Origin: Cycloclasticus sp. 46_120_T64 | GTDB lineage: Bacteria > Pseudomonadota > Gammaproteobacteria > Methylococcales > Cycloclasticaceae | Assembly (NCBI GenBank): GCA_002162695.1 | Contig: MAAM01000005.1 | Span: 1 to 64,000, forward strand | Length of the DNA: 64,000 bases | Direction of reading: 5' to 3' | Part shown: in pieces, positions 1-64,000 of the stretch | How positions within the stretch are numbered: the stretch's first letter is position 1 | Layout: every line of letters begins with the position of its first letter | Translations under genes and position numbers: made by a program | Notes under the pieces: generated by a model | What the model was told of the DNA's origin: nothing | The model's input: the letters and a program-made list of their open reading frames with translations, nothing else | Database searches by the model: none

Positions 1-235
<235 letters not shown>

Positions 236-248
236 TTAATTCGTGGTT

Positions 249-536
249 TTATTCAACAACAGCAATGACGTCGCTTTCGCTCATCACTAATAATTCGCCG
301 CCTTCTACTTCAACTTCGGTGCCAGCATATTTGCCAAACAACACTTTGTCGCCAACTTTTACAGACATTGGGCGCAAGTCACCTTTGTCGTTTACCGCAC
401 CATTACCGACGGCAATAACTTCACCGCGGCTTGGTTTTTCTTTTGCAGAATCTGGAAGTACGATACCGCCGGCACTCATTGCTTCTTCTTCAACGCGCTG
501 GATGATGACACGATCACCTAATGGACGTAAATTCAT
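249..536 (-). CDS. groES: Co-chaperonin GroES
   Basis: The 95-residue product starts [10 protein letters not shown] and has the normal family length. Residues about 17-34 ([18 protein letters not shown]) form the mobile loop that docks on Gro[14 protein letters not shown] and the C-terminal [17 protein letters not shown] segment are typical of the Hsp10 beta barrel. The ATG is preceded by CAGGAGAG. It caps the GroEL ring and encloses folding substrates in the cytoplasm. groEL follows directly, and a heat-shock-type promoter lies about 50 nt upstream. Confidence 0.98.
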
Positions 537-586
537 TACTAACTCTCCTGATTGATTTAATTCGATTTAATTTAATAACGCTTTAG

Positions 587-614
587 ATATGGGGCGGGGT
601 ATTTTGAAATCAAC
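587..614 (-). promoter_or_regulatory. Putative sigma-32 (heat-shock) promoter of groESL
   Basis: On the minus strand GTTGAT (609-614) is followed after 14 nt by CCCCATAT (587-594), close to the RpoH consensus CTTGAA-N13/14-CCCCATnT and well placed about 50 nt before the groES ATG. No CIRCE inverted repeat was seen, so sigma-32 control is more likely than HrcA control. The rest of the 537-813 gap between groES and the divergent moeB-like gene shows no other feature I can support. Confidence 0.7.
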
Positions 615-813
615 CCCCTGTATATAAAAAATAACGAGGGTTCGATAAATTTAATACTCAGCCTATCAGCTGGGCCAATCTTAACGGCTGCGGGTTGACT
701 GTCAAGGGAGGAACCTCTGGGCAAGTGAGGGTGACTTTATACCGGCTCCCCAAGCAATCCAATAAAAACTCAGTTACCATAACAAACCCAGTAACAGCAA
801 GCCAACACCGCTC

Positions 814-1560
814 ATGAATGACCAGCAATTATTAAGGTACAGCCGGCAAATTATGCTGCCTGCGATCGACATTGAAGGGCAAGAACGTTTGCTAAACTCC
901 CGTGTACTTATTATCGGTATGGGTGGTCTAGGCAGCCCCGTTGGGCTGTACTTGGCGGCAGCCGGTATCGGTCATTTGGTGATTAACGATTTCGACGACG
1001 TTGACCTATCTAATCTGCAGCGGCAAATTGCCCACAGTACTGACGACATCGGTCTACCTAAAGTAGACTCGGCAAAAAAATCATTGCTCGCCATCAACCC
1101 GCAGATCGAGATAACGGCGCTCAACCAGAAACTATCGGCCAATGATTTATTCGCACAAGTCAGCCAAGCCGACCTTGTGCTGGATTGCTGTGATAATTTC
1201 GGCAGCCGCTTTGCCATCAACGACGCCTGCGTGCAAAGCAAAACCCCCTTGGTCTCGGGTGCGGCGATTCGTTTCGAAGGGCAAATCTCGGTGTTCAACC
1301 CACTAGACTCAAACAGCCCTTGTTATAACTGCCTCTACCCACGGGATGGCAGCGTCGCTGAAAGCTGTTCCGATAACGGCGTAATCGCCCCCATCACCGG
1401 CATTATTGGTAGCATGCAAGCACTGGAAGCGATTAAGTTACTCAGCAAAGCGGGCGAGAGTTTACAAGGCCGCGTATTATTACTCGATGGTTTATCCATG
1501 CAATGGCAAAGTATGCGCTTACCACGCAACCCCAAGTGCCCTACTTGCTCACCGTCCTAA
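814..1560 (+). CDS. moeB: MoeB/ThiF-family sulfur-carrier adenylyltransferase
   Basis: This is a 248-aa E1-like enzyme. It carries the nucleotide-binding glycine loop GMGGLGSP (residues 35-42), an Arg in the SNLQRQ segment, Asp127 in LDCCDNF, and two Cys pairs (C170xxC173 and C242xxC245) that normally hold a structural zinc. Enzymes of this family adenylate the C-terminal glycine of MoaD or ThiS for molybdopterin or thiamine synthesis. Length and zinc motif fit MoeB, but ThiF is close enough that the assignment between the two is not certain. It is transcribed divergently from groES and lies upstream of pqqA without an obvious functional link. A molybdoenzyme (msrP) occurs elsewhere in the window. 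Confidence 0.88.
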   Translation: MNDQQLLRYSRQIMLPAIDIEGQERLLNSRVLIIGMGGLGSPVGLYLAAAGIGHLVINDFDDVDLSNLQRQIAHSTDDIGLPKVDSAKKSLLAINPQIEITALNQKLSANDLFAQVSQADLVLDCCDNFGSRFAINDACVQSKTPLVSGAAIRFEGQISVFNPLDSNSPCYNCLYPRDGSVAESCSDNGVIAPITGIIGSMQALEAIKLLSKAGESLQGRVLLLDGLSMQWQSMRLPRNPKCPTCSPS

Positions 1561-1574
1561 GCAACACAAAGCAC

Positions 1575-1602
1575 TTGCATTCAACATTAAAAAACATATA
1601 CT
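1575..1602 (+). promoter_or_regulatory. Putative sigma-70 promoter of pqqA
   Basis: TTGCAT (1575-1580) and TATACT (1597-1602) are separated by 16 nt and lie in the gap between the moeB-like gene and pqqA. Transcription would begin near 1609, leaving a leader of about 60 nt before the pqqA ATG. Both boxes are near consensus, fitting the strong expression expected of a precursor-peptide gene. Confidence 0.6.
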
Positions 1603-1667
1603 TGAAGCCAATAAGAGCAGAGAAATTACTGACTAACACTTTAAAGAATAATTAAAGGAGACTTATC

Positions 1668-1742
1668 ATGAAATGGGAAACACCTACTTATAAAGATCTA
1701 CGTTTCGGTTTTGAAGTAACGATGTACATCTACAACCGATAG
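1668..1742 (+). CDS. pqqA: PQQ precursor peptide PqqA
   Basis: A 24-codon gene behind AAAGGAG encodes a peptide beginning MKWETPTYKD and ending MYIYNR. It contains the diagnostic E-V-T-M-Y segment, with Glu16 and Tyr20 being the two residues crosslinked and excised to build pyrroloquinoline quinone. Length and residue positions match the family, in which the crosslinked Glu and Tyr are four residues apart. It is the first gene of a complete pqqABCDE operon and is separated from pqqB by a strong hairpin, so it can be made in large excess over the biosynthetic enzymes. Confidence 0.97.
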   Translation: MKWETPTYKDLRFGFEVTMYIYNR

Positions 1743-1763
1743 TTTACAATTCGTTTTTTAAAG

Positions 1764-1793
1764 GGGGGGTTCCAGCTGGAACCCCCCTTTTTT
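1764..1793 (+). terminator. Intrinsic terminator/attenuator between pqqA and pqqB
   Basis: A 12-bp GC-rich palindrome (GGGGGGTTCCAG / CTGGAACCCCCC, 1764-1787) is followed at once by a T-run (1788-1793). It has the form of an efficient rho-independent terminator but lies inside the pqq operon, 21 nt after the pqqA stop and 26 nt before pqqB. The likely effect is high pqqA mRNA with partial read-through into pqqB-E. The hairpin could also protect the 3' end of a short pqqA transcript. Confidence 0.85.
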
Positions 1794-1819
1794 ATTTCAG
1801 CTAGATAAGTAACTTAATT

Positions 1820-2728
1820 ATGCAAATTCGAGTCCTAGGTTCTGGTGCCGGCGGCGGCTTCCCTCAGTGGAATTGTAGCTGCCCTAATTGCAAAGCCGTT
1901 AGAGCCAACAATATAAACGCAACCACACGTAATCAATCGTCTATTGCGGTGTCATCCGATGGTGAGCACTGGGTATTGTTTAATGCCTCGCCCGATGTAC
2001 GCGCGCAATTAGAAAATTTCCCCGAGATTCACCCGAAGGATAAAGTTCGCGGCACCGGCATTGAAGCGATTGTCATCATCGACTCGCAAATTGACCACGT
2101 GACCGGCCTGCTCATTTTACGCGAAGGCGACCCGTTAAATATTTACTGCACCGAGATGGTTAAACAAGACTTAACCAGCGGCTTCCCTATTTTCAACATT
2201 CTCGAACACTTCTGCGGCGTCAACGAACACCCTATTCCATTGAATGGCGATGCGTTTACGGTTAACAATATTGACGATTTAGAGTTCACTGCGTTGCCGC
2301 TTAAAAGTAAAGCGCCGCCGTATTCACCGCACCGCGACGACCCACACGAGGGCGATAATATCGGCATCATCATCCGCCAACCATCAACCGGCAAAAGCGT
2401 GTTTTATGCTCCCGGCCTCGGCATGATTGAACCACACGTAGAAGCGGCGATGACCCAAGCCGATTGCGTGCTGGTAGACGGCACGTTTTGGACCGATGAC
2501 GAGCTCGCCTCAGTAGGCAGGCCCTTACTCGCGAGAAAAATCGGCCATTTACCGCAGTCTGGCGAGGGCGGCATGATTGAATTTTTAGACCGTTTGCAGA
2601 AACCTCGAAAAGTTTTGATTCATATCAATAACACCAACCCTATTTTAAATGCCGATTCAGCAGAACGCGATATACTGAGTCAACACGGCATTGAAGTGTC
2701 GTATGACAATATGAGTATTGAGGTTTAA
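1820..2728 (+). CDS. pqqB: PQQ biosynthesis protein PqqB (metallo-beta-lactamase fold)
   Basis: The 302-aa product begins [24 protein letters not shown], the PqqB signature, with two early Cys motifs (CSCPNC) and the degenerate MBL metal segment [10 protein letters not shown] in place of HxHxDH. PqqB is a non-heme-iron hydroxylase-like protein that oxidises the tyrosine ring of the crosslinked Glu-Tyr intermediate. Length is usual for the family. It is second in pqqABCDE, with pqqC beginning 2 nt after its stop codon, which indicates tight co-translation. Confidence 0.97.
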
Positions 2729-2730
2729 TA

Positions 2731-3456
2731 ATGACTGAGCAAACACCCTGGAGCAGAGCAGAGTTTGAACAAAAGCTACGAGATATGGAACGCTTCTACC
2801 ATATCAAGCATCCCTATCATGTGATGATGCATGAAGGCAAACTCAACAAAAAACAAATCCAAGGCTGGGTCGCTAACCGTTATTACTACCAAATAAACAT
2901 CCCGCTAAAAGACGCGGCGATTATGGCCAATTGCCCTGATCGAGACACCCGTGCACAATGGATTCAACGAATTATTGACCACGATGGCGCGCCGGGTGAA
3001 CAAGGCGGCATTGAAGCATGGATTCAACTCGGCGAAGCGGTGGGCCTCAGTCGCGAAGAAATCACCTCTGAGCAGCACGTCTTACCCGGTGTTCGTTTTG
3101 CGGTTGATGCCTATGTAAACTTTGCTCGTCAAGCCGATTGGCATGAAGCGGCCAGCTCATCGCTAACCGAGTTATTTGCACCCAAAATACATCAACAACG
3201 GCTTGATAATTGGCCTGAAAACTATCCGTGGATTGCCACTAACGGTTTAAGCTATTTCCAAAACAGGCTTAGTGAAGCACGGCGTGACGTTGAACATGGT
3301 TTACGCATCACCTTGGATTGGTATAAAACCCGTCCACAACAAGAGCGCATGGTTGATATTTTAAAGTTCAAACTGGATATTTTATGGACTATGGCTGATG
3401 CGATGCACATGGCATATGTGCACGAAATGCCGCCTTATTTCACGGTGGAATCATGA
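2731..3456 (+). CDS. pqqC: Pyrroloquinoline-quinone synthase PqqC
   Basis: This 241-aa all-helical oxidase of the TENA/THI-4 fold carries out the last step, ring closure and eight-electron oxidation to PQQ without a metal cofactor. Recognisable segments are [36 protein letters not shown] and [18 protein letters not shown], which build the active site, and [15 protein letters not shown] near the C-terminus. Length agrees with PqqC of other proteobacteria. The gene overlaps pqqD by 4 nt (ATGA). Confidence 0.97.
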
Positions 3457-3728
3457 GCCTAGATAACAGCAAACTATGCCGTTTATCCGTAGGCTACCGA
3501 CTGCAATGGGAACAAGCACAAAACATGTTTGTGCTGTTATACCCAGAAGGCATGGTTGAGCTCAATCAAAGCTCGGCAGAAATCCTCCAACTCTGCGATG
3601 GCAACAACTCACTCGATAAGATCGTCAAAACACTCGAGGAAAAATTCGCCGCCACAGGGCTTGAGGCAGACATCATTAACTTTTTAAACTCGGCATTAGA
3701 CAATGGCTGGATCACTCAAAGCGCCTAG
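3453..3728 (+). CDS. pqqD: PqqA-binding chaperone PqqD
   Basis: This 91-aa protein has a RiPP-recognition (RRE) fold, which binds PqqA and presents it to the radical-SAM enzyme PqqE. Typical segments are [36 protein letters not shown] and the helix with TLEEKF. It overlaps pqqC by 4 nt at its start and overlaps pqqE by 26 nt at its end, so the three are translationally coupled. In some bacteria pqqD is fused to pqqC or pqqE; here it is separate. Confidence 0.95.
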
Positions 3729-4818
3729 TCCTCCGCGTTGGTTATTGGCCGAGCTGACCTACGCTTGCCCCTTGCAATGCCCGTATTGCTCCAACCCTGT
3801 AGATTACGCGAGCATCGGCGAAGAACTGTCCACCGATGATTGGAAGCGCGTACTGAAACAATCACGCGAAATGGGCGCGGTCCAACTCGGTTTATCCGGC
3901 GGCGAACCGCTGGTTAGAAACGACCTCGTCGAGCTGGTTGGATACGCCCGCGAGTTGGGTTATTACAGCAACTTAATTACCTCCGGCTACAATATGTCAG
4001 AGGAGAAAATCATCCAGCTCAAACAAGCCGGACTCGATCACATTCAAATTAGCCTACAAGCCAGCTCGCAAGAACTCAACGACTTCATTGCCGGCACCAG
4101 CAGTTTTGTAGAAAAAAAGCAGGTCGCCAAACAGATCAAGAAACACGGTTACCCGATGGTGCTGTGCGTTGTTTTACACCGGCAGAATATCCACCAAATG
4201 AAAGATATTTTGGAGATGGCGATCGAACTCGGTGCCGATTTTGTAGAACTGGCCAATACTCAATACTACGGTTGGGCGCACCATAACCGTGACCAACTAA
4301 TGCCAACCCAGCAGCAGCTCAACGAGGCCGAAGCGATTGCTAAAGAGTATCAGGCGAGCCAACAAGGTAAGATGAAAATCTATTACGTAGTACCCGATTA
4401 CTACGAAGGCCGCCCCAAAGCGTGCATGAACGGCTGGGGCACCACCTTTTTAACCATCGCCCCCGATGGATTAGCGCTACCCTGTCATTCCGCTAGGCAA
4501 CTGCCTAACTTTGACTGCCCTAGTGTGAAGGACTATTCCATTTCCGAGATTTGGCACGAGTCGAAGGCCTTCAATTACTTCCGTGGCGATGACTGGATGC
4601 AAGAACCTTGCAGAAGCTGTAAAGACAAAGATAAGGACTTCGGTGGTTGTCATTGCCAAGCCTTTTTATTAACCGGCGATGCGAAAAACACCGACCCCGT
4701 CTGCGACCTGTCTCCCTTGCACCATACCGTTCGCGACGCGATCAAACAATCTGAACAACCGAGTGAACAAGCGCTATTATTTCGTAACTCGAAAAACTCT
4801 AAACTACTCAACAACTAA
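3703..4818 (+). CDS. pqqE: PqqA peptide cyclase PqqE (radical SAM/SPASM)
   Basis: The 371-aa protein has the radical-SAM cluster motif C22-x3-C26-x2-C29 ([13 protein letters not shown]), the LSGGEP motif near residue 65 and a C-terminal SPASM region rich in Cys ([31 protein letters not shown]) that binds auxiliary Fe-S clusters. With PqqD it forms the carbon-carbon bond between Glu16 and Tyr20 of PqqA. The ATG at 3703 lies 26 nt inside pqqD and gives the expected start just before [11 protein letters not shown] small hairpin and AAGGAC precede the next gene, frmA. Confidence 0.97.
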
Positions 4819-4834
4819 GCCCTTTCGGCTTTAA

Positions 4835-6900
<2,066 letters not shown>

Positions 6901-6999
6901 TGATATTCCCCTACCACGCGTCGCTAAAGCCGATCTAGATCAGAACTAGGGCCAACAGAGTACGCTATACTTATTCATTTTTTGACGAGCCAGCTTAAC

Positions 7000-8094
7000 A
7001 TGTTCGACTTCATTATTATTGGTGGTGGGATTATCGGCCTATTAACCGCCAAAGAATTGCAGCAAACCGGCGCTCGTGTCGCCATTATTGAAAAAAACAG
7101 TCCCGAGCAGCAAGCCACCCGCGCCGCCGGTGGGATTTTATCGCCGATGCGGCCTTGGCACTACTCCGATGCGGTCAATGCGATCAGTCAAATCAGCCAA
7201 TCGATTTACCGAGATTTATCACAGCAACTACACAGCGCAACCGGCATTGACCCCGAATGGATCTTATCCGGCATGCTGGTATTACACGATGAGGAAACAG
7301 CGGAGGCGATACGCTGGTGTCAGCAACACCAAGCAGCCCATAAGATGCTAGCGGCCCGTGAATTCCAGCAACAATTCCCTTACTTAAAACCCATCCAACA
7401 ACCTGCTTTACTGCGTGATGACGTAGCGACCATTCGCCCCGCTCAGTTAGCCGCCGCACTCAGCCGTTATTTAAGTGATCAAGGTGTGCGCTTTTTCAAA
7501 CAAAATGCCCAATCATTGCTGTTCAACAAACAGCGCATTAGCGGCGTGCAACTGGCTAACGAGGTCATTAAAGCGAAGGAGTACATTATTTGTGGTGGCG
7601 CATGGAGCCCGCAATTAATTCCTGCCGAATCTCCCGCACCGGAGATCTTACCGGTTAAAGGTCAAATGATTTGCTTTCCGGCAATAGGTATTCCCAAGCC
7701 CTGCATGGTGATGGACGGTAACCGCTATATCATTCCAAGGCTCGACGGGCAAGTCGTCGTCGGTAGCACCCGTGAGAATACCGGCTTTGATGCCAGTACC
7801 AGCCCCGAGGCCTTCGCCGAACTACGCAAGTTTGCAGAAGAATTATTGCCCGCACTAAAAGGGCTAGAACCACACGCACATTGGGCGGGCCTGCGCCCCT
7901 CATCCCCCGACAGCATTCCCTATATTTGCCGGGTAGAGCCCTATGACAATTTAAGCCTAAATGCCGGGCACTTTAGAAATGGTATCGTATTAGCGCCAGC
8001 AAGTGCGCAAGTCATGGTCGATATTTTATTAGAGCGCTCGAGCCATATCGATCACTCGCCATATCAACTTAGGCGTAGTAGCTCTGCCAACTAA
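7000..8094 (+). CDS. thiO: FAD-dependent glycine oxidase ThiO
   Basis: The 364-aa flavoenzyme has an N-terminal dinucleotide fold (IIGGGIIGLL, residues 6-15), the RAAGGILSPM segment and a C-terminal FAD-closing segment around WAGLRPSSPDSIPYI and NAGHFRNGIVLAPAS. It oxidises glycine to an imine used for the thiazole of thiamine. The ATG at 7000 was chosen over an in-frame TTG 18 nt earlier because the flavin fold begins directly after it. D-amino-acid oxidases are related, but the RNGIVLAP ending favours ThiO. No other thi gene is close, so the pathway role is inferred from the family. Confidence 0.87.
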   Translation: MFDFIIIGGGIIGLLTAKELQQTGARVAIIEKNSPEQQATRAAGGILSPMRPWHYSDAVNAISQISQSIYRDLSQQLHSATGIDPEWILSGMLVLHDEETAEAIRWCQQHQAAHKMLAAREFQQQFPYLKPIQQPALLRDDVATIRPAQLAAALSRYLSDQGVRFFKQNAQSLLFNKQRISGVQLANEVIKAKEYIICGGAWSPQLIPAESPAPEILPVKGQMICFPAIGIPKPCMVMDGNRYIIPRLDGQVVVGSTRENTGFDASTSPEAFAELRKFAEELLPALKGLEPHAHWAGLRPSSPDSIPYICRVEPYDNLSLNAGHFRNGIVLAPASAQVMVDILLERSSHIDHSPYQLRRSSSAN

Positions 8095-8112
8095 CCTTGG
8101 TTTCATAAATCA

Positions 8113-9615
8113 TCATACCAATTGATATGATAATTTATGACCCAACTTTGCCATCAGTTTCGCTTCTTTATCTAAGTCAGCAACATTCAACGCTTGCTCA
8201 AGAAAAAAGCCTTTATCGATCGTCAGCTGCAGGTGGCTGCCAGCTACTTTCATGCGTAATAAATCGATAACTAAGGGCTGCCGACTATTATTGAGTAGTA
8301 CCGCCAAACGAAATAAGCGGACTAAGCGTGTGAGTACTTTATGACTCACCGTACGCATTAAAGGCAAGCTTCGCCTTTTAAATTTTTTCCGTCCATTGCT
8401 GACCAAAACACCTAATAATTGCTGCTCGTCTTGATTGAACCCAGGCAGTTCGCTATTCGCTAAAATATAACCCGAGTGGCTCTGAAAATCGCTCACGCTA
8501 ATTTGCAGCCCTACCTCATATAAGTGTGCCGCTTCGACTAACAGCACATTGAACCCCGCCCCCTCAAGCTTCCAATCAACCGCAACCTGATTCCATAGGT
8601 ACTCACAAGTTTCTGCTACCTGCAGGGCCTGTTTTCGGTCTACATGATAGCGAGTTTGCATGTCTTGCCGAGTCAGCAAGCGGGCACTCCTCTCGTTACC
8701 TTGAGACTCCATTTCAAGTAACACTCCTTCACGCAAGGCAGCACTACAGAATGTCAGTTCACTCACCCCTAAACTTTTCATCACCGCGATCATAATAGCG
8801 ATACCTGCTGGCAATACTGCCGCTCGCGCCTCATCAATACCAACCCATGCCAATTTTTCAAAACCCGATTTTTGGCACAATAACTCTCTTAACTCTAAAA
8901 GCTCACTCAATAATAATTTTTCCGAATGATCCCCCACTAAACCAACCGCTTTTAACAGTGCCTTCGCCGTACCCGAGGTTGCAAAGCCCCTGTTCCATTT
9001 AAACTGTTTAAACCGATGAGAACAGAACTCTAACTTTTGCAAAGCGGCTATCTCGGCTTTTTTGAATACTTTCTCATTCAGCTCTTTCGAAAAAAATCGC
9101 TCCGTGAAACTAAGACAGCCCATGCTTTTGCTTTCTCGATAATGTGTCTCACTACCTTCACCCACCACTATTTCTGTGCTACCACCGCCAATATCGATCA
9201 CCAAGCAGCGACCGAGTAGTGACTCACTTTGCACCACACCTTGGTAAATAAGTCGCGCTTCCTCGCAGCCCGAAATAATTTCTATTGGGAAACCCAGCGC
9301 TCGCTCAGCCAGCGTTAGAAATGCATTACGGTTATGAGCCTCACGGATGGTGTGCGTTGCCACAACCCTAACCTTCGTCGCGCGTGTTTCTTTTATGATC
9401 GCGCCCATTTCTTTAAGGCTAGAGACGGCGCGTAGCATTGCTTCACAATTCAATTCATTTGATTTATCTAAGCCCGATCTCAATTTAACTCGATGCTTAA
9501 CACGCTTGATAGGCTCAATCGTAGCCGAATGCACCCTAGCAATAATTAAATGGAAGCTATTAGAGCCTAAGTCTAGTGCTGCCAGCAGTTCAGAGTCATC
9601 ATTTTTATCAGTCAT
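8113..9615 (-). CDS. ppx: Exopolyphosphatase (Ppx/GppA family)
   Basis: A 500-aa member of the ASKHA phosphatase superfamily: phosphate loop 1 is LDLGSNSFHLIIARV (around residues 15-29), phosphate loop 2 is VIDIGGGSTEIVVG, and an HD-like helical C-terminal half follows. It removes terminal phosphates from polyphosphate; GppA-type pppGpp hydrolysis is possible because the families overlap, but the location favours Ppx. Its start overlaps the ppk1 stop by 4 nt, forming a ppk-ppx operon that makes and degrades polyphosphate. Confidence 0.93.
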   Translation of the reverse strand: MTDKNDDSELLAALDLGSNSFHLIIARVHSATIEPIKRVKHRVKLRSGLDKSNELNCEAMLRAVSSLKEMGAIIKETRATKVRVVATHTIREAHNRNAFLTLAERALGFPIEIISGCEEARLIYQGVVQSESLLGRCLVIDIGGGSTEIVVGEGSETHYRESKSMGCLSFTERFFSKELNEKVFKKAEIAALQKLEFCSHRFKQFKWNRGFATSGTAKALLKAVGLVGDHSEKLLLSELLELRELLCQKSGFEKLAWVGIDEARAAVLPAGIAIMIAVMKSLGVSELTFCSAALREGVLLEMESQGNERSARLLTRQDMQTRYHVDRKQALQVAETCEYLWNQVAVDWKLEGAGFNVLLVEAAHLYEVGLQISVSDFQSHSGYILANSELPGFNQDEQQLLGVLVSNGRKKFKRRSLPLMRTVSHKVLTRLVRLFRLAVLLNNSRQPLVIDLLRMKVAGSHLQLTIDKGFFLEQALNVADLDKEAKLMAKLGHKLSYQLV

Positions 9616-11684
9616 ATGCTTTTATTTTCAATCGCTTTTAGGTAATCATATATCGCGAGTTGCGAACGTATTTTTCGTTTATTGCCGCGCGGTCGATATT
9701 CATTCATTTGTTTTTTATCGATAATCCTAGCTTTCGTTTTATCACTCCACTGCAGATTAAAAATGTGAATGAGTCGCTTTTTTATATCATCATCATAAAC
9801 GGGGCAGCCCACTTCAATTCTTCGGTCAATATTCCGCGTCATCCAATCCGCTGAACCAATCACCACCTTCGGCTTACCATTATTATGAAAAATACTCACC
9901 CGCGTATGCTCTAAGAAACGATCCACTATCGAAATAATTTCAATGTTCTCACTCATCCCTATCACCCCAGGAACCAACACACACATGCCACGGATGATCA
10001 TCCGTATCTTCACCCCTACACAACTCGCCTCATATAATTTGTCGATAACGGGTTTATCATCAATGTTATTAACTTTAATCAGTATCTCGGCCTTAGCCCC
10101 CTGCTGCGCGTGTTTTATTTCATTGTCGATAGCGGCCATGATCCATTCTCGGGTACCAATCGGCGAAACAATCAGGTGCTTAAATGCCATTTTTTTATAA
10201 CTATGCACAATGAAGTCAAAAACCCCAGCCACCTCTTGAGTAATATCTTTATGGCAGGTAAACAAGCTGTAGTCGGTATAAATTTTGGCCGTTTTTTCGT
10301 GAAAATTACCCGTTCCAATATGTGCGTACTGCACCGTTTGGTTCTTTTCGTGACGACTAATCAGGCACAGCTTGCTATGACACTTTAACGAGGGCACACC
10401 AAACTCCACCTTAACGCCACCCTCCGTCAACACCCGCGCCCACTCAATATTTGCTTGCTCATCGAAACGGGCATGCAACTCGATCACCGCCATCACCTTT
10501 TTGCCATTTCTAACCGCATTAATCAACGACTTGATAATACGGCTATTATTAGCGACTCGGTAAACACTAATTTTAATATCAAAAACCGCTGGGTCAAACG
10601 CAGCCTGACGTAACATTTCGGTAAAGTGACTGAATTTATGATACGGGTAAAACAGTAATATATCTTGCTGCTTCATCGACTTGAAAACACTTGGATAGCG
10701 GCTAAAGTCAGCCGATAGCAAGGGAGAGATCTTTGGATTTTCTAAGTGCTTACGCCCGACATTCGGGAAATTGATAAAGTCGCGAAAATTATGATAACGC
10801 CCACCCGGAACAATACAGTCATGCCGCGTGATACCTAGTTTGTCCTTCAACATTTGAATCGCCTCAGGGGACATTTGGCGCTCGTAAACAATTCGCACCG
10901 GCGGTGAATTCAAGCGCTGCTTTAACCCAGTAGACATGCGTTCCAACAAGGATTGATCGATATCATCGGTTAACCCAAAATCAGCATCACAAGTCACCTT
11001 CATCGAAGAAATATGGTGTTCGTCATAATCGAAGTAATGCGCAAATATATCGTCAAAACAATAGCGAATGGCATTATCAGACATAATAATATTTTTCCGA
11101 CGCTTCCCTTTCTCTCGTGGCAACTCGATAAACCTCGTCGAATCATTGGTCGGCACGGCAATCGCCGCATAATTGACGACTTGCTTGCCTTTGAGCATTT
11201 CACAAATCAGATACGTCGTATCGTCTTTTAATAAAGAACCGAGATCAAGATGACCATTAATAATGATCGGTTCAATATAAGGTTTCAATTCATTGAAAAA
11301 ATACTCGCGCAACCAAAGTCCTTGTTCATCACTCAGCTGATCTTCATTGATCAGGAAAACATGCTGCTGTGCCAAGCCTTTTAGCACCTCAAAATAAATA
11401 ACTTCAAACTCTTCCTGCAGCCTTAGAACTTTTTTCTTAATGGCTCTAAACAACTTTTTACTGGGCGTTTCCTCGGCCAAGTTCTTTTCAATCAGCACCT
11501 TACGCTTAACATTTGCCACTCGCACACGAAAGAACTCATCTAGGTTATTTGAAAATATACCCAAAAATCGCACCCGCTCTACAATCGGCACCGATTTATC
11601 CGCGGCCTCTTGCAAAACACGCTCATTAAAAGCAAGCCAGCTCAACTCTTTTTCTACGTACTGATACCCCTCATCACTTTTCAC
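9612..11684 (-). CDS. ppk1: Polyphosphate kinase 1
   Basis: The 690-aa enzyme matches PPK1 in length and domain order: N domain (YVEKELSWLAFNERVLQEA), head domain, and two phospholipase-D-like C domains. His436 in SLKCHSKLCLISR is the expected autophosphorylated histidine, and HIGTGNFHEKTAKIYTDYSLFTC (residues 455-477) is highly conserved. It polymerises the gamma-phosphate of ATP into polyphosphate at the membrane. It is first in the ppk-ppx operon. A five-unit Pho box sits 52 nt upstream of the ATG, indicating phosphate-starvation control by PhoB. Confidence 0.97.
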   Translation of the reverse strand: MKSDEGYQYVEKELSWLAFNERVLQEAADKSVPIVERVRFLGIFSNNLDEFFRVRVANVKRKVLIEKNLAEETPSKKLFRAIKKKVLRLQEEFEVIYFEVLKGLAQQHVFLINEDQLSDEQGLWLREYFFNELKPYIEPIIINGHLDLGSLLKDDTTYLICEMLKGKQVVNYAAIAVPTNDSTRFIELPREKGKRRKNIIMSDNAIRYCFDDIFAHYFDYDEHHISSMKVTCDADFGLTDDIDQSLLERMSTGLKQRLNSPPVRIVYERQMSPEAIQMLKDKLGITRHDCIVPGGRYHNFRDFINFPNVGRKHLENPKISPLLSADFSRYPSVFKSMKQQDILLFYPYHKFSHFTEMLRQAAFDPAVFDIKISVYRVANNSRIIKSLINAVRNGKKVMAVIELHARFDEQANIEWARVLTEGGVKVEFGVPSLKCHSKLCLISRHEKNQTVQYAHIGTGNFHEKTAKIYTDYSLFTCHKDITQEVAGVFDFIVHSYKKMAFKHLIVSPIGTREWIMAAIDNEIKHAQQGAKAEILIKVNNIDDKPVIDKLYEASCVGVKIRMIIRGMCVLVPGVIGMSENIEIISIVDRFLEHTRVSIFHNNGKPKVVIGSADWMTRNIDRRIEVGCPVYDDDIKKRLIHIFNLQWSDKTKARIIDKKQMNEYRPRGNKRKIRSQLAIYDYLKAIENKSI

Positions 11685-11735
11685 TTATACCACTCTTAAA
11701 GCTATATTATTAGCGGTCTAGCATGGCGTCTTAAC

Positions 11736-11786
11736 GTTACATTTTGGTTACAGAACCGTTACAGCTGCATGGCAGAACCATGACAA
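11736..11786 (-). promoter_or_regulatory. Pho box (five PhoB half-sites) upstream of ppk1
   Basis: Reading the minus strand there are five 7-mers, TTGTCAT, CTGCCAT, CTGTAAC, CTGTAAC and ATGTAAC, each separated by exactly 4 nt. Their forward coordinates begin at 11780, 11769, 11758, 11747 and 11736, an exact 11-bp period. This is the classical direct-repeat architecture of PhoB binding sites (CTGTCAT or CTGTAAC units with 4-nt spacers), sufficient for two PhoB dimers plus an extra half-site. It points toward ppk1-ppx. Confidence 0.9.
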
Positions 11787-11832
11787 ATCGCCGATCGACC
11801 GAGCGATAACGCTATCTCAAATCCTCAGCCGT

Positions 11833-12810
11833 TCAGCGCGGTTGGTTTAGAAAGCACAACGCCAACGATTCCAGCCAATACGCCAACCGGCCTTGTTGTT
11901 TCATCATAAAGCCCACGTGGCCACCGTTTTCAGGGTTGATTAAACGCATATTCTTGCCCAACTCATGTTCCTTAGGTAATACGGATCGGCTCATAAACGG
12001 GTCATCCAGCGCGTTAATTAATAAGGTATCAAGCTGAATATTCTTTAGATAGCCCAAGGAACTAGATTGTGCATAGTAGTCGTGCACATCATCAAAACCG
12101 TTCAAGGCCGCCACTACTTGATGATCAAACTGCCAAAAGCTACGGACTTTACGTAAGTCACCCAGTGCATTTAACCGCGCTAACTCATCGTTTATCCCCT
12201 GTTGTGCGAAGTAACGTTTCTTTTCGGCTATTTGCTGCTTCATCGCCGAAATGAGGTGGTAGCGATAAACTTTAGAAAACCCCTGATCAACACGGTCGGC
12301 ACAACTGGCCAAACAATAAGGAACCGACACAGCCATCGCCGCTTCTATTTGCAAGTTAGAGGCTTTCTCAGCCAACCACTTCAACATCATATTTCCGCCT
12401 AAAGAAAAACCCACGCTGTACACCGGCAGGTCACGGTAACGCATCCGAACCAACTGGTACAACTGATCAATATCATCGATAAAACCGGCGTGATAACTAC
12501 CCGCCTTTAAGTTGCTCTCTCCGCTACAGCCACGAAAGTTGATGGCCGCAACACGGTAACCCGCATCCGCCAACACTCGCTGTAAACCTAGGATATAGTG
12601 TGACTGAGAGCTTCCAGTTAAGCCATGCAGCAAGATAACAACACCGCGTTGCCCAGCGCCATACCAATCCACGTCGAAAAAGTCGTTATCCTCGGTATCG
12701 ATGCGCTCGCGTTGACGCTGCAGTTTAATACCTGGCCGAAAGGCACTCGGCCATAAGGTCTGGATATGCGGGTTAGAGAAACCCAACGGAGCCGTAAAGG
12801 GGTTTAACAT
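11833..12810 (-). CDS. YheT-type alpha/beta-hydrolase
   Basis: The 325-aa protein has the family's N-terminus (PLGFSNPHIQTLWPSAFRP), the oxyanion segment VVILLHGLTGSSQSHYI, FRGCSGE, and nucleophile elbow VGFSLGGNMM; a C-terminal ENGGHVGFM supplies the histidine. These features identify the UPF0017/YheT hydrolase family, for which carboxylesterase activity on short esters is known but no pathway role is certain. It lies immediately downstream of msrQ (4-nt gap) and is probably co-transcribed with msrPQ. Confidence 0.88.
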   Translation of the reverse strand: MLNPFTAPLGFSNPHIQTLWPSAFRPGIKLQRQRERIDTEDNDFFDVDWYGAGQRGVVILLHGLTGSSQSHYILGLQRVLADAGYRVAAINFRGCSGESNLKAGSYHAGFIDDIDQLYQLVRMRYRDLPVYSVGFSLGGNMMLKWLAEKASNLQIEAAMAVSVPYCLASCADRVDQGFSKVYRYHLISAMKQQIAEKKRYFAQQGINDELARLNALGDLRKVRSFWQFDHQVVAALNGFDDVHDYYAQSSSLGYLKNIQLDTLLINALDDPFMSRSVLPKEHELGKNMRLINPENGGHVGFMMKQQGRLAYWLESLALCFLNQPR

Positions 12811-12814
12811 GAGC

Positions 12815-13420
12815 TTATTGTCTGTGCCATAAACGTTTAATAATCGGCCACCTAAAGGCCAATAATACCCCTAAAACCAGCGCATAAATAATCGGTTCTG
12901 TATTATCCAATTTGGTTAACCAGAAAAAGTGAATAAGCCCGAGCACCGCTATCAAATATACCGAACGGTGCAAGCTCTGCCAGTTCGGACCCAACAACCG
13001 CATAGAGGCTAAATTTGAAGTCAACGCCAAGGGCAATAACATCGTATACGCCAGCAAACCCAAAATAATATAAGGGCTTTCGGGCACGTCAACCAACATA
13101 TTCTCTAAGCTTAACGATTGATCCAATACCAGCCAGACCAGCAAGTGCAGGCTCGCATAAAAGAAACAAAATAAACCCAGCATACGGCGAAAGCGTATCG
13201 GCAAGGACGATTTAAACACCTTTCGCAGCGGTGTCATGGCTAGGCTAATCAGCAAGAAACGCAAGGTCCAATCACCGGTGCGAAAGTGCAAACGCTGAAT
13301 CGGATCCGCACCCAGTAAATCATTAAAGGCATCCCAAGCTATCGACAAAAATGGCGACAAACACACTATAAAAACCAGAGTTTTCAAGCAAAACCACTGT
13401 AATTTAGAAAATTTCAACAC
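12815..13420 (-). CDS. msrQ: Haem-binding membrane subunit MsrQ (YedZ)
   Basis: The 201-aa integral membrane protein has about six hydrophobic helices. Conserved segments of the ferric-reductase-like family include LHFRTGDWTLRFLLISLAMTP, LGLFCFFYASLHLLVWL and LHRSVYLIAVLGLIHFFWL, with paired histidines that bind haem b. MsrQ passes quinol electrons to the periplasmic methionine-sulfoxide reductase MsrP. It follows msrP on the same strand after 19 nt. Confidence 0.93.
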   Translation of the reverse strand: MLKFSKLQWFCLKTLVFIVCLSPFLSIAWDAFNDLLGADPIQRLHFRTGDWTLRFLLISLAMTPLRKVFKSSLPIRFRRMLGLFCFFYASLHLLVWLVLDQSLSLENMLVDVPESPYIILGLLAYTMLLPLALTSNLASMRLLGPNWQSLHRSVYLIAVLGLIHFFWLTKLDNTEPIIYALVLGVLLAFRWPIIKRLWHRQ

Positions 13421-13439
13421 AGCCCACCCAGCACCATCA

Positions 13440-14414
13440 TCAAAAAAACGTTTTAAGGTTCATGCCCTTGTATAGATAAGCCACCTCGTCGGCATAACCA
13501 TTAAACAACTCGGTATTGCGCTTAGGACTAAATAACGAGGCTCCAATGACTCGCTCACGGCGCTGACTCCAGCGCGGGTGTGGCACTTGCGGATTCACAT
13601 TGGCGTAAAAACCGTATTCACCCGAAGCCGCTTGATTCCATGAAGTCGCCGGCATCGTTTCACTAAAACGGATTTTGACAATGGATTTAATGCTTTTAAA
13701 ACCATATTTCCACGGCACCACCAAACGTAGCGGCGCGCCATTTTGCTTCGGCATCATCTCGCCATATAAACCCGTCGCCATCAGGCTCAGTGGGTTCATC
13801 GCCTCGTCCATTCTTAAGCCCTCCACATACGGCCATTTCAAACTGCCACTGCGCTGACCCGGCATTTGTTCAGGGTCGTATAAGGTGGTGAATTCAATAT
13901 ATTTGGCTTTCGAGGTGGGTTTTAATTGTTTAATCAGACTCGCCAATGGAAAGCCAATCCACGGCACCACCATCGACCACGCTTCGACACAGCGTAAACG
14001 ATAAATTCGCTCCTCTAATTGCTGACGCTTTAAAATATCCTCTAAGTCATACACCCCAGGTTTCTCGACCTCACCTTCGATGCTGACGCTCCACGGTTTG
14101 GTTTTTAGGGTATGCGCCCGAACTACTGGGTCACCTTTTGCGGTGCCAAATTCGTAAAAATTATTATAGGTCGTCACATATTCATACGGCGTTAGTTCAG
14201 ACTTAAGCGCCGACTCACTGGCTAGATAATCGGCTATTTTATCGCCCGCCCATAAGGTCGACGGCGCTAAACCTGCGGCCAACATCGCGGTAGAACTCCG
14301 CGTTAAAAAACTTCTACGTGACGCCGATATTAAAGCGCGGCTATTGTCATAGTGCTGCCTTGGAGTCACATCATTATCGCTCAATGGGCTCTTTTTCTTA
14401 ATTAACATATTCAC
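13440..14414 (-). CDS. msrP: Periplasmic protein-methionine-sulfoxide reductase MsrP (YedY)
   Basis: This 324-aa molybdopterin enzyme has a twin-arginine signal ([10 protein letters not shown], Arg33-Arg34, then a hydrophobic stretch ending in LAPSTLWAG) and the conserved Cys142 ([14 protein letters not shown]) that ligates molybdenum. The [15 protein letters not shown] and MPGQRSG segments are family hallmarks. It repairs oxidised methionines in envelope proteins, with electrons from MsrQ. The N-terminus carries about 30 residues before the Tat motif, which is usual for YedY. The MoeB-like protein of the window may serve its cofactor synthesis. Confidence 0.95.
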
Positions 14415-14520
14415 TCATCCTTTGTTATCTATGTTGTAGACCTCTTTTTCTAGTAAATACTTTCAACTCAGAAAAATAACGCTATCATAAGCCTCCTCTA
14501 AGAACTTATTCCTTCTCAAC

Positions 14521-15015
14521 ATGGGACGATACAGACCACCTGCCCCGCCAAAATCACCGTATATAACCCAGCAGGGTTTTGTCATATTACAACAGGAAGA
14601 GGAGCAGTTATGGCTAAAACGACGCAAAGTTGTTGCTGCCTTATCAGCCGCCGCTGCTGAAGGTGATCGCTCCGAAAACGCCGAGTACCTATATAGAAAG
14701 AAGGAGCTTGGTGGCATCGACTGGCGCATTCGCTACTTGCAAAAACGCTTACCCAACTTACAGCAAGTGAGCGATAAACCGAGCAATACTGAACAAGTAT
14801 TTTTTTCTGCGATTGTTAGTTTAGAAGATGATGAGGGCAATGAAACTGTTTACCGCATTGTTGGCCCCGATGAAATTGACCACGAAAAATATAATATCAG
14901 CATGGATTCACCCGTTGCGAAGGCCTTATTTAAGAAGAAGCTTGATGATGAAATACACGTTAGCACCCCTGCTGGCAAGATCAACTACCTGATTACCGAT
15001 ATTCGTTATGAATAA
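14521..15015 (+). CDS. greB: Transcription elongation factor GreB
   Basis: The 164-aa protein shows the GreA/GreB layout: an N-terminal antiparallel coiled coil (ITQQGFVILQQEEEQLWLKRR to IRYLQKRLPNL) containing the acidic tip GDRSENAEY, which reaches RNA polymerase's active site to stimulate cleavage of backtracked RNA, followed by an FKBP-like C domain (VGPDEIDHEKYNISMDSPVAKAL). The start MGRYRPPAPPKSPYIT is GreB-like. It overlaps the next gene by 8 nt. Confidence 0.95.
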   Translation: MGRYRPPAPPKSPYITQQGFVILQQEEEQLWLKRRKVVAALSAAAAEGDRSENAEYLYRKKELGGIDWRIRYLQKRLPNLQQVSDKPSNTEQVFFSAIVSLEDDEGNETVYRIVGPDEIDHEKYNISMDSPVAKALFKKKLDDEIHVSTPAGKINYLITDIRYE

Positions 15016-15493
15016 AACTCAAGCCCATTGCCGCTGCGGCTCAACTCAATCCTTTGCCCAGTGCTGCGGCCCTTTTTTAAGTCGACAGGACAAACCAAAT
15101 AGCGCCGAACAACTCATGCGCTCACGCTTTACTGCGTTTAGCTTACAAAACTTTCAGTACCTACTCGACACTTTACACCCCAGTAAACGACAAGACGATG
15201 AACTAGCTTCCTTACAGCAAAGCGCGCAAAACACCCGCTGGCTTCAACTGACTATTTTACAAACCGAATCCGGACAAGCCGGTGACGGCGAAGGGCTGGT
15301 TGAGTTCACCGCCAGCTTCGAAGAAGATGGCCAGCTCTATCAATTACACGAACGTTCTCAGTTTGTTTTTCAGCAACAGCAATGGTATTACACCGAGGGT
15401 GACAACCAAGTCAGTCCAATCAGCCTTAAAATAGGCCGTAACGATGCGTGTTGGTGTCAGAGTGGGAAGAAGTTTAAGAAATGCCATGGCTGA
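15008..15493 (+). CDS. YchJ-like SEC-C zinc-binding protein
   Basis: A 161-aa member of the UPF0225/YchJ family. It has an N-terminal Cys motif (CRCGSTQSFAQCCGPFL), the segment PNSAEQLMRSRFTAFSLQNFQYLLDT, a central NTF2-like part, and a C-terminal SEC-C motif (CWCQSGKKFKKCHG) that binds zinc as in SecA. The biochemical role is unknown. It begins inside the last codons of greB, which implies translational coupling. Confidence 0.9.
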   Translation: MNKTQAHCRCGSTQSFAQCCGPFLSRQDKPNSAEQLMRSRFTAFSLQNFQYLLDTLHPSKRQDDELASLQQSAQNTRWLQLTILQTESGQAGDGEGLVEFTASFEEDGQLYQLHERSQFVFQQQQWYYTEGDNQVSPISLKIGRNDACWCQSGKKFKKCHG

Positions 15494-15599
15494 GAGCTTT
15501 TCAGCAAAGCTCTTCGTTAATTTTTTAATTAAAACTACTTACAAGCCGAAATACTCACCGTAAAATAAGCAGCTTACAATCAAACACAGTGATTTCATT

Positions 15600-15902
15600 A
15601 TGGTTAAACACATCGTTTTATGGACTCTGCACGACAATGCAGAAGGCAAGTCAAAACTAGACAATGCTCAATTAGCTAAAACCAAGCTTGAGGCGCTTAA
15701 AGGCCTTATTCCAAGTATTATTGATATTGAGGTAGGCATTAATTTAGTCGGCGAAGCCAGTTCGGTGGATATTTGTTTATATTCAACCTTCAAAGATGAA
15801 GCGGGGTTAAAAGCCTATCAAGTTCACCCTGAACATCAAAAAGTACTGCCCTTTATGATGGCGATAAAAGCAGAACGTCACGTTATTGATTACTCTATTT
15901 AA
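15600..15902 (+). CDS. Dabb-domain (stress-responsive A/B barrel) protein
   Basis: A 100-aa small protein beginning MVKHIVLWTL with the dimeric alpha/beta-barrel pattern (KTKLEALKGLIPSIIDIEVGINL, then SVDICLYSTFKDEAGLKAYQVHPEHQKV). HPEH is typical of the Dabb family, whose bacterial members have no settled function. It lies 106 nt after the YchJ-like gene and 2 nt before the small SHOCT protein gene, so the last two are probably co-transcribed. Confidence 0.82.
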   Translation: MVKHIVLWTLHDNAEGKSKLDNAQLAKTKLEALKGLIPSIIDIEVGINLVGEASSVDICLYSTFKDEAGLKAYQVHPEHQKVLPFMMAIKAERHVIDYSI

Positions 15903-15904
15903 TA

Positions 15905-16114
15905 ATGTTTGAGGCGGGTAGCTTTGGTCTATGGGCGATGTTTGCATTTTGGACCAGCGCTATTGGCGGCATTTTTCTCGCTATCAAGTGGGCGAATAAA
16001 AAAGGCAAAAAAAGTCCAGCGCCCCCTGACATCATTATCCAATCGCTCAAAAAACGTTTAGCCGATGGCGAGATCAGCGAAGAAGAATATCAACGTCGCT
16101 TAAGGAACCTCTGA
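15905..16114 (+). CDS. Small membrane protein with C-terminal SHOCT motif
   Basis: A 69-aa protein with one N-terminal transmembrane helix (GLWAMFAFWTSAIGGIFLAIKW), a basic linker and a SHOCT-type tail (LKKRLADGEISEEEYQRRL). SHOCT modules are short oligomerisation motifs found at the ends of membrane or secreted proteins. The start ATG follows the previous stop by 2 nt. No specific function can be assigned. Confidence 0.75.
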   Translation: MFEAGSFGLWAMFAFWTSAIGGIFLAIKWANKKGKKSPAPPDIIIQSLKKRLADGEISEEEYQRRLRNL

Positions 16115-16130
16115 TTAAACGGGTTATAAA

Positions 16131-16164
16131 AAAGCCGAATAGACGTGTACGTCTATTCGGCTTT
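16131..16164. terminator. Bidirectional intrinsic terminator
   Basis: A perfect 15-bp stem (AAAGCCGAATAGACG paired with its complement) with loop TGTA is flanked by A-rich sequence on the left and T-rich sequence on the right. It separates the convergent SHOCT gene and purL and can stop transcription from both sides. Confidence 0.88.
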
Positions 16165-16194
16165 AAACTCAGTATCAAGCTGACCCAGCAGTGA

Positions 16195-19100
16195 TTACCC
16201 CACCCACTTCCGCGCATTTCTAAACATTCTCATCCACGCACCATCTTCAGACCAATCTTCCGGTGACCAGCTGTTTTGTACCGCTCTAAAACAACGCTCT
16301 GGGTGAGGCATCATAATCGTAAAACGCCCATCATCGCTTGTTAAGCCGGTAACGCCCTGCGCCGAACCATTCGGGTTGAATGGGAACTGTTCCGTTACCT
16401 CACCTTCATGGTCAATATACCTAAGTGCAATATGACCACTCACTTGACCATCAGTAAATTCGGTTCGCCCTTCGCCGTGAGCAATGGCAACCGGCATTTG
16501 TGAACCTTCCATACCCGCCAATAAAATAGATGGCGAGCTTTGAATTTCAACCATCGCCACTCGTGCTTCAAACTGCTCTGATTCGTTACGCACGAAACGC
16601 GGCCAGTCTTGCGCACCCGGAATCAACTCATGCAAGTTAGATAACATTTGGCAACCATTACAAACGCCTAAACCAAAGGTATCGGGTCGGTTAAAGAAGT
16701 CGCTGAATGTTTTTCTTGCCTGCTCGTTGAATAGGATTGATTTTGCCCAACCTTCACCCGCACCCAATACATCACCGTAGGAGAAGCCGCCACAAGCCGC
16801 TAAACCAACAAAGGCAGACAGGTCTTTTTCGCCCGAAATTAGTTCACTCATATGAACATCAACCGACTCAAAACCTGCTTTGGCAAAGGCAACCGCCATT
16901 TCAACATGACCATTAACACCTTGCTCACGCAAAATAGCCACCTTCGGACGTTCAGTTAACCCTTCAACAATATTATCGTTTTGATCAAAGCTTAACGAGG
17001 CAAATAAACCCGTATCGTCATTATTACTGATCCGTGCAAACTCATCGGCTGCGCAATCGGCATTATCACGTAATGCCTGCATTTTGTAAGACGTTTCCGA
17101 CCATGCTTGCTGCAAATCGGCACGTGTTTCATTCAATACTTCCTTACCTTTTTCGCGCAAGATAACCCGCTGTGAATTATTCGCCGAACCAATAACAGAC
17201 ACATAATCAGCCAAACCATTCGCCGTTAATGTTTCCAATACAGCCGTTTCTTTCGACTGGCTAACTTGAATAACCGCACCCAGCTCTTCATTAAATAATG
17301 TGCTGAGTAGATCTGTTGATAGATCAATATCAATACCGCAACGTCCAGCAAAGGCCATCTCGGTCACGGTTGCCCATAAGCCGCCATCAGAGCGATCATG
17401 ATAGGCCAATAATTGCCCAGCTTCGTTCAACTGTTGAATGCTGTTAAAGAAGGCTTTGAAAGTGTCAGCACTGTCTAAATCAGGAACGTCGTCACCCATC
17501 ATTTGCTGGGTTTGCGCCAACACAGAGCCCGCCATACGGTTTTTACCCGCGCCTAGGTCAATCAGCATTAAGCTAGAATCTTGATCTGTTATTAACTGCG
17601 GCGTTAAGGTTTTACGCACATCTTTTACCGGAGAGAATGCGGTAATAATGAGTGATAAAGGTGAGCTGACGGTTTTTTCTTCACCCTCATCTTTCCACGA
17701 CATTCTCATCGACATCGAGTCTTTACCCACAGGAATCGCCAAGCCTAAGCTTGGGCAAAGCTCCATACCCACGGTTTTTACCGTATCAAACAGACTCGCA
17801 TCTTCACCCGCTTCGCCGCAAGCGGCCATCCAGTTAGCCGATAAACAAACTTCGTCCAAGCCGCGAATATTGGCGGCTGCTAAGTTGGTCAGCGCTTCGC
17901 CAATCGCCATCCGGCCAGATGCTGGCCCGTCGATAATAGCCAATGGCGTACGTTCGCCAAGCGACATAGCTTCACCGCTATAGTGGTTAAAACCACTGGC
18001 GGTTACTGCAACATCGGCCACGGGAATTTGCCAAGGGCCGACCATTTGATCTCGCGCCACTAAACCTGTGACTGAACGATCACCAATATGAATTAAGAAT
18101 GATTTATCTGCCACCGCTGGAAAGCGTAAGACTTGGTAAGCGGCTTGTTTCAAGTCGAATGCTTTTGCATCATACGCAGGTACATTGCTTTCAACATGGC
18201 TCACGTCACGTTCCATTTTTGGTGGTTTACCAAAGAGTAAAGACATCGGTAAATCAATCGGCTGGTTATCAAATAAACGGTCATTCAATATCAGTTGTTC
18301 ATCGGCAGTGGCTTCGCCAATATGGGCGAATAAGCAACGCTCACGCTCACACATTTTTTTAAATTCTTCTAGGCGATCGGCTTTTAGCGCAATCACATAA
18401 CGCTCTTGTGATTCGTTACACCAAATTTGCATCGGTGATAAGCTGCTATCGGCACATAGAATATCACGCAGTTCAAAACGTCCACCGAGGTCACAATCGT
18501 GAATAATTTCAGGTACGGCGTTTGATAAACCACCCGCGCCCACATCATGAATAGAAATAACCGGCGTGTTGTTGCCCATCGCATTACACGCGTCAATCAC
18601 CTCTTGGCAACGGCGTTGCATTTCTGGATTTTCACGTTGAACAGATGCAAAATCTAAATCTTCAGAACCTTCTGATGAGGTTTGTGAAGAAGCTGCGCCC
18701 CCACCTAAACCAATCAACATCGCCGGCCCGCCTAATACGATAATCGGTGAACCCGGTTCAATCGCTTGTTTTAACGCATGCATTGGACGGACTGAACCCA
18801 CCCCGCCTGCCAACATAATAGGTTTATGGTAACCACGTGATTTAGTACCGTTTGAACCCGGTACATTTTGTTCAAAAGTACGGAAGTAGCCCGTTAAATT
18901 AGGCCGGCCAAATTCATTATTAAACGCCGCGCCACCTAATGGACCTTCGAGCATAATATCCAAGGCCGATGCAATACGCTCAGGTTTACCAATGCTTTGT
19001 TCCCAAGGTTGCTGATAACCCGGAATATTCAAATGCGACACGGTAAAACCCGTTAAGCCCGCTTTGGTACGAGAACCACGACCGGTTGCGCCCTCATCAC

Positions 19101-20043
19101 GAATTTCACCACCCGAACCGGTTGCCGCGCCGGGGTAAGGCGAAATAGCGGTTGGGTGATTATGCGTTTCAACCTTCATTAAATACGGTACGTGTTCTTC
19201 CACAAAGTGATACGCACGGCTTTCTGGATGACGAATGGCGACATCCGCATCACTGCCTTCTGCCACTGCTGCGTTATCGCTGTACTTAGAAATAATACCC
19301 TTGGGGCTTTTTGCCGCGGTATTTTTGATCATGCCGAACAAGCTTTCTTGCTGTTGCTCACCGTCTATTTGCCAATCGGCATTGAAGATTTTGTGACGGC
19401 AATGTTCAGAGTTTGCTTGGGCAAACATCATCAATTCAATATCATTCGGATTACGACCCAAGGCAGTAAAATTTTCCACCAAATAATCAATTTCATCGCC
19501 CGATAAGGCTAAACCCATCGCTTGGTTTGCATCAACCAAGGCTTGGCGTCCCGCGGATAAAATATCAACTGATGCTAAACCTGCAGGCTCAGCCTGTACA
19601 AACATGTCGTCTGGCTGCTGACCATCACGTAACACACGCTCGGTCATGCGATCGTAAAGCAGTTCGGCTACTTGGCTTAACTGAGCATCGTTTAACTCAC
19701 CTTCTACATAATAAGCAACACCACGCTCTAAGCGATTAACTTGTGTTAAACCACAGTGCTGAGCTATATCAGTTGCCTTACTCGACCACGGTGATAAGGT
19801 GCTCGCACGTGGCGCAACCAATAAACGTGTGCCCTTATGCTCTATCGCTTCGCGCTTAGGCCCGTAACTTAACACCTGTTCTAACGTCGCTAAATCGGCT
19901 GCCGATAGGCTACCCGATACATCAGCAAAATGAATAAACTCTGCACTAATCGCGCTCACTTGCGGAATAGTAAGGGTTAATTTTTTCAGTAAACGCTGCT
20001 GACGAAATTCAGATAATGCGCTGCTTCCAGTTAGTTCAAGCAT
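16195..20043 (-). CDS. purL: Phosphoribosylformylglycinamidine synthase PurL
   Basis: The 1282-aa large-form FGAM synthase converts FGAR, glutamine and ATP to FGAM in purine synthesis. The synthetase half shows [32 protein letters not shown] and GGAASSQ; a linker domain precedes it. The C-terminal class I glutamine amidotransferase has its nucleophile in GVCNGCQM (Cys at about 1128) and the His-Glu pair in MPHPERCF (about 1247-1249). Length agrees with E. coli PurL. It stands alone between a terminator and the MBL gene; no PurR-type operator was recognised. Confidence 0.98.
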
Positions 20044-20172
20044 GTAGAGTCTCTTTACTTTTAGGTTTTATGGGTATGCCTAAGGGCATAAATATTCATC
20101 ATAGTGAATAGAAGAGCTATTCACTTATTTTCGTTGCCTAATCAGGCCAATCATTACAATCGAAGGTTTAAC

Positions 20173-20928
20173 TTAGCTCAATACACACCAAGCTAAACCT
20201 TCTTGTTGGTCGATGATTTTTGGCCAAGCCCGATCACACTGCAGGGCTTGACTCACGCTGTTTAACACAATATCAGCGCTATTATTCTTTTCGCTGATAT
20301 GCGCCAACGCTAAATGCTGTAAACGACTCAGATCTAATTGCTGCAAAAGCTCAACCGCTTGCTGGTTATCCAAGTGCCCCCAATCGCCGAGCACTCGACG
20401 TTTCAGTGAAGCGGGATACACCCCGTTGACCAGCATCTCATGGTCGTAATTACATTCCAGCAATAAACCGACACAACCATTTAAGGCATCAACCATATGC
20501 GGGGTAATGGAACCGACGTCGGTCATCACACCCAATTTAATATTATTTGAGCTAAAAACAAACTGGGTCGGCTCACGAGCATCATGTGGAACCAAAATAG
20601 GTTCTATTTCAATATCACCCAAACTAAAGGCTTGCTGACTATTAAAACACTGCACCGCATCCAGCTTTTTTATCATCGTGCTAGTGCCGTGGCTAGCCCA
20701 TACAGGAATATCGTAACGTCTCGAATAACGCGCAACCCCTGCCACGTGATCACTATGTTCATGGGTGACTAAAATGGCGTCAATATCATGCCCAGTCACC
20801 GCCAGCCTTTCTAATCGTTTATCGGTTTCTTTCGTAGAAAAACCATTATCAATCATCAATAAGGTGTCGCCGCATTCAACCAAGGTTGAATTCCCTCGGC
20901 TACCACTGCCCAGGGAAGCAAACCTCAC
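20173..20928 (-). CDS. MBL-fold metallohydrolase (YycJ/WalJ-like)
   Basis: The 251-aa protein begins MRFASLGSGSRGNSTLVECG and carries the metal motif THEHSDHVAGV (HxHxDH), followed by MTDVG, LLECNYDHEML and HLDNQQAVELL, a pattern of the YycJ/WalJ-type MBL hydrolases reported as nucleases or phosphodiesterases. It overlaps the bamC stop by 4 nt and so belongs to a dapA-bamC-MBL unit. That gene order is familiar in gammaproteobacteria; the cellular substrate is not established. Confidence 0.85.
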   Translation of the reverse strand: MRFASLGSGSRGNSTLVECGDTLLMIDNGFSTKETDKRLERLAVTGHDIDAILVTHEHSDHVAGVARYSRRYDIPVWASHGTSTMIKKLDAVQCFNSQQAFSLGDIEIEPILVPHDAREPTQFVFSSNNIKLGVMTDVGSITPHMVDALNGCVGLLLECNYDHEMLVNGVYPASLKRRVLGDWGHLDNQQAVELLQQLDLSRLQHLALAHISEKNNSADIVLNSVSQALQCDRAWPKIIDQQEGLAWCVLS

Positions 20929-21548
20929 AGCGCCAGTTCAGCTAATAAACGGCTCAATACTTCGTCAGACAGCTCATCAGAAATCTGTTGCTGCGCTTCG
21001 TCTAACACGCTAATTTCCACCCCATCGTCTTGTTGTTTCAAGGCGATAACATAAACACTCGTTTCAACCGTCTTCCAAAAAGATAAACCCGATAGCATGC
21101 TGTCAGAACCCGTATCCTTCGCAAGATTCAAATATATCTGCGCTGTTTCGCGGTTCTTATCTTCAATGTCGTAATCCAAGGCTTCTAAAGCACTCAGCGT
21201 TTTACGCCAAACATTACGTAAACTATCACGCATCAATAAACGACTATTCAGCCCTTGATCAATCAGCTCGACCGTCGTTTGTAAATCACTCAACGGTGTT
21301 GTTTTAAGTGGGCTTTCATTATTGACCGTCGTCACCGCTCCTTTCACTCCACCGTCGTACTCATTAAGCTGCTGGCCCTTCAGCAACTCAGGCGGAATTT
21401 CCAACTCGGGCAGTTGGTGCGCCTTCTTATAATTTTCTTTTTCATCGATGAACACCCCATCAGCCGATGGCAACATACTGCAGGCATTCAAACCCAAAGA
21501 AATCAAAACCACCGCGCCTAATTTAATCGTTACCGCTTGCATCTTCAT
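20925..21548 (-). CDS. bamC: Outer-membrane assembly lipoprotein BamC (short form)
   Basis: The 207-aa protein starts MKMQAVTIKLGAVVLISLGL with lipobox LNAC, so it is an outer-membrane lipoprotein. The flexible N-terminal segment (LPELEIPPELLKGQQLNEYDGGV) resembles the part of BamC that wraps BamD, followed by one helix-grip domain (RDSLRNVWRKTLSALEALDYDIEDKNRETAQIYL). E. coli BamC is about 344 aa with two such domains; this one ends after the first. The ATG at 21548 was chosen over one 15 nt upstream because GGAAGG lies 7 nt before it. It is the gene after dapA, the usual order. Confidence 0.85.
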   Translation of the reverse strand: MKMQAVTIKLGAVVLISLGLNACSMLPSADGVFIDEKENYKKAHQLPELEIPPELLKGQQLNEYDGGVKGAVTTVNNESPLKTTPLSDLQTTVELIDQGLNSRLLMRDSLRNVWRKTLSALEALDYDIEDKNRETAQIYLNLAKDTGSDSMLSGLSFWKTVETSVYVIALKQQDDGVEISVLDEAQQQISDELSDEVLSRLLAELAL

Positions 21549-21567
21549 CCAACTACCTTCCATTAAT

Positions 21568-22437
21568 TTATTGTGCAGCCGCCATCGCCGCTTTAACCGT
21601 CTCTTCGCTTTCCGCCGTTAACCATGTCATCGGCAGGCGAATCCCTTTATTAATTAAACCTAATTCACAAACCGCCCACTTAACCGGAATCGGGTTAGAT
21701 TCTACGAATAAGTCACGGTGTAACGGTTGTAAGTCTTTATCAATATCTTTCGCCGCGTCGCTATGACCCGCGAGGGCTTGTTCACACATGTTATGTAACT
21801 TAGCCGGCGCGACATTCGCAGTAACCGAAATACTGCCTTTGGCTCCCATCAGGATCAGTTCACAAGAACTCGCATCATCACCCGAATAAACCGCAAAATT
21901 ATCATCACTCAGCTCAATCAAGGCCTTGCCCACGACCATATCACCGGTCGCGTCTTTAATACCGACGATATTTTTAATGTCTTTTAATCTTGCCACGGTT
22001 TCCGGCAACATATCGCAGGCTGTACGGCCCGGTACATTGTATAAAATTTGTGGAATATCGACCGCGTCGGCAATCGCCTTATAGTGTTGCACTAAACCTT
22101 CTTGAGTCGGTTTATTGTAATAAGGGGTCACTAACAAACAAGCATCAGCTCCGGCTTCGGCAGCACTGCGCGTTAGGTTAATCGCCTCGGTCGTTGAATT
22201 AGCACCTGTGCCCGCGATAACCGGCACACGTCCAGCCACCATTTTCACTACTTGGCGAACCACTTGGCAGTGCTCTTGTTCATCTAGGGTAGCCGACTCG
22301 CCGGTGGTGCCCATCGCAACAATCGCGTCGGTACCTTGCTCAATATGAAACTCAACCAGCTTTGCTAAGTTCGCCTCGTCTAACGAGCCATCTGCGTGCA
22401 TAGGGGTTACGAGTGCGACAATACTGCCTTGAAACAT
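21568..22437 (-). CDS. dapA: 4-hydroxy-tetrahydrodipicolinate synthase DapA
   Basis: The 289-aa TIM-barrel enzyme condenses pyruvate with aspartate semialdehyde, the first step toward diaminopimelate and lysine. The Schiff-base lysine is Lys161 (VGIKDATGD), the proton relay Tyr133 (LYNVPGRT), and GTTGESATL binds substrate. I start at the ATG 22437 (MFQGSIVALVTPM), which matches homologues; an in-frame TTG four codons upstream overlaps the ribosome site. bamC follows with a gap of about 20 nt. Confidence 0.97.
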   Translation of the reverse strand: MFQGSIVALVTPMHADGSLDEANLAKLVEFHIEQGTDAIVAMGTTGESATLDEQEHCQVVRQVVKMVAGRVPVIAGTGANSTTEAINLTRSAAEAGADACLLVTPYYNKPTQEGLVQHYKAIADAVDIPQILYNVPGRTACDMLPETVARLKDIKNIVGIKDATGDMVVGKALIELSDDNFAVYSGDDASSCELILMGAKGSISVTANVAPAKLHNMCEQALAGHSDAAKDIDKDLQPLHRDLFVESNPIPVKWAVCELGLINKGIRLPMTWLTAESEETVKAAMAAAQ

Positions 22438-22596
22438 AGTTGAATCCAATTTTAAGCGAAAAATAATAAGGCTTATTTGAAGACATTATTCAAACAAGCA
22501 AACCAGCCGCTCATTATACATACATCGATGCTACAACTAAAAACCAGTCTGCTAAAATAGCGTATAAATCATCCACTTTCACAGGACGTATACCTT

Positions 22597-23064
22597 ATGA
22601 GCACCGTAGAACTAAACCAAGCCGTTAGCGATTTCACCTGCAGCACCACCGCCGATGAAGCGATGACGCTCGCCAGCCTGCAAGGGAAAAACGTCATCAT
22701 CTATTTTTACCCTAAAGACAACACGCCGGGCTGCACCCAAGAAGGGCAAGATTTCCGTGATCACCACGCCGAATTCGAAGCCGCCAATACGGTTATTTTT
22801 GGTGTCTCACGGGATTCATTACGTGTTCACGGCAATTTCAAAGCCAAACACGAATTTCCGTTTGAACTGATCAGTGATCCCGATGAATTATTATGTAAAC
22901 AATTTGACGTAATGAAGCTGAAAAAATTATATGGCAAAGAACATATGGGTATCGAACGCAGTACTTTTTTAATTAACACCGAGGGTGTGTTAATTAAGGA
23001 ATGGCGCAAGGTGAAGGTGAAAATTCATATCGCTGAAGTATTAGAGGCCGTTAACGCCTTATAG
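22597..23064 (+). CDS. bcp: Thioredoxin-dependent peroxiredoxin Bcp
   Basis: A 155-aa peroxiredoxin with peroxidatic Cys46 in DNTPGCTQEGQDFRD and the conserved IYFYPKDNTPG loop. The position five residues after Cys46, often a resolving Cys in Bcp proteins, is Asp in QEGQDF; the only other candidate is in LLCKQFDV, so the catalytic cycle may be of the one-Cys type or use the distal Cys. It detoxifies alkyl and hydrogen peroxides in the cytoplasm. It diverges from dapA. Confidence 0.93.
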   Translation: MSTVELNQAVSDFTCSTTADEAMTLASLQGKNVIIYFYPKDNTPGCTQEGQDFRDHHAEFEAANTVIFGVSRDSLRVHGNFKAKHEFPFELISDPDELLCKQFDVMKLKKLYGKEHMGIERSTFLINTEGVLIKEWRKVKVKIHIAEVLEAVNAL

Positions 23065-23072
23065 GAAGTTAG

Positions 23073-23102
23073 GCGCTGAAGGCTCGTTCGAGCCTTCAGC
23101 GC
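23073..23102. terminator. Intrinsic terminator between bcp and the BON gene
   Basis: A 13-bp perfect stem (GCGCTGAAGGCTC and its complement) with loop GTTC lies 8 nt after the bcp stop and just downstream of the convergent BON gene. T-rich sequence follows only weakly on the plus strand, so efficiency is uncertain. Confidence 0.7.
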
Positions 23103-23109
23103 TCAATCT

Positions 23110-23808
23110 TTAAAATCTAAACAGCGGTATCACCTTCGCCACCTCGGGCATTTTCTCGACAAATTCACTGGCTTTTTTCGCCGTCTCGGGCGCGAGTACA
23201 TCACCCAATAAATACACGTGTTTATCGGATACCACGATTTTAATGGTGTCAGCCTTATCAATAATTTCAGCATGCAATAATTTATTTAAAATCGTCGCAC
23301 GCAATAACTCATCGTCGCTTTGCTGTATTTCACCCATAGGCGCACTCAGCCGTACCTCGTTATAAAAACGATTCACCGTACTGCACTCTTCCGCGGTTTT
23401 TAGGTTGAAACGTCGGCGCTCATTTGCTGCACTTTTAGCCGCTTTTTTACCGCAAACCTGCGCATTTGAAGGTTCAACATTATTCACATCGCCCTCCATC
23501 CATTGTAGGTTCGCCGTATCTAACACCAAGGCCTGCACCTGATCTTTTAACGCCTGAGTACGCGCCTGCCCAGCGATCAATACCGAACCACGATTACGCG
23601 ACACCAAAATATGGGTGTTTTCACGCAGCGCTTTATTTTTCAACAGTGTCGAATCCACCTTAAATTCAAACGCGGCATCCTTCAACTGACCTTCTATCCC
23701 CGTCGCCTTATCGGCAAACAAACGATCACTAATGTCGGATAAATTAAATGCGCTAACGCTACTAGCGACAAAAAATGACGCACAAACAAGGGCTACAGAG
23801 GTTTTCAT
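23110..23808 (-). CDS. Periplasmic BON-domain protein
   Basis: A 232-aa secreted protein: signal peptide MKTSVALVCASFFVASSVSA, then two regions with BON-domain character (KNKALRENTHILVSRNRGSVLIAGQARTQALKDQV, residues about 55-95, and a C-terminal copy ending KIVVSDKHVYLLGDVLAPETAKKASEFVEKMPEVAKVI). BON proteins such as OsmY and DolP bind the envelope membrane or phospholipids. Two Cys (in AQVCGKK and AEECST) might form a disulfide. No specific partner is indicated by the neighbours. Confidence 0.78.
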   Translation of the reverse strand: MKTSVALVCASFFVASSVSAFNLSDISDRLFADKATGIEGQLKDAAFEFKVDSTLLKNKALRENTHILVSRNRGSVLIAGQARTQALKDQVQALVLDTANLQWMEGDVNNVEPSNAQVCGKKAAKSAANERRRFNLKTAEECSTVNRFYNEVRLSAPMGEIQQSDDELLRATILNKLLHAEIIDKADTIKIVVSDKHVYLLGDVLAPETAKKASEFVEKMPEVAKVIPLFRF

Positions 23809-23830
23809 ACGGGTCCTATCTCAATTAAAT

Positions 23831-24895
23831 TTATGTGGAACTCAAGGCGAGCTGTTCTCGCGGCCAAGCCACCATCACCGCTTGCACCAAAGTAGCCAGC
23901 GGGATGGCGAAGAATACGCCCCAAAAACCCCAAACACCACCAAAGAATAAAATAGCGACAATAATCGCCACTGGGTGCAAATTAACCACCTCTGAAAACA
24001 ACAGCGGCACCAATACATACCCATCCAACGCTTGGATGATGAAAAACACACTCATCAAATAGATAAATTCATTGCCCCAGCGCCACTGCACATAGGCCAC
24101 CATCAGCACCGGAATAGTCACCACAGTCGCGCCTACATAAGGCACCAATACCGACAAACCCACCAGGAAACTCAGTAGCACCGCATAATTCAAGTTCAAC
24201 AAATTAAAGGCGATAAAACACGCTGCCCACACGATGAGAATTTCCCACACCTTGCCGCGCACATAATTAGCAATCTGCCGATTCACCGTTGCCCACACTT
24301 CTTTGGTTAAGCGCCGTTCGGCCGGTAAATAAGAACTAAACCATTTAATGATGCTGACCTTATCCATCAGAAAAAAGAACACCATCATCGGCACCAACAT
24401 CAAATAAACGATCAACGCCACGATGCTTAATACCGAGGTCGCCGACAAAGATAATAGGCTTTGCCCGTACTTCACCGCCTCCGCGCTCAGTTGGCCAAAA
24501 ATCAGTGTGAGCTGTTCTTCTGAAATCAACTCGGGGTATTTTTCTGGCAGCGCCATAAAGACATCAATGCCTTGATTTAACATGCTCGGTAATTGCTGCG
24601 CCAATTGCACGGTTTGAATCGATAATAAGGGCACCAAACCAAACACCATATACGACAATAAACCCATAAATAAACTGAACGAGGCGATCACCGCTAGCTT
24701 GCGAGCCAAACCCAGCCGCTGCATTTTAACCACCATACCTTCTAATAAATAGGCGATCACAATACTCGCGAGCACCGGCGATAAAACATCCCCCACCCAG
24801 AGAATAACGAACAAACCCGCCAGCAAGGTCCCCAGCAACACCAACGCCTCGGGGTTCGCCAGCACGCGGTTAAACCATTGTTTTAAATAATCCAT
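23831..24895 (-). CDS. AI-2E family (PerM-like) membrane permease
   Basis: A 354-aa polytopic membrane protein with about seven hydrophobic helices. The family signature near the C-terminus is present (LLSFLVGLSVLVPYVGATVVTIPVLMVA, QALDGYVLVPLLFSEVVNLHPVAIIVAILFFGGVWGFWGVFFAIPLATL). Members export autoinducer-2 in E. coli (TqsA), act as Na+/H+ antiporters, or are uncharacterised (PerM). The substrate here cannot be inferred. It is the gene upstream of the BON protein on the same strand, 22 nt apart. Confidence 0.85.
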   Translation of the reverse strand: MDYLKQWFNRVLANPEALVLLGTLLAGLFVILWVGDVLSPVLASIVIAYLLEGMVVKMQRLGLARKLAVIASFSLFMGLLSYMVFGLVPLLSIQTVQLAQQLPSMLNQGIDVFMALPEKYPELISEEQLTLIFGQLSAEAVKYGQSLLSLSATSVLSIVALIVYLMLVPMMVFFFLMDKVSIIKWFSSYLPAERRLTKEVWATVNRQIANYVRGKVWEILIVWAACFIAFNLLNLNYAVLLSFLVGLSVLVPYVGATVVTIPVLMVAYVQWRWGNEFIYLMSVFFIIQALDGYVLVPLLFSEVVNLHPVAIIVAILFFGGVWGFWGVFFAIPLATLVQAVMVAWPREQLALSST

Positions 24896-24942
24896 TTATG
24901 TTTTGTTTTTTAATAATATTTAAAGAAGAACCACCCGTGCCA

Positions 24943-25356
24943 TCATGGCCAGGTTTGTAGCAGTATAAAGTATGGATAGGCTTGAAAGTAAGCTGATAAA
25001 TACCCCGTGAACAAAGCAACAAACACAAATCCCAATAAACCGAGACTTATTTTTTTTGCCGCATCCAGCGCCAGCGCATAGCGCCCATTGATTGATGCCT
25101 CAGGGACGCTCATCGACAATAACACCCCGCAGAGCACTGCCAGCGAAACAGACACGACACCCGCTAACAGAGACACACACCACGGGCATTGCTGCAAGGC
25201 CGTCGAGTCGTGAATATTACAATGGCCGTCCAAACCCTCCCAAGGCCAAGTACAGCCACAGTCAAACATCAGACCACATAAAGGGGGCATTAACAGCAAC
25301 GATGCCAGCAGCATTAAACCACCGGTTTGATAACGCACAGTCCTCCACTCAACCAT
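24943..25356 (-). CDS. Cys-rich integral membrane protein of unknown function
   Basis: I do not recognise this 137-aa protein. It has an N-terminal helix (GLMLLASLLLMPPLCGLMF), a short loop packed with Cys and His (DCGCTW, DGHCNIHD, QQCPWC), then a second long helix (SLLAGVVSVSLAVLCGVLL) and a third (ISLGLLGFVFVALFTGYL). The loop, with two C-x-C or C-x2-C units, a lone Cys and two His, could bind a metal or be redox active; this is inference. The ATG at 25356 is preceded by AGGTGA; a GTG three codons earlier lacks a ribosome site. It diverges from the CDF transporter gene. Confidence 0.7.
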   Translation of the reverse strand: MVEWRTVRYQTGGLMLLASLLLMPPLCGLMFDCGCTWPWEGLDGHCNIHDSTALQQCPWCVSLLAGVVSVSLAVLCGVLLSMSVPEASINGRYALALDAAKKISLGLLGFVFVALFTGYLSAYFQAYPYFILLQTWP

Positions 25357-25487
25357 ATCAGTCACCTGAGCCCTTGTTCATAATAATCATACTATTCCGC
25401 CGAGAACACCTTGCAAACCGCAAGGTACTTTACAGCCCAGCAGAATATAGCGACACTGAGCCTTTACACTCAAACAAACCCGCCCCT

Positions 25488-26414
25488 ATGTCAGCCTCGT
25501 CGAAAAAAGTTATTTATGCCGCTCTCGCAGGTAATGCACTCATCTCAGTCACCAAGTTTATCGCCGCCTTTTACTCGGGCAGTTCCGCGATGTTGTCGGA
25601 AGGCATCCATTCATTAGTCGATACCGGCAATCAAGGTTTACTGTTACACGGCTTAAAAAAAGCCCAACAACCCGCCGACAAACAGTTCCCCTTCGGCCAC
25701 GGCAAGGAAATTTACTTTTGGAGCTTCGTGGTAGCCATTCTGATTTTCGCCGTCGGTGCTGGAGTCTCTATTTATCAGGGTATTCACCATATTATAGCCC
25801 CCAACCAACTGGGCGACCCGACACTCAGCTTTGTGGTACTCGGCCTCGCTCTCGTGTTTGAAGGTGCTGCCTGGTTTTTTGCCCTGCAAGAATTCACCCG
25901 TAGCAAGGGAAAATGGGGTTATATCGAGGCGGTAAAACGTGGCAAAGACCCATCCATATTTGTAGTCTTATTCGAAGACTCCGCCGCCATGCTCGGCCTG
26001 CTCGTGGCATTCGGCGGCATCGCCCTATCCCACTACAGCGGCAACCCAGTATACGACGGCATTGCCTCGGTTATTATTGGTTTAATCTTAGGCGGCACCG
26101 CGGTTTGGCTCGCCTATGAAACAAAAAGCCTGTTAATTGGCGAAAGCGCAAACCCCGAACTCATTAAGGAAGTACGAGGTATTGTCAGCCAATATCAGGC
26201 GGTGGATTCCATTCATGAATTATTAACCATGCATATGGGGCCAGAGTTTATTCTAGTCACGATGAATGTCGATTTTAAAGACCAACTCAGCGCCGGAGAA
26301 CTTGAACAAACTATCGCCGCGATGGACCAACAAATTAAACAACGCTGCCCCACCGTTAAACGTGTTTTCATTGAAGCCGAAGCTTGGCGGGCCGACTCTC
26401 CGCAAACCCACTAA
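25488..26414 (+). CDS. Cation diffusion facilitator family transporter
   Basis: The 308-aa protein has the CDF layout: six transmembrane helices, the metal-binding helix SEGIHSLVDTGNQGLL (His41, Asp45), FGHGKEIYFWSF after TM2, a second site in FEDSAAMLGL, and a cytoplasmic C-terminal domain (HELLTMHMGPEFILVTMNVDFK). It exports divalent metals such as Zn, Fe or Mn in exchange for protons; specificity is unresolved because His replaces the first Asp of the common HxxxD/DxxxD sites. The open frame extends 132 codons upstream, but that part is low-complexity antisense of the Cys-rich gene; the ATG at 25488 gives the normal family start. Confidence 0.9.
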   Translation: MSASSKKVIYAALAGNALISVTKFIAAFYSGSSAMLSEGIHSLVDTGNQGLLLHGLKKAQQPADKQFPFGHGKEIYFWSFVVAILIFAVGAGVSIYQGIHHIIAPNQLGDPTLSFVVLGLALVFEGAAWFFALQEFTRSKGKWGYIEAVKRGKDPSIFVVLFEDSAAMLGLLVAFGGIALSHYSGNPVYDGIASVIIGLILGGTAVWLAYETKSLLIGESANPELIKEVRGIVSQYQAVDSIHELLTMHMGPEFILVTMNVDFKDQLSAGELEQTIAAMDQQIKQRCPTVKRVFIEAEAWRADSPQTH

Positions 26415-26420
26415 TTATTA

Positions 26421-27032
26421 ATGGATAACTTCAAGGCACAAGTGAACAAGGCCGAACACTACCTCTGCGAACTAGACCCGTCGCTCGCTCGAATCATTCA
26501 AAACGGCCCCTGTTTTGACCCGCAAGCATTCAATAAAACCCCGTTTGAAAGCTTGGTACACGCGGTTATCTCCCAGCAATTATCACTGCGTTCGGCATCC
26601 GCCATTCGCCAACGGGTTAGTGCGCTACTTAACGGAGAGGCCAATGCCAAAGCCTTTAAGCAGCTTTGCCCCGATGCGTTAAAAGCCACCGGGTTATCAC
26701 AGGCTAAAGCCGACACCATTCAACGGTTGATCCGCTTTGCGCTAAACGATAATCGACTGTTTGAGAAATTCCAGCAGCTGCCAGACCAACAAGTTAAACA
26801 GCATTTATGCGAGATCAAGGGCATCGGCCCTTGGACCGCCGATATGTTTTTAATGTTTGGCCTACGCCGCCTCGATATTTTTGCCACCGGTGATTTAGGC
26901 TTGAGAAAGGCGGTACAACGGCTGCTGCAAACAGAGTCATTACCCAGCCCTAGCGACTGCGAACAACTCGCCAAAAAGTGGCAGCCGTACCGCAGTATTG
27001 CCGCTTGGCACCTCTGGCGGTTAGTCGATTAA
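26421..27032 (+). CDS. DNA-3-methyladenine glycosylase II (AlkA-like)
   Basis: A 203-aa HhH-GPD glycosylase. The helix-hairpin-helix is EIKGIGPWTADMF (residues 131-143) and the catalytic Asp158 follows in FATGDLGLRKA. SLVHAVISQQLSLRSA is the typical N-terminal helix pair. Compared with E. coli AlkA (282 aa) it lacks the N-terminal extra domain, as do many bacterial homologues. It excises alkylated purines such as 3-methyladenine in base-excision repair. It follows the CDF gene by 6 nt, probably in one transcript. Confidence 0.9.
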   Translation: MDNFKAQVNKAEHYLCELDPSLARIIQNGPCFDPQAFNKTPFESLVHAVISQQLSLRSASAIRQRVSALLNGEANAKAFKQLCPDALKATGLSQAKADTIQRLIRFALNDNRLFEKFQQLPDQQVKQHLCEIKGIGPWTADMFLMFGLRRLDIFATGDLGLRKAVQRLLQTESLPSPSDCEQLAKKWQPYRSIAAWHLWRLVD

Positions 27033-27036
27033 CACC

Positions 27037-27576
27037 TTACCACTTCATCATCGGTACGGGATTTAACGGGTGTTTGAGGAACCAACGCCAGGCCTTACTC
27101 CCCAAGCCTTTATGAAAACCCGCATTGGGAAACGCTATTTTTAATTCGGCAATCAACGATTTATCCACCCCAAAACGCACCGTCCCCCACGAAAAATCCA
27201 GCAAATCGCCCTGCCTAAACAACTCGACCAAGGGAAAACGGGGTTCATTGACCGCGCGTATTTTATGGTGTTCGGTAATCATTAAAGTAATTTCTTCGGA
27301 CCAGCTTGCCAACTGATGTTCTTGCAAATAGGCCAGCGCCGGTACCACTGAGGGTTCGAGGTAATCGATGGTCTGTTCTATCCAAATGCCCACATCGTGG
27401 AAGGCCGCCGCAATGATGATTTTTTGTTTTTCCTCGGCATCACAGTCTTTTAATGCAAAACAATAGTTCACCATCCGATATACATGATTACGGTACCCTG
27501 TGTAGTCCTCGCCTATCACCGTTTGCCACGGTGTTAATAGTTCTTCCAGCAGCGGTATTTGTTGTTCAATTTGCAT
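27037..27576 (-). CDS. HD-domain phosphohydrolase-like protein
   Basis: A 179-aa protein with the order His31 (YRNHVYRMV), His60-Asp61 (AAAFHDVGIWIEQTIDYL), His103-His104 (ITEHHKIR) expected of metal-dependent HD hydrolases. A C-terminal LPNAGFHKGLGSKAWRWFLKHPLNPVPMMKW-like tail (basic and aromatic) ends the chain. Substrates of such single-domain HD proteins range from nucleotides to small phosphates and cannot be inferred here. It is convergent with the AlkA-like gene (4-nt gap). Confidence 0.78.
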   Translation of the reverse strand: MQIEQQIPLLEELLTPWQTVIGEDYTGYRNHVYRMVNYCFALKDCDAEEKQKIIIAAAFHDVGIWIEQTIDYLEPSVVPALAYLQEHQLASWSEEITLMITEHHKIRAVNEPRFPLVELFRQGDLLDFSWGTVRFGVDKSLIAELKIAFPNAGFHKGLGSKAWRWFLKHPLNPVPMMKW

Positions 27577-27697
27577 TATTAACTCACTTTAGTCATTTAT
27601 TTCACTAGAACAGCCATTATCCAGTGAGTTTGTTTTGAATTTTAGAGGTCAAATAGACATAATACGGGCGAAAAACGACAATTCAGCAAATATAAGC

Positions 27698-28690
27698 ATG
27701 AAGATAGCGATCATAGATTACCCCGACGCATTAAAATCGGCCGTATACGGCTTAGAAGAAATGCTCAACCTCGCCAACCAATTATGTGCCGAACATGAGT
27801 TGGAACAGCGATTTGAGGTGAGCATTCTACGACTGGATGCATTGGCAAAAACACAACTTAAGCAGCAAGCCATCATCTTGCCGCCGAGTATCGTCGGAGA
27901 TTTTTACCTAAAACCCAGTGCCGCATTACAAAACTGGTTACGCCAGCAACACCAGCAAGGCGGTATCTTATGTTCGGCCTGCGCGGGTTCCTTCATCATC
28001 GCGGCCACCGGCTTGCTCGACAAGCGCGAAGCAACCACCCACTGGGGCTTAGTGAATGATTTCAGCGATTTATATCCCGACGTCAAACTCACCCCCAATA
28101 AAATCATCTGCAACGATGGGGATATCATTACCGCCGCCGGGATGATGTCTTGGTTAGACCTGGGTTTGGAATTAGTGGCTAAATTTAGCAATCACGCCAT
28201 CATGCGCCAACTCGGCAAAATTCTGGTGATTGACACAGGACAACGTGAACAACGCTTTTATCAGCAATTCTCGCCCCGCTTGAACCATACCGATGAAGCG
28301 ATTCTAGGCTGCCAACAAACCATTCAGCGCGACTACGCCAGTCAGCTCAAAGTTAGCGAATTAGCCAGCGCTAGCAATTTAACCGAACGCACCTTCTTAC
28401 GCCGTTTCAGCAAGGCCACTGGGCATAAACCAAACGAATATATTCAACGCATTCGAATTCAAAAGGCCTGCGACTTACTCGAAAGCAGTCAGAAAACCGT
28501 CGAACTGATTGCCTCTGAAGTGGGTTATGAAGACGTCAGTAGTTGTCGGCGCAATTTCGTACGCATTACCGGACTCAGCCCAAGCGCCTTCAAACAGCGT
28601 TTCGTCGCCAGCAGTAAAGCCGCTAAAAAACCCAAACCCAAAGCTAAAACAAAGGCCGACAGTAACGAAATCGAAGCTAAGCCCGCTTAA
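27698..28690 (+). CDS. GlxA-family transcriptional regulator (DJ-1/PfpI plus AraC)
   Basis: The 330-aa protein joins an N-terminal DJ-1/PfpI-like domain (MKIAIIDYPDALKSAVYGLEE, nucleophile-elbow-like CSACAGSFIIAATGLL, TTHWGL) to a C-terminal AraC helix-turn-helix pair (LKVSELASASNLTERTFLRRF and VELIASEVGYEDVSSCRRNF). This is the GlxA/FtrA arrangement of regulators that sense small nitrogenous or carbon metabolites. The tail is Lys/Pro rich. An in-frame TTG at 27635 exists, but the ATG at 27698 begins exactly at the domain. It is convergent with the EamA gene, overlapping it by 14 nt at the 3' ends. The effector is unknown. Confidence 0.87.
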   Translation: MKIAIIDYPDALKSAVYGLEEMLNLANQLCAEHELEQRFEVSILRLDALAKTQLKQQAIILPPSIVGDFYLKPSAALQNWLRQQHQQGGILCSACAGSFIIAATGLLDKREATTHWGLVNDFSDLYPDVKLTPNKIICNDGDIITAAGMMSWLDLGLELVAKFSNHAIMRQLGKILVIDTGQREQRFYQQFSPRLNHTDEAILGCQQTIQRDYASQLKVSELASASNLTERTFLRRFSKATGHKPNEYIQRIRIQKACDLLESSQKTVELIASEVGYEDVSSCRRNFVRITGLSPSAFKQRFVASSKAAKKPKPKAKTKADSNEIEAKPA

Positions 28691-29558
28691 AGTTCATTTG
28701 CAATAACAAACCCAGCACAATAAAGACGGTGCCAATACCGAGGGTTAACGTTAATTCCTCACCCAGCCAGAGCGCCGAAAACATAATACCCGCCAAGGGA
28801 ATGGTTAAAAAGCTTAACGACACCGTGACCGCTGGTAAAATTTGCGCCACCCGAATAGCCGCCCATTGGCCAAACGCGGTGGTTAACACGCCGCAATACA
28901 CTAGAATCATCAGCAACTCCGTATTCCATACGGTGGCACGTGTTTCAAAGAAGTAAGCAATAGGGATCACAATCGAAAGGCCGACACACATTTGCCAAGG
29001 CGCGAGCTCCAAGGCACTGCCCTTCCACTGATGTTTTCTCACCTGCAAAATAGAGATGGCCCAACACAAGGCCGCCAGCAATAATAAACCATTACCTTTT
29101 AATACCGCGGCGTCTGACCAGTCAAAACCGAAGGGGTTAAACAACACCAGCAAGCCACACACGCCCACACCGACACCCAGCAGGGTTTTAGCCGACACCT
29201 GCTCCTTCAGTAAAAAATACGCCCCTGGGGTCACCCATAACGGCGTGGTATAAGACAATAACGCCGCCCGCCCAGCGCTAACTTCGGCCAAGCCGAGGTT
29301 AACCAAACTGGTTAAACAAGCAAACTGCAGTACCCCAACGCCAAACACGATGGGGTAATCCTGCTTATGCGGTAACTTAAAACGGCCTAAAAACAATAAC
29401 AAGGTCACTAATGAAACCAAGGCTATCAATAAGCGGGTCACGGTAAACCATAAGGGGTCTATCCAAGTCAGGCCGATTTTCATAATGGGCCAGGTCAAAC
29501 CCCAAATAACCACCAACGACACCAGCAAAAACCAAACAGACGATACAAGCTTATTCAC
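28677..29558 (-). CDS. EamA/DMT-family exporter
   Basis: The 293-aa protein shows ten hydrophobic helices in two EamA repeats (VIWGLTWPIMKIGLTWIDPLWFTVTRLL at the N-terminus; LLLLAALCWAISILQVRKH in the second half), typical of drug/metabolite exporters such as RhtA or YedA. The start is most likely the GTG at 29558, which has AAGGGA 6 nt upstream and opens directly into the first helix; an ATG 14 codons earlier has no ribosome site. Substrate unknown. Confidence 0.85.
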   Translation of the reverse strand: MNKLVSSVWFLLVSLVVIWGLTWPIMKIGLTWIDPLWFTVTRLLIALVSLVTLLLFLGRFKLPHKQDYPIVFGVGVLQFACLTSLVNLGLAEVSAGRAALLSYTTPLWVTPGAYFLLKEQVSAKTLLGVGVGVCGLLVLFNPFGFDWSDAAVLKGNGLLLLAALCWAISILQVRKHQWKGSALELAPWQMCVGLSIVIPIAYFFETRATVWNTELLMILVYCGVLTTAFGQWAAIRVAQILPAVTVSLSFLTIPLAGIMFSALWLGEELTLTLGIGTVFIVLGLLLQMNFKRA

Positions 29559-29765
29559 GCAGAATCCCTTCAAAAAACGACCAATATAGCACGCACCCAC
29601 AATAGCAATCGATTGCTAGGTTAAAACTCTTCAGACGCTAGTGGTTTAACGAATGGATATAAAGAAAGAACGGGGGCTGGTCTGGATGAACACATAGCCT
29701 CATTTTTCGAACCCTAACGAGTTAAAGGACAAACCTCAGCTATAGGGCCCTATTCGAATAAAACA

Positions 29766-32069
29766 TTAAGCCTCGTCGTTGCGATAAACCACTGTCTGGT
29801 CTCGGCCACTATCCTTCGCACGGTAAAGAGCCGCATCCGCATGTTGCAAGCTGACTTGAATACTCGACTGCCTGCTAAATTGGCTGATACCCGCGCTGGC
29901 GGTCATCCTGTCAATATGCTGAAAACGGTGATTGCGGATTTTTGTCAGTAATTTATTGGCCAACTCCTGAGCCTCGCCAAGCTGGATATTAGGGCAGATG
30001 ACCATAAACTCCTCCCCTCCCCAGCGACAAACAAAATCGTTAACCCGAACATTGTTTTGCAAAACTTGCGCAAACTCCAGCAACACATCGTCACCAATAA
30101 TATGCCCATGGTTGTCATTAACGCGTTTAAAGTAATCGATATCTAATAAAATAATGGATACCTTAGTTTTATAACGATCAACGTCATATTTATTCTGCGC
30201 TAAAATTAAATCGGCCTTCGCTCTATTGTTAAGCCCGGTTAATTTGTCGGTTGTTGACTGCATCAACAACAACTGGTTGAGCTTTGATAGCTTCAAATAA
30301 TGCAGTAGATATGCCAGCGTGATGAACAGTAAAACCGCTATCAACTTCCAAACCAATGAGTAGTCTACGAGAGAATCATGCTTAACAACCACCCACTTAT
30401 TATAAATTCCTTGTAATTGAGCCTCATCAATATTACTAATCAGTCTATTAAACACCTCATTTAACAAAGGTTCGTCATTACGAGTAGCGATGCCAAGTTG
30501 CAACTTACCTTCCAGCCGCGCTGAAACCTTTAACGCCCCAGTGAAATCATGTTGAATCGCGTTAGCGATACCCATTAGGTTACCGATATAGCCAAATAAT
30601 TCACCGCTGTCTACCCGAGCCAGCCCCTCCTGCATAGAGCTAACCTCAAGCAAGTTTATCCCGGGGACTTGTCGTTCAAGCTGCTCGGCAATAGCATACC
30701 CCTTAACCACGCCCATTTTGCGCTGTCGAACCTCTTTGATATCACCGATGAATGGCGTATCCATTTTTGTTGCCAGCACGATATGCGAGCTTAAATAGGG
30801 TTGAGTAAAATCCATGTACACCGACCGACTCGGTGTTGCCGCCGCCAGTGAAAACATATCGCAGCGTCTGCTTTTAGCAAAAAGCAGTGATTCTTGCCAA
30901 TGACGGGTTGGCACCAATTTAATCGGAATAGGCAATTGCTTCCTAAAGCCATTGATGACATCGTTGACGATACCAATATGAGCACCCGCTTTAATTTTTT
31001 CAAACGGCATCCAGTCCGGATCAACACACATCTTGATTTCTTTTTTACGGTACAGGTAATCCTTTTGTTGTGGGCTAAAATCGGTATTTTTTGATGCCTC
31101 ATTCAGCACATCGTCAAGCAAGAAGCTGCCGAGGGTTTCATTTTCATTAATGAGGTGACTAAACTTAAGTTGTTTTAACATCCGCTGGCTCAGGTCAGCA
31201 TTGACTTCTCCTACTTGAAAGAAGTCAAGCAACATCATTTGTTGACTGATCTTCGCCTCAAAGCGCAGTGCTTCTAAACTTTTTTGCGGGGCATAGTGCT
31301 GATGAATAAGCCGAATAGTTTCTTCCGTATGAGCGACGGCATAAGCCCAACCTTGATTGGATGCACTAACAAACTTCTGCGCTCTTTCCGGGTGATTAGA
31401 GACTTCCGTAAAGGAAGAAAATAAATTAACCGCTGATGTTGCAAAACCATAGTCGGACGGGTCAATTATATTGTACTCAACCCCGCGTTTATCTAACTCA
31501 TAGAGCTCATTCGTTTTGAATACACTCATCACATCAACATCCTGCGACACAAACGCATCGATATTAAATGAATGCGGCACCATCTTCGTATTCTTATCGT
31601 TGATATAGAAATGATCCAATAACAGCGCCAATGCGCTGTATTTCCGCTGCTGATTCGATAACATTATTGTTCGACCAATAATGTCTTTGGGCCGCTTAAT
31701 ATCTTTAGCCGTGACAAGCGCTAATGGTGACTGCTGAAAATAGGTCGCCATTAAAATGGTTGGCTGTAGCTTGCCATCCTTAATGCTGAGGCTCGAGTTA
31801 TACATCCCGTAATTGTGTTGTTGTGACAAGACACTCTCAACAATATCGCTGTCCTCCTCGTACTCTATAATCTCAACGTCTAAGCCCTGTTCGCGATAAA
31901 AGCCTTTTTCCTTTGCCATAATAAAACCAGCAAACTCGTATTGAAACTTCCAGTCCAATAATAAAGAAACGTTTTCTAGCTTATCTGCCGAGAACGAGGA
32001 ACTGGCAAAACCGAGCATCAGCAGGCCCAGCAGCCGTATTACTTTTTTCATAAGCTTAAATTCTTCCAT
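29766..32069 (-). CDS. Membrane diguanylate cyclase with NMT1/THI5-like and SBP_3 periplasmic sensor domains
   Basis: This 767-aa protein has a signal peptide (KKVIRLLGLLMLGFASSSFSA), an NMT1/THI5-type binding domain (LLLDWKFQYEFAGFIMAKEKGFYREQGLDVEI, residues about 35-290), an amino-acid-type family 3 solute-binding domain (KMCVDPDWMPFEKI to QGIYNKWV), one transmembrane helix (WKLIAVLLFITLAYLLHYL), and a C-terminal GGDEF domain with active-site GGEEF near residue 680 and the RVND product-inhibition site five residues before it. It should make cyclic di-GMP in response to periplasmic ligands. The start at 32069 is supported by AAGGA just upstream. Confidence 0.9.
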   Translation of the reverse strand: MEEFKLMKKVIRLLGLLMLGFASSSFSADKLENVSLLLDWKFQYEFAGFIMAKEKGFYREQGLDVEIIEYEEDSDIVESVLSQQHNYGMYNSSLSIKDGKLQPTILMATYFQQSPLALVTAKDIKRPKDIIGRTIMLSNQQRKYSALALLLDHFYINDKNTKMVPHSFNIDAFVSQDVDVMSVFKTNELYELDKRGVEYNIIDPSDYGFATSAVNLFSSFTEVSNHPERAQKFVSASNQGWAYAVAHTEETIRLIHQHYAPQKSLEALRFEAKISQQMMLLDFFQVGEVNADLSQRMLKQLKFSHLINENETLGSFLLDDVLNEASKNTDFSPQQKDYLYRKKEIKMCVDPDWMPFEKIKAGAHIGIVNDVINGFRKQLPIPIKLVPTRHWQESLLFAKSRRCDMFSLAAATPSRSVYMDFTQPYLSSHIVLATKMDTPFIGDIKEVRQRKMGVVKGYAIAEQLERQVPGINLLEVSSMQEGLARVDSGELFGYIGNLMGIANAIQHDFTGALKVSARLEGKLQLGIATRNDEPLLNEVFNRLISNIDEAQLQGIYNKWVVVKHDSLVDYSLVWKLIAVLLFITLAYLLHYLKLSKLNQLLLMQSTTDKLTGLNNRAKADLILAQNKYDVDRYKTKVSIILLDIDYFKRVNDNHGHIIGDDVLLEFAQVLQNNVRVNDFVCRWGGEEFMVICPNIQLGEAQELANKLLTKIRNHRFQHIDRMTASAGISQFSRQSSIQVSLQHADAALYRAKDSGRDQTVVYRNDEA

Positions 32070-32429
32070 GAGTCCTTGTTTACGAGGCGGCCAGTACGAG
32101 CAATCAACGCTCCTCAGAAAAAACACCGCAAAGAGACGCTCAAAAGCAATCCAGCCCGCTTAGCGCTCATATCCCCTGTGTACCGAACCACCGCCGGCAA
32201 GCCAACGGGTTCAACAAAATAATTGATCAGACTGGGCTTTCATTGAAAAACCACAGGTGTTTTTGTGCTGTTCTATCAATGTCTTAATTATAATTTCGCA
32301 CAGACCATAGCCCCTTACAGCCTATTTATCAAGCTGGGCAGACGTTTCGGCTGGGTAAATAAACCCTAATAAAGACCCTATAAAAGCAGCAACAAGGTGA
32401 ATGGGTTCAGTCGCCAGCTTAACCCTGTA
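32070..32429. other. Non-coding gap between the diguanylate cyclase and tesA
   Basis: About 360 nt without a supportable gene. I looked on the minus strand for a TPP riboswitch (because of the THI5-like domain downstream) and for a cyclic-di-GMP aptamer and recognised neither. Hairpin-forming segments such as the one around 32260-32280 are short. It must contain the promoter of the cyclase gene and the 3' end signals of tesA. Confidence 0.5.
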
Positions 32430-33047
32430 TTAGGGTCTTATCGGGCCAGCTATTAGCAGAGGCCGCAACTGCTGCCAAACCTTACCCGCAATAATCGGCT
32501 GCGCTTTTTCATTCGGGTGTAAACCGTCTTGCTGCATCATCTCTTGCGCTAGGGCAATATCTTGCAAAATAAAGGGCACCAAAGCCACCCCCGTTTCTTC
32601 GGCTAGGTCGGGGTAATTCTGGTAGAACATCTCGGTATAGCGTTTGCCATAATTCGGCGGAATGCGCATGCTGAGCAATAACACACGTGCGCCTGTTTTG
32701 CGTATTCGCCTGATCAGTTCAGCCAGGTTTTTCTTGATTAAGATCGGTGGCATGCCGCGTAAACCGTCGTTTGCGCCCAGTTCGACAATCACAATCTCGG
32801 GGGTGTATTGCTCCAAGGCCTTGTCTATTCGGCCCAGCCCGCCCGCTGTCGTGTCGCCACTGATGCTTTTGTTAATTAATCGATAAGGGCTGTTTTGTTC
32901 GTGCAGTGTTTGTTGTAATAAGCTAACCCAGCCTTTTTCCATCGGCATACCGTAACCGGCGCTGAGACTATCACCCAGCACCACGATGGTTTTAGCGAAA
33001 GACGCTGAAGAAAATAATACGATTAATAATAAATAAAATCTGATCAT
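32430..33047 (-). CDS. tesA: SGNH-hydrolase TesA (acyl-CoA thioesterase I / lysophospholipase L1)
   Basis: The 205-aa protein has a signal peptide (MIRFYLLLIVLFSSASFA) followed directly by the GDSL block IVVLGDSLSAGYGM with Ser27, the ELGANDGLRG block (oxyanion Asn) and DGLHPN near the C-terminus (Asp174, His177). It acts in the periplasm on acyl esters or thioesters. The ATG at 33047 is chosen because the signal peptide starts there; a frame extending 71 codons upstream is antisense to the ABC ATPase gene. Its start codon overlaps that of the divergent ABC gene, as tesA and ybbA are neighbours in enterics too. Confidence 0.94.
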   Translation of the reverse strand: MIRFYLLLIVLFSSASFAKTIVVLGDSLSAGYGMPMEKGWVSLLQQTLHEQNSPYRLINKSISGDTTAGGLGRIDKALEQYTPEIVIVELGANDGLRGMPPILIKKNLAELIRRIRKTGARVLLLSMRIPPNYGKRYTEMFYQNYPDLAEETGVALVPFILQDIALAQEMMQQDGLHPNEKAQPIIAGKVWQQLRPLLIAGPIRP

Positions 33048-33723
33048 GTCGAAAAACAGTCGCCCTATTATTGAAACCAAAAACTTGGAAAAAACGGTCA
33101 CGGTCGCAGACGGTGATTTAACCATTCTATCCGCCGTTAATTTAACAATTAACCCTGGGGAAAGTATAGCGATTGTGGGTGCATCTGGCTCGGGTAAATC
33201 GACCTTACTGGGTTTGCTCGCGGGCTTGGATAGCCCAACGAGCGGCAGTATAAAACTCAACGGTGAAGAACTAACCGCCTTAGATGAAGACGGCCGTGCC
33301 GAGGTTAGAAATAAGCTAGTGGGTTTTGTATTCCAATCCTTTCAACTCATGCCCTATTTCACTGCACTTGAAAACGTGGCCTTGCCGCTGGAGTTACGCG
33401 GTGATAAACACGCCACAAAAACCGCCATCGCCTTACTGCAACGCGTTGGCCTCGGCCATCGTTTAGATCACACCCCGATGAAACTATCGGGCGGTGAACA
33501 ACAGCGTGTCGCACTGGCGCGCGCCTTCGTCAGCCAACCCGCTATTTTATTTGCCGATGAACCAACGGGAAATTTAGACAGTAAAACTGGCGAGCAAATT
33601 ATCGAACTACTCTTTGAACTAAACCAAGAACAAAACACCACCTTGGTCTTAGTAACCCACGATACCGCGTTAGCATCGCGCTGCCAGCGTAGTGTACACA
33701 TTGATGCAGGCAGGCTTGTATGA
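33046..33723 (+). CDS. ybbA: YbbA-like ABC transporter ATP-binding protein
   Basis: The 225-aa ATPase has Walker A GASGSGKST (45-53), signature LSGGEQQRVALARAF, Walker B ILFADEPTGNLDSKTG and a LolD/MacB-like build. It pairs with the FtsX-type permease encoded immediately downstream (4-nt overlap). In E. coli the ybbA-ybbP pair is likewise beside tesA. The system's physiological substrate is not known; the MacB/LolCDE superfamily does mechanical work on lipoproteins or peptides. Confidence 0.92.
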   Translation: MSKNSRPIIETKNLEKTVTVADGDLTILSAVNLTINPGESIAIVGASGSGKSTLLGLLAGLDSPTSGSIKLNGEELTALDEDGRAEVRNKLVGFVFQSFQLMPYFTALENVALPLELRGDKHATKTAIALLQRVGLGHRLDHTPMKLSGGEQQRVALARAFVSQPAILFADEPTGNLDSKTGEQIIELLFELNQEQNTTLVLVTHDTALASRCQRSVHIDAGRLV

Positions 33724-36200
33724 AGCGGCTAAGTTTAGCATTACGTTTTTTAAGCCGTGATGCTCGGCACGGGGAACTCACCCTTTTGACCTTGGCTTTA
33801 ATCATTGCGGTCACCAGTTCCACCGCGATTAGTTTATTTGCCGATCGTTTACACCGCACCATGAACCTGCAAGCCGCAGAATTTTTAGCCGCCGATTTGG
33901 TCATCAGCAGTTCCGCGCAGGTTCCTCAGGCTTGGCTTGATAAATCCACCCAGATGGGGCTAAAACAGGCAACAACGGCCGAACTGTCAACCGTGCTAAT
34001 CGAAAATGATGAGTTATTATTGGTCGGGCTAAAAGCCGTCAGCGAGGCTTACCCCCTGCGCGGACACCTATCAACCATGGCCAATCCTGATGCACAAGAA
34101 CGCGTGCAGCAGCAAGGGCCGGTTGCTGGCTCGGTCTGGGTCGACAAACGGGTCTTATCCGCCCTAAAACTGAGCATCGGTGATTCAATAACGGTGGGTG
34201 AAAAAGCCTTACGACTCACCCAGATCATTAGTTACGAACCCGATAAACGCGGCGATATTTATAGTTTATCGCCGCGTGTGATGATGAGTAATATCGACTT
34301 ACCTGCGACGAATGTCTTGCAACCGGGCAGTCATGTGCACTACTTCTTTCAATTTAGCGGTGATGCCGCAGCCGTTAAACGTTTTAATGGCTGGGTAAAA
34401 CCACTATTAGTTGTCTCCCAGCGATTAATGGATGTACACGATGACCGTCCCGAAATAGGCAATGCCTTATCACGGGCAGAACGCTATTTAGGTTTATCGA
34501 GCATATTGGTTATCTTGATTGCCGGCGTGGCCATTGCGATGTCCAGCCGCCGATACAGCGAACGGCATTTTAACTCAACCGCGGTATTGCGTTGCTTGGG
34601 CTGCCAACAACACGATATTTTGTTTATTTTCCTATACCAATTTTTAATCTTGGGGCTGTTGGCGTGCTCGGTCGGCCTGTTATTAGGTTGGGCTAGCCAA
34701 GAGGTGCTGTTTCACCTATTACGTAGCCTATTACCAGCAACCGTATCGCAACCTAGCTTAATCGCGGTGCTGTTAGGGTTTTTAACCGGCTTTGCTATTT
34801 TATTAGGTTTTTCATTACCCCCCTTATTACGCCTAAAACGGGTCTCGCCGTTGCGTGTGTTACGCCGCGAATTAGCACCGCTAAACAACAGCGCTGGGTT
34901 GGTCTATGGCTTAGCCGTCCTGTTAATAGCTGGGTTAATTTTCCAATATACCCAAGACTTAAAATTAATGTTATCGATTATCGGCGGTGGTCTGCTGGCG
35001 CTGGTGCTGGCTGCGGCGCTGTTATACGCGATATTGCTGCAATCTCGCCGCCTATTACCTCGGCTTGGGCTGAGTTGGCGTTTAGGTTTACAAAACGTAT
35101 TACGCGAACCGAAAGCCAGCGTGACACAAATTCTGGCATTCAGCATTACCCTGTTGGCGATGCTACTGAGCTTTAGCGTTAGAAACGATTTACTGAGTGA
35201 CTGGCAACAACAATTACCCGCTCAAGCGCCGAACTACTTTGCCATTAATATATTCCCCAACCAAGTCGACAGTTTTTCACAACAGCTACAGCAACAACAA
35301 GTTCCAGCCGCCAATTTCTACCCCATCGTGCGTGGCCGCTTAGTAGAAATAAACGGCACCGCCGTGCAGCAAGTGGTTAGTAAAGATTCACAAGGCGAAC
35401 GCGCCACACACCGTGACCTAAGCTTAACTTGGGGCAACCACTTGCCGGCCGCTAATAAAACCCTCGCAGGGCAATGGGGATCGGCAAAAAAGGGCGAAGT
35501 ATCGATTGAAAGCAAATTAGCCAACAGCTTAAAAGTAACACTCGGCGACCAGCTAACATTCAGCATTGGCAGCGAGCAAATTCAAGTCCGGGTGAGCCAT
35601 ATACGCAGTGTGCAGTGGGACACCATGCAACCCAACTTTTATATGCTGTTTTCTGAAAAAACATTAGTAGGCTACCCCACTACCTATATCACCAGTTTTT
35701 ACTTAGCCGACGAGCGTAAAAAATTACTGAATGATTTAGTCCGGCAATTTCCAGCGATGACCGTATTGGAAGTGGATGCGATGTTAAAACAAATAAAAAT
35801 GATTCTCGGGCAACTAACCGCCGCCATTAATTACCTTTTATACTTCGCTCTATTGGCGGGGTTCAGCGTACTGTTTTCGGCTATTTATTCCACCTTAGAC
35901 CAGCGAATTGCTGACGGCGCGTTGATGCGAACCTTGGGCGCTAACCGGCAATTATTAAGGCGAGCCCATCTAGTAGAATTCTCCATGATCGGCCTAATGT
36001 CAGGATTCATTGCGGTATTTATGTACCAACTAATATTGTTTGCTCTATATAACTACGTGTTGCACTTAGATTTTCACTTTAATATATTGCTGAGCCTTGT
36101 TGTGCCGCTATTAAGCGCAATATGCGTCATGCTAGCTGGCTTATGGGGTGTGAGATCCGCGGTCAATAAACCACCGATGCTGGTGTTGAGGGACCATTAA
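33720..36200 (+). CDS. ybbP: YbbP-like FtsX-domain ABC permease
   Basis: An 826-aa permease with an N-terminal transmembrane helix (LLTLALIIAVTSSTAISLFA), a large periplasmic domain, then two FtsX-type blocks, near residues 260-430 and 700-815, for about ten helices in all. The segments SSILVILIAGVAIAMSSRRYSERHFNSTAVLRCLG and FALLAGFSVLFSAIYSTLDQRIADGALMRTLGANRQ show the twin FtsX repeat. Length is in the range of E. coli YbbP (about 804 aa). It works with the preceding ATPase; an adjacent SGNH hydrolase suggests a link to lipid turnover, by inference only. Confidence 0.92.
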   Translation: MKRLSLALRFLSRDARHGELTLLTLALIIAVTSSTAISLFADRLHRTMNLQAAEFLAADLVISSSAQVPQAWLDKSTQMGLKQATTAELSTVLIENDELLLVGLKAVSEAYPLRGHLSTMANPDAQERVQQQGPVAGSVWVDKRVLSALKLSIGDSITVGEKALRLTQIISYEPDKRGDIYSLSPRVMMSNIDLPATNVLQPGSHVHYFFQFSGDAAAVKRFNGWVKPLLVVSQRLMDVHDDRPEIGNALSRAERYLGLSSILVILIAGVAIAMSSRRYSERHFNSTAVLRCLGCQQHDILFIFLYQFLILGLLACSVGLLLGWASQEVLFHLLRSLLPATVSQPSLIAVLLGFLTGFAILLGFSLPPLLRLKRVSPLRVLRRELAPLNNSAGLVYGLAVLLIAGLIFQYTQDLKLMLSIIGGGLLALVLAAALLYAILLQSRRLLPRLGLSWRLGLQNVLREPKASVTQILAFSITLLAMLLSFSVRNDLLSDWQQQLPAQAPNYFAINIFPNQVDSFSQQLQQQQVPAANFYPIVRGRLVEINGTAVQQVVSKDSQGERATHRDLSLTWGNHLPAANKTLAGQWGSAKKGEVSIESKLANSLKVTLGDQLTFSIGSEQIQVRVSHIRSVQWDTMQPNFYMLFSEKTLVGYPTTYITSFYLADERKKLLNDLVRQFPAMTVLEVDAMLKQIKMILGQLTAAINYLLYFALLAGFSVLFSAIYSTLDQRIADGALMRTLGANRQLLRRAHLVEFSMIGLMSGFIAVFMYQLILFALYNYVLHLDFHFNILLSLVVPLLSAICVMLAGLWGVRSAVNKPPMLVLRDH

Positions 36201-36437
36201 ATAGAGGGGATTCTTTATCCGGTATCCGGTATCCGGCAGCCATTTTTGAGCCGTACTTAAGTTTAAAAGTAACGTTCCGTTTAAACTAGAAAAAAGCCCT
36301 TTTCCTAGCTCTGTTTGCTTTTAAACGTACATCAAACACGGTTATCCATGTTTGGTCTGTTAATATCGTAATACATGGAAGTACCACCCAGCTATATACA
36401 ATTAATATCAGGACAGAGGCTTCCCCTAATTAACACT
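36201..36437. other. Non-coding flank of the accessory region
   Basis: After ybbP the base composition becomes AT-rich. A short tandem repeat (ATCCGGT repeated, about 36219-36236) and an imperfect inverted repeat around CATGTTTG/ATCAAACA (36330-36355) are visible. No gene is apparent. It ends at the core-site-like GTTAGGC where the putative cassette begins. Confidence 0.5.
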
Positions 36438-36465
36438 GTTAGGCATAGATAAATGAAGGTCAGTA

Positions 36466-36624
36466 ATGAATAAGATTAAAACTACTCTTGTAGATGCTTT
36501 AACTGGCGGAATTCTCGGCGGTCTGACTTCATTTTTCATACCCTTTCTTGGTCCCGTAAAGGGCGCAATGATTGGCGCGCTGGGTTTAACAATCTTGGGT
36601 ATTGTACGCAGAACTGGCCGATGA
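36466..36624 (+). CDS. Small glycine-rich membrane protein (cassette ORF 1)
   Basis: A 52-aa ORF starting MNKIKTTLVDALTGGILGGL. It contains one or two hydrophobic segments with glycine-zipper spacing (GGILGGL, GPVKGAMIGALGLTILG) and a basic tail (VRRTGR). The stop overlaps the next start (ATGA), implying coupling. I do not recognise the family. Small cassette-borne membrane proteins are common and mostly uncharacterised. Confidence 0.6.
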   Translation: MNKIKTTLVDALTGGILGGLTSFFIPFLGPVKGAMIGALGLTILGIVRRTGR

Positions 36625-37013
36625 TAGGGCTATTACTTCTTCAAGCAGGTGTTACTGCAATTATTTATTTATTGTTTTTTGCTCGGCCCTGGTTTCTAGC
36701 ATGGCGAAGAACTGATATTTCTAAAGAAGCTAGACCTTCATACTTTATCGGCTTTCTTTTTGCCACATTTTTCTATTACGGCGCCCCAATTTGGATATGG
36801 CGATATGGCTGGAAGATAACAGCAATAATTTTATTGGCATGTATTGTCGCTATCTTTGTAATGGTTAAGTTAACTAGCTTAGCGCTTCAATTTGATAATA
36901 TGGGTCAAAATTTTATCGCAGGTATCATTCTGCAAGTACCAGTTAGAGTTGCTGTAGGGCGCTGGCTTGCTAAGTATGACATCAAGCTAAAGAGTAAAGC
37001 TTTAAATGCCTAA
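36621..37013 (+). CDS. Hypothetical membrane protein (cassette ORF 2)
   Basis: A 130-aa protein with an N-terminal hydrophobic helix (LLLLQAGVTAIIYLLFFA), a central pair (YFIGFLFATFFYYGAPIWIW; ITAIILLACIVAIFVMVKL) and a basic end (KYDIKLKSKALNA). No catalytic motif is visible and I cannot assign a family. Its TAA lies within GCCTAAC of the attC-like site, as the aadA stop codon does in its cassette. Translation is coupled to the 52-aa gene. Confidence 0.65.
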   Translation: MIGLLLLQAGVTAIIYLLFFARPWFLAWRRTDISKEARPSYFIGFLFATFFYYGAPIWIWRYGWKITAIILLACIVAIFVMVKLTSLALQFDNMGQNFIAGIILQVPVRVAVGRWLAKYDIKLKSKALNA

Positions 37014-37085
37014 CAATCGCATCAACATTGACCAAAAATACGCCGCTTCGCTTTGTATTTTTGGTAAGTTATGCAGGCATTAGAG
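37008..37085 (+). other. attC-like recombination site
   Basis: The 78-nt element begins with core site GCCTAAC, continues ..AATCGCATCAAC.., has a perfect 11-bp inverted repeat (ACCAAAAATAC ... GTATTTTTGGT, 37031-37065) around a CGCTTCGC-containing loop, and then shows GTTATGC (37069-37074 region), which pairs with GCATCAAC leaving one extrahelical C, i.e. a bulged G on the bottom strand as integrases require. It closes with ATTAG. The opening resembles the aadA attC. One base of the 3' core departs from consensus. Confidence 0.68.
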
Positions 37086-37202
37086 CCCTCCTCTGCAACA
37101 AAGCATAAGTCGCACATAATATTATTATAAACTTATACGGTTATTATCTTGAGTTTATGTATAATACCCCCCCCATAATTAAAGATAAACAAAGGGTATA
37201 TT

Positions 37203-37700
37203 ATGGATGTCGTAATGGTTTTTACTAGTAAAACACTTGAGACTATGATCGACGAGGGGGGGTGTGGCCACTGGAATGCAAGTAGAAAGCGATTAGACAA
37301 ATGTTCTTACGTCATCGCAACGAAAAGCAATACCCTTCGAGAGCGCTTTCCAGGAAATACCGACATTAAGCAAGACTCTGCTTTTCTTATTGGGAAAATA
37401 TCCAATATTGGTGCCTCACCTAACGGAAAGAGGTCATTAATTCAGCTTTCTCAATATGCAGAATTTAACATCCCTAATGCATGGGTAGGCAATAGAAACC
37501 CTGTCACTTATACAGACATAAACTCTTTCCAAAGTGAACACAAATTTGACATCACGTCACTCGAATGGCTTGAATTTCCAACTAAGGAAACCAATACTAT
37601 ATCTGATATTAAGCCTCTTACTATAAATGAGGCTAAAGAGGGCATAGCCAAAACATTAGGCATTGATTCATCATGTATTGAAATACAAATCAAAACCTAA
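37203..37700 (+). CDS. Hypothetical protein, unrecognised family
   Basis: A 165-aa soluble protein (start MDVVMVFTSKTLETMIDEGG) with segments GGCGHWNASRKRLDKCSYVIATKS, DSAFLIGKISNIGASP, RSLIQLSQYAEFNIPNAW and a C-terminal helix with NEAKEGIAKTLGI. Two Cys and a His near the N-terminus are the only possible active residues I can point to. A TATAAT box (about 37159-37164) and AAAGGG precede it, so it has its own promoter. Local AT richness suggests acquisition by transfer. I assign no function. Confidence 0.72.
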   Translation: MDVVMVFTSKTLETMIDEGGCGHWNASRKRLDKCSYVIATKSNTLRERFPGNTDIKQDSAFLIGKISNIGASPNGKRSLIQLSQYAEFNIPNAWVGNRNPVTYTDINSFQSEHKFDITSLEWLEFPTKETNTISDIKPLTINEAKEGIAKTLGIDSSCIEIQIKT

Positions 37701-37846
37701 TCACTTAAAAAAGGCCGGACAAGCATGTCAACCGGACAACTTTTAGCTACGCTCTTTTGTGCATTCCGCTTCGCTACATTTTTGCACAACACGGAAAAGC
37801 CCCTCTAGTTTCACCTAAAATAATATAAGCCTGTGGGAATTTAAAT

Positions 37847-38377
37847 ATGAGTTTTAAATTAAATGTGGATGACTTCGAAGGTCAATCAATACCATCAGTT
37901 TTAGCACTTGTAGATACTGCTTTCAAAAAGCCACTATCGGAAGTATTGCTCTATGATTTATTGCTAAATGAAACAATTAATAAAGCGCTTAGGCATGGTG
38001 TTTATATGTACTTTAACGACAACAATGAATGTATTTATGTAGGTATGTGCAGCTCCAGTCACTTCGCTCATAGAATTGGCGGGCACTTTGGAATGTCACC
38101 AAAATATGGAATGAATACATTTTTGAAACGTGCAGTAAAAATGCTAGGTTATAAAACTGGTAAATATGAGAGCTATGTAGAGGTATTACCTGAAATATCA
38201 AATTATGGGCTTCTTATAATCAACGCAAACACCAAGGGCAAGAAGTTTATTAAAGAGCTTGAGAAACAATTTCACATTGCATATAAACCGAAACTTAATT
38301 TTCCGAAAGGCTTCCCAAGTACATATAAACCATTAAATTATGATCACAACTTTATGGAGGGTCATTGGCCCCCTTAA
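37847..38377 (+). CDS. GIY-YIG-like domain protein
   Basis: The 176-aa protein contains HGVYMYFNDNNECIYVGMC (residues about 50-68), the GVY...YVG pattern that opens GIY-YIG nuclease folds, followed by a Ser/His-rich segment (SSSHFAHRIGGHF) where the catalytic Arg-helix lies (Arg in AHRIGGHF), and a later Glu in KELEKQFHIAYKP, a position compatible with the metal-binding Glu. GIY-YIG proteins cut DNA or RNA in repair, restriction or mobility. A nuclease role is inferred from the motif alone. The gene stands alone in the accessory region. Confidence 0.65.
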   Translation: MSFKLNVDDFEGQSIPSVLALVDTAFKKPLSEVLLYDLLLNETINKALRHGVYMYFNDNNECIYVGMCSSSHFAHRIGGHFGMSPKYGMNTFLKRAVKMLGYKTGKYESYVEVLPEISNYGLLIINANTKGKKFIKELEKQFHIAYKPKLNFPKGFPSTYKPLNYDHNFMEGHWPP

Positions 38378-38562
38378 ATACAAAAACGCTCCCTATGGGT
38401 ACCGGGTACTCGTAAGACCACGCCTTTTATGGCAGCGTTATGCATTCAAAGCACCAAAAAACTTCAGCACCCCATAAAGGTAAGAGGGTTCTGTTTTTTA
38501 TTAAGAATTTGTAAAGTCTTATATTTAAAAAATAAAGAAAATTCACTTCAATAATTACAGGT

Positions 38563-39147
38563 GTGCGTATTAAGTATCTCGTAGAAATAAAGCAAGGAAA
38601 CTTGGTCCTTGAACAAAATGTAGATTTTATAGTTAATGCCAGTAATACACGTCTTGTTTTAGGTAGTGGTATTTCAATGTCTTTTTTTAGACATTGTGGG
38701 CACAAATTACAAATAGAAATGAATGAACTACTGACTGAAATACATAGCTCTGGTTATTTATTAAAAAAAGGTGATGCAGTCCCCTCAAGTTCAGGAGGTG
38801 CTGACAATTTTAAACATGCATTGCATGTTGCAACAGTAGACTCCAATAAAGGCGTTCACTTTATGAAAAAAAACCCAACACTATCGACTATTGATCTTGC
38901 TTTAACCAACATCGAAAGGGTTCTTATTGAATACGTAAAACTACATAATAAAAAACAAGTCTCCCTTGTTTTACCCCTGCTTGGTTGTGGTATTGGAGGG
39001 TTAAACAAACAGGATGTTATTGATAAATACGATAAATTCTTCACTTCAAATAACGGCTCTGAAACTGACATTGTTTGTCGAATCATTCTATACGGGTATG
39101 GCAGTGAAGACATGCCATTACTAACTAATGCGTTCAAAAAAACATGA
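38563..39147 (+). CDS. Macro-domain protein
   Basis: A 194-aa protein with macro-domain landmarks: VDFIVNASNTRLVLGSGISMSFFRHCG (the NAxN.. and GxG ligand loops, residues about 21-47) and VLPLLGCGIGGLNKQDVI (second ADP-ribose phosphate loop, about 140-157). Macro domains bind or hydrolyse ADP-ribose, ADP-ribosyl proteins or related nucleotides. The start is GTG at 38563 behind ACAGGT. It is very AT-rich compared with the core genes. A single-domain macro protein may reverse ADP-ribosylation; no partner toxin gene such as a DarT is visible nearby. Confidence 0.78.
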   Translation: MRIKYLVEIKQGNLVLEQNVDFIVNASNTRLVLGSGISMSFFRHCGHKLQIEMNELLTEIHSSGYLLKKGDAVPSSSGGADNFKHALHVATVDSNKGVHFMKKNPTLSTIDLALTNIERVLIEYVKLHNKKQVSLVLPLLGCGIGGLNKQDVIDKYDKFFTSNNGSETDIVCRIILYGYGSEDMPLLTNAFKKT

Positions 39148-39618
39148 TTTAAGGAATCTCTTCAGAGTGGTACTACTAGTATTCCGCGTTGGATGCTCTA
39201 CTTTCACCTCCCCCATCAATTCTATTGGCTGGCAGTGCGCCCCTTTATCGCGCTTAAGAATCTGTTTATTTTAGGATCAGTGTGCGCGTTGTTTGAGCAT
39301 AGCGAGTTCGCGCACGCCCGAAAACAAACAAATTCTTGCGATTAGGGTGCCTTTTTCTTTGGTTCTGTTTCTTTTGGGCAAGCAAAAGAAATGAACGCCT
39401 AGCGGCAGCTAAAAACTAGAAAATATCTTCACTACAATCGTAATGGAGTTCGATTAGAAACAGAGGTTGTCGACTGTTTACTTTATGCCCGTACTCCTTA
39501 ATACAGCGCCATTTGAGACATTTCCTTTTAATTTAAGCCCCATTAATATTGGGGCTAGCACTCAACCTTATCTTTTACCTGTCAGCCAGAAATGACACCC
39601 CCACATTATTAACAGGCA
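39148..39618. repeat. Non-coding stretch with a dispersed-repeat-like segment
   Basis: About 470 nt without genes. The part at about 39225-39400 contains GC-rich inverted segments (GTGCGCG ... CGCGCAC near 39281-39315) followed by TTTCTTTTG GGCAAG CAAAAGAAA (39368-39391), a 9-bp perfect stem. Very similar-looking non-coding sequence is scattered in intergenic regions of many gammaproteobacteria, so I take this as a copy of such an element; copy number in this genome cannot be judged from one window. Confidence 0.45.
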
Positions 39619-39650
39619 TAAAAAAACCACTCACATTACTGTAAGTGGTT
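39619..39650 (-). terminator. Terminator of tRNA-Glu
   Basis: On the minus strand AACCACTTACA pairs with TGTGAGTGGTT (one G-T pair) around a short loop, followed by a T-run (the A-run at 39619-39626 on the plus strand). It lies 9 nt past the tRNA 3' end. Confidence 0.85.
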
Positions 39651-39658
39651 ATTTTATA

Positions 39659-39734
39659 TGGCGTCCCCAAGGGGGTTCGAACCCCTGTTACCGCCGTGAA
39701 AGGGCGGTGTCCTAGGCCTCTAGACGATGGGGAC
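39659..39734 (-). tRNA. gltT: tRNA-Glu (anticodon TTC)
   Basis: The minus strand reads GTCCCCATCGTCTAGAGGCC at the 5' end, with anticodon loop CCTTTCAC giving anticodon TTC, T-loop GGTTCGAAC, acceptor GGGGAC pairing with GTCCCC, discriminator G and an encoded CCA; total 76 nt. It differs from the E. coli tRNA-Glu at only a few positions. The 3' end faces the accessory region, a common orientation for integrated DNA, but I saw no repeated copy of the tRNA end. Confidence 0.96.
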
Positions 39735-39748
39735 TTAAGACGTGCGGT

Positions 39749-39777
39749 AGTATATCAAGATTTTCTCAAATAGGTAA
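39749..39777 (-). promoter_or_regulatory. Putative promoter of tRNA-Glu
   Basis: On the minus strand TATACT (39749-39754) is a clear -10 box 14 nt before the tRNA; TTACCT 17 nt upstream is a weak -35. The GC-rich discriminator after the -10 (ACCGC) resembles stable-RNA promoters under stringent control. Confidence 0.5.
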
Positions 39778-39862
39778 AAGAAAATCATCTTTTAATTTTT
39801 CATGTCATTTATACCTATTTATTAGTACACTTCGTGCATATTTATTAAGCATATACATCAAT

Positions 39863-41170
39863 TTGTCTCATCAACACAAGCAAGCTAAGCATTACACTCT
39901 CCGTGAACTCGGATTATCGTCTGACCGCCTCGATCGGCACGCGATTCAAATTACTGAACGTCTGGTTAAGGCTGGCTTTCAGGCTTATCTAGTGGGCGGC
40001 TGCGTTAGGGACTCATTATTGGGTATGCACCCAAAAGATTTTGACGTCTCCACCAATGCTGAACCGGAAGAAATTCAGGCCTTATTTAAAAATTGCCGTT
40101 TGATTGGCCGCCGCTTCCGTTTGGCGCATATTCATTTTGGCCGCCATATTATTGAAGTGGCGACGTTTCGCGGGCCTCACCTTAAACACGATAGCAATAA
40201 AAGCCATGCGCATAAGGATGGGCGTTTATTACGCGACAATGTTTACGGCACTTTAGAAGAAGATGCTTGGCGACGTGACTTTACAATTAATGCTTTATAT
40301 TTAGATGCGCAAAAGCTGACCGTTATTGATTATGTCGGTGGTATTGATGACCATCAGCAACGCAGCATTAAGCTTATGGGCGAACCGGCCACCCGTTTTA
40401 AGGAAGACCCCGTTCGTTTATTACGTGCGGTACGTTTTAAAGCCAAGCTTAATTTCCAAATTGAGGCCGATACCGAAGCACCGATGCGCGAGATGGCCCC
40501 CTTATTAAAGGATATTCCATCGGCGCGTTTATACGATGAAGTGCTTAAGTTATTCTTAAATAAACAAGCCAATCAAATTTTCAGCGATCTGCGCCACTAT
40601 GGTTTGTTTGAGGCCTTGTTCCCACAAACAGAATTATGTTTGCAGAAAGCCAAAACAGAGCAACCCTTGGGGCTTATTCAGCAGGCCATGCAGAATACCG
40701 AAAGTCGTTTAAACAACGGTCAACACATTACCCCGTATTTCTTACTGGCCACCCTATTATGGGAACCGGTACGCCGCTTGACCGAGAAAAACCGCTCGTC
40801 ATTCAGCAGTGAAACACAGGCGATACACGCCGCCGCACACGAGGTGATTGCTCATCAAGTATCTCGGGTGGCCATTCCCCGACGGATTACCACGCCGATG
40901 CGTGAAGTCTGGGCGTTACAGCCGCGCTTTCACAAGCAGGTGGGCGTTCGTTGTTTACGCTTTTTAGAACACCCACGTTTTCGTGCGGCGTATGACTTTA
41001 TGTTATTACGCGCACAATACGGCGAGGTCGATCAAAAACTGGCCGACTGGTGGACCCATATTCAGACCTTAGAGTCGGCTGAGCAGAAATCAATGACCCG
41101 CCCTAATCAATTCAAAAACAAGGGCAAACCGCGTAACAAGACCAACAAGTCAACGCCACCTAGCAGTTAA
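39863..41170 (+). CDS. pcnB: Poly(A) polymerase PcnB
   Basis: The 435-aa enzyme has the nucleotidyltransferase head AYLVGGCVRDSLLGMHPKDFDVST (GG at 45-46; catalytic Asp59 and Asp61), the RRFRLAHIHFG segment diagnostic of bacterial poly(A) polymerase rather than CCA-adding enzyme, and a basic C-terminal tail (KNKGKPRNKTNKS). It adds 3' A-tails that promote RNA decay. The start appears to be TTG at 39863; no ATG lies before the conserved region and the ribosome site is weak, which would keep expression low. folK follows at 1 nt, the usual arrangement. Confidence 0.95.
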   Translation: MSHQHKQAKHYTLRELGLSSDRLDRHAIQITERLVKAGFQAYLVGGCVRDSLLGMHPKDFDVSTNAEPEEIQALFKNCRLIGRRFRLAHIHFGRHIIEVATFRGPHLKHDSNKSHAHKDGRLLRDNVYGTLEEDAWRRDFTINALYLDAQKLTVIDYVGGIDDHQQRSIKLMGEPATRFKEDPVRLLRAVRFKAKLNFQIEADTEAPMREMAPLLKDIPSARLYDEVLKLFLNKQANQIFSDLRHYGLFEALFPQTELCLQKAKTEQPLGLIQQAMQNTESRLNNGQHITPYFLLATLLWEPVRRLTEKNRSSFSSETQAIHAAAHEVIAHQVSRVAIPRRITTPMREVWALQPRFHKQVGVRCLRFLEHPRFRAAYDFMLLRAQYGEVDQKLADWWTHIQTLESAEQKSMTRPNQFKNKGKPRNKTNKSTPPSS

Positions 41171-41171
41171 C

Positions 41172-41690
41172 ATGAGTGCGGCAGTCTATATTGGCTTAGG
41201 CAGTAATTTAGCCCAACCTAGCGAGCAAATATTACTCGCGGTTGCGGCCATAACTCAACTCAAGGACTCTACGGTTAGCGCCGTGTCCAGCCTCTATCAA
41301 ACTCCGCCAATGGGGCCGCAAGATCAACCCCATTATGTTAACGCCGTGCTGGAGCTACGAACCACGCTGCGCCCACTGCCGCTACTCCACCGCCTGCAAG
41401 CGATTGAAACCGAGCAAGGCCGAACGCGGGATACGGGCCGCTGGGGCGCTCGCACCCTAGACCTCGATATATTGCTGTACAGCGGTGAAACCTCTACCGA
41501 CCCCGTGCTCACCCTGCCCCACCCCGGTATCGCCTTACGCAGCTTTGTGTTATACCCACTCAATGAAATTGCCCCGCAGCTAAATATCACGGGGTTAGGC
41601 AACCCAAGCCAGCTTATTGAGCGCTTAGCGGAACCTTGCCCAAACATCATTAACGCCAAAAACCTCGAAATACCGCCCTCTGTTTGCTAA
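41172..41690 (+). CDS. folK: 6-hydroxymethyl-7,8-dihydropterin pyrophosphokinase FolK
   Basis: The 172-aa enzyme begins AAVYIGLGSNLAQPSEQIL and has the signature RDTGRWGARTLDLDILLY, with the DLD acidic pair that binds two magnesium ions, and LPHPGIALRSFVLYPLNEIAP. It transfers pyrophosphate from ATP to the pterin before dihydropteroate synthesis. Length and location after pcnB are normal for gammaproteobacteria. panB follows after a 233-nt gap in which I see no further gene. Confidence 0.96.
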   Translation: MSAAVYIGLGSNLAQPSEQILLAVAAITQLKDSTVSAVSSLYQTPPMGPQDQPHYVNAVLELRTTLRPLPLLHRLQAIETEQGRTRDTGRWGARTLDLDILLYSGETSTDPVLTLPHPGIALRSFVLYPLNEIAPQLNITGLGNPSQLIERLAEPCPNIINAKNLEIPPSVC

Positions 41691-41923
41691 AGTATTTCAA
41701 ATTCATTCGAGTAGCGTAGTCATTGCAAAAACACAGCTTAGGCAGCAACAGAACCACCCTGCCTACCTCAGCCGGCAAAGCGCAAGCTATTCGCTATAAG
41801 ATCAACCATAATGCCACGAAGGCTTTAAGCGTCCAGTAATGATGCCACCGCAGCTCAGGTCAAATAACACTGCGCTGATTAGATGTAACCTTTGTCGCTA
41901 ATTTATAACTTTTTGAGATTTAT

Positions 41924-42739
41924 ATGAGCCAACAATCAAGCAATAAACAACTCAGTAATAACGATTTAATCGCGATGAAAACACGCGGTGAAAAAATCAC
42001 CAGCCTCACCGCTTATGACGCCAGCTTCGCCCACATTTTAGATAATGCGGGGGTCGATATGGTACTCGTTGGCGATTCGCTCGGCATGGTGGTGCAGGGG
42101 CAAAGCAGCACTATTCCTGTCACCGTTGAGGAAATGGCCTACCATTCAAAACTGGTATCCCGTGGTTTAAAACGCGCCTTATTGGTGACCGACCTGCCCT
42201 TTATGAGTTACCCAACACCTAACGAAGCCGTTAAAAATGCGGGCATCTTAATGCAACAAGGTTATGCACACATGGTGAAACTCGAGGGCGGGCAAAAAGT
42301 GCTCGATAGCGTCAAGCTGATCGTTGAGCAAGGCATTCCGGTGTGCGGTCATCTAGGTTTATTACCGCAATCGGTTAACCAAATTGGCGGCTACCGCGTG
42401 CAAGGTAAGGATGAAGCTCAGGCTAAGATCATCATCGAAGACGCGAAATGCCTAGAACAAGCCGGCGCTAGCGCGGTGGTCGTTGAGTGCGTTCCAGCCT
42501 CCTTAGGCAAACGCATCAGCGAGGCGGTGAATATCCCAGTCATTGGCATTGGCGCTGGGGTTGATTGCGACGGCCAAGTGTTGGTGTGTTATGACATGCT
42601 CGATATTACCGCCGGTATGCGGCCAAAGTTCAGCAAGAACTTTATGCTCGAAGCCGGTAGCGTGGCTAACGCAGTAAGCGCCTATGTCGACGCGGTTAAG
42701 AAACAACAATTCCCTGCCGCCGAGCACACGTTTAAATAA
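41924..42739 (+). CDS. panB: Ketopantoate hydroxymethyltransferase PanB
   Basis: The 271-aa TIM-barrel enzyme transfers a one-carbon unit from methylene-tetrahydrofolate to alpha-ketoisovalerate, the first step to pantothenate. Key segments: ITSLTAYDASFAHILDNAGVDMVLVGDSLGMVVQG (metal-binding Asp), GGYRVQGK, VVECVP with the catalytic Glu, and IGIGAGVDCDGQVLVCYDMLDI. Its stop overlaps the panC start by one base. Confidence 0.97.
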   Translation: MSQQSSNKQLSNNDLIAMKTRGEKITSLTAYDASFAHILDNAGVDMVLVGDSLGMVVQGQSSTIPVTVEEMAYHSKLVSRGLKRALLVTDLPFMSYPTPNEAVKNAGILMQQGYAHMVKLEGGQKVLDSVKLIVEQGIPVCGHLGLLPQSVNQIGGYRVQGKDEAQAKIIIEDAKCLEQAGASAVVVECVPASLGKRISEAVNIPVIGIGAGVDCDGQVLVCYDMLDITAGMRPKFSKNFMLEAGSVANAVSAYVDAVKKQQFPAAEHTFK

Positions 42740-43590
42740 TGTTAGTTATTCGGAGTATTCAGCAGTTACAAACAACTCTGGCCGAACACCGGCTAGCCGG
42801 GCGCAGCCTTGGCCTCGTACCCACGATGGGCAATTTACACCAAGGTCATTTGCAACTCGTGAAAACGGCGCAACAACACGCCGACGTGGTGATGGTGAGT
42901 TTATTCGTCAACCCCACTCAGTTTGGCGCGAATGAAGACTTAGACAGCTACCCAAGAACCTTTCAACAAGATATTGATAAGTTGGAAGCCCTCGACACCG
43001 ATATTTTATTCGTCCCAACGGTGGATGAAATCTATCCGCTCGGCGGCGACCACAGCAGCCACGTACATGTACCGGGCATCACCACGGTGTTATGCGGTGC
43101 CTCGCGCCCTGGCCATTTTGACGGGGTCACCACCATCGTCAGCAAGTTATTTAATATGAGCCGCGCCGATGTTGCGGTATTTGGTGAGAAGGACTGGCAA
43201 CAGTTAGCGGTGATTCGGCGGATGGTGATCGATTTAAACATTCCGATTAAGATCATCGGTGAACCGATCGTGCGTGAGGCGGATGGTTTGGCGATGAGTT
43301 CACGCAATGGTTACCTATCGACCGAGCAACGCCAATTAGCACCGGCTTTATACACCTGTTTAAAAGACATTGAACAGGCTTTAAGTGACGGTGCTCGCAA
43401 CTACCTTGCGCTGCAAGAAAACGCCTGCTCCCAGCTCAACAAACTAGGTTTTAGGGTCGATTACCTACACATTATGGATCCATTGAAACTGACAGCCCCT
43501 ACACCCGATGACCAACAGTTCATCATTTTAGTGGCGGCCTTTAACGGTGACACCCGACTCATCGATAACCTACACCTTATCTGCACTTAG
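42739..43590 (+). CDS. panC: Pantoate-beta-alanine ligase PanC
   Basis: The 283-aa ligase has the ATP-binding PTMGNLHQGHLQLV (HxGH-type), SLFVNPTQFGANEDL, FGEKDWQQLAVIRRMV and MSSRN (KMSKS-like loop). It joins pantoate to beta-alanine, the latter supplied by PanD encoded 2 kb downstream. It is translationally coupled to panB (ATG overlap by 1 nt). Confidence 0.97.
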   Translation: MLVIRSIQQLQTTLAEHRLAGRSLGLVPTMGNLHQGHLQLVKTAQQHADVVMVSLFVNPTQFGANEDLDSYPRTFQQDIDKLEALDTDILFVPTVDEIYPLGGDHSSHVHVPGITTVLCGASRPGHFDGVTTIVSKLFNMSRADVAVFGEKDWQQLAVIRRMVIDLNIPIKIIGEPIVREADGLAMSSRNGYLSTEQRQLAPALYTCLKDIEQALSDGARNYLALQENACSQLNKLGFRVDYLHIMDPLKLTAPTPDDQQFIILVAAFNGDTRLIDNLHLICT

Positions 43591-43603
43591 AGGCTGATTC
43601 CTG

Positions 43604-45340
43604 ATGAAAAAACTCCTGCTTTGCCTACTGCTAATGACCCAGCTTGGGTTTTCATTCGCCGCTGACAGCAGGCCAGCCGCCGTCGCTGACAACTCTAGCC
43701 TAGCAGCGCTAAACCTGAAGGGCTTAAGCTCTCCTAGAGAGACCTTTAGCCGCTTCTTGCATAGCATGAATGACATTAAGCGGGGCGATGCAACGCGTAT
43801 TAACGACGCAATAGCAACGCTTGATGTCTCGGCCATTAACCCACTGATTCGAGATGAGAAGGCACGAGATCTGGCCTGGACATTACTCGAAGCAATCGAT
43901 AAAACCAAGATCGTTAATCTGCACGAGGTGCCTGCGAGAAAAACTGGAGTCACTTACCTATTCGCCCACTACGATAACGGCCGTATCGCTATCCAACAAC
44001 AAAACGATGGGCGCTGGTTATTTAGTCGGCAGACACTGGCCAGCTTACCGGCGATTATCGATGAATTATCCGCTAAGAAAAGCCTAAAAACCGAAGATTC
44101 CAGCGCTCAGTACACCCCTTGGCATATCCAATTTCGCCAGCAATTAGCCGAACCTTTTCGTAAACGTTCCTTTTTGCTGGAAAACTGGAAATGGTTAGGG
44201 ATTTTAATCATCATCGCACTCGGTATTATTGCCGATAAACTCTGTTCATTTTCACTGCAGCTCAGTGTTCGACGGTTTCGTGCTAGAACCGCCATCACTG
44301 CCTTAAAAGACACCCCCGACGATTTATTACGCCCACTCGCGATTTTGATGATGGCGAGCATTTGGTGGGCGGGCTTGAATCTACTTGCCTTGCCCGATCA
44401 AGCGATGATTATCTTATTGGTTGCGGTCAAGGTATTGGTCGGCATGGCGGGTATTTGGAGTGCCTACCGCCTCGTCGATTTGGTCACCTTATTCCTTCGT
44501 GACAAAGCCGCTCAAACCGAAACCAAGGTCGATGATGTATTAGTTCCTTTAATTAGGAAAACCCTCAAGGTCTTTGTCACCGTGGTAGGCATTACCTTTA
44601 TAGCTTCGAACCTTAATTTAAACGTTTCCAGCTTGCTCGCCAGTTTAGGCCTAGGCGGTTTAGCCTTTGCTCTAGCGGCAAAAGACGTGGTGCAAAATTT
44701 ATTTGGTTCAATCACCGTTATTTTAGATAGAACCTTCCATACTGGTGACTGGATTGTGGTGAACGATATCGAAGGTAGCGTCGAAGAAGTCGGCTTGCGA
44801 AGCACTAAAGTCCGTACCTTTTATGACTCATTAATCACCTTACCCAACTCAATTTTCATTACCGCCAAGGTCGATAATATGGGGCAGCGTCGGTACCGCC
44901 GCTTAAAATGCAATGTCTCTCTCACCTACGACACCCCAGCCGATAAAATTGAAGCCTTCTGCGAGGGCGTTAGGGAGTTAATTCGCCTGCACCCTTATAT
45001 GCGCAAAGACTATTACCATGTGTACTTAAATTCACTCGGTGCCTCCTCTTTAGACGTACTGGTGTATGTTTTTTGGGAAACCCCAGATTGGGCCACCGAG
45101 CTACGCGAGCGGCAACGTTTCTTATTAGACATTCTAAGGCTCGCCAAAGCACAACAGGTCGATATGGCATTCCCCACCCAAACCCTACACCTTATTACCC
45201 CAGACGATGGATCTAGCCTCGACGAATCAGCTAAACCACCCTTAGCAGAACTTAACGAGAAGTCTAGGTTAGCCGCACGAGATATTGCTGGTGAAAACGG
45301 CGGCGCCGCTGATAAAGCGCCTCCCGTTAGCTTTAACTAA
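43604..45340 (+). CDS. MscS-family mechanosensitive channel with large N-terminal domain
   Basis: The 578-aa protein has a signal peptide (MKKLLLCLLLMTQLGFSFAA), a periplasmic domain of about 170 residues, transmembrane helices around residues 195-215, 245-285 and 320-350, and the MscS pore helix and upper beta domain (LLASLGLGGLAFALAAKDVVQNLFGSITVILDRTFHTGDWIV; VEEVGLRSTKVRTFYDSLITLPNS). Such channels open on hypo-osmotic shock or act as regulated MscK/YnaI-type pores. It is inserted between panBC and panD, 13 nt after panC, without an evident metabolic reason. Confidence 0.9.
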   Translation: MKKLLLCLLLMTQLGFSFAADSRPAAVADNSSLAALNLKGLSSPRETFSRFLHSMNDIKRGDATRINDAIATLDVSAINPLIRDEKARDLAWTLLEAIDKTKIVNLHEVPARKTGVTYLFAHYDNGRIAIQQQNDGRWLFSRQTLASLPAIIDELSAKKSLKTEDSSAQYTPWHIQFRQQLAEPFRKRSFLLENWKWLGILIIIALGIIADKLCSFSLQLSVRRFRARTAITALKDTPDDLLRPLAILMMASIWWAGLNLLALPDQAMIILLVAVKVLVGMAGIWSAYRLVDLVTLFLRDKAAQTETKVDDVLVPLIRKTLKVFVTVVGITFIASNLNLNVSSLLASLGLGGLAFALAAKDVVQNLFGSITVILDRTFHTGDWIVVNDIEGSVEEVGLRSTKVRTFYDSLITLPNSIFITAKVDNMGQRRYRRLKCNVSLTYDTPADKIEAFCEGVRELIRLHPYMRKDYYHVYLNSLGASSLDVLVYVFWETPDWATELRERQRFLLDILRLAKAQQVDMAFPTQTLHLITPDDGSSLDESAKPPLAELNEKSRLAARDIAGENGGAADKAPPVSFN

Positions 45341-45399
45341 CACCCATTAGGTTATATCCTATTGATTACAATGGCATTATGCAGATTATCACTTATTTG

Positions 45400-45428
45400 T
45401 TGATGCCAAGATTAAGTTCAGGCATAAT
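45400..45428 (+). promoter_or_regulatory. Putative sigma-70 promoter of panD
   Basis: TTGATG (45400-45405) and CATAAT (45423-45428) have a spacer of exactly 17 nt, 42 nt before the panD ATG. It lets panD be transcribed separately from panBC-mscS. Confidence 0.65.
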
Positions 45429-45469
45429 TACCCGCTAAGTTTATTACTAAAAAAATATACAGAAGAATT

Positions 45470-45850
45470 ATGCGTTCAACCATGTTACAAACAAAGTTAC
45501 ACCGGGCCACTGTTACTCACAGTGAACTTCACTACGAAGGCTCTTGTGCAATCGATGGCAGCTTGCTCGACCTTTCAGGTATCCGTGAATATCAACAAAT
45601 TGACATTTATAATGTAAATAATGGCGAACGTTTCACTACGTACGCGATTCGTGCCGAAAGCAACACCGGCATTATTTCTGTTAATGGCGCCGCTGCTCGC
45701 CGCGCAACTGCAGGCGATATTTTAATTATTTGTGCCTATTCCGAATATGACGAAGCCGAGCTAGCAATCTTCAAACCACGCTTAATCTATCTCGATGACA
45801 ATAATGGTGTTAAAGAAACTAAAAACGCCATTCCTGTGCAAGCAGCATAA
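45470..45850 (+). CDS. panD: Aspartate 1-decarboxylase PanD (proenzyme)
   Basis: The 126-aa zymogen contains the self-cleavage site YEGS at Gly24-Ser25, where Ser25 becomes the pyruvoyl group, plus catalytic [16 protein letters not shown] and the C-domain [26 protein letters not shown]. It makes beta-alanine for PanC. Length is standard. A near-consensus promoter lies upstream and a strong terminator follows. Some gammaproteobacterial PanD proteins need the PanZ activator; no panZ is visible here. Confidence 0.97.
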
Positions 45851-45863
45851 ATACTGCTCATCT

Positions 45864-45893
45864 AAAAAAACCCGCTGATCAGCGGGTTTTTTT
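45864..45893. terminator. Bidirectional intrinsic terminator after panD
   Basis: A perfect 15-bp palindrome (AAAAAAACCCGCTGA with its complement) combines a GC-rich stem with flanking A- and T-runs, so it can end both panD and the convergent persulfide dioxygenase gene. Confidence 0.93.
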
Positions 45894-45918
45894 ATGTCCA
45901 CAATACCCGCTAGAAAAC

Positions 45919-46953
45919 CTAACGCTGCACCTCGAAACCTTCCTTGTTCCACGCCAGCATTCCACCTTTCATATTTTTTACTCGATCAAACCCTAGACCC
46001 TTTAAAATAGCCGCCGCCGTGGTACTACGCGCGCCCGAACGACAGACTAAAATAATTTCATTATCTCGGTCCTGCTCTAAAGAGTCTAAGGCTTGTGGGA
46101 TCTCGGCCAGAGGAATCAAGCGACTGCCCTTGATATAACCCAATTCACCATGCCGCTCGGAGTGTTCTCGCACGTCAATAATAAGGGACTCCGTACCCAC
46201 CCGGCATTTAACCGTCTCCGGTTCCATTTGCAACACCTCATTCAGTTCCGCCAATAATGGAAACTTAATCCGGTCATCATCGATTTCACTTTGATTAATT
46301 TGTAACACTTCTTGAATTTTCTCCGGCAATGGCAAATTTAAATTCGCCATGATGTCGATATACTGCTCACGTGTTTTCCCTGCCAAACGTGGGTTTTCTG
46401 CCTGCTCTTCCCCCACCGTAGACTCGGTATTCCCCCGATAATCGTGCCCTGGAAATACTAAAGTATCAGCGGGCAAGCTGAATATTTTTTGTTGGATCGA
46501 GTCATATTGATCAGCAGAATCACCACCAGCAAAATCGGTACGCCCAGTACCTTTAATCAACAACACATCACCGGTTAAAACCCGATCGTTATTCACATAA
46601 AAACTAACACTGTCAGGAGTATGCCCTGGGGTATGCAGCACTTTGATCGGAATATCGCCCAATTGAAATAACTGTCCATCCATTAAGCGCCCATCAACAC
46701 TAGGTTGCGGCGAAACCTCATGCATCAATACCCGACAAGCGGTTAAACGTTTAATCACCGAACAAGCCGAACGGTGATCGGCATGGGTATGGGTATCGGC
46801 AACAAATTCCAAACGTAGCTGGTGGTAAGCCAATAGCGCTAAATATCGATCTACTTTACTTTCTACTGGGTCAACGATTGCCGCGACACCGGCCGCTAAA
46901 TCTGCGATTAGATAAGACTTACACTGCGTATGATTCAACTCGCAAAAAAACAT
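45919..46953 (-). CDS. Persulfide dioxygenase (ETHE1-like) fused to rhodanese
   Basis: The 344-aa protein has an N-terminal MBL domain with THTHADHRSA (His55, His57, Asp59, His60) and HTPGHTPDSVSFYV, GRTDFAGGDS and PGHDYRG, the pattern of mononuclear-iron persulfide dioxygenases. The C-terminal rhodanese domain (VDVREHSERHGELGYIKGS-like start; active loop CRSGARS with Cys304) completes a fusion in which the sulfurtransferase hands over persulfide for oxidation to sulfite. It is therefore likely to act in sulfide or glutathione-persulfide detoxification. A terminator follows. No sulfide:quinone oxidoreductase gene is in the window. Confidence 0.92.
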   Translation of the reverse strand: MFFCELNHTQCKSYLIADLAAGVAAIVDPVESKVDRYLALLAYHQLRLEFVADTHTHADHRSACSVIKRLTACRVLMHEVSPQPSVDGRLMDGQLFQLGDIPIKVLHTPGHTPDSVSFYVNNDRVLTGDVLLIKGTGRTDFAGGDSADQYDSIQQKIFSLPADTLVFPGHDYRGNTESTVGEEQAENPRLAGKTREQYIDIMANLNLPLPEKIQEVLQINQSEIDDDRIKFPLLAELNEVLQMEPETVKCRVGTESLIIDVREHSERHGELGYIKGSRLIPLAEIPQALDSLEQDRDNEIILVCRSGARSTTAAAILKGLGFDRVKNMKGGMLAWNKEGFEVQR

Positions 46954-47020
46954 CTCGACCTCCTTATAATTAAACGGTATTTACTTATTCTACTACACGC
47001 ATTACCTGCATTAAAAACAA

Positions 47021-47794
47021 TCATTTATTTGTTTCTACCCAACCAACCTCAGCGGCCGTTTGCTCACCGATCACACAATAACGCAAGGAGATCGGCATCT
47101 CAGACTCGGTGGCGCTGAGCGGAATTCTTGCCGCCATAAGCTCCGCCTTGTTCTGTTGATATTGCTTCGATGGAATCGCGAAACCTTCAGGGTATATCGG
47201 TTGCCCAGTACTTAAGTCATATTTATCCGAGGCCCCAACGGTATGCAATAATTCATGCGCGATAACAACATTATTGGTTTCTTGGTAACGCTTATCAGCA
47301 TAAGCATTCACCAGCCCAATTAAGCCCTTTTGTAAACCTAATGAATGCGCCAAACGCCTATCTGGATCTAACTGCTGGTATTGGATAAAAATATTAACCG
47401 TCGCCTTATCCGCAGCCTGTGAATTCAGGTAGGCCCAATAGCGTAAACGCAAGCTCCAAAATACCGTTTTCAATAAACCATCGCTGCTTGGTGGCTGGGG
47501 CGGTTTAACCGTAAGCGCCGGCATCAATTGAATGCGGACTGGTTCAAAATCTAACTCACTATAATGAGTCCACTGCTTATTAAAGAAGTTAGCCAGTGAT
47601 TTAAAATCACTCTCAGCCAAGGCATTAATATAATTTGCCGTAGCGTCGCGCCCATCCGCATTGATCGGGTAAATAGCCACCGGCAAGGGTTCGACCCAGG
47701 AGGTACTTTGTAAACGCTGCAGCTTGCTATAAAAAGCGCTGAACAGCAAAATAGCGAGCAACAGGCTAATACGAATTATCTTCATCATACTCAT
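47021..47794 (-). CDS. Membrane-anchored protein with HExxH zinc-protease motif
   Basis: The protein (about 257 aa from the ATG at 47794; other ATGs lie at +2 and +3 codons) begins with a signal-anchor (KIIRISLLLAILLFSAFYS). Near the C-terminus VVIAHELLHTVGASDKYD contains HELLH followed by Gly and Asp at metzincin-like spacing, so a zinc-dependent peptidase or hydrolase is plausible. The rest is unfamiliar (LPVAIYPINADGRDATANYI; KATVNIFIQYQQLDPDRRLAHSLGLQKG). No partner is evident. Function unknown beyond the motif. Confidence 0.72.
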   Translation of the reverse strand: MSMMKIIRISLLLAILLFSAFYSKLQRLQSTSWVEPLPVAIYPINADGRDATANYINALAESDFKSLANFFNKQWTHYSELDFEPVRIQLMPALTVKPPQPPSSDGLLKTVFWSLRLRYWAYLNSQAADKATVNIFIQYQQLDPDRRLAHSLGLQKGLIGLVNAYADKRYQETNNVVIAHELLHTVGASDKYDLSTGQPIYPEGFAIPSKQYQQNKAELMAARIPLSATESEMPISLRYCVIGEQTAAEVGWVETNK

Positions 47795-47871
47795 AAGATA
47801 GTTGTTAAGTCTGGATTTAGCGCTAAAAAAAACTATAATCAATCAGGTATTAACTAACGAGGGTGGATCTC

Positions 47872-48312
47872 ATGCTTACGATGTTAATTTCTCTACTGCT
47901 GGCCAGCGCGATACTGTTTTACTTTTATCAGCGTAACAAAAACTCGAGCAAGTCGAACCACGCACACCCAACAAGAGCCCCGCTCTCTCAACAGCAACGC
48001 CTACAAGCCATCATTACTTCGGGCAAGTACTGGGGTCTCAAGATTAGCCCACTCAATAAAACAGCGTGCTGCTCCGCCGTGTCCGCACTACAAAACAAAC
48101 AATTCCCCATTAATAGCGTTCCCAGCCTGCCGTTACAAAACTGCACTCAGGAGAACTGCCAATGCAAACACAGCGGCCTAACTGAAAAAAGAAAACCAGC
48201 TTCGCAACGGCGTCAACACAACGACCGCCGCGAAAACGTACGTTTTGAAGAAGTCTCCGATCGCCGTTCACACAGCGACCGAAGGTCTGGTATTTGGACA
48301 AACCACGAGTAA
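47872..48312 (+). CDS. Small membrane-anchored Cys- and Arg-rich protein
   Basis: A 146-aa protein starting MLTMLISLLLASAILFYFYQ (one N-terminal helix). The cytoplasmic part has KYWGLKISPLNKTACCSAVSAL, a Cys cluster (LQNCTQENCQCKHSG) and a very basic tail with two DRR blocks (HNDRREN and SDRRSHSDRRSG). This order (Cys cluster followed by DRR repeats) recurs in uncharacterised gammaproteobacterial proteins. I choose the ATG at 47872 because GAGGGTGG lies just upstream; a GTG three codons earlier overlaps that ribosome site. It diverges from the zinc-protease-like gene. Confidence 0.7.
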   Translation: MLTMLISLLLASAILFYFYQRNKNSSKSNHAHPTRAPLSQQQRLQAIITSGKYWGLKISPLNKTACCSAVSALQNKQFPINSVPSLPLQNCTQENCQCKHSGLTEKRKPASQRRQHNDRRENVRFEEVSDRRSHSDRRSGIWTNHE

Positions 48313-48314
48313 GC

Positions 48315-49127
48315 TTAAGGCTGCTTTACGCTATGACACTTACTCAATATCTCTTGATCCGGCATACCGGCATTTTTCCAGTATAAAATCAGTTCAACCG
48401 TGCAAGCTTTCGGTTCATTAGATTCCACAACCGGCGCCGAACTATCATCCACGGCCCGTTGAGCAATCGGTACGGCCTGCTCAGAGGTTAACGAAGCCAT
48501 TACCATCGGGTCACTGAATAGCGCCTGCATTTTTTGCCTAAAAGCGTGCGGCAAGGTTCTTTTAGCGTTAGTGACCGGCCCAGCAATGGCCGCCCCACCG
48601 AAGGTATCGTGCCCTTGGGTACGCTTATAGGAGAGTAACTGTTTTTCCGTATTAAACGCTTCGAGCTGCGCATCAAACCACAACGAGGTGTCTATCGAAG
48701 TATGACTTTTCCATTCTTTTAAGCTAATCAGTACGACTTTTTCAGCGCCGGTTGCTAACAGCTTTTCAACCGCCGCTTGCTTGCTCAGCCCCGCCTCGAG
48801 ATAAATTGTTTTTAACTGCGAAAATTTCTGCCCCAGTAGTTGCGGCATTTTATCGACAAACTCATTTGTCATGGCCTGTTTAGACGCGGTGAATGCGTCA
48901 TAAGGCCCGCCCATAGACAACTCAAATTGGCCAATATATTTTGCCGGCTTTTCACCCGATACGATATAAGGTCGCTGATCTAACACCGCTATCGCGACAC
49001 TCTTTGAACTACTGCCTTGTAACTCTAAGGCCGGTAACTGAAGCGCGCTGTGGCGCGTATTTTCGGTCAGCACACAACCGCTTAAAAACACCAGCAACAT
49101 CAGGCTGGTTAATCGAAATAACATCAA
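48315..49127 (-). CDS. Hypothetical lipoprotein
   Basis: A 270-aa protein with a lipoprotein signal (FRLTSLMLLVFLSGC, Cys18). The mature part includes SVAIAVLDQRPYIVSGEKPAKYIGQFELSMGGPYDAFTAS and VVLISLKEWKSHTSIDTSLWFDAQLEAF, suggesting a periplasmic face of the outer membrane; this resembles proteins that assemble at the envelope, but I cannot name a family. It is convergent with the preceding small gene (2-nt gap). Confidence 0.72.
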   Translation of the reverse strand: MMLFRLTSLMLLVFLSGCVLTENTRHSALQLPALELQGSSSKSVAIAVLDQRPYIVSGEKPAKYIGQFELSMGGPYDAFTASKQAMTNEFVDKMPQLLGQKFSQLKTIYLEAGLSKQAAVEKLLATGAEKVVLISLKEWKSHTSIDTSLWFDAQLEAFNTEKQLLSYKRTQGHDTFGGAAIAGPVTNAKRTLPHAFRQKMQALFSDPMVMASLTSEQAVPIAQRAVDDSSAPVVESNEPKACTVELILYWKNAGMPDQEILSKCHSVKQP

Positions 49128-49258
49128 TGATAACTCCCTTTTTATTATTAATTAAACATACCGTTTGTCCCCCAAGCAATCAAGCCAAAGTCACCCTACC
49201 GGCTAAAAAAAACTGGTTTATAATGAAAGCTCAAAATAACTCATCAATATATTCCCCC

Positions 49259-49738
49259 ATGACTTTTAAAACTGCCGATTTATGTGACGACTTTTCTGAC
49301 AACTTACAAATTGTCAGCCCAATGTTTCAATCCTTTGGTGGCCATAAACGGTTTAGTGGAACAATTCAAACCGTTAAAATCTTCGAAGATAATGTATTGG
49401 TTCGAGAAATGCTGTCGGAAAAGGTCGATAACGACGTACTCGTCATCGATGGTGGCGGTTCTTTGCGCTGCGCTCTACTCGGCGATATGCTGGCAGAGAT
49501 GGGTTATAAAAATGGCTGGCAAGGTGTTGTCGTATACGGCTGCATTCGTGACTCAGCCGATATTAACGAGATGCCCATTGGCGTGCGTGCGATTCAAACC
49601 AACCCACTTAAAAGCATTAAAAAGGGCTGGGGAGACAAAAACATAGACGTCAGTTTTGCCGGTGCTACTTTTCACCCCGGTGATTATTTATACGCCGATG
49701 AAGATGGCATCGTATTGTCTAAAACAGCGATCGTTTAA
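49259..49738 (+). CDS. rraA: RraA-family protein (RNase E activity regulator-like)
   Basis: From ATG 49259 the product is 159 aa, starting MTFKTADLCDDF and matching RraA almost end to end (SPMFQSFGGHKRFSGTIQTVKIFEDN, VDGGGSLRCALLGDMLAEM, VVVYGCIRDS, VSFAGATFHPGDYLYADEDGIVLS). The longer open frame that begins at 48941 is antisense to the lipoprotein gene. E. coli RraA inhibits RNase E; homologues of the same fold can be aldolases, and the motif GGGSLRCALLG fits RraA proper. It heads a tight rraA-pduO-ispH cluster. Confidence 0.92.
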   Translation: MTFKTADLCDDFSDNLQIVSPMFQSFGGHKRFSGTIQTVKIFEDNVLVREMLSEKVDNDVLVIDGGGSLRCALLGDMLAEMGYKNGWQGVVVYGCIRDSADINEMPIGVRAIQTNPLKSIKKGWGDKNIDVSFAGATFHPGDYLYADEDGIVLSKTAIV

Positions 49739-49741
49739 GCC

Positions 49742-50311
49742 ATGGGACACCGTTTATCAAAAATATACACCCGTACCGGCGATTCTGGCAGCACCGGCTT
49801 AGGTGATGGCAGCCGCGTGGAAAAAGACTCATTACGCGTTGACGCATACGGCACGGTCGATGAGTTAAACAGCCAAATTGGTTTGGTTATCGCATTCGGT
49901 GTGGACGAACTGATTGCCAATCAACTGCTCGATATTCAACACGATTTATTTGATTTGGGTAGCGAGCTCTGTATCCCCGGCTACAGCGCGATAAATGAAT
50001 CGAATATTGAAACCCTTGAACGTATCCTCGACGAACATAACGAGACCTTACCGGCGTTAAAAGAATTTATTTTACCCGGCGGCAATCTCGCCGCAGCAAG
50101 CTGTCATGTTGCACGAACCGTTTGTCGTCGCGCCGAACGCCTGAGTGTTAGCCTCGCCCACGAAGAAGCCATCAACCCGCCGGTGATCAAGTACCTCAAC
50201 CGTTTATCCGACTTATTATTCGTCTTATGCCGAGTATTGGCCCGCCAAGGCGGTCAGTCCGAAGTACTCTGGGATAAAAACCGACGTAAACCAGAGATCC
50301 GTGAATCCTAA
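49742..50311 (+). CDS. Cob(I)alamin adenosyltransferase (PduO type)
   Basis: The 189-aa protein begins with the ATP-binding signature SKIYTRTGDSGSTGLGDGSRVEKDSLRVDAYGTVDELNS and has the HVARTVCRRAERLS helix typical of PduO/MMAB-type enzymes. It transfers the adenosyl group of ATP to cob(I)alamin, giving coenzyme B12. No cobalamin-biosynthesis gene is in the window. It is 3 nt after rraA and its stop abuts ispH. Confidence 0.93.
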   Translation: MGHRLSKIYTRTGDSGSTGLGDGSRVEKDSLRVDAYGTVDELNSQIGLVIAFGVDELIANQLLDIQHDLFDLGSELCIPGYSAINESNIETLERILDEHNETLPALKEFILPGGNLAAASCHVARTVCRRAERLSVSLAHEEAINPPVIKYLNRLSDLLFVLCRVLARQGGQSEVLWDKNRRKPEIRES

Positions 50312-51256
50312 ATGCAAATATTCTTAGCCAATCCCCGTGGTTTCTGCGCCGGTGTTGACCGCGCCATCGAAATTGTCGAACGTGCCCTAGAGCTATTAGG
50401 CGCTCCTATCTATGTACGCCACGAAGTGGTACATAACCGCTTTGTGGTGGAGAGTCTTAAAAAAAGTGGTGCTATTTTCGTCGAAGAACTCGATGAAATA
50501 CCCGATGACTCCACTGTAATCTTCAGCGCTCACGGCGTATCCAAAGCAGTGGAAGACGAGGCAAAACGTAGGAAATTGAATATTTTTGATGCCACCTGCC
50601 CACTCGTCACCAAGGTACATTTGGAAGTCATTAGCCACGCCAAAAAAGCCCATTGCGTGATATTAATCGGTCACAAGGGCCACCCCGAAGTTGAAGGCAC
50701 GATGGGCCGTTATCAACAACAAAATGAATCTTCAAGGATTCTATTGGTGGAATCACCCGAGGACGTTGCTAAACTCGAGTTAAGCGAGCCACATGGCCTC
50801 TCTTACGTGACCCAAACTACCTTATCGATGGATGATACCGAGTCTATTATTGATGCGCTACGCCAGAAATTCCCCGATATTGCAGGGCCCAAAAAGAGTG
50901 ATATCTGTTATGCCACACAAAACCGCCAAGATGCGGTGAAAAAACTGGCTCAACTGGCTGATTTAGTGCTGGTGGTCGGCTCGGTCAACAGTTCTAACTC
51001 TAATCGCTTACGTGAAATTGCCCAAAAGCTGGGCAAAACCGCCTACCTTATCGACGGTGCCGATGATATTGACCGGGCATGGCTCGATGGCATTGAAAAC
51101 ATCGGCGTGACAGCCGGCGCATCGGCTCCCGAGGAACTAGTGAAACGAGTCATCGAGCAGTTACAGCAATGGGGCGGAAAAACTGTCACCGAAAATTCAG
51201 GCACCCAAGAGCGAGTAACCTTCTCCCTACCGAAGGAACTCAAGCGCTCACGTTAA
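50312..51256 (+). CDS. ispH: 4-hydroxy-3-methylbut-2-enyl diphosphate reductase IspH
   Basis: The 314-aa iron-sulfur enzyme makes IPP and DMAPP at the end of the MEP pathway. Cluster ligands are Cys12 ([14 protein letters not shown]), the Cys in [12 protein letters not shown] and the Cys in [19 protein letters not shown] and [12 protein letters not shown]-like segments complete the active site (here [13 protein letters not shown]). Starts immediately after the adenosyltransferase stop. A terminator follows. Confidence 0.97.
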
Positions 51257-51279
51257 TAACACACTAATCCTATAGGCAT

Positions 51280-51308
51280 AAAAAAACGGGCACTAGGCCC
51301 GTTTTTTT
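51280..51308. terminator. Intrinsic terminator between ispH and the thiolase gene
   Basis: A CGGGC/GCCCG stem with a 5-nt loop is flanked by seven A and seven T residues, 23 nt after the ispH stop and 15 nt before the convergent thiolase stop. It can act in both directions. Confidence 0.9.
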
Positions 51309-51323
51309 ATTCGAGAATGAAAT

Positions 51324-52511
51324 TTACATTCTTTCCCAAATAGTCGCAATACCTTGGCCACCACCAATACATAAAGTAGCTAATGCGTATTGACCTTTGA
51401 TTCTTTCTAATTCGTGCAGTGCTTTAACCACGATGATATTCGCAGAGGCACCAATCGGGTGACCCAAAGAAATACCACTGCCGTTAACATTCACTTTATC
51501 CATCGGAAGTTTAAGTTCACGACACACACTTAATGCTTGAGCCGCAAACGCTTCGTTCACTTCAAACACGTCGATATCATCGATGCTTAAACCGGTGTCT
51601 GCCAAAATTTTGTGTACAGCAGGAACAGGGCCAATGCCCATAATTGATGGCTCAACACCCGCGTGAGAGTAAGCAACCAAACGTGCCATCGGCTTCAAGC
51701 CTTTCGCTTCAGCAGCAGATTTTTCCATCAATACCAAAGCCGATGAAGCATCGTTCAAGCCAGAAGCATTTGCCGCTGTCACGCTACCGTCTTTTTTGAA
51801 AGCAGGACGCATAGACGCTAGTTTTTCTAATGAAATATCCGCGCGTACGTGTTCATCTTTATCAAATACGGTGACGCCTTTACGGGTTTTAATTTCAACC
51901 GGTACAATTTGAGTATCAAAACGGCCTTCTTCTTGCGCACGTGCAGCATTTGAATGGCTAGTGAATGCTAAAGCGTCTTGGTCTTCACGAGACACATTGT
52001 ATTTATCTGCTAGATTTTCAGCAGTCATGCCCATGTGACCAGCACCAAATGGATCGGTTAGGCCGGCAGTCATCAGATCGATGATTTGACCATCACCCAT
52101 TTTTTGTCCCCAACGAGCAGCCGGTAAGGCATAAAAAGTATTGCTCATTGATTCTACACCGGCAGCAATCGCGATATCGTGATCACCTAACATGATGCCT
52201 TGTGCGGCATTAACAATCGCTTGCATACCACTACCACATAGGCGGTTAACGGTAATGCATGATGTTTCGCAGGGAATACCTGCTTCCAATTGTGCAACAC
52301 GCGCAGTGTAAGCAGATCTTTTTTCAGCAGGTAATACGGTTCCCATGACCACCATGCCAACATCGGCTGGCTCAACGCCGGCTCTTGCCACACTTTCTTT
52401 GAGTGTAATTGCTGCCAATTGACTTGGTTCTACAGATTTCAAACTGCCACCAAAATCACCGATGGCCGTTCTTACGGCACTTAATACAACAACTTCTTTT
52501 ACTTCACTCAT
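51324..52511 (-). CDS. phaA: Acetyl-CoA acetyltransferase (thiolase, PhaA-like)
   Basis: The 395-aa thiolase II has the acyl-accepting Cys92 (NRLCGSGMQAI), His351 (GISLGHPIGAS) and Cys381 (LCIGGGQG). Length and the VFEVNEAFAA segment match biosynthetic thiolases. It condenses two acetyl-CoA into acetoacetyl-CoA, and the presence of phaC 4.6 kb away on the same strand favours a PHB-forming role, though beta-oxidation or ketone use is possible; no acetoacetyl-CoA reductase gene is present between them. Confidence 0.9.
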   Translation of the reverse strand: MSEVKEVVVLSAVRTAIGDFGGSLKSVEPSQLAAITLKESVARAGVEPADVGMVVMGTVLPAEKRSAYTARVAQLEAGIPCETSCITVNRLCGSGMQAIVNAAQGIMLGDHDIAIAAGVESMSNTFYALPAARWGQKMGDGQIIDLMTAGLTDPFGAGHMGMTAENLADKYNVSREDQDALAFTSHSNAARAQEEGRFDTQIVPVEIKTRKGVTVFDKDEHVRADISLEKLASMRPAFKKDGSVTAANASGLNDASSALVLMEKSAAEAKGLKPMARLVAYSHAGVEPSIMGIGPVPAVHKILADTGLSIDDIDVFEVNEAFAAQALSVCRELKLPMDKVNVNGSGISLGHPIGASANIIVVKALHELERIKGQYALATLCIGGGQGIATIWERM

Positions 52512-52593
52512 ATGTATTTCCTTTATTTAGGTTATGCTTAAATCTAAGGTCGACATTATAGATACATACACCCACTAAATCACCTTAATTATT

Positions 52594-53436
52594 ATGACAA
52601 CTCAATACCTTAGAAGCATTTCCAGCACCGGTATCCATAACATATCGTTTAGCGAATGGGGTGATAAAGCTAACCCGCGGGTACTCATTTGCTCACACGG
52701 TCTCACCCGCAATAAACACGACTTCGATACCCTAGCGACCATGCTCGCGGATCAGTACCGAGTCATCAGTTATGATTTCCCTGGCCGTGGTAAAAGCGAC
52801 TGGCTCAGCAATAAAGATGATTACAACTACCAGCAGTACAGCATTGACGCCTTAATGGTCATCGCCTACAGCGGGGCCGCGCAGGTCGATTGGTTAGGCA
52901 CCTCGATGGGGGGCTTACAGGGCATTATCCTCGCCGCGATGCCAAACTCGCCCATCAAACGGCTAATCCTTAATGACGTCGGGCCGTTTATTTCACAGGA
53001 CGCTATGTCTTTTATCGCCAGCTACGTCGGCAAACAGGAGGTCTTTGATGACCTACAGCAACTGGAGGGCTATCTTAGACTTACCCACGCCGGCATGGGT
53101 CAGCTCAGCGACCAGCAATGGCAGCAGATAACCACCCATAGTCACCGAATACTCAACGATGGTAAGGTCGGTCTATTGTATGACCCCGGCATTCGCCAAG
53201 CCTTTAAAACCAGCGCCGGTGAGGACGTTAATTTATGGCCCTTATGGCAAGCGATCCAGCAACCCACCTTATTGATACGCGGCGAAAACTCGGCACTGCT
53301 CAGCCAGGCCACCGCAGATAAAATGACCACCACCGGCCCTTGCGCTGATTTAATCAACATCCCCAATACTGGCCATGCACCGGCGCTGATGAACCAGACC
53401 GATATATCGGCCATTCAACGCTGGCTAAACAACTAA
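52594..53436 (+). CDS. Alpha/beta-hydrolase
   Basis: A 280-aa enzyme with the nucleophile elbow GTSMGG (Ser104), oxyanion segment LICSHGLTRNKHDFDTL, DFPGRGKSDW and a C-terminal NTGHAPALM supplying His. The family includes lactonases, esterases and PHA-oligomer hydrolases; nothing fixes the substrate. It is divergent from the thiolase and convergent with the channel gene. Confidence 0.83.
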   Translation: MTTQYLRSISSTGIHNISFSEWGDKANPRVLICSHGLTRNKHDFDTLATMLADQYRVISYDFPGRGKSDWLSNKDDYNYQQYSIDALMVIAYSGAAQVDWLGTSMGGLQGIILAAMPNSPIKRLILNDVGPFISQDAMSFIASYVGKQEVFDDLQQLEGYLRLTHAGMGQLSDQQWQQITTHSHRILNDGKVGLLYDPGIRQAFKTSAGEDVNLWPLWQAIQQPTLLIRGENSALLSQATADKMTTTGPCADLINIPNTGHAPALMNQTDISAIQRWLNN

Positions 53437-53443
53437 ATCAAAA

Positions 53444-55201
53444 TCAGCCGGACCTTGTTTGCCACCACCTGAAAAAGTGACTTCTCGCCGGTTCAACCCC
53501 GGTTAATAAATACCCTAGGGTATGTTCATTGGCCAAGTTAGCCTCCAACAGTATTTTCACCGCCGGCTTAATACAAAATAACACTTCATCGCCGACCTCT
53601 AATAACAGCTCATTAGGCGGCAACACCGTCACTTCTTCGCCACGTCGATGCACCATCGGCACCACATTAAGAAATTGATCCCGCGCATGGGGTGCTCGGT
53701 AAATATCGGCCAAACTGACCGAGCCTTGCTGCGCTAGCGCCAAACTGACCGAGCCTTGCTGCGCTAGCGCCAAACAGACCGCCGGCGCTTGCTGGGGGTT
53801 AAGCGTATAGGTTTTTAATACCGGCGCATCACCACCAATATTAAGCGCCAAACGATTCGTTAAATCGGCCAATTCCGTTGGCGAATTTTCGTACAAACCG
53901 AGTAAATGCTTAAAAAACTGGCGTAATAAAGGTGCCGTTAACATAAACAACACCATTCTCGCGATCACTAAACTCGGCTGTAAAATAAAGTCCACCGTAG
54001 TCCTTTTAAACAGCACCTCATTGCTGTGTTTATTTTGCCGAACAATGGTAAACAAGGAGGGTGAAAAACGACCGACTTGCTGGATCATACTTAAGTTAAA
54101 GGTATCGTTATCAGTCCCCGCAATCAGCCCGACACATTCTTCCAGACCCGCTTTTTTTAAATTAGCCATATTGGCCCGCCCCAACACGGCGTGCTCGCTA
54201 ATGCCCTCAATGGTTTCCACCAAGGGATCTACTGCCGTGATATCGATACCCTTTTTCGATAGCTTTTGATACACCACACTGCCCATTCGACCGTGCCCGC
54301 ATAAGATCCATTTACCGCCCTTCAACGGACAAATATTCCTATCTAGGCGAGCGCCAGGCGCACCCGACAACCACTCATTTAAAGTTTGTATGGTCGGGTT
54401 GTAGATTAACATTGCCATATAAGAGGCAAAAACTCGAAACGGATCCACCACGTGAATATCCCCTCCCAAACCCAATATTTCACTCTCATTTTCCACCGAG
54501 GTTGAGCGGCAGATCACCTTCAAATCGGGACGGAGTATTCTGGCGGAAACAGCCACCTTTAAATTAGCCTCTTCATTATTTGACAGAATTAACACACCGA
54601 TGCATTTATCACTTTCGATACCGGCCGCTATTAAATAACGGGGTTCACTGGCATCCGCACACAAACCCAGCACCCGTGTTGGGTAGTCTCGCAAATCAAG
54701 CGCCTTCATTCGCTCGTCATCTAGCTCTATCACCACCGCCGACAAACCTGCATCGGTCAAGCCCCTCAATAACAAACTACCGGTATCACCAAAACCACAC
54801 ACCAAGTAATAATCATTCGTTTTTCTAGCCACCGAACGAATAAAGGACTCTTCCGCAAACGCGAGCTGTAGATGGGGGTTACGTAATAAAGAAATTATTT
54901 TGCCGACCACATATAACCAAGTAATCACGCTGGTATACAAACAGACAACCGCCCAGACCCTTTGTGCATTACTAAATGGCGTAGGCAACTCACCAAACCC
55001 CGTGGTGGTCGCGGTATAAGCTAAAAAATAATACGCATGAAAGAACGACATATAGGTGGTTTGACCATCCGCATCCGGCAAACCTGGAGCCAGAACCATA
55101 CCGATAATGCAAATGGCATACACACAAACAAACACCACAATAGGCATGCGCATATGGCGTAAAACAATAAATGAGACCCGACCTAGAGATGAGTCAGACA
55201 T
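53444..55201 (-). CDS. Two-TM potassium channel with tandem RCK (TrkA-N/TrkA-C) domains
   Basis: The 585-aa protein has two N-terminal transmembrane helices (IVVFVCVYAICIIGMVLA; VWAVVCLYTSVITWLYVVGKI) flanking the pore loop TATTTGFGE, a variant of the TVGYG filter. The cytoplasmic part has two Rossmann-type TrkA-N domains (CGFGDTGSLLLRGL and CGHGRMGSVVYQKL) and a TrkA-C-like end (VTVLPPNELLLEVGDEVLF). It should gate ion flux by nucleotide or ion binding. Inside the second half, 53709-53768 is a 30-bp unit present twice in tandem, giving SVSLALAQQG twice. A small membrane protein gene follows upstream at 7 nt. Confidence 0.88.
   Translation of the reverse strand: MSDSSLGRVSFIVLRHMRMPIVVFVCVYAICIIGMVLAPGLPDADGQTTYMSFFHAYYFLAYTATTTGFGELPTPFSNAQRVWAVVCLYTSVITWLYVVGKIISLLRNPHLQLAFAEESFIRSVARKTNDYYLVCGFGDTGSLLLRGLTDAGLSAVVIELDDERMKALDLRDYPTRVLGLCADASEPRYLIAAGIESDKCIGVLILSNNEEANLKVAVSARILRPDLKVICRSTSVENESEILGLGGDIHVVDPFRVFASYMAMLIYNPTIQTLNEWLSGAPGARLDRNICPLKGGKWILCGHGRMGSVVYQKLSKKGIDITAVDPLVETIEGISEHAVLGRANMANLKKAGLEECVGLIAGTDNDTFNLSMIQQVGRFSPSLFTIVRQNKHSNEVLFKRTTVDFILQPSLVIARMVLFMLTAPLLRQFFKHLLGLYENSPTELADLTNRLALNIGGDAPVLKTYTLNPQQAPAVCLALAQQGSVSLALAQQGSVSLADIYRAPHARDQFLNVVPMVHRRGEEVTVLPPNELLLEVGDEVLFCIKPAVKILLEANLANEHTLGYLLTGVEPARSHFFRWWQTRSG
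53709..53775. repeat. In-frame 30-bp tandem duplication in the channel gene
   Basis: The unit starting GCCAAACTGACCGAGCC is present at 53709-53738 and identically at 53739-53768, followed by the first 7 nt of a third (53769-53775). It adds ten residues without shifting frame. The perfect identity indicates a recent event. Confidence 0.95.
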
Positions 55202-55208
55202 ACTGAAA

Positions 55209-55592
55209 TTAGCGGCGCGACATTAAAGTTTCTGACACCAGCATCACCACCGAGATCACGTTAGCAATCAGCGCACCGCCCGACAAAGAAATAATCACCG
55301 AGGCATTATCGGCGCTCAGACCACTGGCTGAAATTTGGGTCACATAAGCCCAGATCATCGCCGCGGCTAAGAGTTGTAAATTAGCCACCAAACTGGTTGA
55401 TAACAACACCGCGCCAACTTGTGTGCGGTCACCCAGCTTTAGCCCCATCGCAATGAGGTTAACCACAATCGCGACAAATAATTCATAGATATTATGATGG
55501 GTAAAATCATCGATATCCCCCATAAAAAAACCAAAATTTAGCGTTAATGCCAATACAATAAAAAAACTAAATACGATCTTTTCAGAATTCAT
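55209..55592 (-). CDS. Small conserved inner-membrane protein (DUF6394-like)
   Basis: A 127-aa protein with about four helices (FSFFIVLALTLNFGFFMGDIDD; IYELFVAIVVNLIAMGLKLGDRTQVGAVLL; LQLLAAAMIWAYV; LIANVISVVMLVSE). I believe it belongs to the family listed as DUF6394, which I recall next to TrkA-type channels, but this rests on memory of the HHNIYELF and LKLGDRTQ segments. It precedes the channel gene by 7 nt on the same strand, suggesting that they act together. Confidence 0.75.
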   Translation of the reverse strand: MNSEKIVFSFFIVLALTLNFGFFMGDIDDFTHHNIYELFVAIVVNLIAMGLKLGDRTQVGAVLLSTSLVANLQLLAAAMIWAYVTQISASGLSADNASVIISLSGGALIANVISVVMLVSETLMSRR

Positions 55593-55671
55593 CCCTTAAC
55601 CCCATCCTTGTCCGTTAAATTTAGTGTACCCCGATCAGCTCTGTAGACAATAGCCATTAGCAATAAATAAG

Positions 55672-55881
55672 CTATTTATCAGCATCCTCCAGCTTACCCC
55701 CAACGAGCGTCGAGTTCTCGTTAGCCAAATCCATTAAACGCCGTTTACACTCCTCAGATACAACCGCACGCTGCTGCGCGTTATACGATGTCCACGCGGT
55801 AATTTCGTGTAATAAACGCCCACAACCTAAACATAGATCATCGTCATTCAGTGTACACATTCTTCTACAAGGTGATTCCAT
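55672..55881 (-). CDS. DUF1289-family small Cys protein
   Basis: A 69-aa protein beginning ESPCRRMCTLNDDDLCLGCGRLLHEITAW, the pattern (SPC...C...CxGCxR..EI..W) of the DUF1289 family, whose four Cys probably bind zinc or an Fe-S cluster. Function unknown. The gene is preceded by a gap with a terminator for phaC and has a start ATG in a good context. Confidence 0.85.
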   Translation of the reverse strand: MESPCRRMCTLNDDDLCLGCGRLLHEITAWTSYNAQQRAVVSEECKRRLMDLANENSTLVGGKLEDADK

Positions 55882-55929
55882 AATAGCCTTCGTCTATAAA
55901 TCAATAAACCACCTATTTTAAGCATAAAA

Positions 55930-55957
55930 AAAGCCAGTGACACAAATCACTGGCTTT
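55930..55957 (-). terminator. Intrinsic terminator of phaC
   Basis: On the minus strand AAAGCCAGTGA pairs with its complement (11-bp stem, 6-nt loop) followed by a T-run (the A-run at 55926-55932). It lies 22 nt beyond the phaC stop. Confidence 0.9.
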
Positions 55958-55979
55958 CGGTCGTTTTATTACACGATGG

Positions 55980-57701
55980 CTATACCGATTTCTCCATCAC
56001 AAATGAGCCAGGGGCTGCTTCTAATTCGGGATACTCCGCGTTACCCAAGGCCTTCGGTGCATCGATCTGTTTACCACCTTGCTCTTTTAACCAAGCATCC
56101 CAGTGTGTCCACCAGCTGCCCGGCATATCGGTTGCGGTGTCTAACCAATGTTCTGCACCTTTGGCTAACTCACCGTCTTTCCAATAATTACGTCTATTTT
56201 TACTCGCGGGGTTAACAACGCCCGCCACATGACCACTGCCGGTTAGGACAAATTCGACCTTGCCAGACACCAACTCTGTACCGGTAAAGGTAGTTTTCCA
56301 CGGTGCAATATGATCCTCAATCGCGGACAAGAAGTAGACTGGGCAATCAATTTTTCTTAAATCAATTTTGACCCCACAAAGCTCGACCGCACCGGGGGTG
56401 ACCAAGTTATTTTCCAAGTACATATTACGCAAATACCAGGTATACATCGCCGCCGTCATATTGGTCGAATCGCCGTTCCAATACAAAATATCAAAGGGTG
56501 GCGGCGTTTTTCCCTTCAAATAATTATTAACCACATAACTCCAGATTAGGTCGTTCGCACGCAACATAGCGAAGGTAGTCGCCATTTGTTTGCCCGGCAT
56601 CACCCCGCCTTCAGCCAATTTATGTTCGTGTTGTTTGACTTGTGATTCATCGATAAACACACCCAACTCACCCGGATCAGAAAAGTCCAATAGGGTCGTA
56701 AAAAAGGTCACGCTGGCAAACGGTTTTTTACGCTTAGAGGCCAATACAGACATCGCCGTTGCGAGCATGGTGCCACCGATACACCAAGCAACCGCATTGA
56801 TTTTACTCGCAGAAGAGATGGCTTTAACCGCATCCGTAGCCGGTAGAATCCCCTCGGTAATATACTCATCCCAAGTAACATCACCCAAGGTTTGGTCGGG
56901 ATTTTTCCAGGAAATAATATATACGTCGTTGCCTTGTTCTAAACAATAACGAACATATGAATTATCCTCCGATAAATCGAGGATATAATATTTATTGATG
57001 CACGGCGGAACGATCAATATCGGCCGCTCATTCACTTGCTGACTCATCGGCGCAAAGTGAACCAATTGAATCAGCCTATTCTCAAAAACCACCGAACCGG
57101 GTGTCGTCGCTAGGTTCTCACCTAGGGTAAAAGCCGACTCATCGGTCATACTGATGCTGCCTTTCTCCATATCGTTCATTAGATTTTCAAGACCCGCAAG
57201 CAAATTCTGCCCTTGCGTTTCCATCGTTTCTTTCAACACCTCGGGATTAGTCGCGGCAAAATTAGCAGGCGACATCGCATCAATAAACTGGCGGGTGTAG
57301 AAGTCACACTTTTTCTTGGTGGCATCATCGAGGGTGGAGTCATTGACCATCCCGGTTAACCAGCGACTGGACAATAAATAGGATTGTTTTAAATAATTAT
57401 GCACTGGGCTTTCTTCCCATTCACTGCCGACGAACCGACGATCACCACGCACAGCTTGCACGTTTGAGTCCGCAGCAGGGTTAAACATATTGAGCCATAA
57501 CTCAAATTGATCTTGATAAAAACCCGACAGGGTTTTAACCCATTCATCAGGACTCTCCATAGCCCGAGTCATAATCGTGTTCCATGAATTGCCAAACTGC
57601 GACATCATTTCCTGCGATTCATGAAAAGAAAAATCTTGAAACATGCTATGACCTTGTTTAGCCATGTCTTCGAACAACTCTTGCGGGTTCCTGCTATCCA
57701 T
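55980..57701 (-). CDS. phaC: Class I poly(3-hydroxyalkanoate) synthase PhaC
   Basis: The 573-aa polymerase has the catalytic Cys307 in INAVAWCIGGTML, the downstream Asp in SAIEDHIAPW and His in GSGHVAGVVNP. Class I length and the conserved PPCINKYYILDL, YIISWKNPD and LLDFSDPGELGVF segments support the call. The lipase box has Ala rather than Gly two residues before Cys (A-W-C-I-G). It polymerises hydroxyacyl-CoA, here most likely 3-hydroxybutyryl-CoA, on storage granules. The terminator lies 22 nt downstream; two operator-like repeats lie upstream. Confidence 0.95.
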   Translation of the reverse strand: MDSRNPQELFEDMAKQGHSMFQDFSFHESQEMMSQFGNSWNTIMTRAMESPDEWVKTLSGFYQDQFELWLNMFNPAADSNVQAVRGDRRFVGSEWEESPVHNYLKQSYLLSSRWLTGMVNDSTLDDATKKKCDFYTRQFIDAMSPANFAATNPEVLKETMETQGQNLLAGLENLMNDMEKGSISMTDESAFTLGENLATTPGSVVFENRLIQLVHFAPMSQQVNERPILIVPPCINKYYILDLSEDNSYVRYCLEQGNDVYIISWKNPDQTLGDVTWDEYITEGILPATDAVKAISSASKINAVAWCIGGTMLATAMSVLASKRKKPFASVTFFTTLLDFSDPGELGVFIDESQVKQHEHKLAEGGVMPGKQMATTFAMLRANDLIWSYVVNNYLKGKTPPPFDILYWNGDSTNMTAAMYTWYLRNMYLENNLVTPGAVELCGVKIDLRKIDCPVYFLSAIEDHIAPWKTTFTGTELVSGKVEFVLTGSGHVAGVVNPASKNRRNYWKDGELAKGAEHWLDTATDMPGSWWTHWDAWLKEQGGKQIDAPKALGNAEYPELEAAPGSFVMEKSV

Positions 57702-57732
57702 TCTGTTACCTCTAAAATTAACATTCGATTAT

Positions 57733-57778
57733 TTATGCTGCACCGCAAGGTTAGCGTTTTTTATGCTGCACCGCAAGG
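57733..57778 (-). promoter_or_regulatory. Twin operator-like repeats upstream of phaC
   Basis: The 18-nt sequence TTATGCTGCACCGCAAGG occurs at 57733-57750 and again identically at 57761-57778, start to start 28 nt. On the phaC strand it contains TTGC-N3-GCAG, a near-perfect dyad like the TGC-N3-GCA sites bound by PhaR-type regulators of PHA genes. It is 32 nt upstream of the phaC start. No phaR gene is in the window. Confidence 0.6.
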
Positions 57779-57817
57779 CGAAGCCTTTTTTATCGGTCAA
57801 ACCTAGCTCTCAGCCAA

Positions 57818-58183
57818 TTAATGATCGTAATTTTTTTCCGCTAACAACTCGCCAGTTTCAGACCAAGAGCTGAATACCCCAGCACGCTCACCCTGTACAA
57901 ACATTCCTTGTTCTCTTTTTTCACCATTCGGCCAAAAGCTGACGAGTAAACCGTGATACTCCCCATTATCAACACTCGCCGTGAGTGCCACCGTACCATC
58001 TAAATACCAGGATACGTGCTGACCAGACATCAGCCCATGAACAAAATCTGTTGCAGAAACCTTCGGCCCCGTCGGGTGCCAAATAATACGTTTACCGTGC
58101 ATCTTCCCCGCTACATATTCACACTCTTCCAGCACTTGTCCTTGCTCATTTTTTTTAATTTTTCGGCTGATTTGTTGGCTCAT
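57818..58183 (-). CDS. MORN_2-repeat protein
   Basis: A 121-aa protein made of antiparallel repeats (KMHGKRIIWHPTG, LMSGQHVSWYLDGTVALT, EYHGLLVSFWPNGEKREQG, ERAGVFSSWSETGELLAEKNY), each with the G-x-W-(Y/x)-x-N/D-G core of MORN_2 repeats. The ATG at 58183 is used because AAGGAG lies 5 nt upstream; a TTG one codon earlier is less likely. Binding function is likely but unspecific. It lies between phaC and the cytochrome genes on the same strand. Confidence 0.8.
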   Translation of the reverse strand: MSQQISRKIKKNEQGQVLEECEYVAGKMHGKRIIWHPTGPKVSATDFVHGLMSGQHVSWYLDGTVALTASVDNGEYHGLLVSFWPNGEKREQGMFVQGERAGVFSSWSETGELLAEKNYDH

Positions 58184-58268
58184 CAATACTCCTTAAACAA
58201 GACTTACTCCAGCATCTAGCGATAAAACAGATGATTACCATAACACCGACAACATTAATCCTGTGGCA

Positions 58269-58294
58269 TAAAAAACGCGCCTCAGATGCGCGTT
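58269..58294 (-). terminator. Intrinsic terminator after the cytochrome c pair
   Basis: AACGCGC pairs with GCGCGTT around a 7-nt loop, with a T-run on the minus strand (A-run at 58269-58275), 29 nt after the stop of the first cytochrome gene. Confidence 0.85.
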
Positions 58295-58322
58295 ATAAAA
58301 TAATATTTAAAACCAGCCGGCT

Positions 58323-58649
58323 TCACCGACGTAAGGTTTGCAAACCCTCTTGGGCAGAAAAATAAGCCGCTAAGTTAATGATATCCTCATCACTCAAGGC
58401 TCCGACGGTTGCCTGCATCATCGGATTTTTTCGCTTCGCCGATTTATACCCCTGTAAAGCATGAATCATATAATCAGCGTGTTGCCCCGCAATTTTTGGA
58501 AACATCGGGCTACTACTATTGCCATCGACCCCGTGACAAGCCGCACAAGCAACTGACTTTTCCTTGCCCTTTGCCACATCAGCAGCAATAACATTGGCGG
58601 ATCCCATAACAACACTAATCGCTAATACTAGCTTAATGAACTGTTTCAT
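58323..58649 (-). CDS. Periplasmic cytochrome c (class I)
   Basis: A 108-aa secreted protein: signal peptide (KQFIKLVLAISVVMGSANVIAA), haem motif CAACH (Cys35, Cys38, His39) and a Met ligand in the NPMMQATVGALSDEDI segment. The remainder is typical of cytochrome c553/c5-like mono-haem carriers. It follows the next cytochrome gene (58677-58994) by 27 nt, so the two may be co-transcribed. Electron partner unknown. Confidence 0.9.
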   Translation of the reverse strand: MKQFIKLVLAISVVMGSANVIAADVAKGKEKSVACAACHGVDGNSSSPMFPKIAGQHADYMIHALQGYKSAKRKNPMMQATVGALSDEDIINLAAYFSAQEGLQTLRR

Positions 58650-58676
58650 ATCCTTTCTCCTAAACTATCTAAACCG

Positions 58677-58994
58677 TTACTGGGCGTCTTGTGCAAAATA
58701 TGCCGCGATATCTTGCATATCTTGTTCGGACAGGTCGACAACATTGCCATACATCGTTGAATGTGAGCGTAACCCCTCTTTATAAGCTTTCATCGCCGTC
58801 ACTAAATATCCTGCGTGCTGCCCCGCTAATTTAGGCACGTGATAGGTTGGGTAAACATTATTATAATTAGCGACCCCATGACAGCCCAAACAGGTCTGCC
58901 CCTTAATTCGCCCTGCCTCAACATCCGCGGCCGCATAAACAGCGCCAGACAACAGCATCCCAAAGCCCACCAAACTCGTTGTTAATCGTTTCAT
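58677..58994 (-). CDS. Periplasmic cytochrome c (class I), second copy
   Basis: A 105-aa mono-haem cytochrome: signal peptide (KRLTTSLVGFGMLLSGAVYAA), CLGCH (Cys35, Cys38, His39) and axial Met near the end (STMYGNVVDLSEQDM). It shares the DIxxxAAYFA.. C-terminal helix with the neighbouring cytochrome; the pair is likely an old duplication that diverged. Its ribosome site is GGGGGGTTCAGGGA. Confidence 0.9.
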   Translation of the reverse strand: MKRLTTSLVGFGMLLSGAVYAAADVEAGRIKGQTCLGCHGVANYNNVYPTYHVPKLAGQHAGYLVTAMKAYKEGLRSHSTMYGNVVDLSEQDMQDIAAYFAQDAQ

Positions 58995-59137
58995 TCCCTG
59001 AACCCCCCTTAGTTTTTTGCTAAACAGTCGTTAGACATACTACTGAAAACATCAAGAGCACGCTAGTAAAAAACGAACCATCCATCACAGCATTCTTTTA
59101 TAATGATACTTTCCCATCATTTTCAGTCATTTACCGC

Positions 59138-59389
59138 ATGTCCAATATCACCATCTACACCACCGCTTACTGCCCATATTGTGTGCAGGCAAAGCGCTTA
59201 TTAAACAGTAAAAGCATTAACTTCGAAGAAATTGCGGTGGATAATGATCCGCAAAAAAGAGCCGAAATGATGCAGAAGAGCCGACGCAACACCGTTCCAC
59301 AGATCTTTAATAATGAACAACATATCGGAGATTGCAGCGAAATTTTTGATTTCGAACGCGATGGTAGCCTAGACAGTTTGCTTGCCTAA
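59138..59389 (+). CDS. grxC: Glutaredoxin 3 (GrxC)
   Basis: The 83-aa dithiol glutaredoxin has the active site YCPYC (Cys12, Cys15) followed by VQAKRLLNSKSINFEEI and RRNTVPQIFNNEQHIGDCSEIF, the cis-Pro and glutathione-binding stretch. It reduces disulfides using glutathione. hslR follows after 3 nt. Confidence 0.95.
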   Translation: MSNITIYTTAYCPYCVQAKRLLNSKSINFEEIAVDNDPQKRAEMMQKSRRNTVPQIFNNEQHIGDCSEIFDFERDGSLDSLLA

Positions 59390-59392
59390 GTC

Positions 59393-59791
59393 ATGCACAA
59401 ACAAAAACCCGCCTTGCTCAAACTACGCTTAGATAAATGGCTGTGGGCCGCTCGGTTCTATAAGACTCGCCGCTTAGCCAGCGAGGCGATCAGTGGCGGC
59501 AAAGTTCACCTGAATCAACAACGTGTAAAACCCAGCAAAGAAATCCAGCCGGATGACTGCTTACAAATCAGTAAAAACGGCTATAGCTGGGATATTTGCA
59601 TCATCGGCTTAAATGCCCAGCGCCGCCCTGCGGTAGAAGCCGTACTGTTGTATCAAGAAGACGCACAAAGCATCGCTCGCAGACAAGCTCAAATCGCCCT
59701 CAATAAAGACATGCACGCCTCAGCACCGCAATCAGAACGCCCCAATAAAAAGCAACGACGACAAATTCACCGTTTCAAACAAAGCGATTAA
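59393..59791 (+). CDS. hslR: Heat-shock protein 15 (HslR), S4-domain RNA-binding protein
   Basis: The 132-aa protein starts LLKLRLDKWLWAARFYKTRRLASEAISGGKVHLNQQRVKPS, an S4 domain, and has a very basic tail (NKKQRRQIHRFKQ). HslR binds nascent-chain-blocked 50S subunits to recycle them after heat stress. It is the second gene of grxC-hslR and converges with tusE. Confidence 0.93.
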   Translation: MHKQKPALLKLRLDKWLWAARFYKTRRLASEAISGGKVHLNQQRVKPSKEIQPDDCLQISKNGYSWDICIIGLNAQRRPAVEAVLLYQEDAQSIARRQAQIALNKDMHASAPQSERPNKKQRRQIHRFKQSD

Positions 59792-59807
59792 CGGAAACTG
59801 ACAAGCA

Positions 59808-60140
59808 CTAAATACAAGAAGGTGGAATCGGTAAACCGGCGTATTTATTGGCATACTTCAACGGCCCATCGGGGAATAAACGATACAAATATAAGGATCC
59901 GCCTTTATCCGCACCGAGTGATTTTTTGATCGCTTGGCCAAATAAACGTGCATTCGGCTGGTGCTGGTATTCCGCATAATAAGCACGCATAAACTGAATG
60001 ATTTCCCAATGCGCAGGAGTTAGTTGCAAACCATCCTCCGCCGCCAAGGCTTCTGCTACCGCTTCATTCCACTGCCCACTATCCGCTAGAAAACCATACT
60101 CATCACGCGCTAAAACATCCAGCGGCAACACTAGAAACAC
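59808..60140 (-). CDS. tusE: Sulfur carrier TusE (DsrC family)
   Basis: A 110-aa DsrC-fold protein with the penultimate Cys109 (LPIPPSCI) that carries sulfur. The second Cys of true sulfur-oxidation DsrC would be at about residue 98 and is Asn here, which supports TusE. The WNEAVAEALAAEDGLQLTPAHWEIIQFMRAYY segment is diagnostic. It accepts persulfide from TusBCD for 2-thiouridine formation by MnmA. It is the last gene of tusDCBE (10-nt overlap with tusB). Confidence 0.93.
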   Translation of the reverse strand: MFLVLPLDVLARDEYGFLADSGQWNEAVAEALAAEDGLQLTPAHWEIIQFMRAYYAEYQHQPNARLFGQAIKKSLGADKGGSLYLYRLFPDGPLKYANKYAGLPIPPSCI

Positions 60141-60430
60141 GACCTAATCGGCTGATTCGCAGCCACCAGTTCGACAAAACCGGCGTAATCGACGTATTGA
60201 ATAAAGTCTAAACACGCCGCTTGTTGCACGCCCCGCGCCTGCATATCGGGGCTTAGCGCGTAGACCGTCACCGCACTACCGGCCATCGCCGTCAAGGGAC
60301 TTTGACTGAGTTCAAGCGCCGCATACACGGCGTGCTCAATTAATAACACCACGTCAGTCGCCGAGGCCGTTTGCAGGCATTTACTCAAGGCCAAATTATC
60401 GGTATGACTTTTATTAATAATATAAAGCAT
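60131..60430 (-). CDS. tusB: Sulfurtransferase subunit TusB (DsrH family)
   Basis: This 99-aa DsrH-like subunit begins MLYIINKSHTDNLALSKCLQTA and contains DVVLLIEHAVYAAL. TusB belongs to the hexameric TusBCD complex that relays sulfur from IscS/TusA to TusE for tRNA 2-thiolation. Its start overlaps the tusC stop by 1 nt and its end overlaps tusE. Confidence 0.92.
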   Translation of the reverse strand: MLYIINKSHTDNLALSKCLQTASATDVVLLIEHAVYAALELSQSPLTAMAGSAVTVYALSPDMQARGVQQAACLDFIQYVDYAGFVELVAANQPIRSCF

Positions 60431-60798
60431 CAGAAACTAAACAGCTGATCAGCCGTCTCCTGCTGTTGTTTCAACTCGGCGCGCGGGCAGACATTGACCT
60501 CGATAACAAACTGTTCACTGCTGAGGCCGCGTTCACGCATCGACTCGGCTTCAACAAACACATCATTGATATCGTATACCGATAAGGCTTTCAACAGCGG
60601 ACTGGAGTTTTTCAAACCAATCGCCTCTGGAGTTTGTTGCTGGAGCAAGGCATACACACCATCCCCCTCAAACAGCATCAGTACACGCTGATCGAAGGCT
60701 GCCGCCATCAACGCGATGTCGATAAACTCCTGGGTTTGAATATTACCGTGTAAGGGTTTATCAATAATAAAAAAAATATTTTTCATCTCAGCTACCAA
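60430..60798 (-). CDS. tusC: Sulfurtransferase subunit TusC (DsrF family)
   Basis: The 122-aa DsrF-like protein begins KNIFFIIDKPLHGNIQTQEFIDIALMAAAFDQRVLMLFEGDGVYAL with the ...CPRAEL segment near the C-terminus. The genes tusD, tusC and tusB overlap in sequence, a tight translational unit. No isolated Cys motif is needed for catalysis in TusC. Confidence 0.92.
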   Translation of the reverse strand: MVAEMKNIFFIIDKPLHGNIQTQEFIDIALMAAAFDQRVLMLFEGDGVYALLQQQTPEAIGLKNSSPLLKALSVYDINDVFVEAESMRERGLSSEQFVIEVNVCPRAELKQQQETADQLFSF

Positions 60799-61180
60799 AA
60801 CAAATATGTCGGTCGGCGTCGATAATCGCCTCCATCAGCAGTCCTAGACCAGCAATGCGAAAACCATCCGCCAAGGCCGCTTCATAACCACCCACTTTAC
60901 GAGCCACCGATTGTTCCAGTAGCCCCCGACGCTGAGCCGATGAAACACAGACCACCAAGTCGATACCGTGTTCTGCCTGTAGTGCCGACCAACGTTTAAC
61001 AATGTCGCGTTCATCACCTGGGGGCCTTGAGTCACGTAAGGCGTTATAAATTCCATCGTGGTAAAAGAACACCCGATAAATTTGGTGCCCAGCGACAAGA
61101 GCCGCTTGAATGAAGTGCCAAGCACTATCGGCGGCCTGATGCTGATACGGACTGGCATTGATTTGAATTGAAATTTTCAT
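60788..61180 (-). CDS. tusD: Sulfurtransferase subunit TusD (DsrE family)
   Basis: The 130-aa protein aligns with E. coli TusD along its length; the active Cys78 is in LVVCVSSAQRRGLL. It takes sulfur from TusA. Conserved HQIYRVFFYHDGIYNAL and FRIAGLGLLMEAIIDADRHICFGS lie at the usual positions. It heads the tusDCBE operon, which diverges from bepA; the 61181-61246 gap should hold both promoters. Confidence 0.94.
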   Translation of the reverse strand: MKISIQINASPYQHQAADSAWHFIQAALVAGHQIYRVFFYHDGIYNALRDSRPPGDERDIVKRWSALQAEHGIDLVVCVSSAQRRGLLEQSVARKVGGYEAALADGFRIAGLGLLMEAIIDADRHICFGS

Positions 61181-61246
61181 TTAACTTGTTTATAAACTCA
61201 ATTAGACTGAGACGATATCTCTAACGATACTGGCTTTCATAATACC

Positions 61247-62722
61247 ATGCGCTGTTTTTTTACCGTACTGCTTAGCTCCACATTCACCGTTATCACTTTC
61301 GCATCGGCTTTAGCTTGGCCTAATGCCAGCCTCGCGAATAATCGAATAAAATTACCCGATATTGGCAACAGTTCTAATATTATTATTTCGGCGGCGGTAG
61401 AAAAAAAACTGGGCAAAGCCTTTCTGCGTAGCATTCGCCGTAGCGTACCGCTTAATTACGACCAAGAAATAAATGATTATGTAAAACAGCTCGGCGATCG
61501 TCTAGCAAAATCCAGCGAACAAGCCGACCGTAAATTTACCTTTTTTGTCGTTCAAGACAACCGAATCAACGCCTTTGCCGGCCCCGACGCTCATATTGGC
61601 ATTAATTCAGGGCTGATTCTTGCCACCGAATCGGAAAGCGAACTGGCTTCGGTATTCGCCCATGAGATTGCTCACGTGACCCAGCAACACTTGCAACGCG
61701 CGATAGAAACCGCCAGCCAAATGTCATTACCGAGCGCGGCCGCCACCCTCGCCGCTCTTTTATTAGGGGTCGCCGTACCTGGCATTGGAACCGCCGCAAT
61801 CTTAGCCGTACAAGCTGGGCAAGTACAGCAGCAAATCAATTTCACCCGCAGCCATGAAGCCGAAGCCGACCGCGTTGGTGTACATAACCTAGCAGACGCA
61901 GGTTTTGACCCTCGCAGCATGCCGATCTTTTTTGGCCGTTTACAAACCGCTTCACGTTATTACGGTCAACGAGTTCCTGAAATATTAAAGACTCACCCAG
62001 CTCCCATCTCACGAATATCTGATACCTCGGCAAGAGCAGAGAAGTACCCCTATAAACAGGTCGCCGACTCACAGAACTTCCGACTCATACGAATGAAGCT
62101 GCGCATCAGCAAACAGCGCCAAACATCCTTACAAGAACTCATCGGCTCACTGGAGAATGAAGCGAGCCAAGGCACCCAGGAGCTCAAAGACGCCGCCAAC
62201 TACGGCCTAGCACTGGCCTTGATGAAAGACCGTCAATTTACCCGCGCACGCTCCCTATTGCTACCGCTTAACCAACAAAACCTGCACCAGTTACACTATT
62301 TAACCGCTAGGGCATTGAATGAATACCGCGATGATAAAACCCAACTAGCTTTAGCTTTGTTTCAACAAGCCAAACAACTATTCCCACAAAGCCGTTCAGT
62401 TAATTTACTCTACGCGAAGGTTTTATTACACGCAGGTAAACCCACACAAGCGCTACAGTATTTAAATGATGACTTACGCCTGCATCCAGCCGAACCCAAT
62501 GTTTACGACCTTTTATCGGTCGCATACGGGCAAACAAACGACCCCGTTCGTGGTTTTCAATACCGCGCAGAATACTTACACTCAATTGGCTCAACCAAAG
62601 ACGCCATTATTCAGCTCGAACAAGCCTTGCGTGCGGCCAATAATAATTTTTACCTCAGTAGCCAGATTGAAAACCGCATCAACCAATTAACCGCCGCGCT
62701 CAATGCGCCGGCATTACTTTAA
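61247..62722 (+). CDS. bepA: M48 peptidase/chaperone BepA (YfgC) with TPR domain
   Basis: The 491-aa periplasmic protein has a signal peptide (TVLLSSTFTVITFASALA), the M48 zinc site HEIAH (His139, Glu140, His143) with the third ligand in EAEADRVGV, and a C-terminal TPR region (from about residue 280: LKDAANYGLALALMKDRQFTRARSLLLPL and repeats). BepA helps assemble or degrade the LptD outer-membrane protein. It diverges from tusD; an RDD protein gene follows by 15 nt. Confidence 0.93.
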   Translation: MRCFFTVLLSSTFTVITFASALAWPNASLANNRIKLPDIGNSSNIIISAAVEKKLGKAFLRSIRRSVPLNYDQEINDYVKQLGDRLAKSSEQADRKFTFFVVQDNRINAFAGPDAHIGINSGLILATESESELASVFAHEIAHVTQQHLQRAIETASQMSLPSAAATLAALLLGVAVPGIGTAAILAVQAGQVQQQINFTRSHEAEADRVGVHNLADAGFDPRSMPIFFGRLQTASRYYGQRVPEILKTHPAPISRISDTSARAEKYPYKQVADSQNFRLIRMKLRISKQRQTSLQELIGSLENEASQGTQELKDAANYGLALALMKDRQFTRARSLLLPLNQQNLHQLHYLTARALNEYRDDKTQLALALFQQAKQLFPQSRSVNLLYAKVLLHAGKPTQALQYLNDDLRLHPAEPNVYDLLSVAYGQTNDPVRGFQYRAEYLHSIGSTKDAIIQLEQALRAANNNFYLSSQIENRINQLTAALNAPALL

Positions 62723-62737
62723 GCAGAATGAATTAAG

Positions 62738-63163
62738 ATGACAGATATTGCACAAACCCCAGGATTTTTTAAACGTTTAGCCGTGATCGTATATGACCTA
62801 TTGTTACTGCTAGCGGTATTATTCGTTGCGACCTTGGCCTTATTACCCTTCCAACAAAACAACGCATTCGAACCAAACTCTTGGTTATTCTCCGCTTACC
62901 TCGTTTTTGTTAGCTTTCTATTTTACGGCTGGTTTTGGACCACCGGCGGGCAAACTTTGGGTTTATTGGCCTGGAAGCTTCGTGTCGCAAACCCAGACGG
63001 GCGAAGCATCTCCTGGCAGCAAGCCGCCATTCGCTTCGTGACCGCTATATTTTCCTGGGGAGTTTTCGGTTTAGGATTTGCCTGGATATTATTCAATAAA
63101 GAGCGTCTCAGCTGGCATGATATTGCATCCAACAGCCGAGTCTATTTTAAGCCTAAAGAATAG
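62738..63163 (+). CDS. RDD-family membrane protein
   Basis: A 141-aa protein with the RDD motif near the start (FFKRLAVIVYDLLLLLAVLF), three helices (ALLPFQQ...; NSWLFSAYLVFVSFLFYGWFW; IRFVTAIFSWGVFGLGFAWILF) and TGGQTLGLLAWKLRVANPDG, the conserved block after TM2. RDD proteins are thought to be transporters in some bacteria, otherwise uncharacterised. Downstream of bepA in a likely two-gene unit. Confidence 0.83.
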   Translation: MTDIAQTPGFFKRLAVIVYDLLLLLAVLFVATLALLPFQQNNAFEPNSWLFSAYLVFVSFLFYGWFWTTGGQTLGLLAWKLRVANPDGRSISWQQAAIRFVTAIFSWGVFGLGFAWILFNKERLSWHDIASNSRVYFKPKE

Positions 63164-63258
63164 GCCGTCTCTGAGCAAGTTATGATTATTTGATAGTGGC
63201 AGAAATAGCCCTAAACTTCGTCTCTGCCTAAATTTAGTCCGACCTAATCAGATCTTCC

Positions 63259-64000
63259 CTAGCCCATTCGGCGAATAGTCACTATAGAGGCCGACAGCGC
63301 CAACAAGAAAGGTAATGAGGCGGCAATAACTGGGTGCAATCCATATAACACCCCAACATTACCAAACAACTTATCGACTAAATTAAAACCGATACCGATC
63401 AGCGCACCCAGCAAAATACGGGTGCCCGTGCTGCTGGCACGCTGTACTCCAAGCACCATCGGGATCGCTATCAGCAACATCACTAAAATAACGAAGGGGC
63501 GTATCACCTTACTGCTGATCGCCACCACAAAACGCGTCGCATCTTGGCCATTACTCTCAAGGAATTCAATATAACTCGCCAAGCCAGCAATCGATAAACG
63601 CTCGGGTTTAACCACAATCACATCCAATAACTCAGGATCGAGTAAAGAATCGAGTACCGCCGAATCGCTGCCCGACACCTCAACACTATTCTCCCGGATG
63701 CTCGTTTGCTGAACCCCATAGAGCTGCCACTTATCATCAACAAAACTCGCGCTCTTGGCATGGGTGGCGTACTTCAGCTCGTTATTGTCGGTCATTTCGT
63801 AAATGCTGACCTCTTTCAACTCCGAGGAATTAAGGATTTCCCGTATATTTAAATACGTCTCACCGTCACGGGTCCAAAAACCATATTTGGTGCGTAGCGC
63901 AACCTGTTCATTCTTTGCGGTAAACTTCAACATCTGCGCCGCTTGCTCCGACACAGGGGCAATAAATTCACTCACCACTAACGAAACCATCATCAGTAAC
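63259..64000 (-). CDS. lptG: LPS export permease LptG, C-terminal part (gene enters from beyond the window)
   Basis: About 246 residues of an LptF/LptG-type permease: the periplasmic beta-jellyroll part (LRTKYGFWTRDGETYLNIREI; QLYGVQQTSIRENSVEVSG), then the C-terminal helices (SSKVIRPFVILVMLLIAIPMVLG, ILLGALIGIGFNLVDKLFGNVGVLYGLHPVIAASLPFLL). The frame stays open to the window edge, so the N-terminus is at higher coordinates. LptG with LptF and LptB extracts lipopolysaccharide from the inner membrane. The presence of bepA two genes away also concerns LPS assembly. Confidence 0.9.
   Translation of the reverse strand, partial: LLMMVSLVVSEFIAPVSEQAAQMLKFTAKNEQVALRTKYGFWTRDGETYLNIREILNSSELKEVSIYEMTDNNELKYATHAKSASFVDDKWQLYGVQQTSIRENSVEVSGSDSAVLDSLLDPELLDVIVVKPERLSIAGLASYIEFLESNGQDATRFVVAISSKVIRPFVILVMLLIAIPMVLGVQRASSTGTRILLGALIGIGFNLVDKLFGNVGVLYGLHPVIAASLPFLLALSASIVTIRRMG

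Follow-up and report, generated by a model that had tools for sequence, protein, structure and literature searches.

A probable fossil chromosomal integron with a recognisable attI site in Cycloclasticus sp. 46_120_T64

Introduction

Clusters of attC sites that lack an integron integrase are termed CALINs in IntegronFinder 2.0 and are read there as degraded integrons (PMC9024848). CALINs can be mobilised in trans, according to a study that also describes Xanthomonas clusters away from the main locus (PMC12444791). Two further papers report intI pseudogenes (pseudo-integrons) and, for a fifth of the lineages, the presence of multiple intI genes (PMC2426708), and integrase loss in Treponema phagedenis (PMC3607928). 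Single orphan cassettes of Shewanella have been named SALINs (PMC9229058). The insertion of cassettes at attG sites (Loot et al. 2024, as summarised in PMC12901181 and PMC12444791 and cited in PMC11023631) would likewise put a cassette outside an integron.

The locus described here resembles CALINs, as outlined in PMC9024848, in that it holds attC cassettes with no integrase nearby, but its attI is still recognisable and only one of its attC sites is complete in outline. With the pseudo-integrons and integrase losses covered by the excerpts of PMC2426708, PMC3607928 and PMC12444791 it has in common that intI was lost or inactivated while cassettes remain; unlike in those cases, intI appears deleted rather than mutated, and the genome has a second integrase gene with another attI type. 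The same excerpts contained no mention of attI at integrase-less clusters. SALINs, as described in PMC9229058, are also scattered away from intI, whereas the present locus is not single and comprises two attC remnants plus an attI. An attG event, as characterised in the summaries mentioned above, is unneeded here, as the 5' boundary coincides with an attI site.

Materials and methods

The window, i.e. the whole stretch of DNA analysed, comprised bases 1-64000 of contig C8 in a genome of 2.21 Mb in 15 contigs. The R- and L-box terms and the usual appearance of cassette boundaries were taken as commonly understood, and the gene names ftsX-like, pcnB, tesA, ychF and DUF2058 are those which we presume to apply. 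Detection of attC sites started with a scan for strict R''/R' consensus pairs, which missed the genome's own attC sites and was replaced by profiles from arrays of the genus. Hand-picked seeds numbered 24, of which 23 were usable and 22 entered the genus-trained covariance model R1; the latter recovered 35 places at E ≤0.01 in 12 array stretches. A set of 48 attC sites combined 37 of 46 R1 array matches, 7 of 8 further matches and 4 sites added by hand, and was extended by 46 of 54 additional matches to a set of 94. Local alignments were made against the 48 genus attC sites, with z scores from 60 shuffles each and five control stretches giving z -0.5 to 2.0. The genus attC family (22 sites gap-free after padding) showed two-sided changes in 74 cells versus 28.6 in shuffles, pointing to strong compensatory pairing; in its 5' arm, position 16 is the extrahelical base. 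Integrase searches by tblastn used nine proteins from IntI loci; seven of them were IntI, while those of L001 and L091 were neighbouring proteins (the longest frame of the locus).

Results and discussion

The core motif GTTAGGC was read directly from the sequence at 36438-36444 (plus strand) and its complement GCCTAAC at 37008-37014, with the stop codon TAA of a 130-aa ORF (37011-37013) falling within the latter, just as a preliminary description of this DNA had noted. The inverted repeat that begins there closes with ATTAGAG (37079-37085). By itself the pair of core motifs is weak evidence for a cassette, because GTTAGGC would occur by chance within 700 bp upstream with a probability of about 5%; the window contains the motif eight times on both strands, five times on the plus strand. 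Together with the homology searches described below, the region was resolved into the following elements:

36343..36441, plus strand: attI, type 1 of the genus, with the presumed cassette-promoter region of the lost integron (nhmmer, blastn); cassettes begin after G36438
36439..37079, plus strand: cassette 1, bounded by G36438/TTAGGC and A37079/TTAGAG, its 5' TTAGGC complementary to its own R'' GCCTAAC, attI adjoining
37008..37085, plus strand: attC 1, recognised by homology to genus attC sites, bulge and L-box pairing
37008-37014 and 37018-37026, plus strand: R'' and L'' of attC 1, extrahelical base at 37023
37032-37064, 37068-37075 and 37079-37085, plus strand: variable stem, L' and mutated R' (ATTAGAG) of attC 1
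37080..38437, plus strand: cassette 2 (possibly cassettes 2 and 3), flanked by attC 1 on the left and by the attC 2 R' core on the right
38376..38443, plus strand: remnant of attC 2, 3' arm intact, R' GTTATGC at 38437-38443, R'' side destroyed
38438..39147, plus strand: candidate additional cassette that includes the macro-domain ORF at 38563-39147, downstream of which no attC was seen

The 5' boundary of cassette 1 is preceded by an attI site. An nhmmer profile built from five intI-adjacent attI sites matched 36343-36441 (E 7.8e-22, 75.9 bits) over profile positions 2-100, and this was the sole place in the window matched by either of the two attI profiles; with a limit of E 10, the type-1 profile matched nothing in control sequence of 249,357 bases. 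By blastn the flank was 77-84% identical over 93-94 bp to the attI sites of five congeners (G001, G003, G004, G011 and G015; E down to 3e-23), and alignment of 36346-36438 with these five gave between 74 of 95 and 78 of 93 identical columns. When 36201-36480 was compared with the regions upstream of 12 genus intI genes, that of its own genome included, five reached z 11.7-15.0 and the other seven -1.0 to 4.0, one of the 12 comparisons (L088) being unfair as the extracted stretch looks like intI itself. The site shows decay: it is changed at 6 of the 52 positions that are invariant in the other ten type-1 sites, and one of those others (L127) is equally degraded (6/52). An attI therefore stands at the head of the array, and GTTAGGC at 36438 is, judged by these alignments, the junction between attI and the first cassette. 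The block 36346-36378 on the attI and promoter side contains a dyad, CCATGTTT...AATACATGG, which is complete in 7 of 11 aligned type-1 attI sites and is possibly a candidate operator at the integron promoter.

The absence of an integrase, remarked on in the preliminary description, held for the window and for contig C8, and not for the genome. No TIGR02249 match was obtained on C8, and none of the nine tblastn queries matched the window at E 0.01. A full integron integrase is encoded at C3:110222-111169 (459 bits versus a cut-off of 265). In the genus, 13 of 18 genomes gave IntI matches at E ≤1e-60, one of them partial. The intI-bearing array of this species was probably split by the assembly, since it runs to the end of C3 and the end of C14 carries more attC matches (L006 16567-18411 and L112 11223-16830). 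The attI of the C3 integron differs from the one in the window (z 0.5, no match of either profile), and because the intact integron of the species has a different attI, it is probable that the integrase lost here belonged to a different lineage. A trace of this lost integrase may persist left of attI:

36309..36345, minus strand: tentative remnant of the first intI codons, reached by the blastn alignment to the intI start of G003 (75.5%, 143 bp)

Aligned alone, the expected intI start (36201-36345) gave z -1.5 to 1.6 in five comparisons, which is not significant, and a remnant of the first codons is accordingly listed as possible. Of the features of a complete integron, intI beside the array and an attC intact by R1 were both lacking.

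The inverted repeat at 37008-37085, which the preliminary description had called attC-like, is, on the strength of its homology to genus attC sites, a genuine attC site. Its best full-length partner (z 9.7) was L102:2339-2416 from the intI array of the congener G001, and the similarity spans the variable stem. BLAST of the 94 genus attC sites against both strands of the whole window yielded eight matches at E <0.05 per query, all on the plus strand and confined to two places, 37008-37084 and 38376-38443. The lowest E values were 4.8e-5 at the former and 5.2e-7 at the latter, and they stay small even when multiplied by 94 queries. Seven of nine L-box positions of attC 1 are paired, its extrahelical base sits at the family position, and the bottom strand folds into a hairpin of -15.7 kcal/mol (z -3.1; none of 200 shuffles was as good). 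The joint score for sequence and L-box pairing was 27.1, and no other site in the window came within 5 units; a single place in 6.4 Mb of simulated sequence reached this score, with a poorer stem, and real background sequence (498,714 bases over its two strands) had none. The site thus shows whole-length homology, an L box with an extrahelical base and a bottom-strand stem, and its R' core reads ATTAGAG in place of GTTRRRY.

Scores of the two arms were less selective. Either arm outscored all others among about 128,000 positions in the window, the 5' one at 37008 with 14.3 and the 3' one at 38424-38443 with 16.5, yet single arms in 13 congener stretches without R1 attC sites reached 18.1 (5') and 17.7 (3'). 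The combined arm score from sequence only was rejected as a detector, as another window site (41550) scored 22.0 versus 20.7 for attC 1, and 3 of 20 window shuffles attained the latter value. As arm scores are not exclusive, the attC assignment rests on full-length homology. The covariance model R1 gave no match for 37008-37085 at E 10, even when run unfiltered on 36200-39860, and by this test alone the stretch would not count as attC. Such a score below threshold, put forward earlier as grounds for discarding the site, was outweighed by the sequence homology; R1 likely misses attC 1 because its R' core is mutated. Decay of the 3' core, suspected from the outset, was borne out by the genus attC with full-length similarity, which reads GCGTTAG where the window has GGCATTAG.

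The cassette is not alone, contrary to what had been proposed. The attC 2 remnant has its R' core 1.36 kb past that of attC 1 and is similar to L102:2779-2856 of G001 (z 7.4) and to L132:4040-4117 (E 5e-7). Since this second attC lies downstream, ATTAGAG is best read as a mutated junction between cassettes 1 and 2 and not as a core of the host. A candidate decayed attC at about 37714-37815 follows the 165-aa ORF described below (z 4.6 for 37690-37846), so that a third attC remnant is possible, and the boundary between this ORF and the following GIY-YIG ORF is uncertain. Past the macro-domain ORF attC similarity was not significant (z 1.0 and -0.5). Set beside the CALIN definition, which asks for two or more attC sites and no integrase close by, the locus has two attC sites by homology, neither of which passes R1; both appear too decayed for R1, and an automatic search might miss them.

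The cassettes contain the following open reading frames:

36466..36624, plus strand: 52-aa ORF with one hydrophobic stretch and a weak glycine-zipper similarity (PF13441, E 1.8e-4, 21.6 bits, below the cut-off of 28.9)
36621..37013, plus strand: 130-aa ORF, hydrophobic at residues 1-27 and 61-92, overlapping the 52-aa ORF by ATGA, stop inside R''
37203..37700, plus strand: 165-aa ORF, phrog_37247 (E 7.6e-29)
37847..38377, plus strand: 176-aa ORF with a GIY-YIG-like nuclease domain (PF01541, E 2.1e-4, 21.9 bits versus a cut-off of 22.6)
38563..39147, plus strand: macro-domain ORF (PF01661, E 1.4e-10, a sound match)

The two coupled membrane ORFs first described, which have hydrophobic stretches and overlap by ATGA, are thus contained in what now reads as an integron cassette. 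Among 61 genomes, their DNA occurred in this one alone. Searches of 311 genomes of the order placed the 130-aa protein in two, namely this one and, as a 51% identical relative, a genome from another family; genome_contigs, viral_contigs and plasmids yielded no relatives of this protein. The 51% identical relative, the only other one found, lies in genome G069 (L062 4263-6047, minus strand) and is interrupted by a transposase-like gene, which we take to encode an ISAs1-type transposase, and no attC was noticed by eye beside it. Being proximal to attI, the ORFs of cassette 1 would have been the best expressed. Relatives of the 165-aa protein occurred in 198 plasmid records, all below 60% identity, many of them on small mobilizable plasmids of Enterobacteriaceae and Acinetobacter; among the 20 of the 198 records that were listed, 19 were annotated as hypothetical and one had no annotation. 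For the GIY-YIG protein no relatives were present in genome_contigs or plasmids. That the ORFs are open while all recombination parts are damaged would be compatible with cassettes kept for their genes. A scan of 36180-38600 for promoters and terminators was uninformative (three promoter-like sites versus a shuffle mean of 8.6).

The surroundings of the locus have been rearranged. In this genome tRNA-Glu and pcnB come next after the remnant, and a DUF2058-like gene sits on contig C10 and not after ftsX, although it is the next gene after ftsX, at varying distance, in 12 of 14 congener stretches (L059 and L060 had no match to it, and L060 ends inside ftsX). In G008, pcnB and ftsX are 136 kb apart. 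Window positions 36200-39657 coincide with a synteny breakpoint in view of the roughly 136 kb between ftsX and pcnB in G008 and of the usual ftsX neighbour lying on another contig here, and the remnant therefore sits at a rearrangement breakpoint. The joined flanks of 36438-37085, proposed earlier as an empty site, were not found among congeners, the flanks being not syntenic. The interval after ftsX was considered as a cassette hotspot and rejected: its size varies, but R1 gave only one weak match in 14 stretches, outside the interval (E 0.72). Some of the inserts after ftsX in congeners presumably encode Crp/Fnr-like regulators, as read by eye. A tesA-like gene beside the DUF2058-like gene on C10 was considered as a duplicate and turned out to be a 49%-identical paralogue.

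In the order observed, attI is followed by a two-ORF cassette, an attC with mutated R', one or two further cassettes and a half-destroyed attC, with no integrase beside them. We consider this a fossil chromosomal integron, second to the one on C3, which has lost its intI and retains an attI plus two or three cassettes, their ORFs open but their recombination sites broken; the probability of this reading is put at roughly 0.9. An integron of the type found in the five congeners would once have resided here, its intI encoded by the minus strand to the left of attI. Its cassettes would have been captured by the attC x attI reaction, the newest next to attI and the promoter. The integrase gene would then have been deleted and the locus joined to the ftsX-like gene by rearrangement. 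Thereafter the recombination sites presumably decayed while the ORFs stayed open, leaving the cassettes as fixed genes, and the membrane-protein pair would be transcribed from the attI-side promoter or with the transcript of the ftsX-like gene. This order of events is our reconstruction, there being no closer relative in which intI still accompanies the locus.

An alternative that we regard as improbable is a satellite integron, in which the locus would belong to a family of integrase-less attI platforms loaded and unloaded in trans by the IntI of the genome. It draws on the wide dispersal of such clusters in the genus. Of 18 genomes of the genus, 16 had R1 attC matches at E ≤0.1. Two of these genomes, G008 and G014, consist of one contig, and there some of the matches lie hundreds of kb from the sole IntI match. 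An attI of type 1 or 2 was kept in 14 of 21 fetched integrase-less clusters, a proportion that is no genus-wide rate, the 20 dispersed stretches having been chosen by hand from a longer list, a choice that biases their attC scores. These are L117, L118 and L120 (G008), L121 (G014), L124 (G004), L125-L127 (G017), L128 (G005), L129 (G012) and L130-L132 (G001), together with L113 of the own genome (C8:184.3-185.7 kb), with attI at 2330-2426 and attC at 2990-3021 and 3670-3727; the other seven (L119, with a weak match only at E 0.016, L122, L123 and L133-L136) have no attI. In all 14, attI lies upstream of the attC matches and on the same strand, and in 10 of them, by our tally, its type is that of an intI-bearing integron of the own genome, the exceptions being L113, L126, L127 and L131. 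In G008, four attI loci (three clusters and the intI-bearing integron) stand beside a single IntI match. Separate arrays of one genome can contain nearly identical attC stretches, as in G008, where the intI array and one of the clusters agree at 100% over 59 bp. Within a genome, type-2 attI sites resemble one another more than expected (26 of 5000 permutations reached the observed value, by eye mostly owing to G008) in a test with 11 type-1 and 13 type-2 sites that left out L124 with its split attI.

In the window, by contrast, both attC sites are broken, attI has lost otherwise fixed positions and its type is unlike that of the genome's own integron. Type-1 attI sites as a whole are not grouped by genome (2800 of 5000 permutations), and 4 of the 14 clusters (L124, L125, L128 and L131) carry short intI stubs, as simple loss predicts. 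Some clusters are evidently old and inherited, because L125 and L131 have 2.5 kb of left flank in common. L123 of G004 is at the same chromosomal place as L113, with 2.5 kb of right flank in common. L113 is followed by a fragment 27-34% identical to the C-terminal part of IntI, probably from another tyrosine recombinase, and about 630 bp at 78-84% identity are common to the G005 intI array, clusters of G004 and G008 and a G017 stretch. The pattern across the genus is compatible with repeated integron loss and with satellites served in trans; we favour loss.

Still less probable is the insertion of one cassette by an integrase at a secondary genomic site (attG-like, G/TTAGAG) outside any integron, as the preliminary description had suggested for its aberrant 3' core. 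The boundaries are clean with complementary cores, the outer bases read across as G and TTAGAG, and an apparently intact IntI gene is present elsewhere in the genome. Against this, almost the full length of the attI profile is matched by the 5' flank, and a second attC follows, its R' core 1.36 kb on, so that the right flank needs no secondary site and no such insertion has to be assumed at all; a single cassette in a non-attI site, as in SALINs or attG insertions, is not what the locus presents. Neither does the idea of a single cassette captured outside an integron stand. A chance inverted repeat with chance core motifs beside unrelated small ORFs, to which the missing R1 match, the modest improbability of the core pair and the equal arm scores in unrelated stretches might lend some colour, can be dismissed in view of the homology to genus attC and attI sites with clean controls.

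Conclusions

The reading as a lone cassette is corrected here to that of an integron remnant, and a genus-specific profile can trace attI after intI has been lost. As 14 of the 21 fetched clusters keep attI, it can now be asked whether 'degraded' clusters are dead arrays or platforms served in trans. On a more speculative and rather doubtful view, the genus as a whole may combine one integrase gene with dispersed intI-less attI-promoter platforms that bear canonical attC arrays and receive their cassettes in trans, with a dead member of this set in the window; a limited search of the open literature returned no account of genomes that have several attI platforms lacking an integrase. If true, orphan attI platforms would constitute a non-autonomous, satellite kind of integron. 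For the fossil integron itself, the membrane-protein pair, still open as the first cassette, suggests that genes carried on cassettes can persist after the machinery responsible for their capture has gone.
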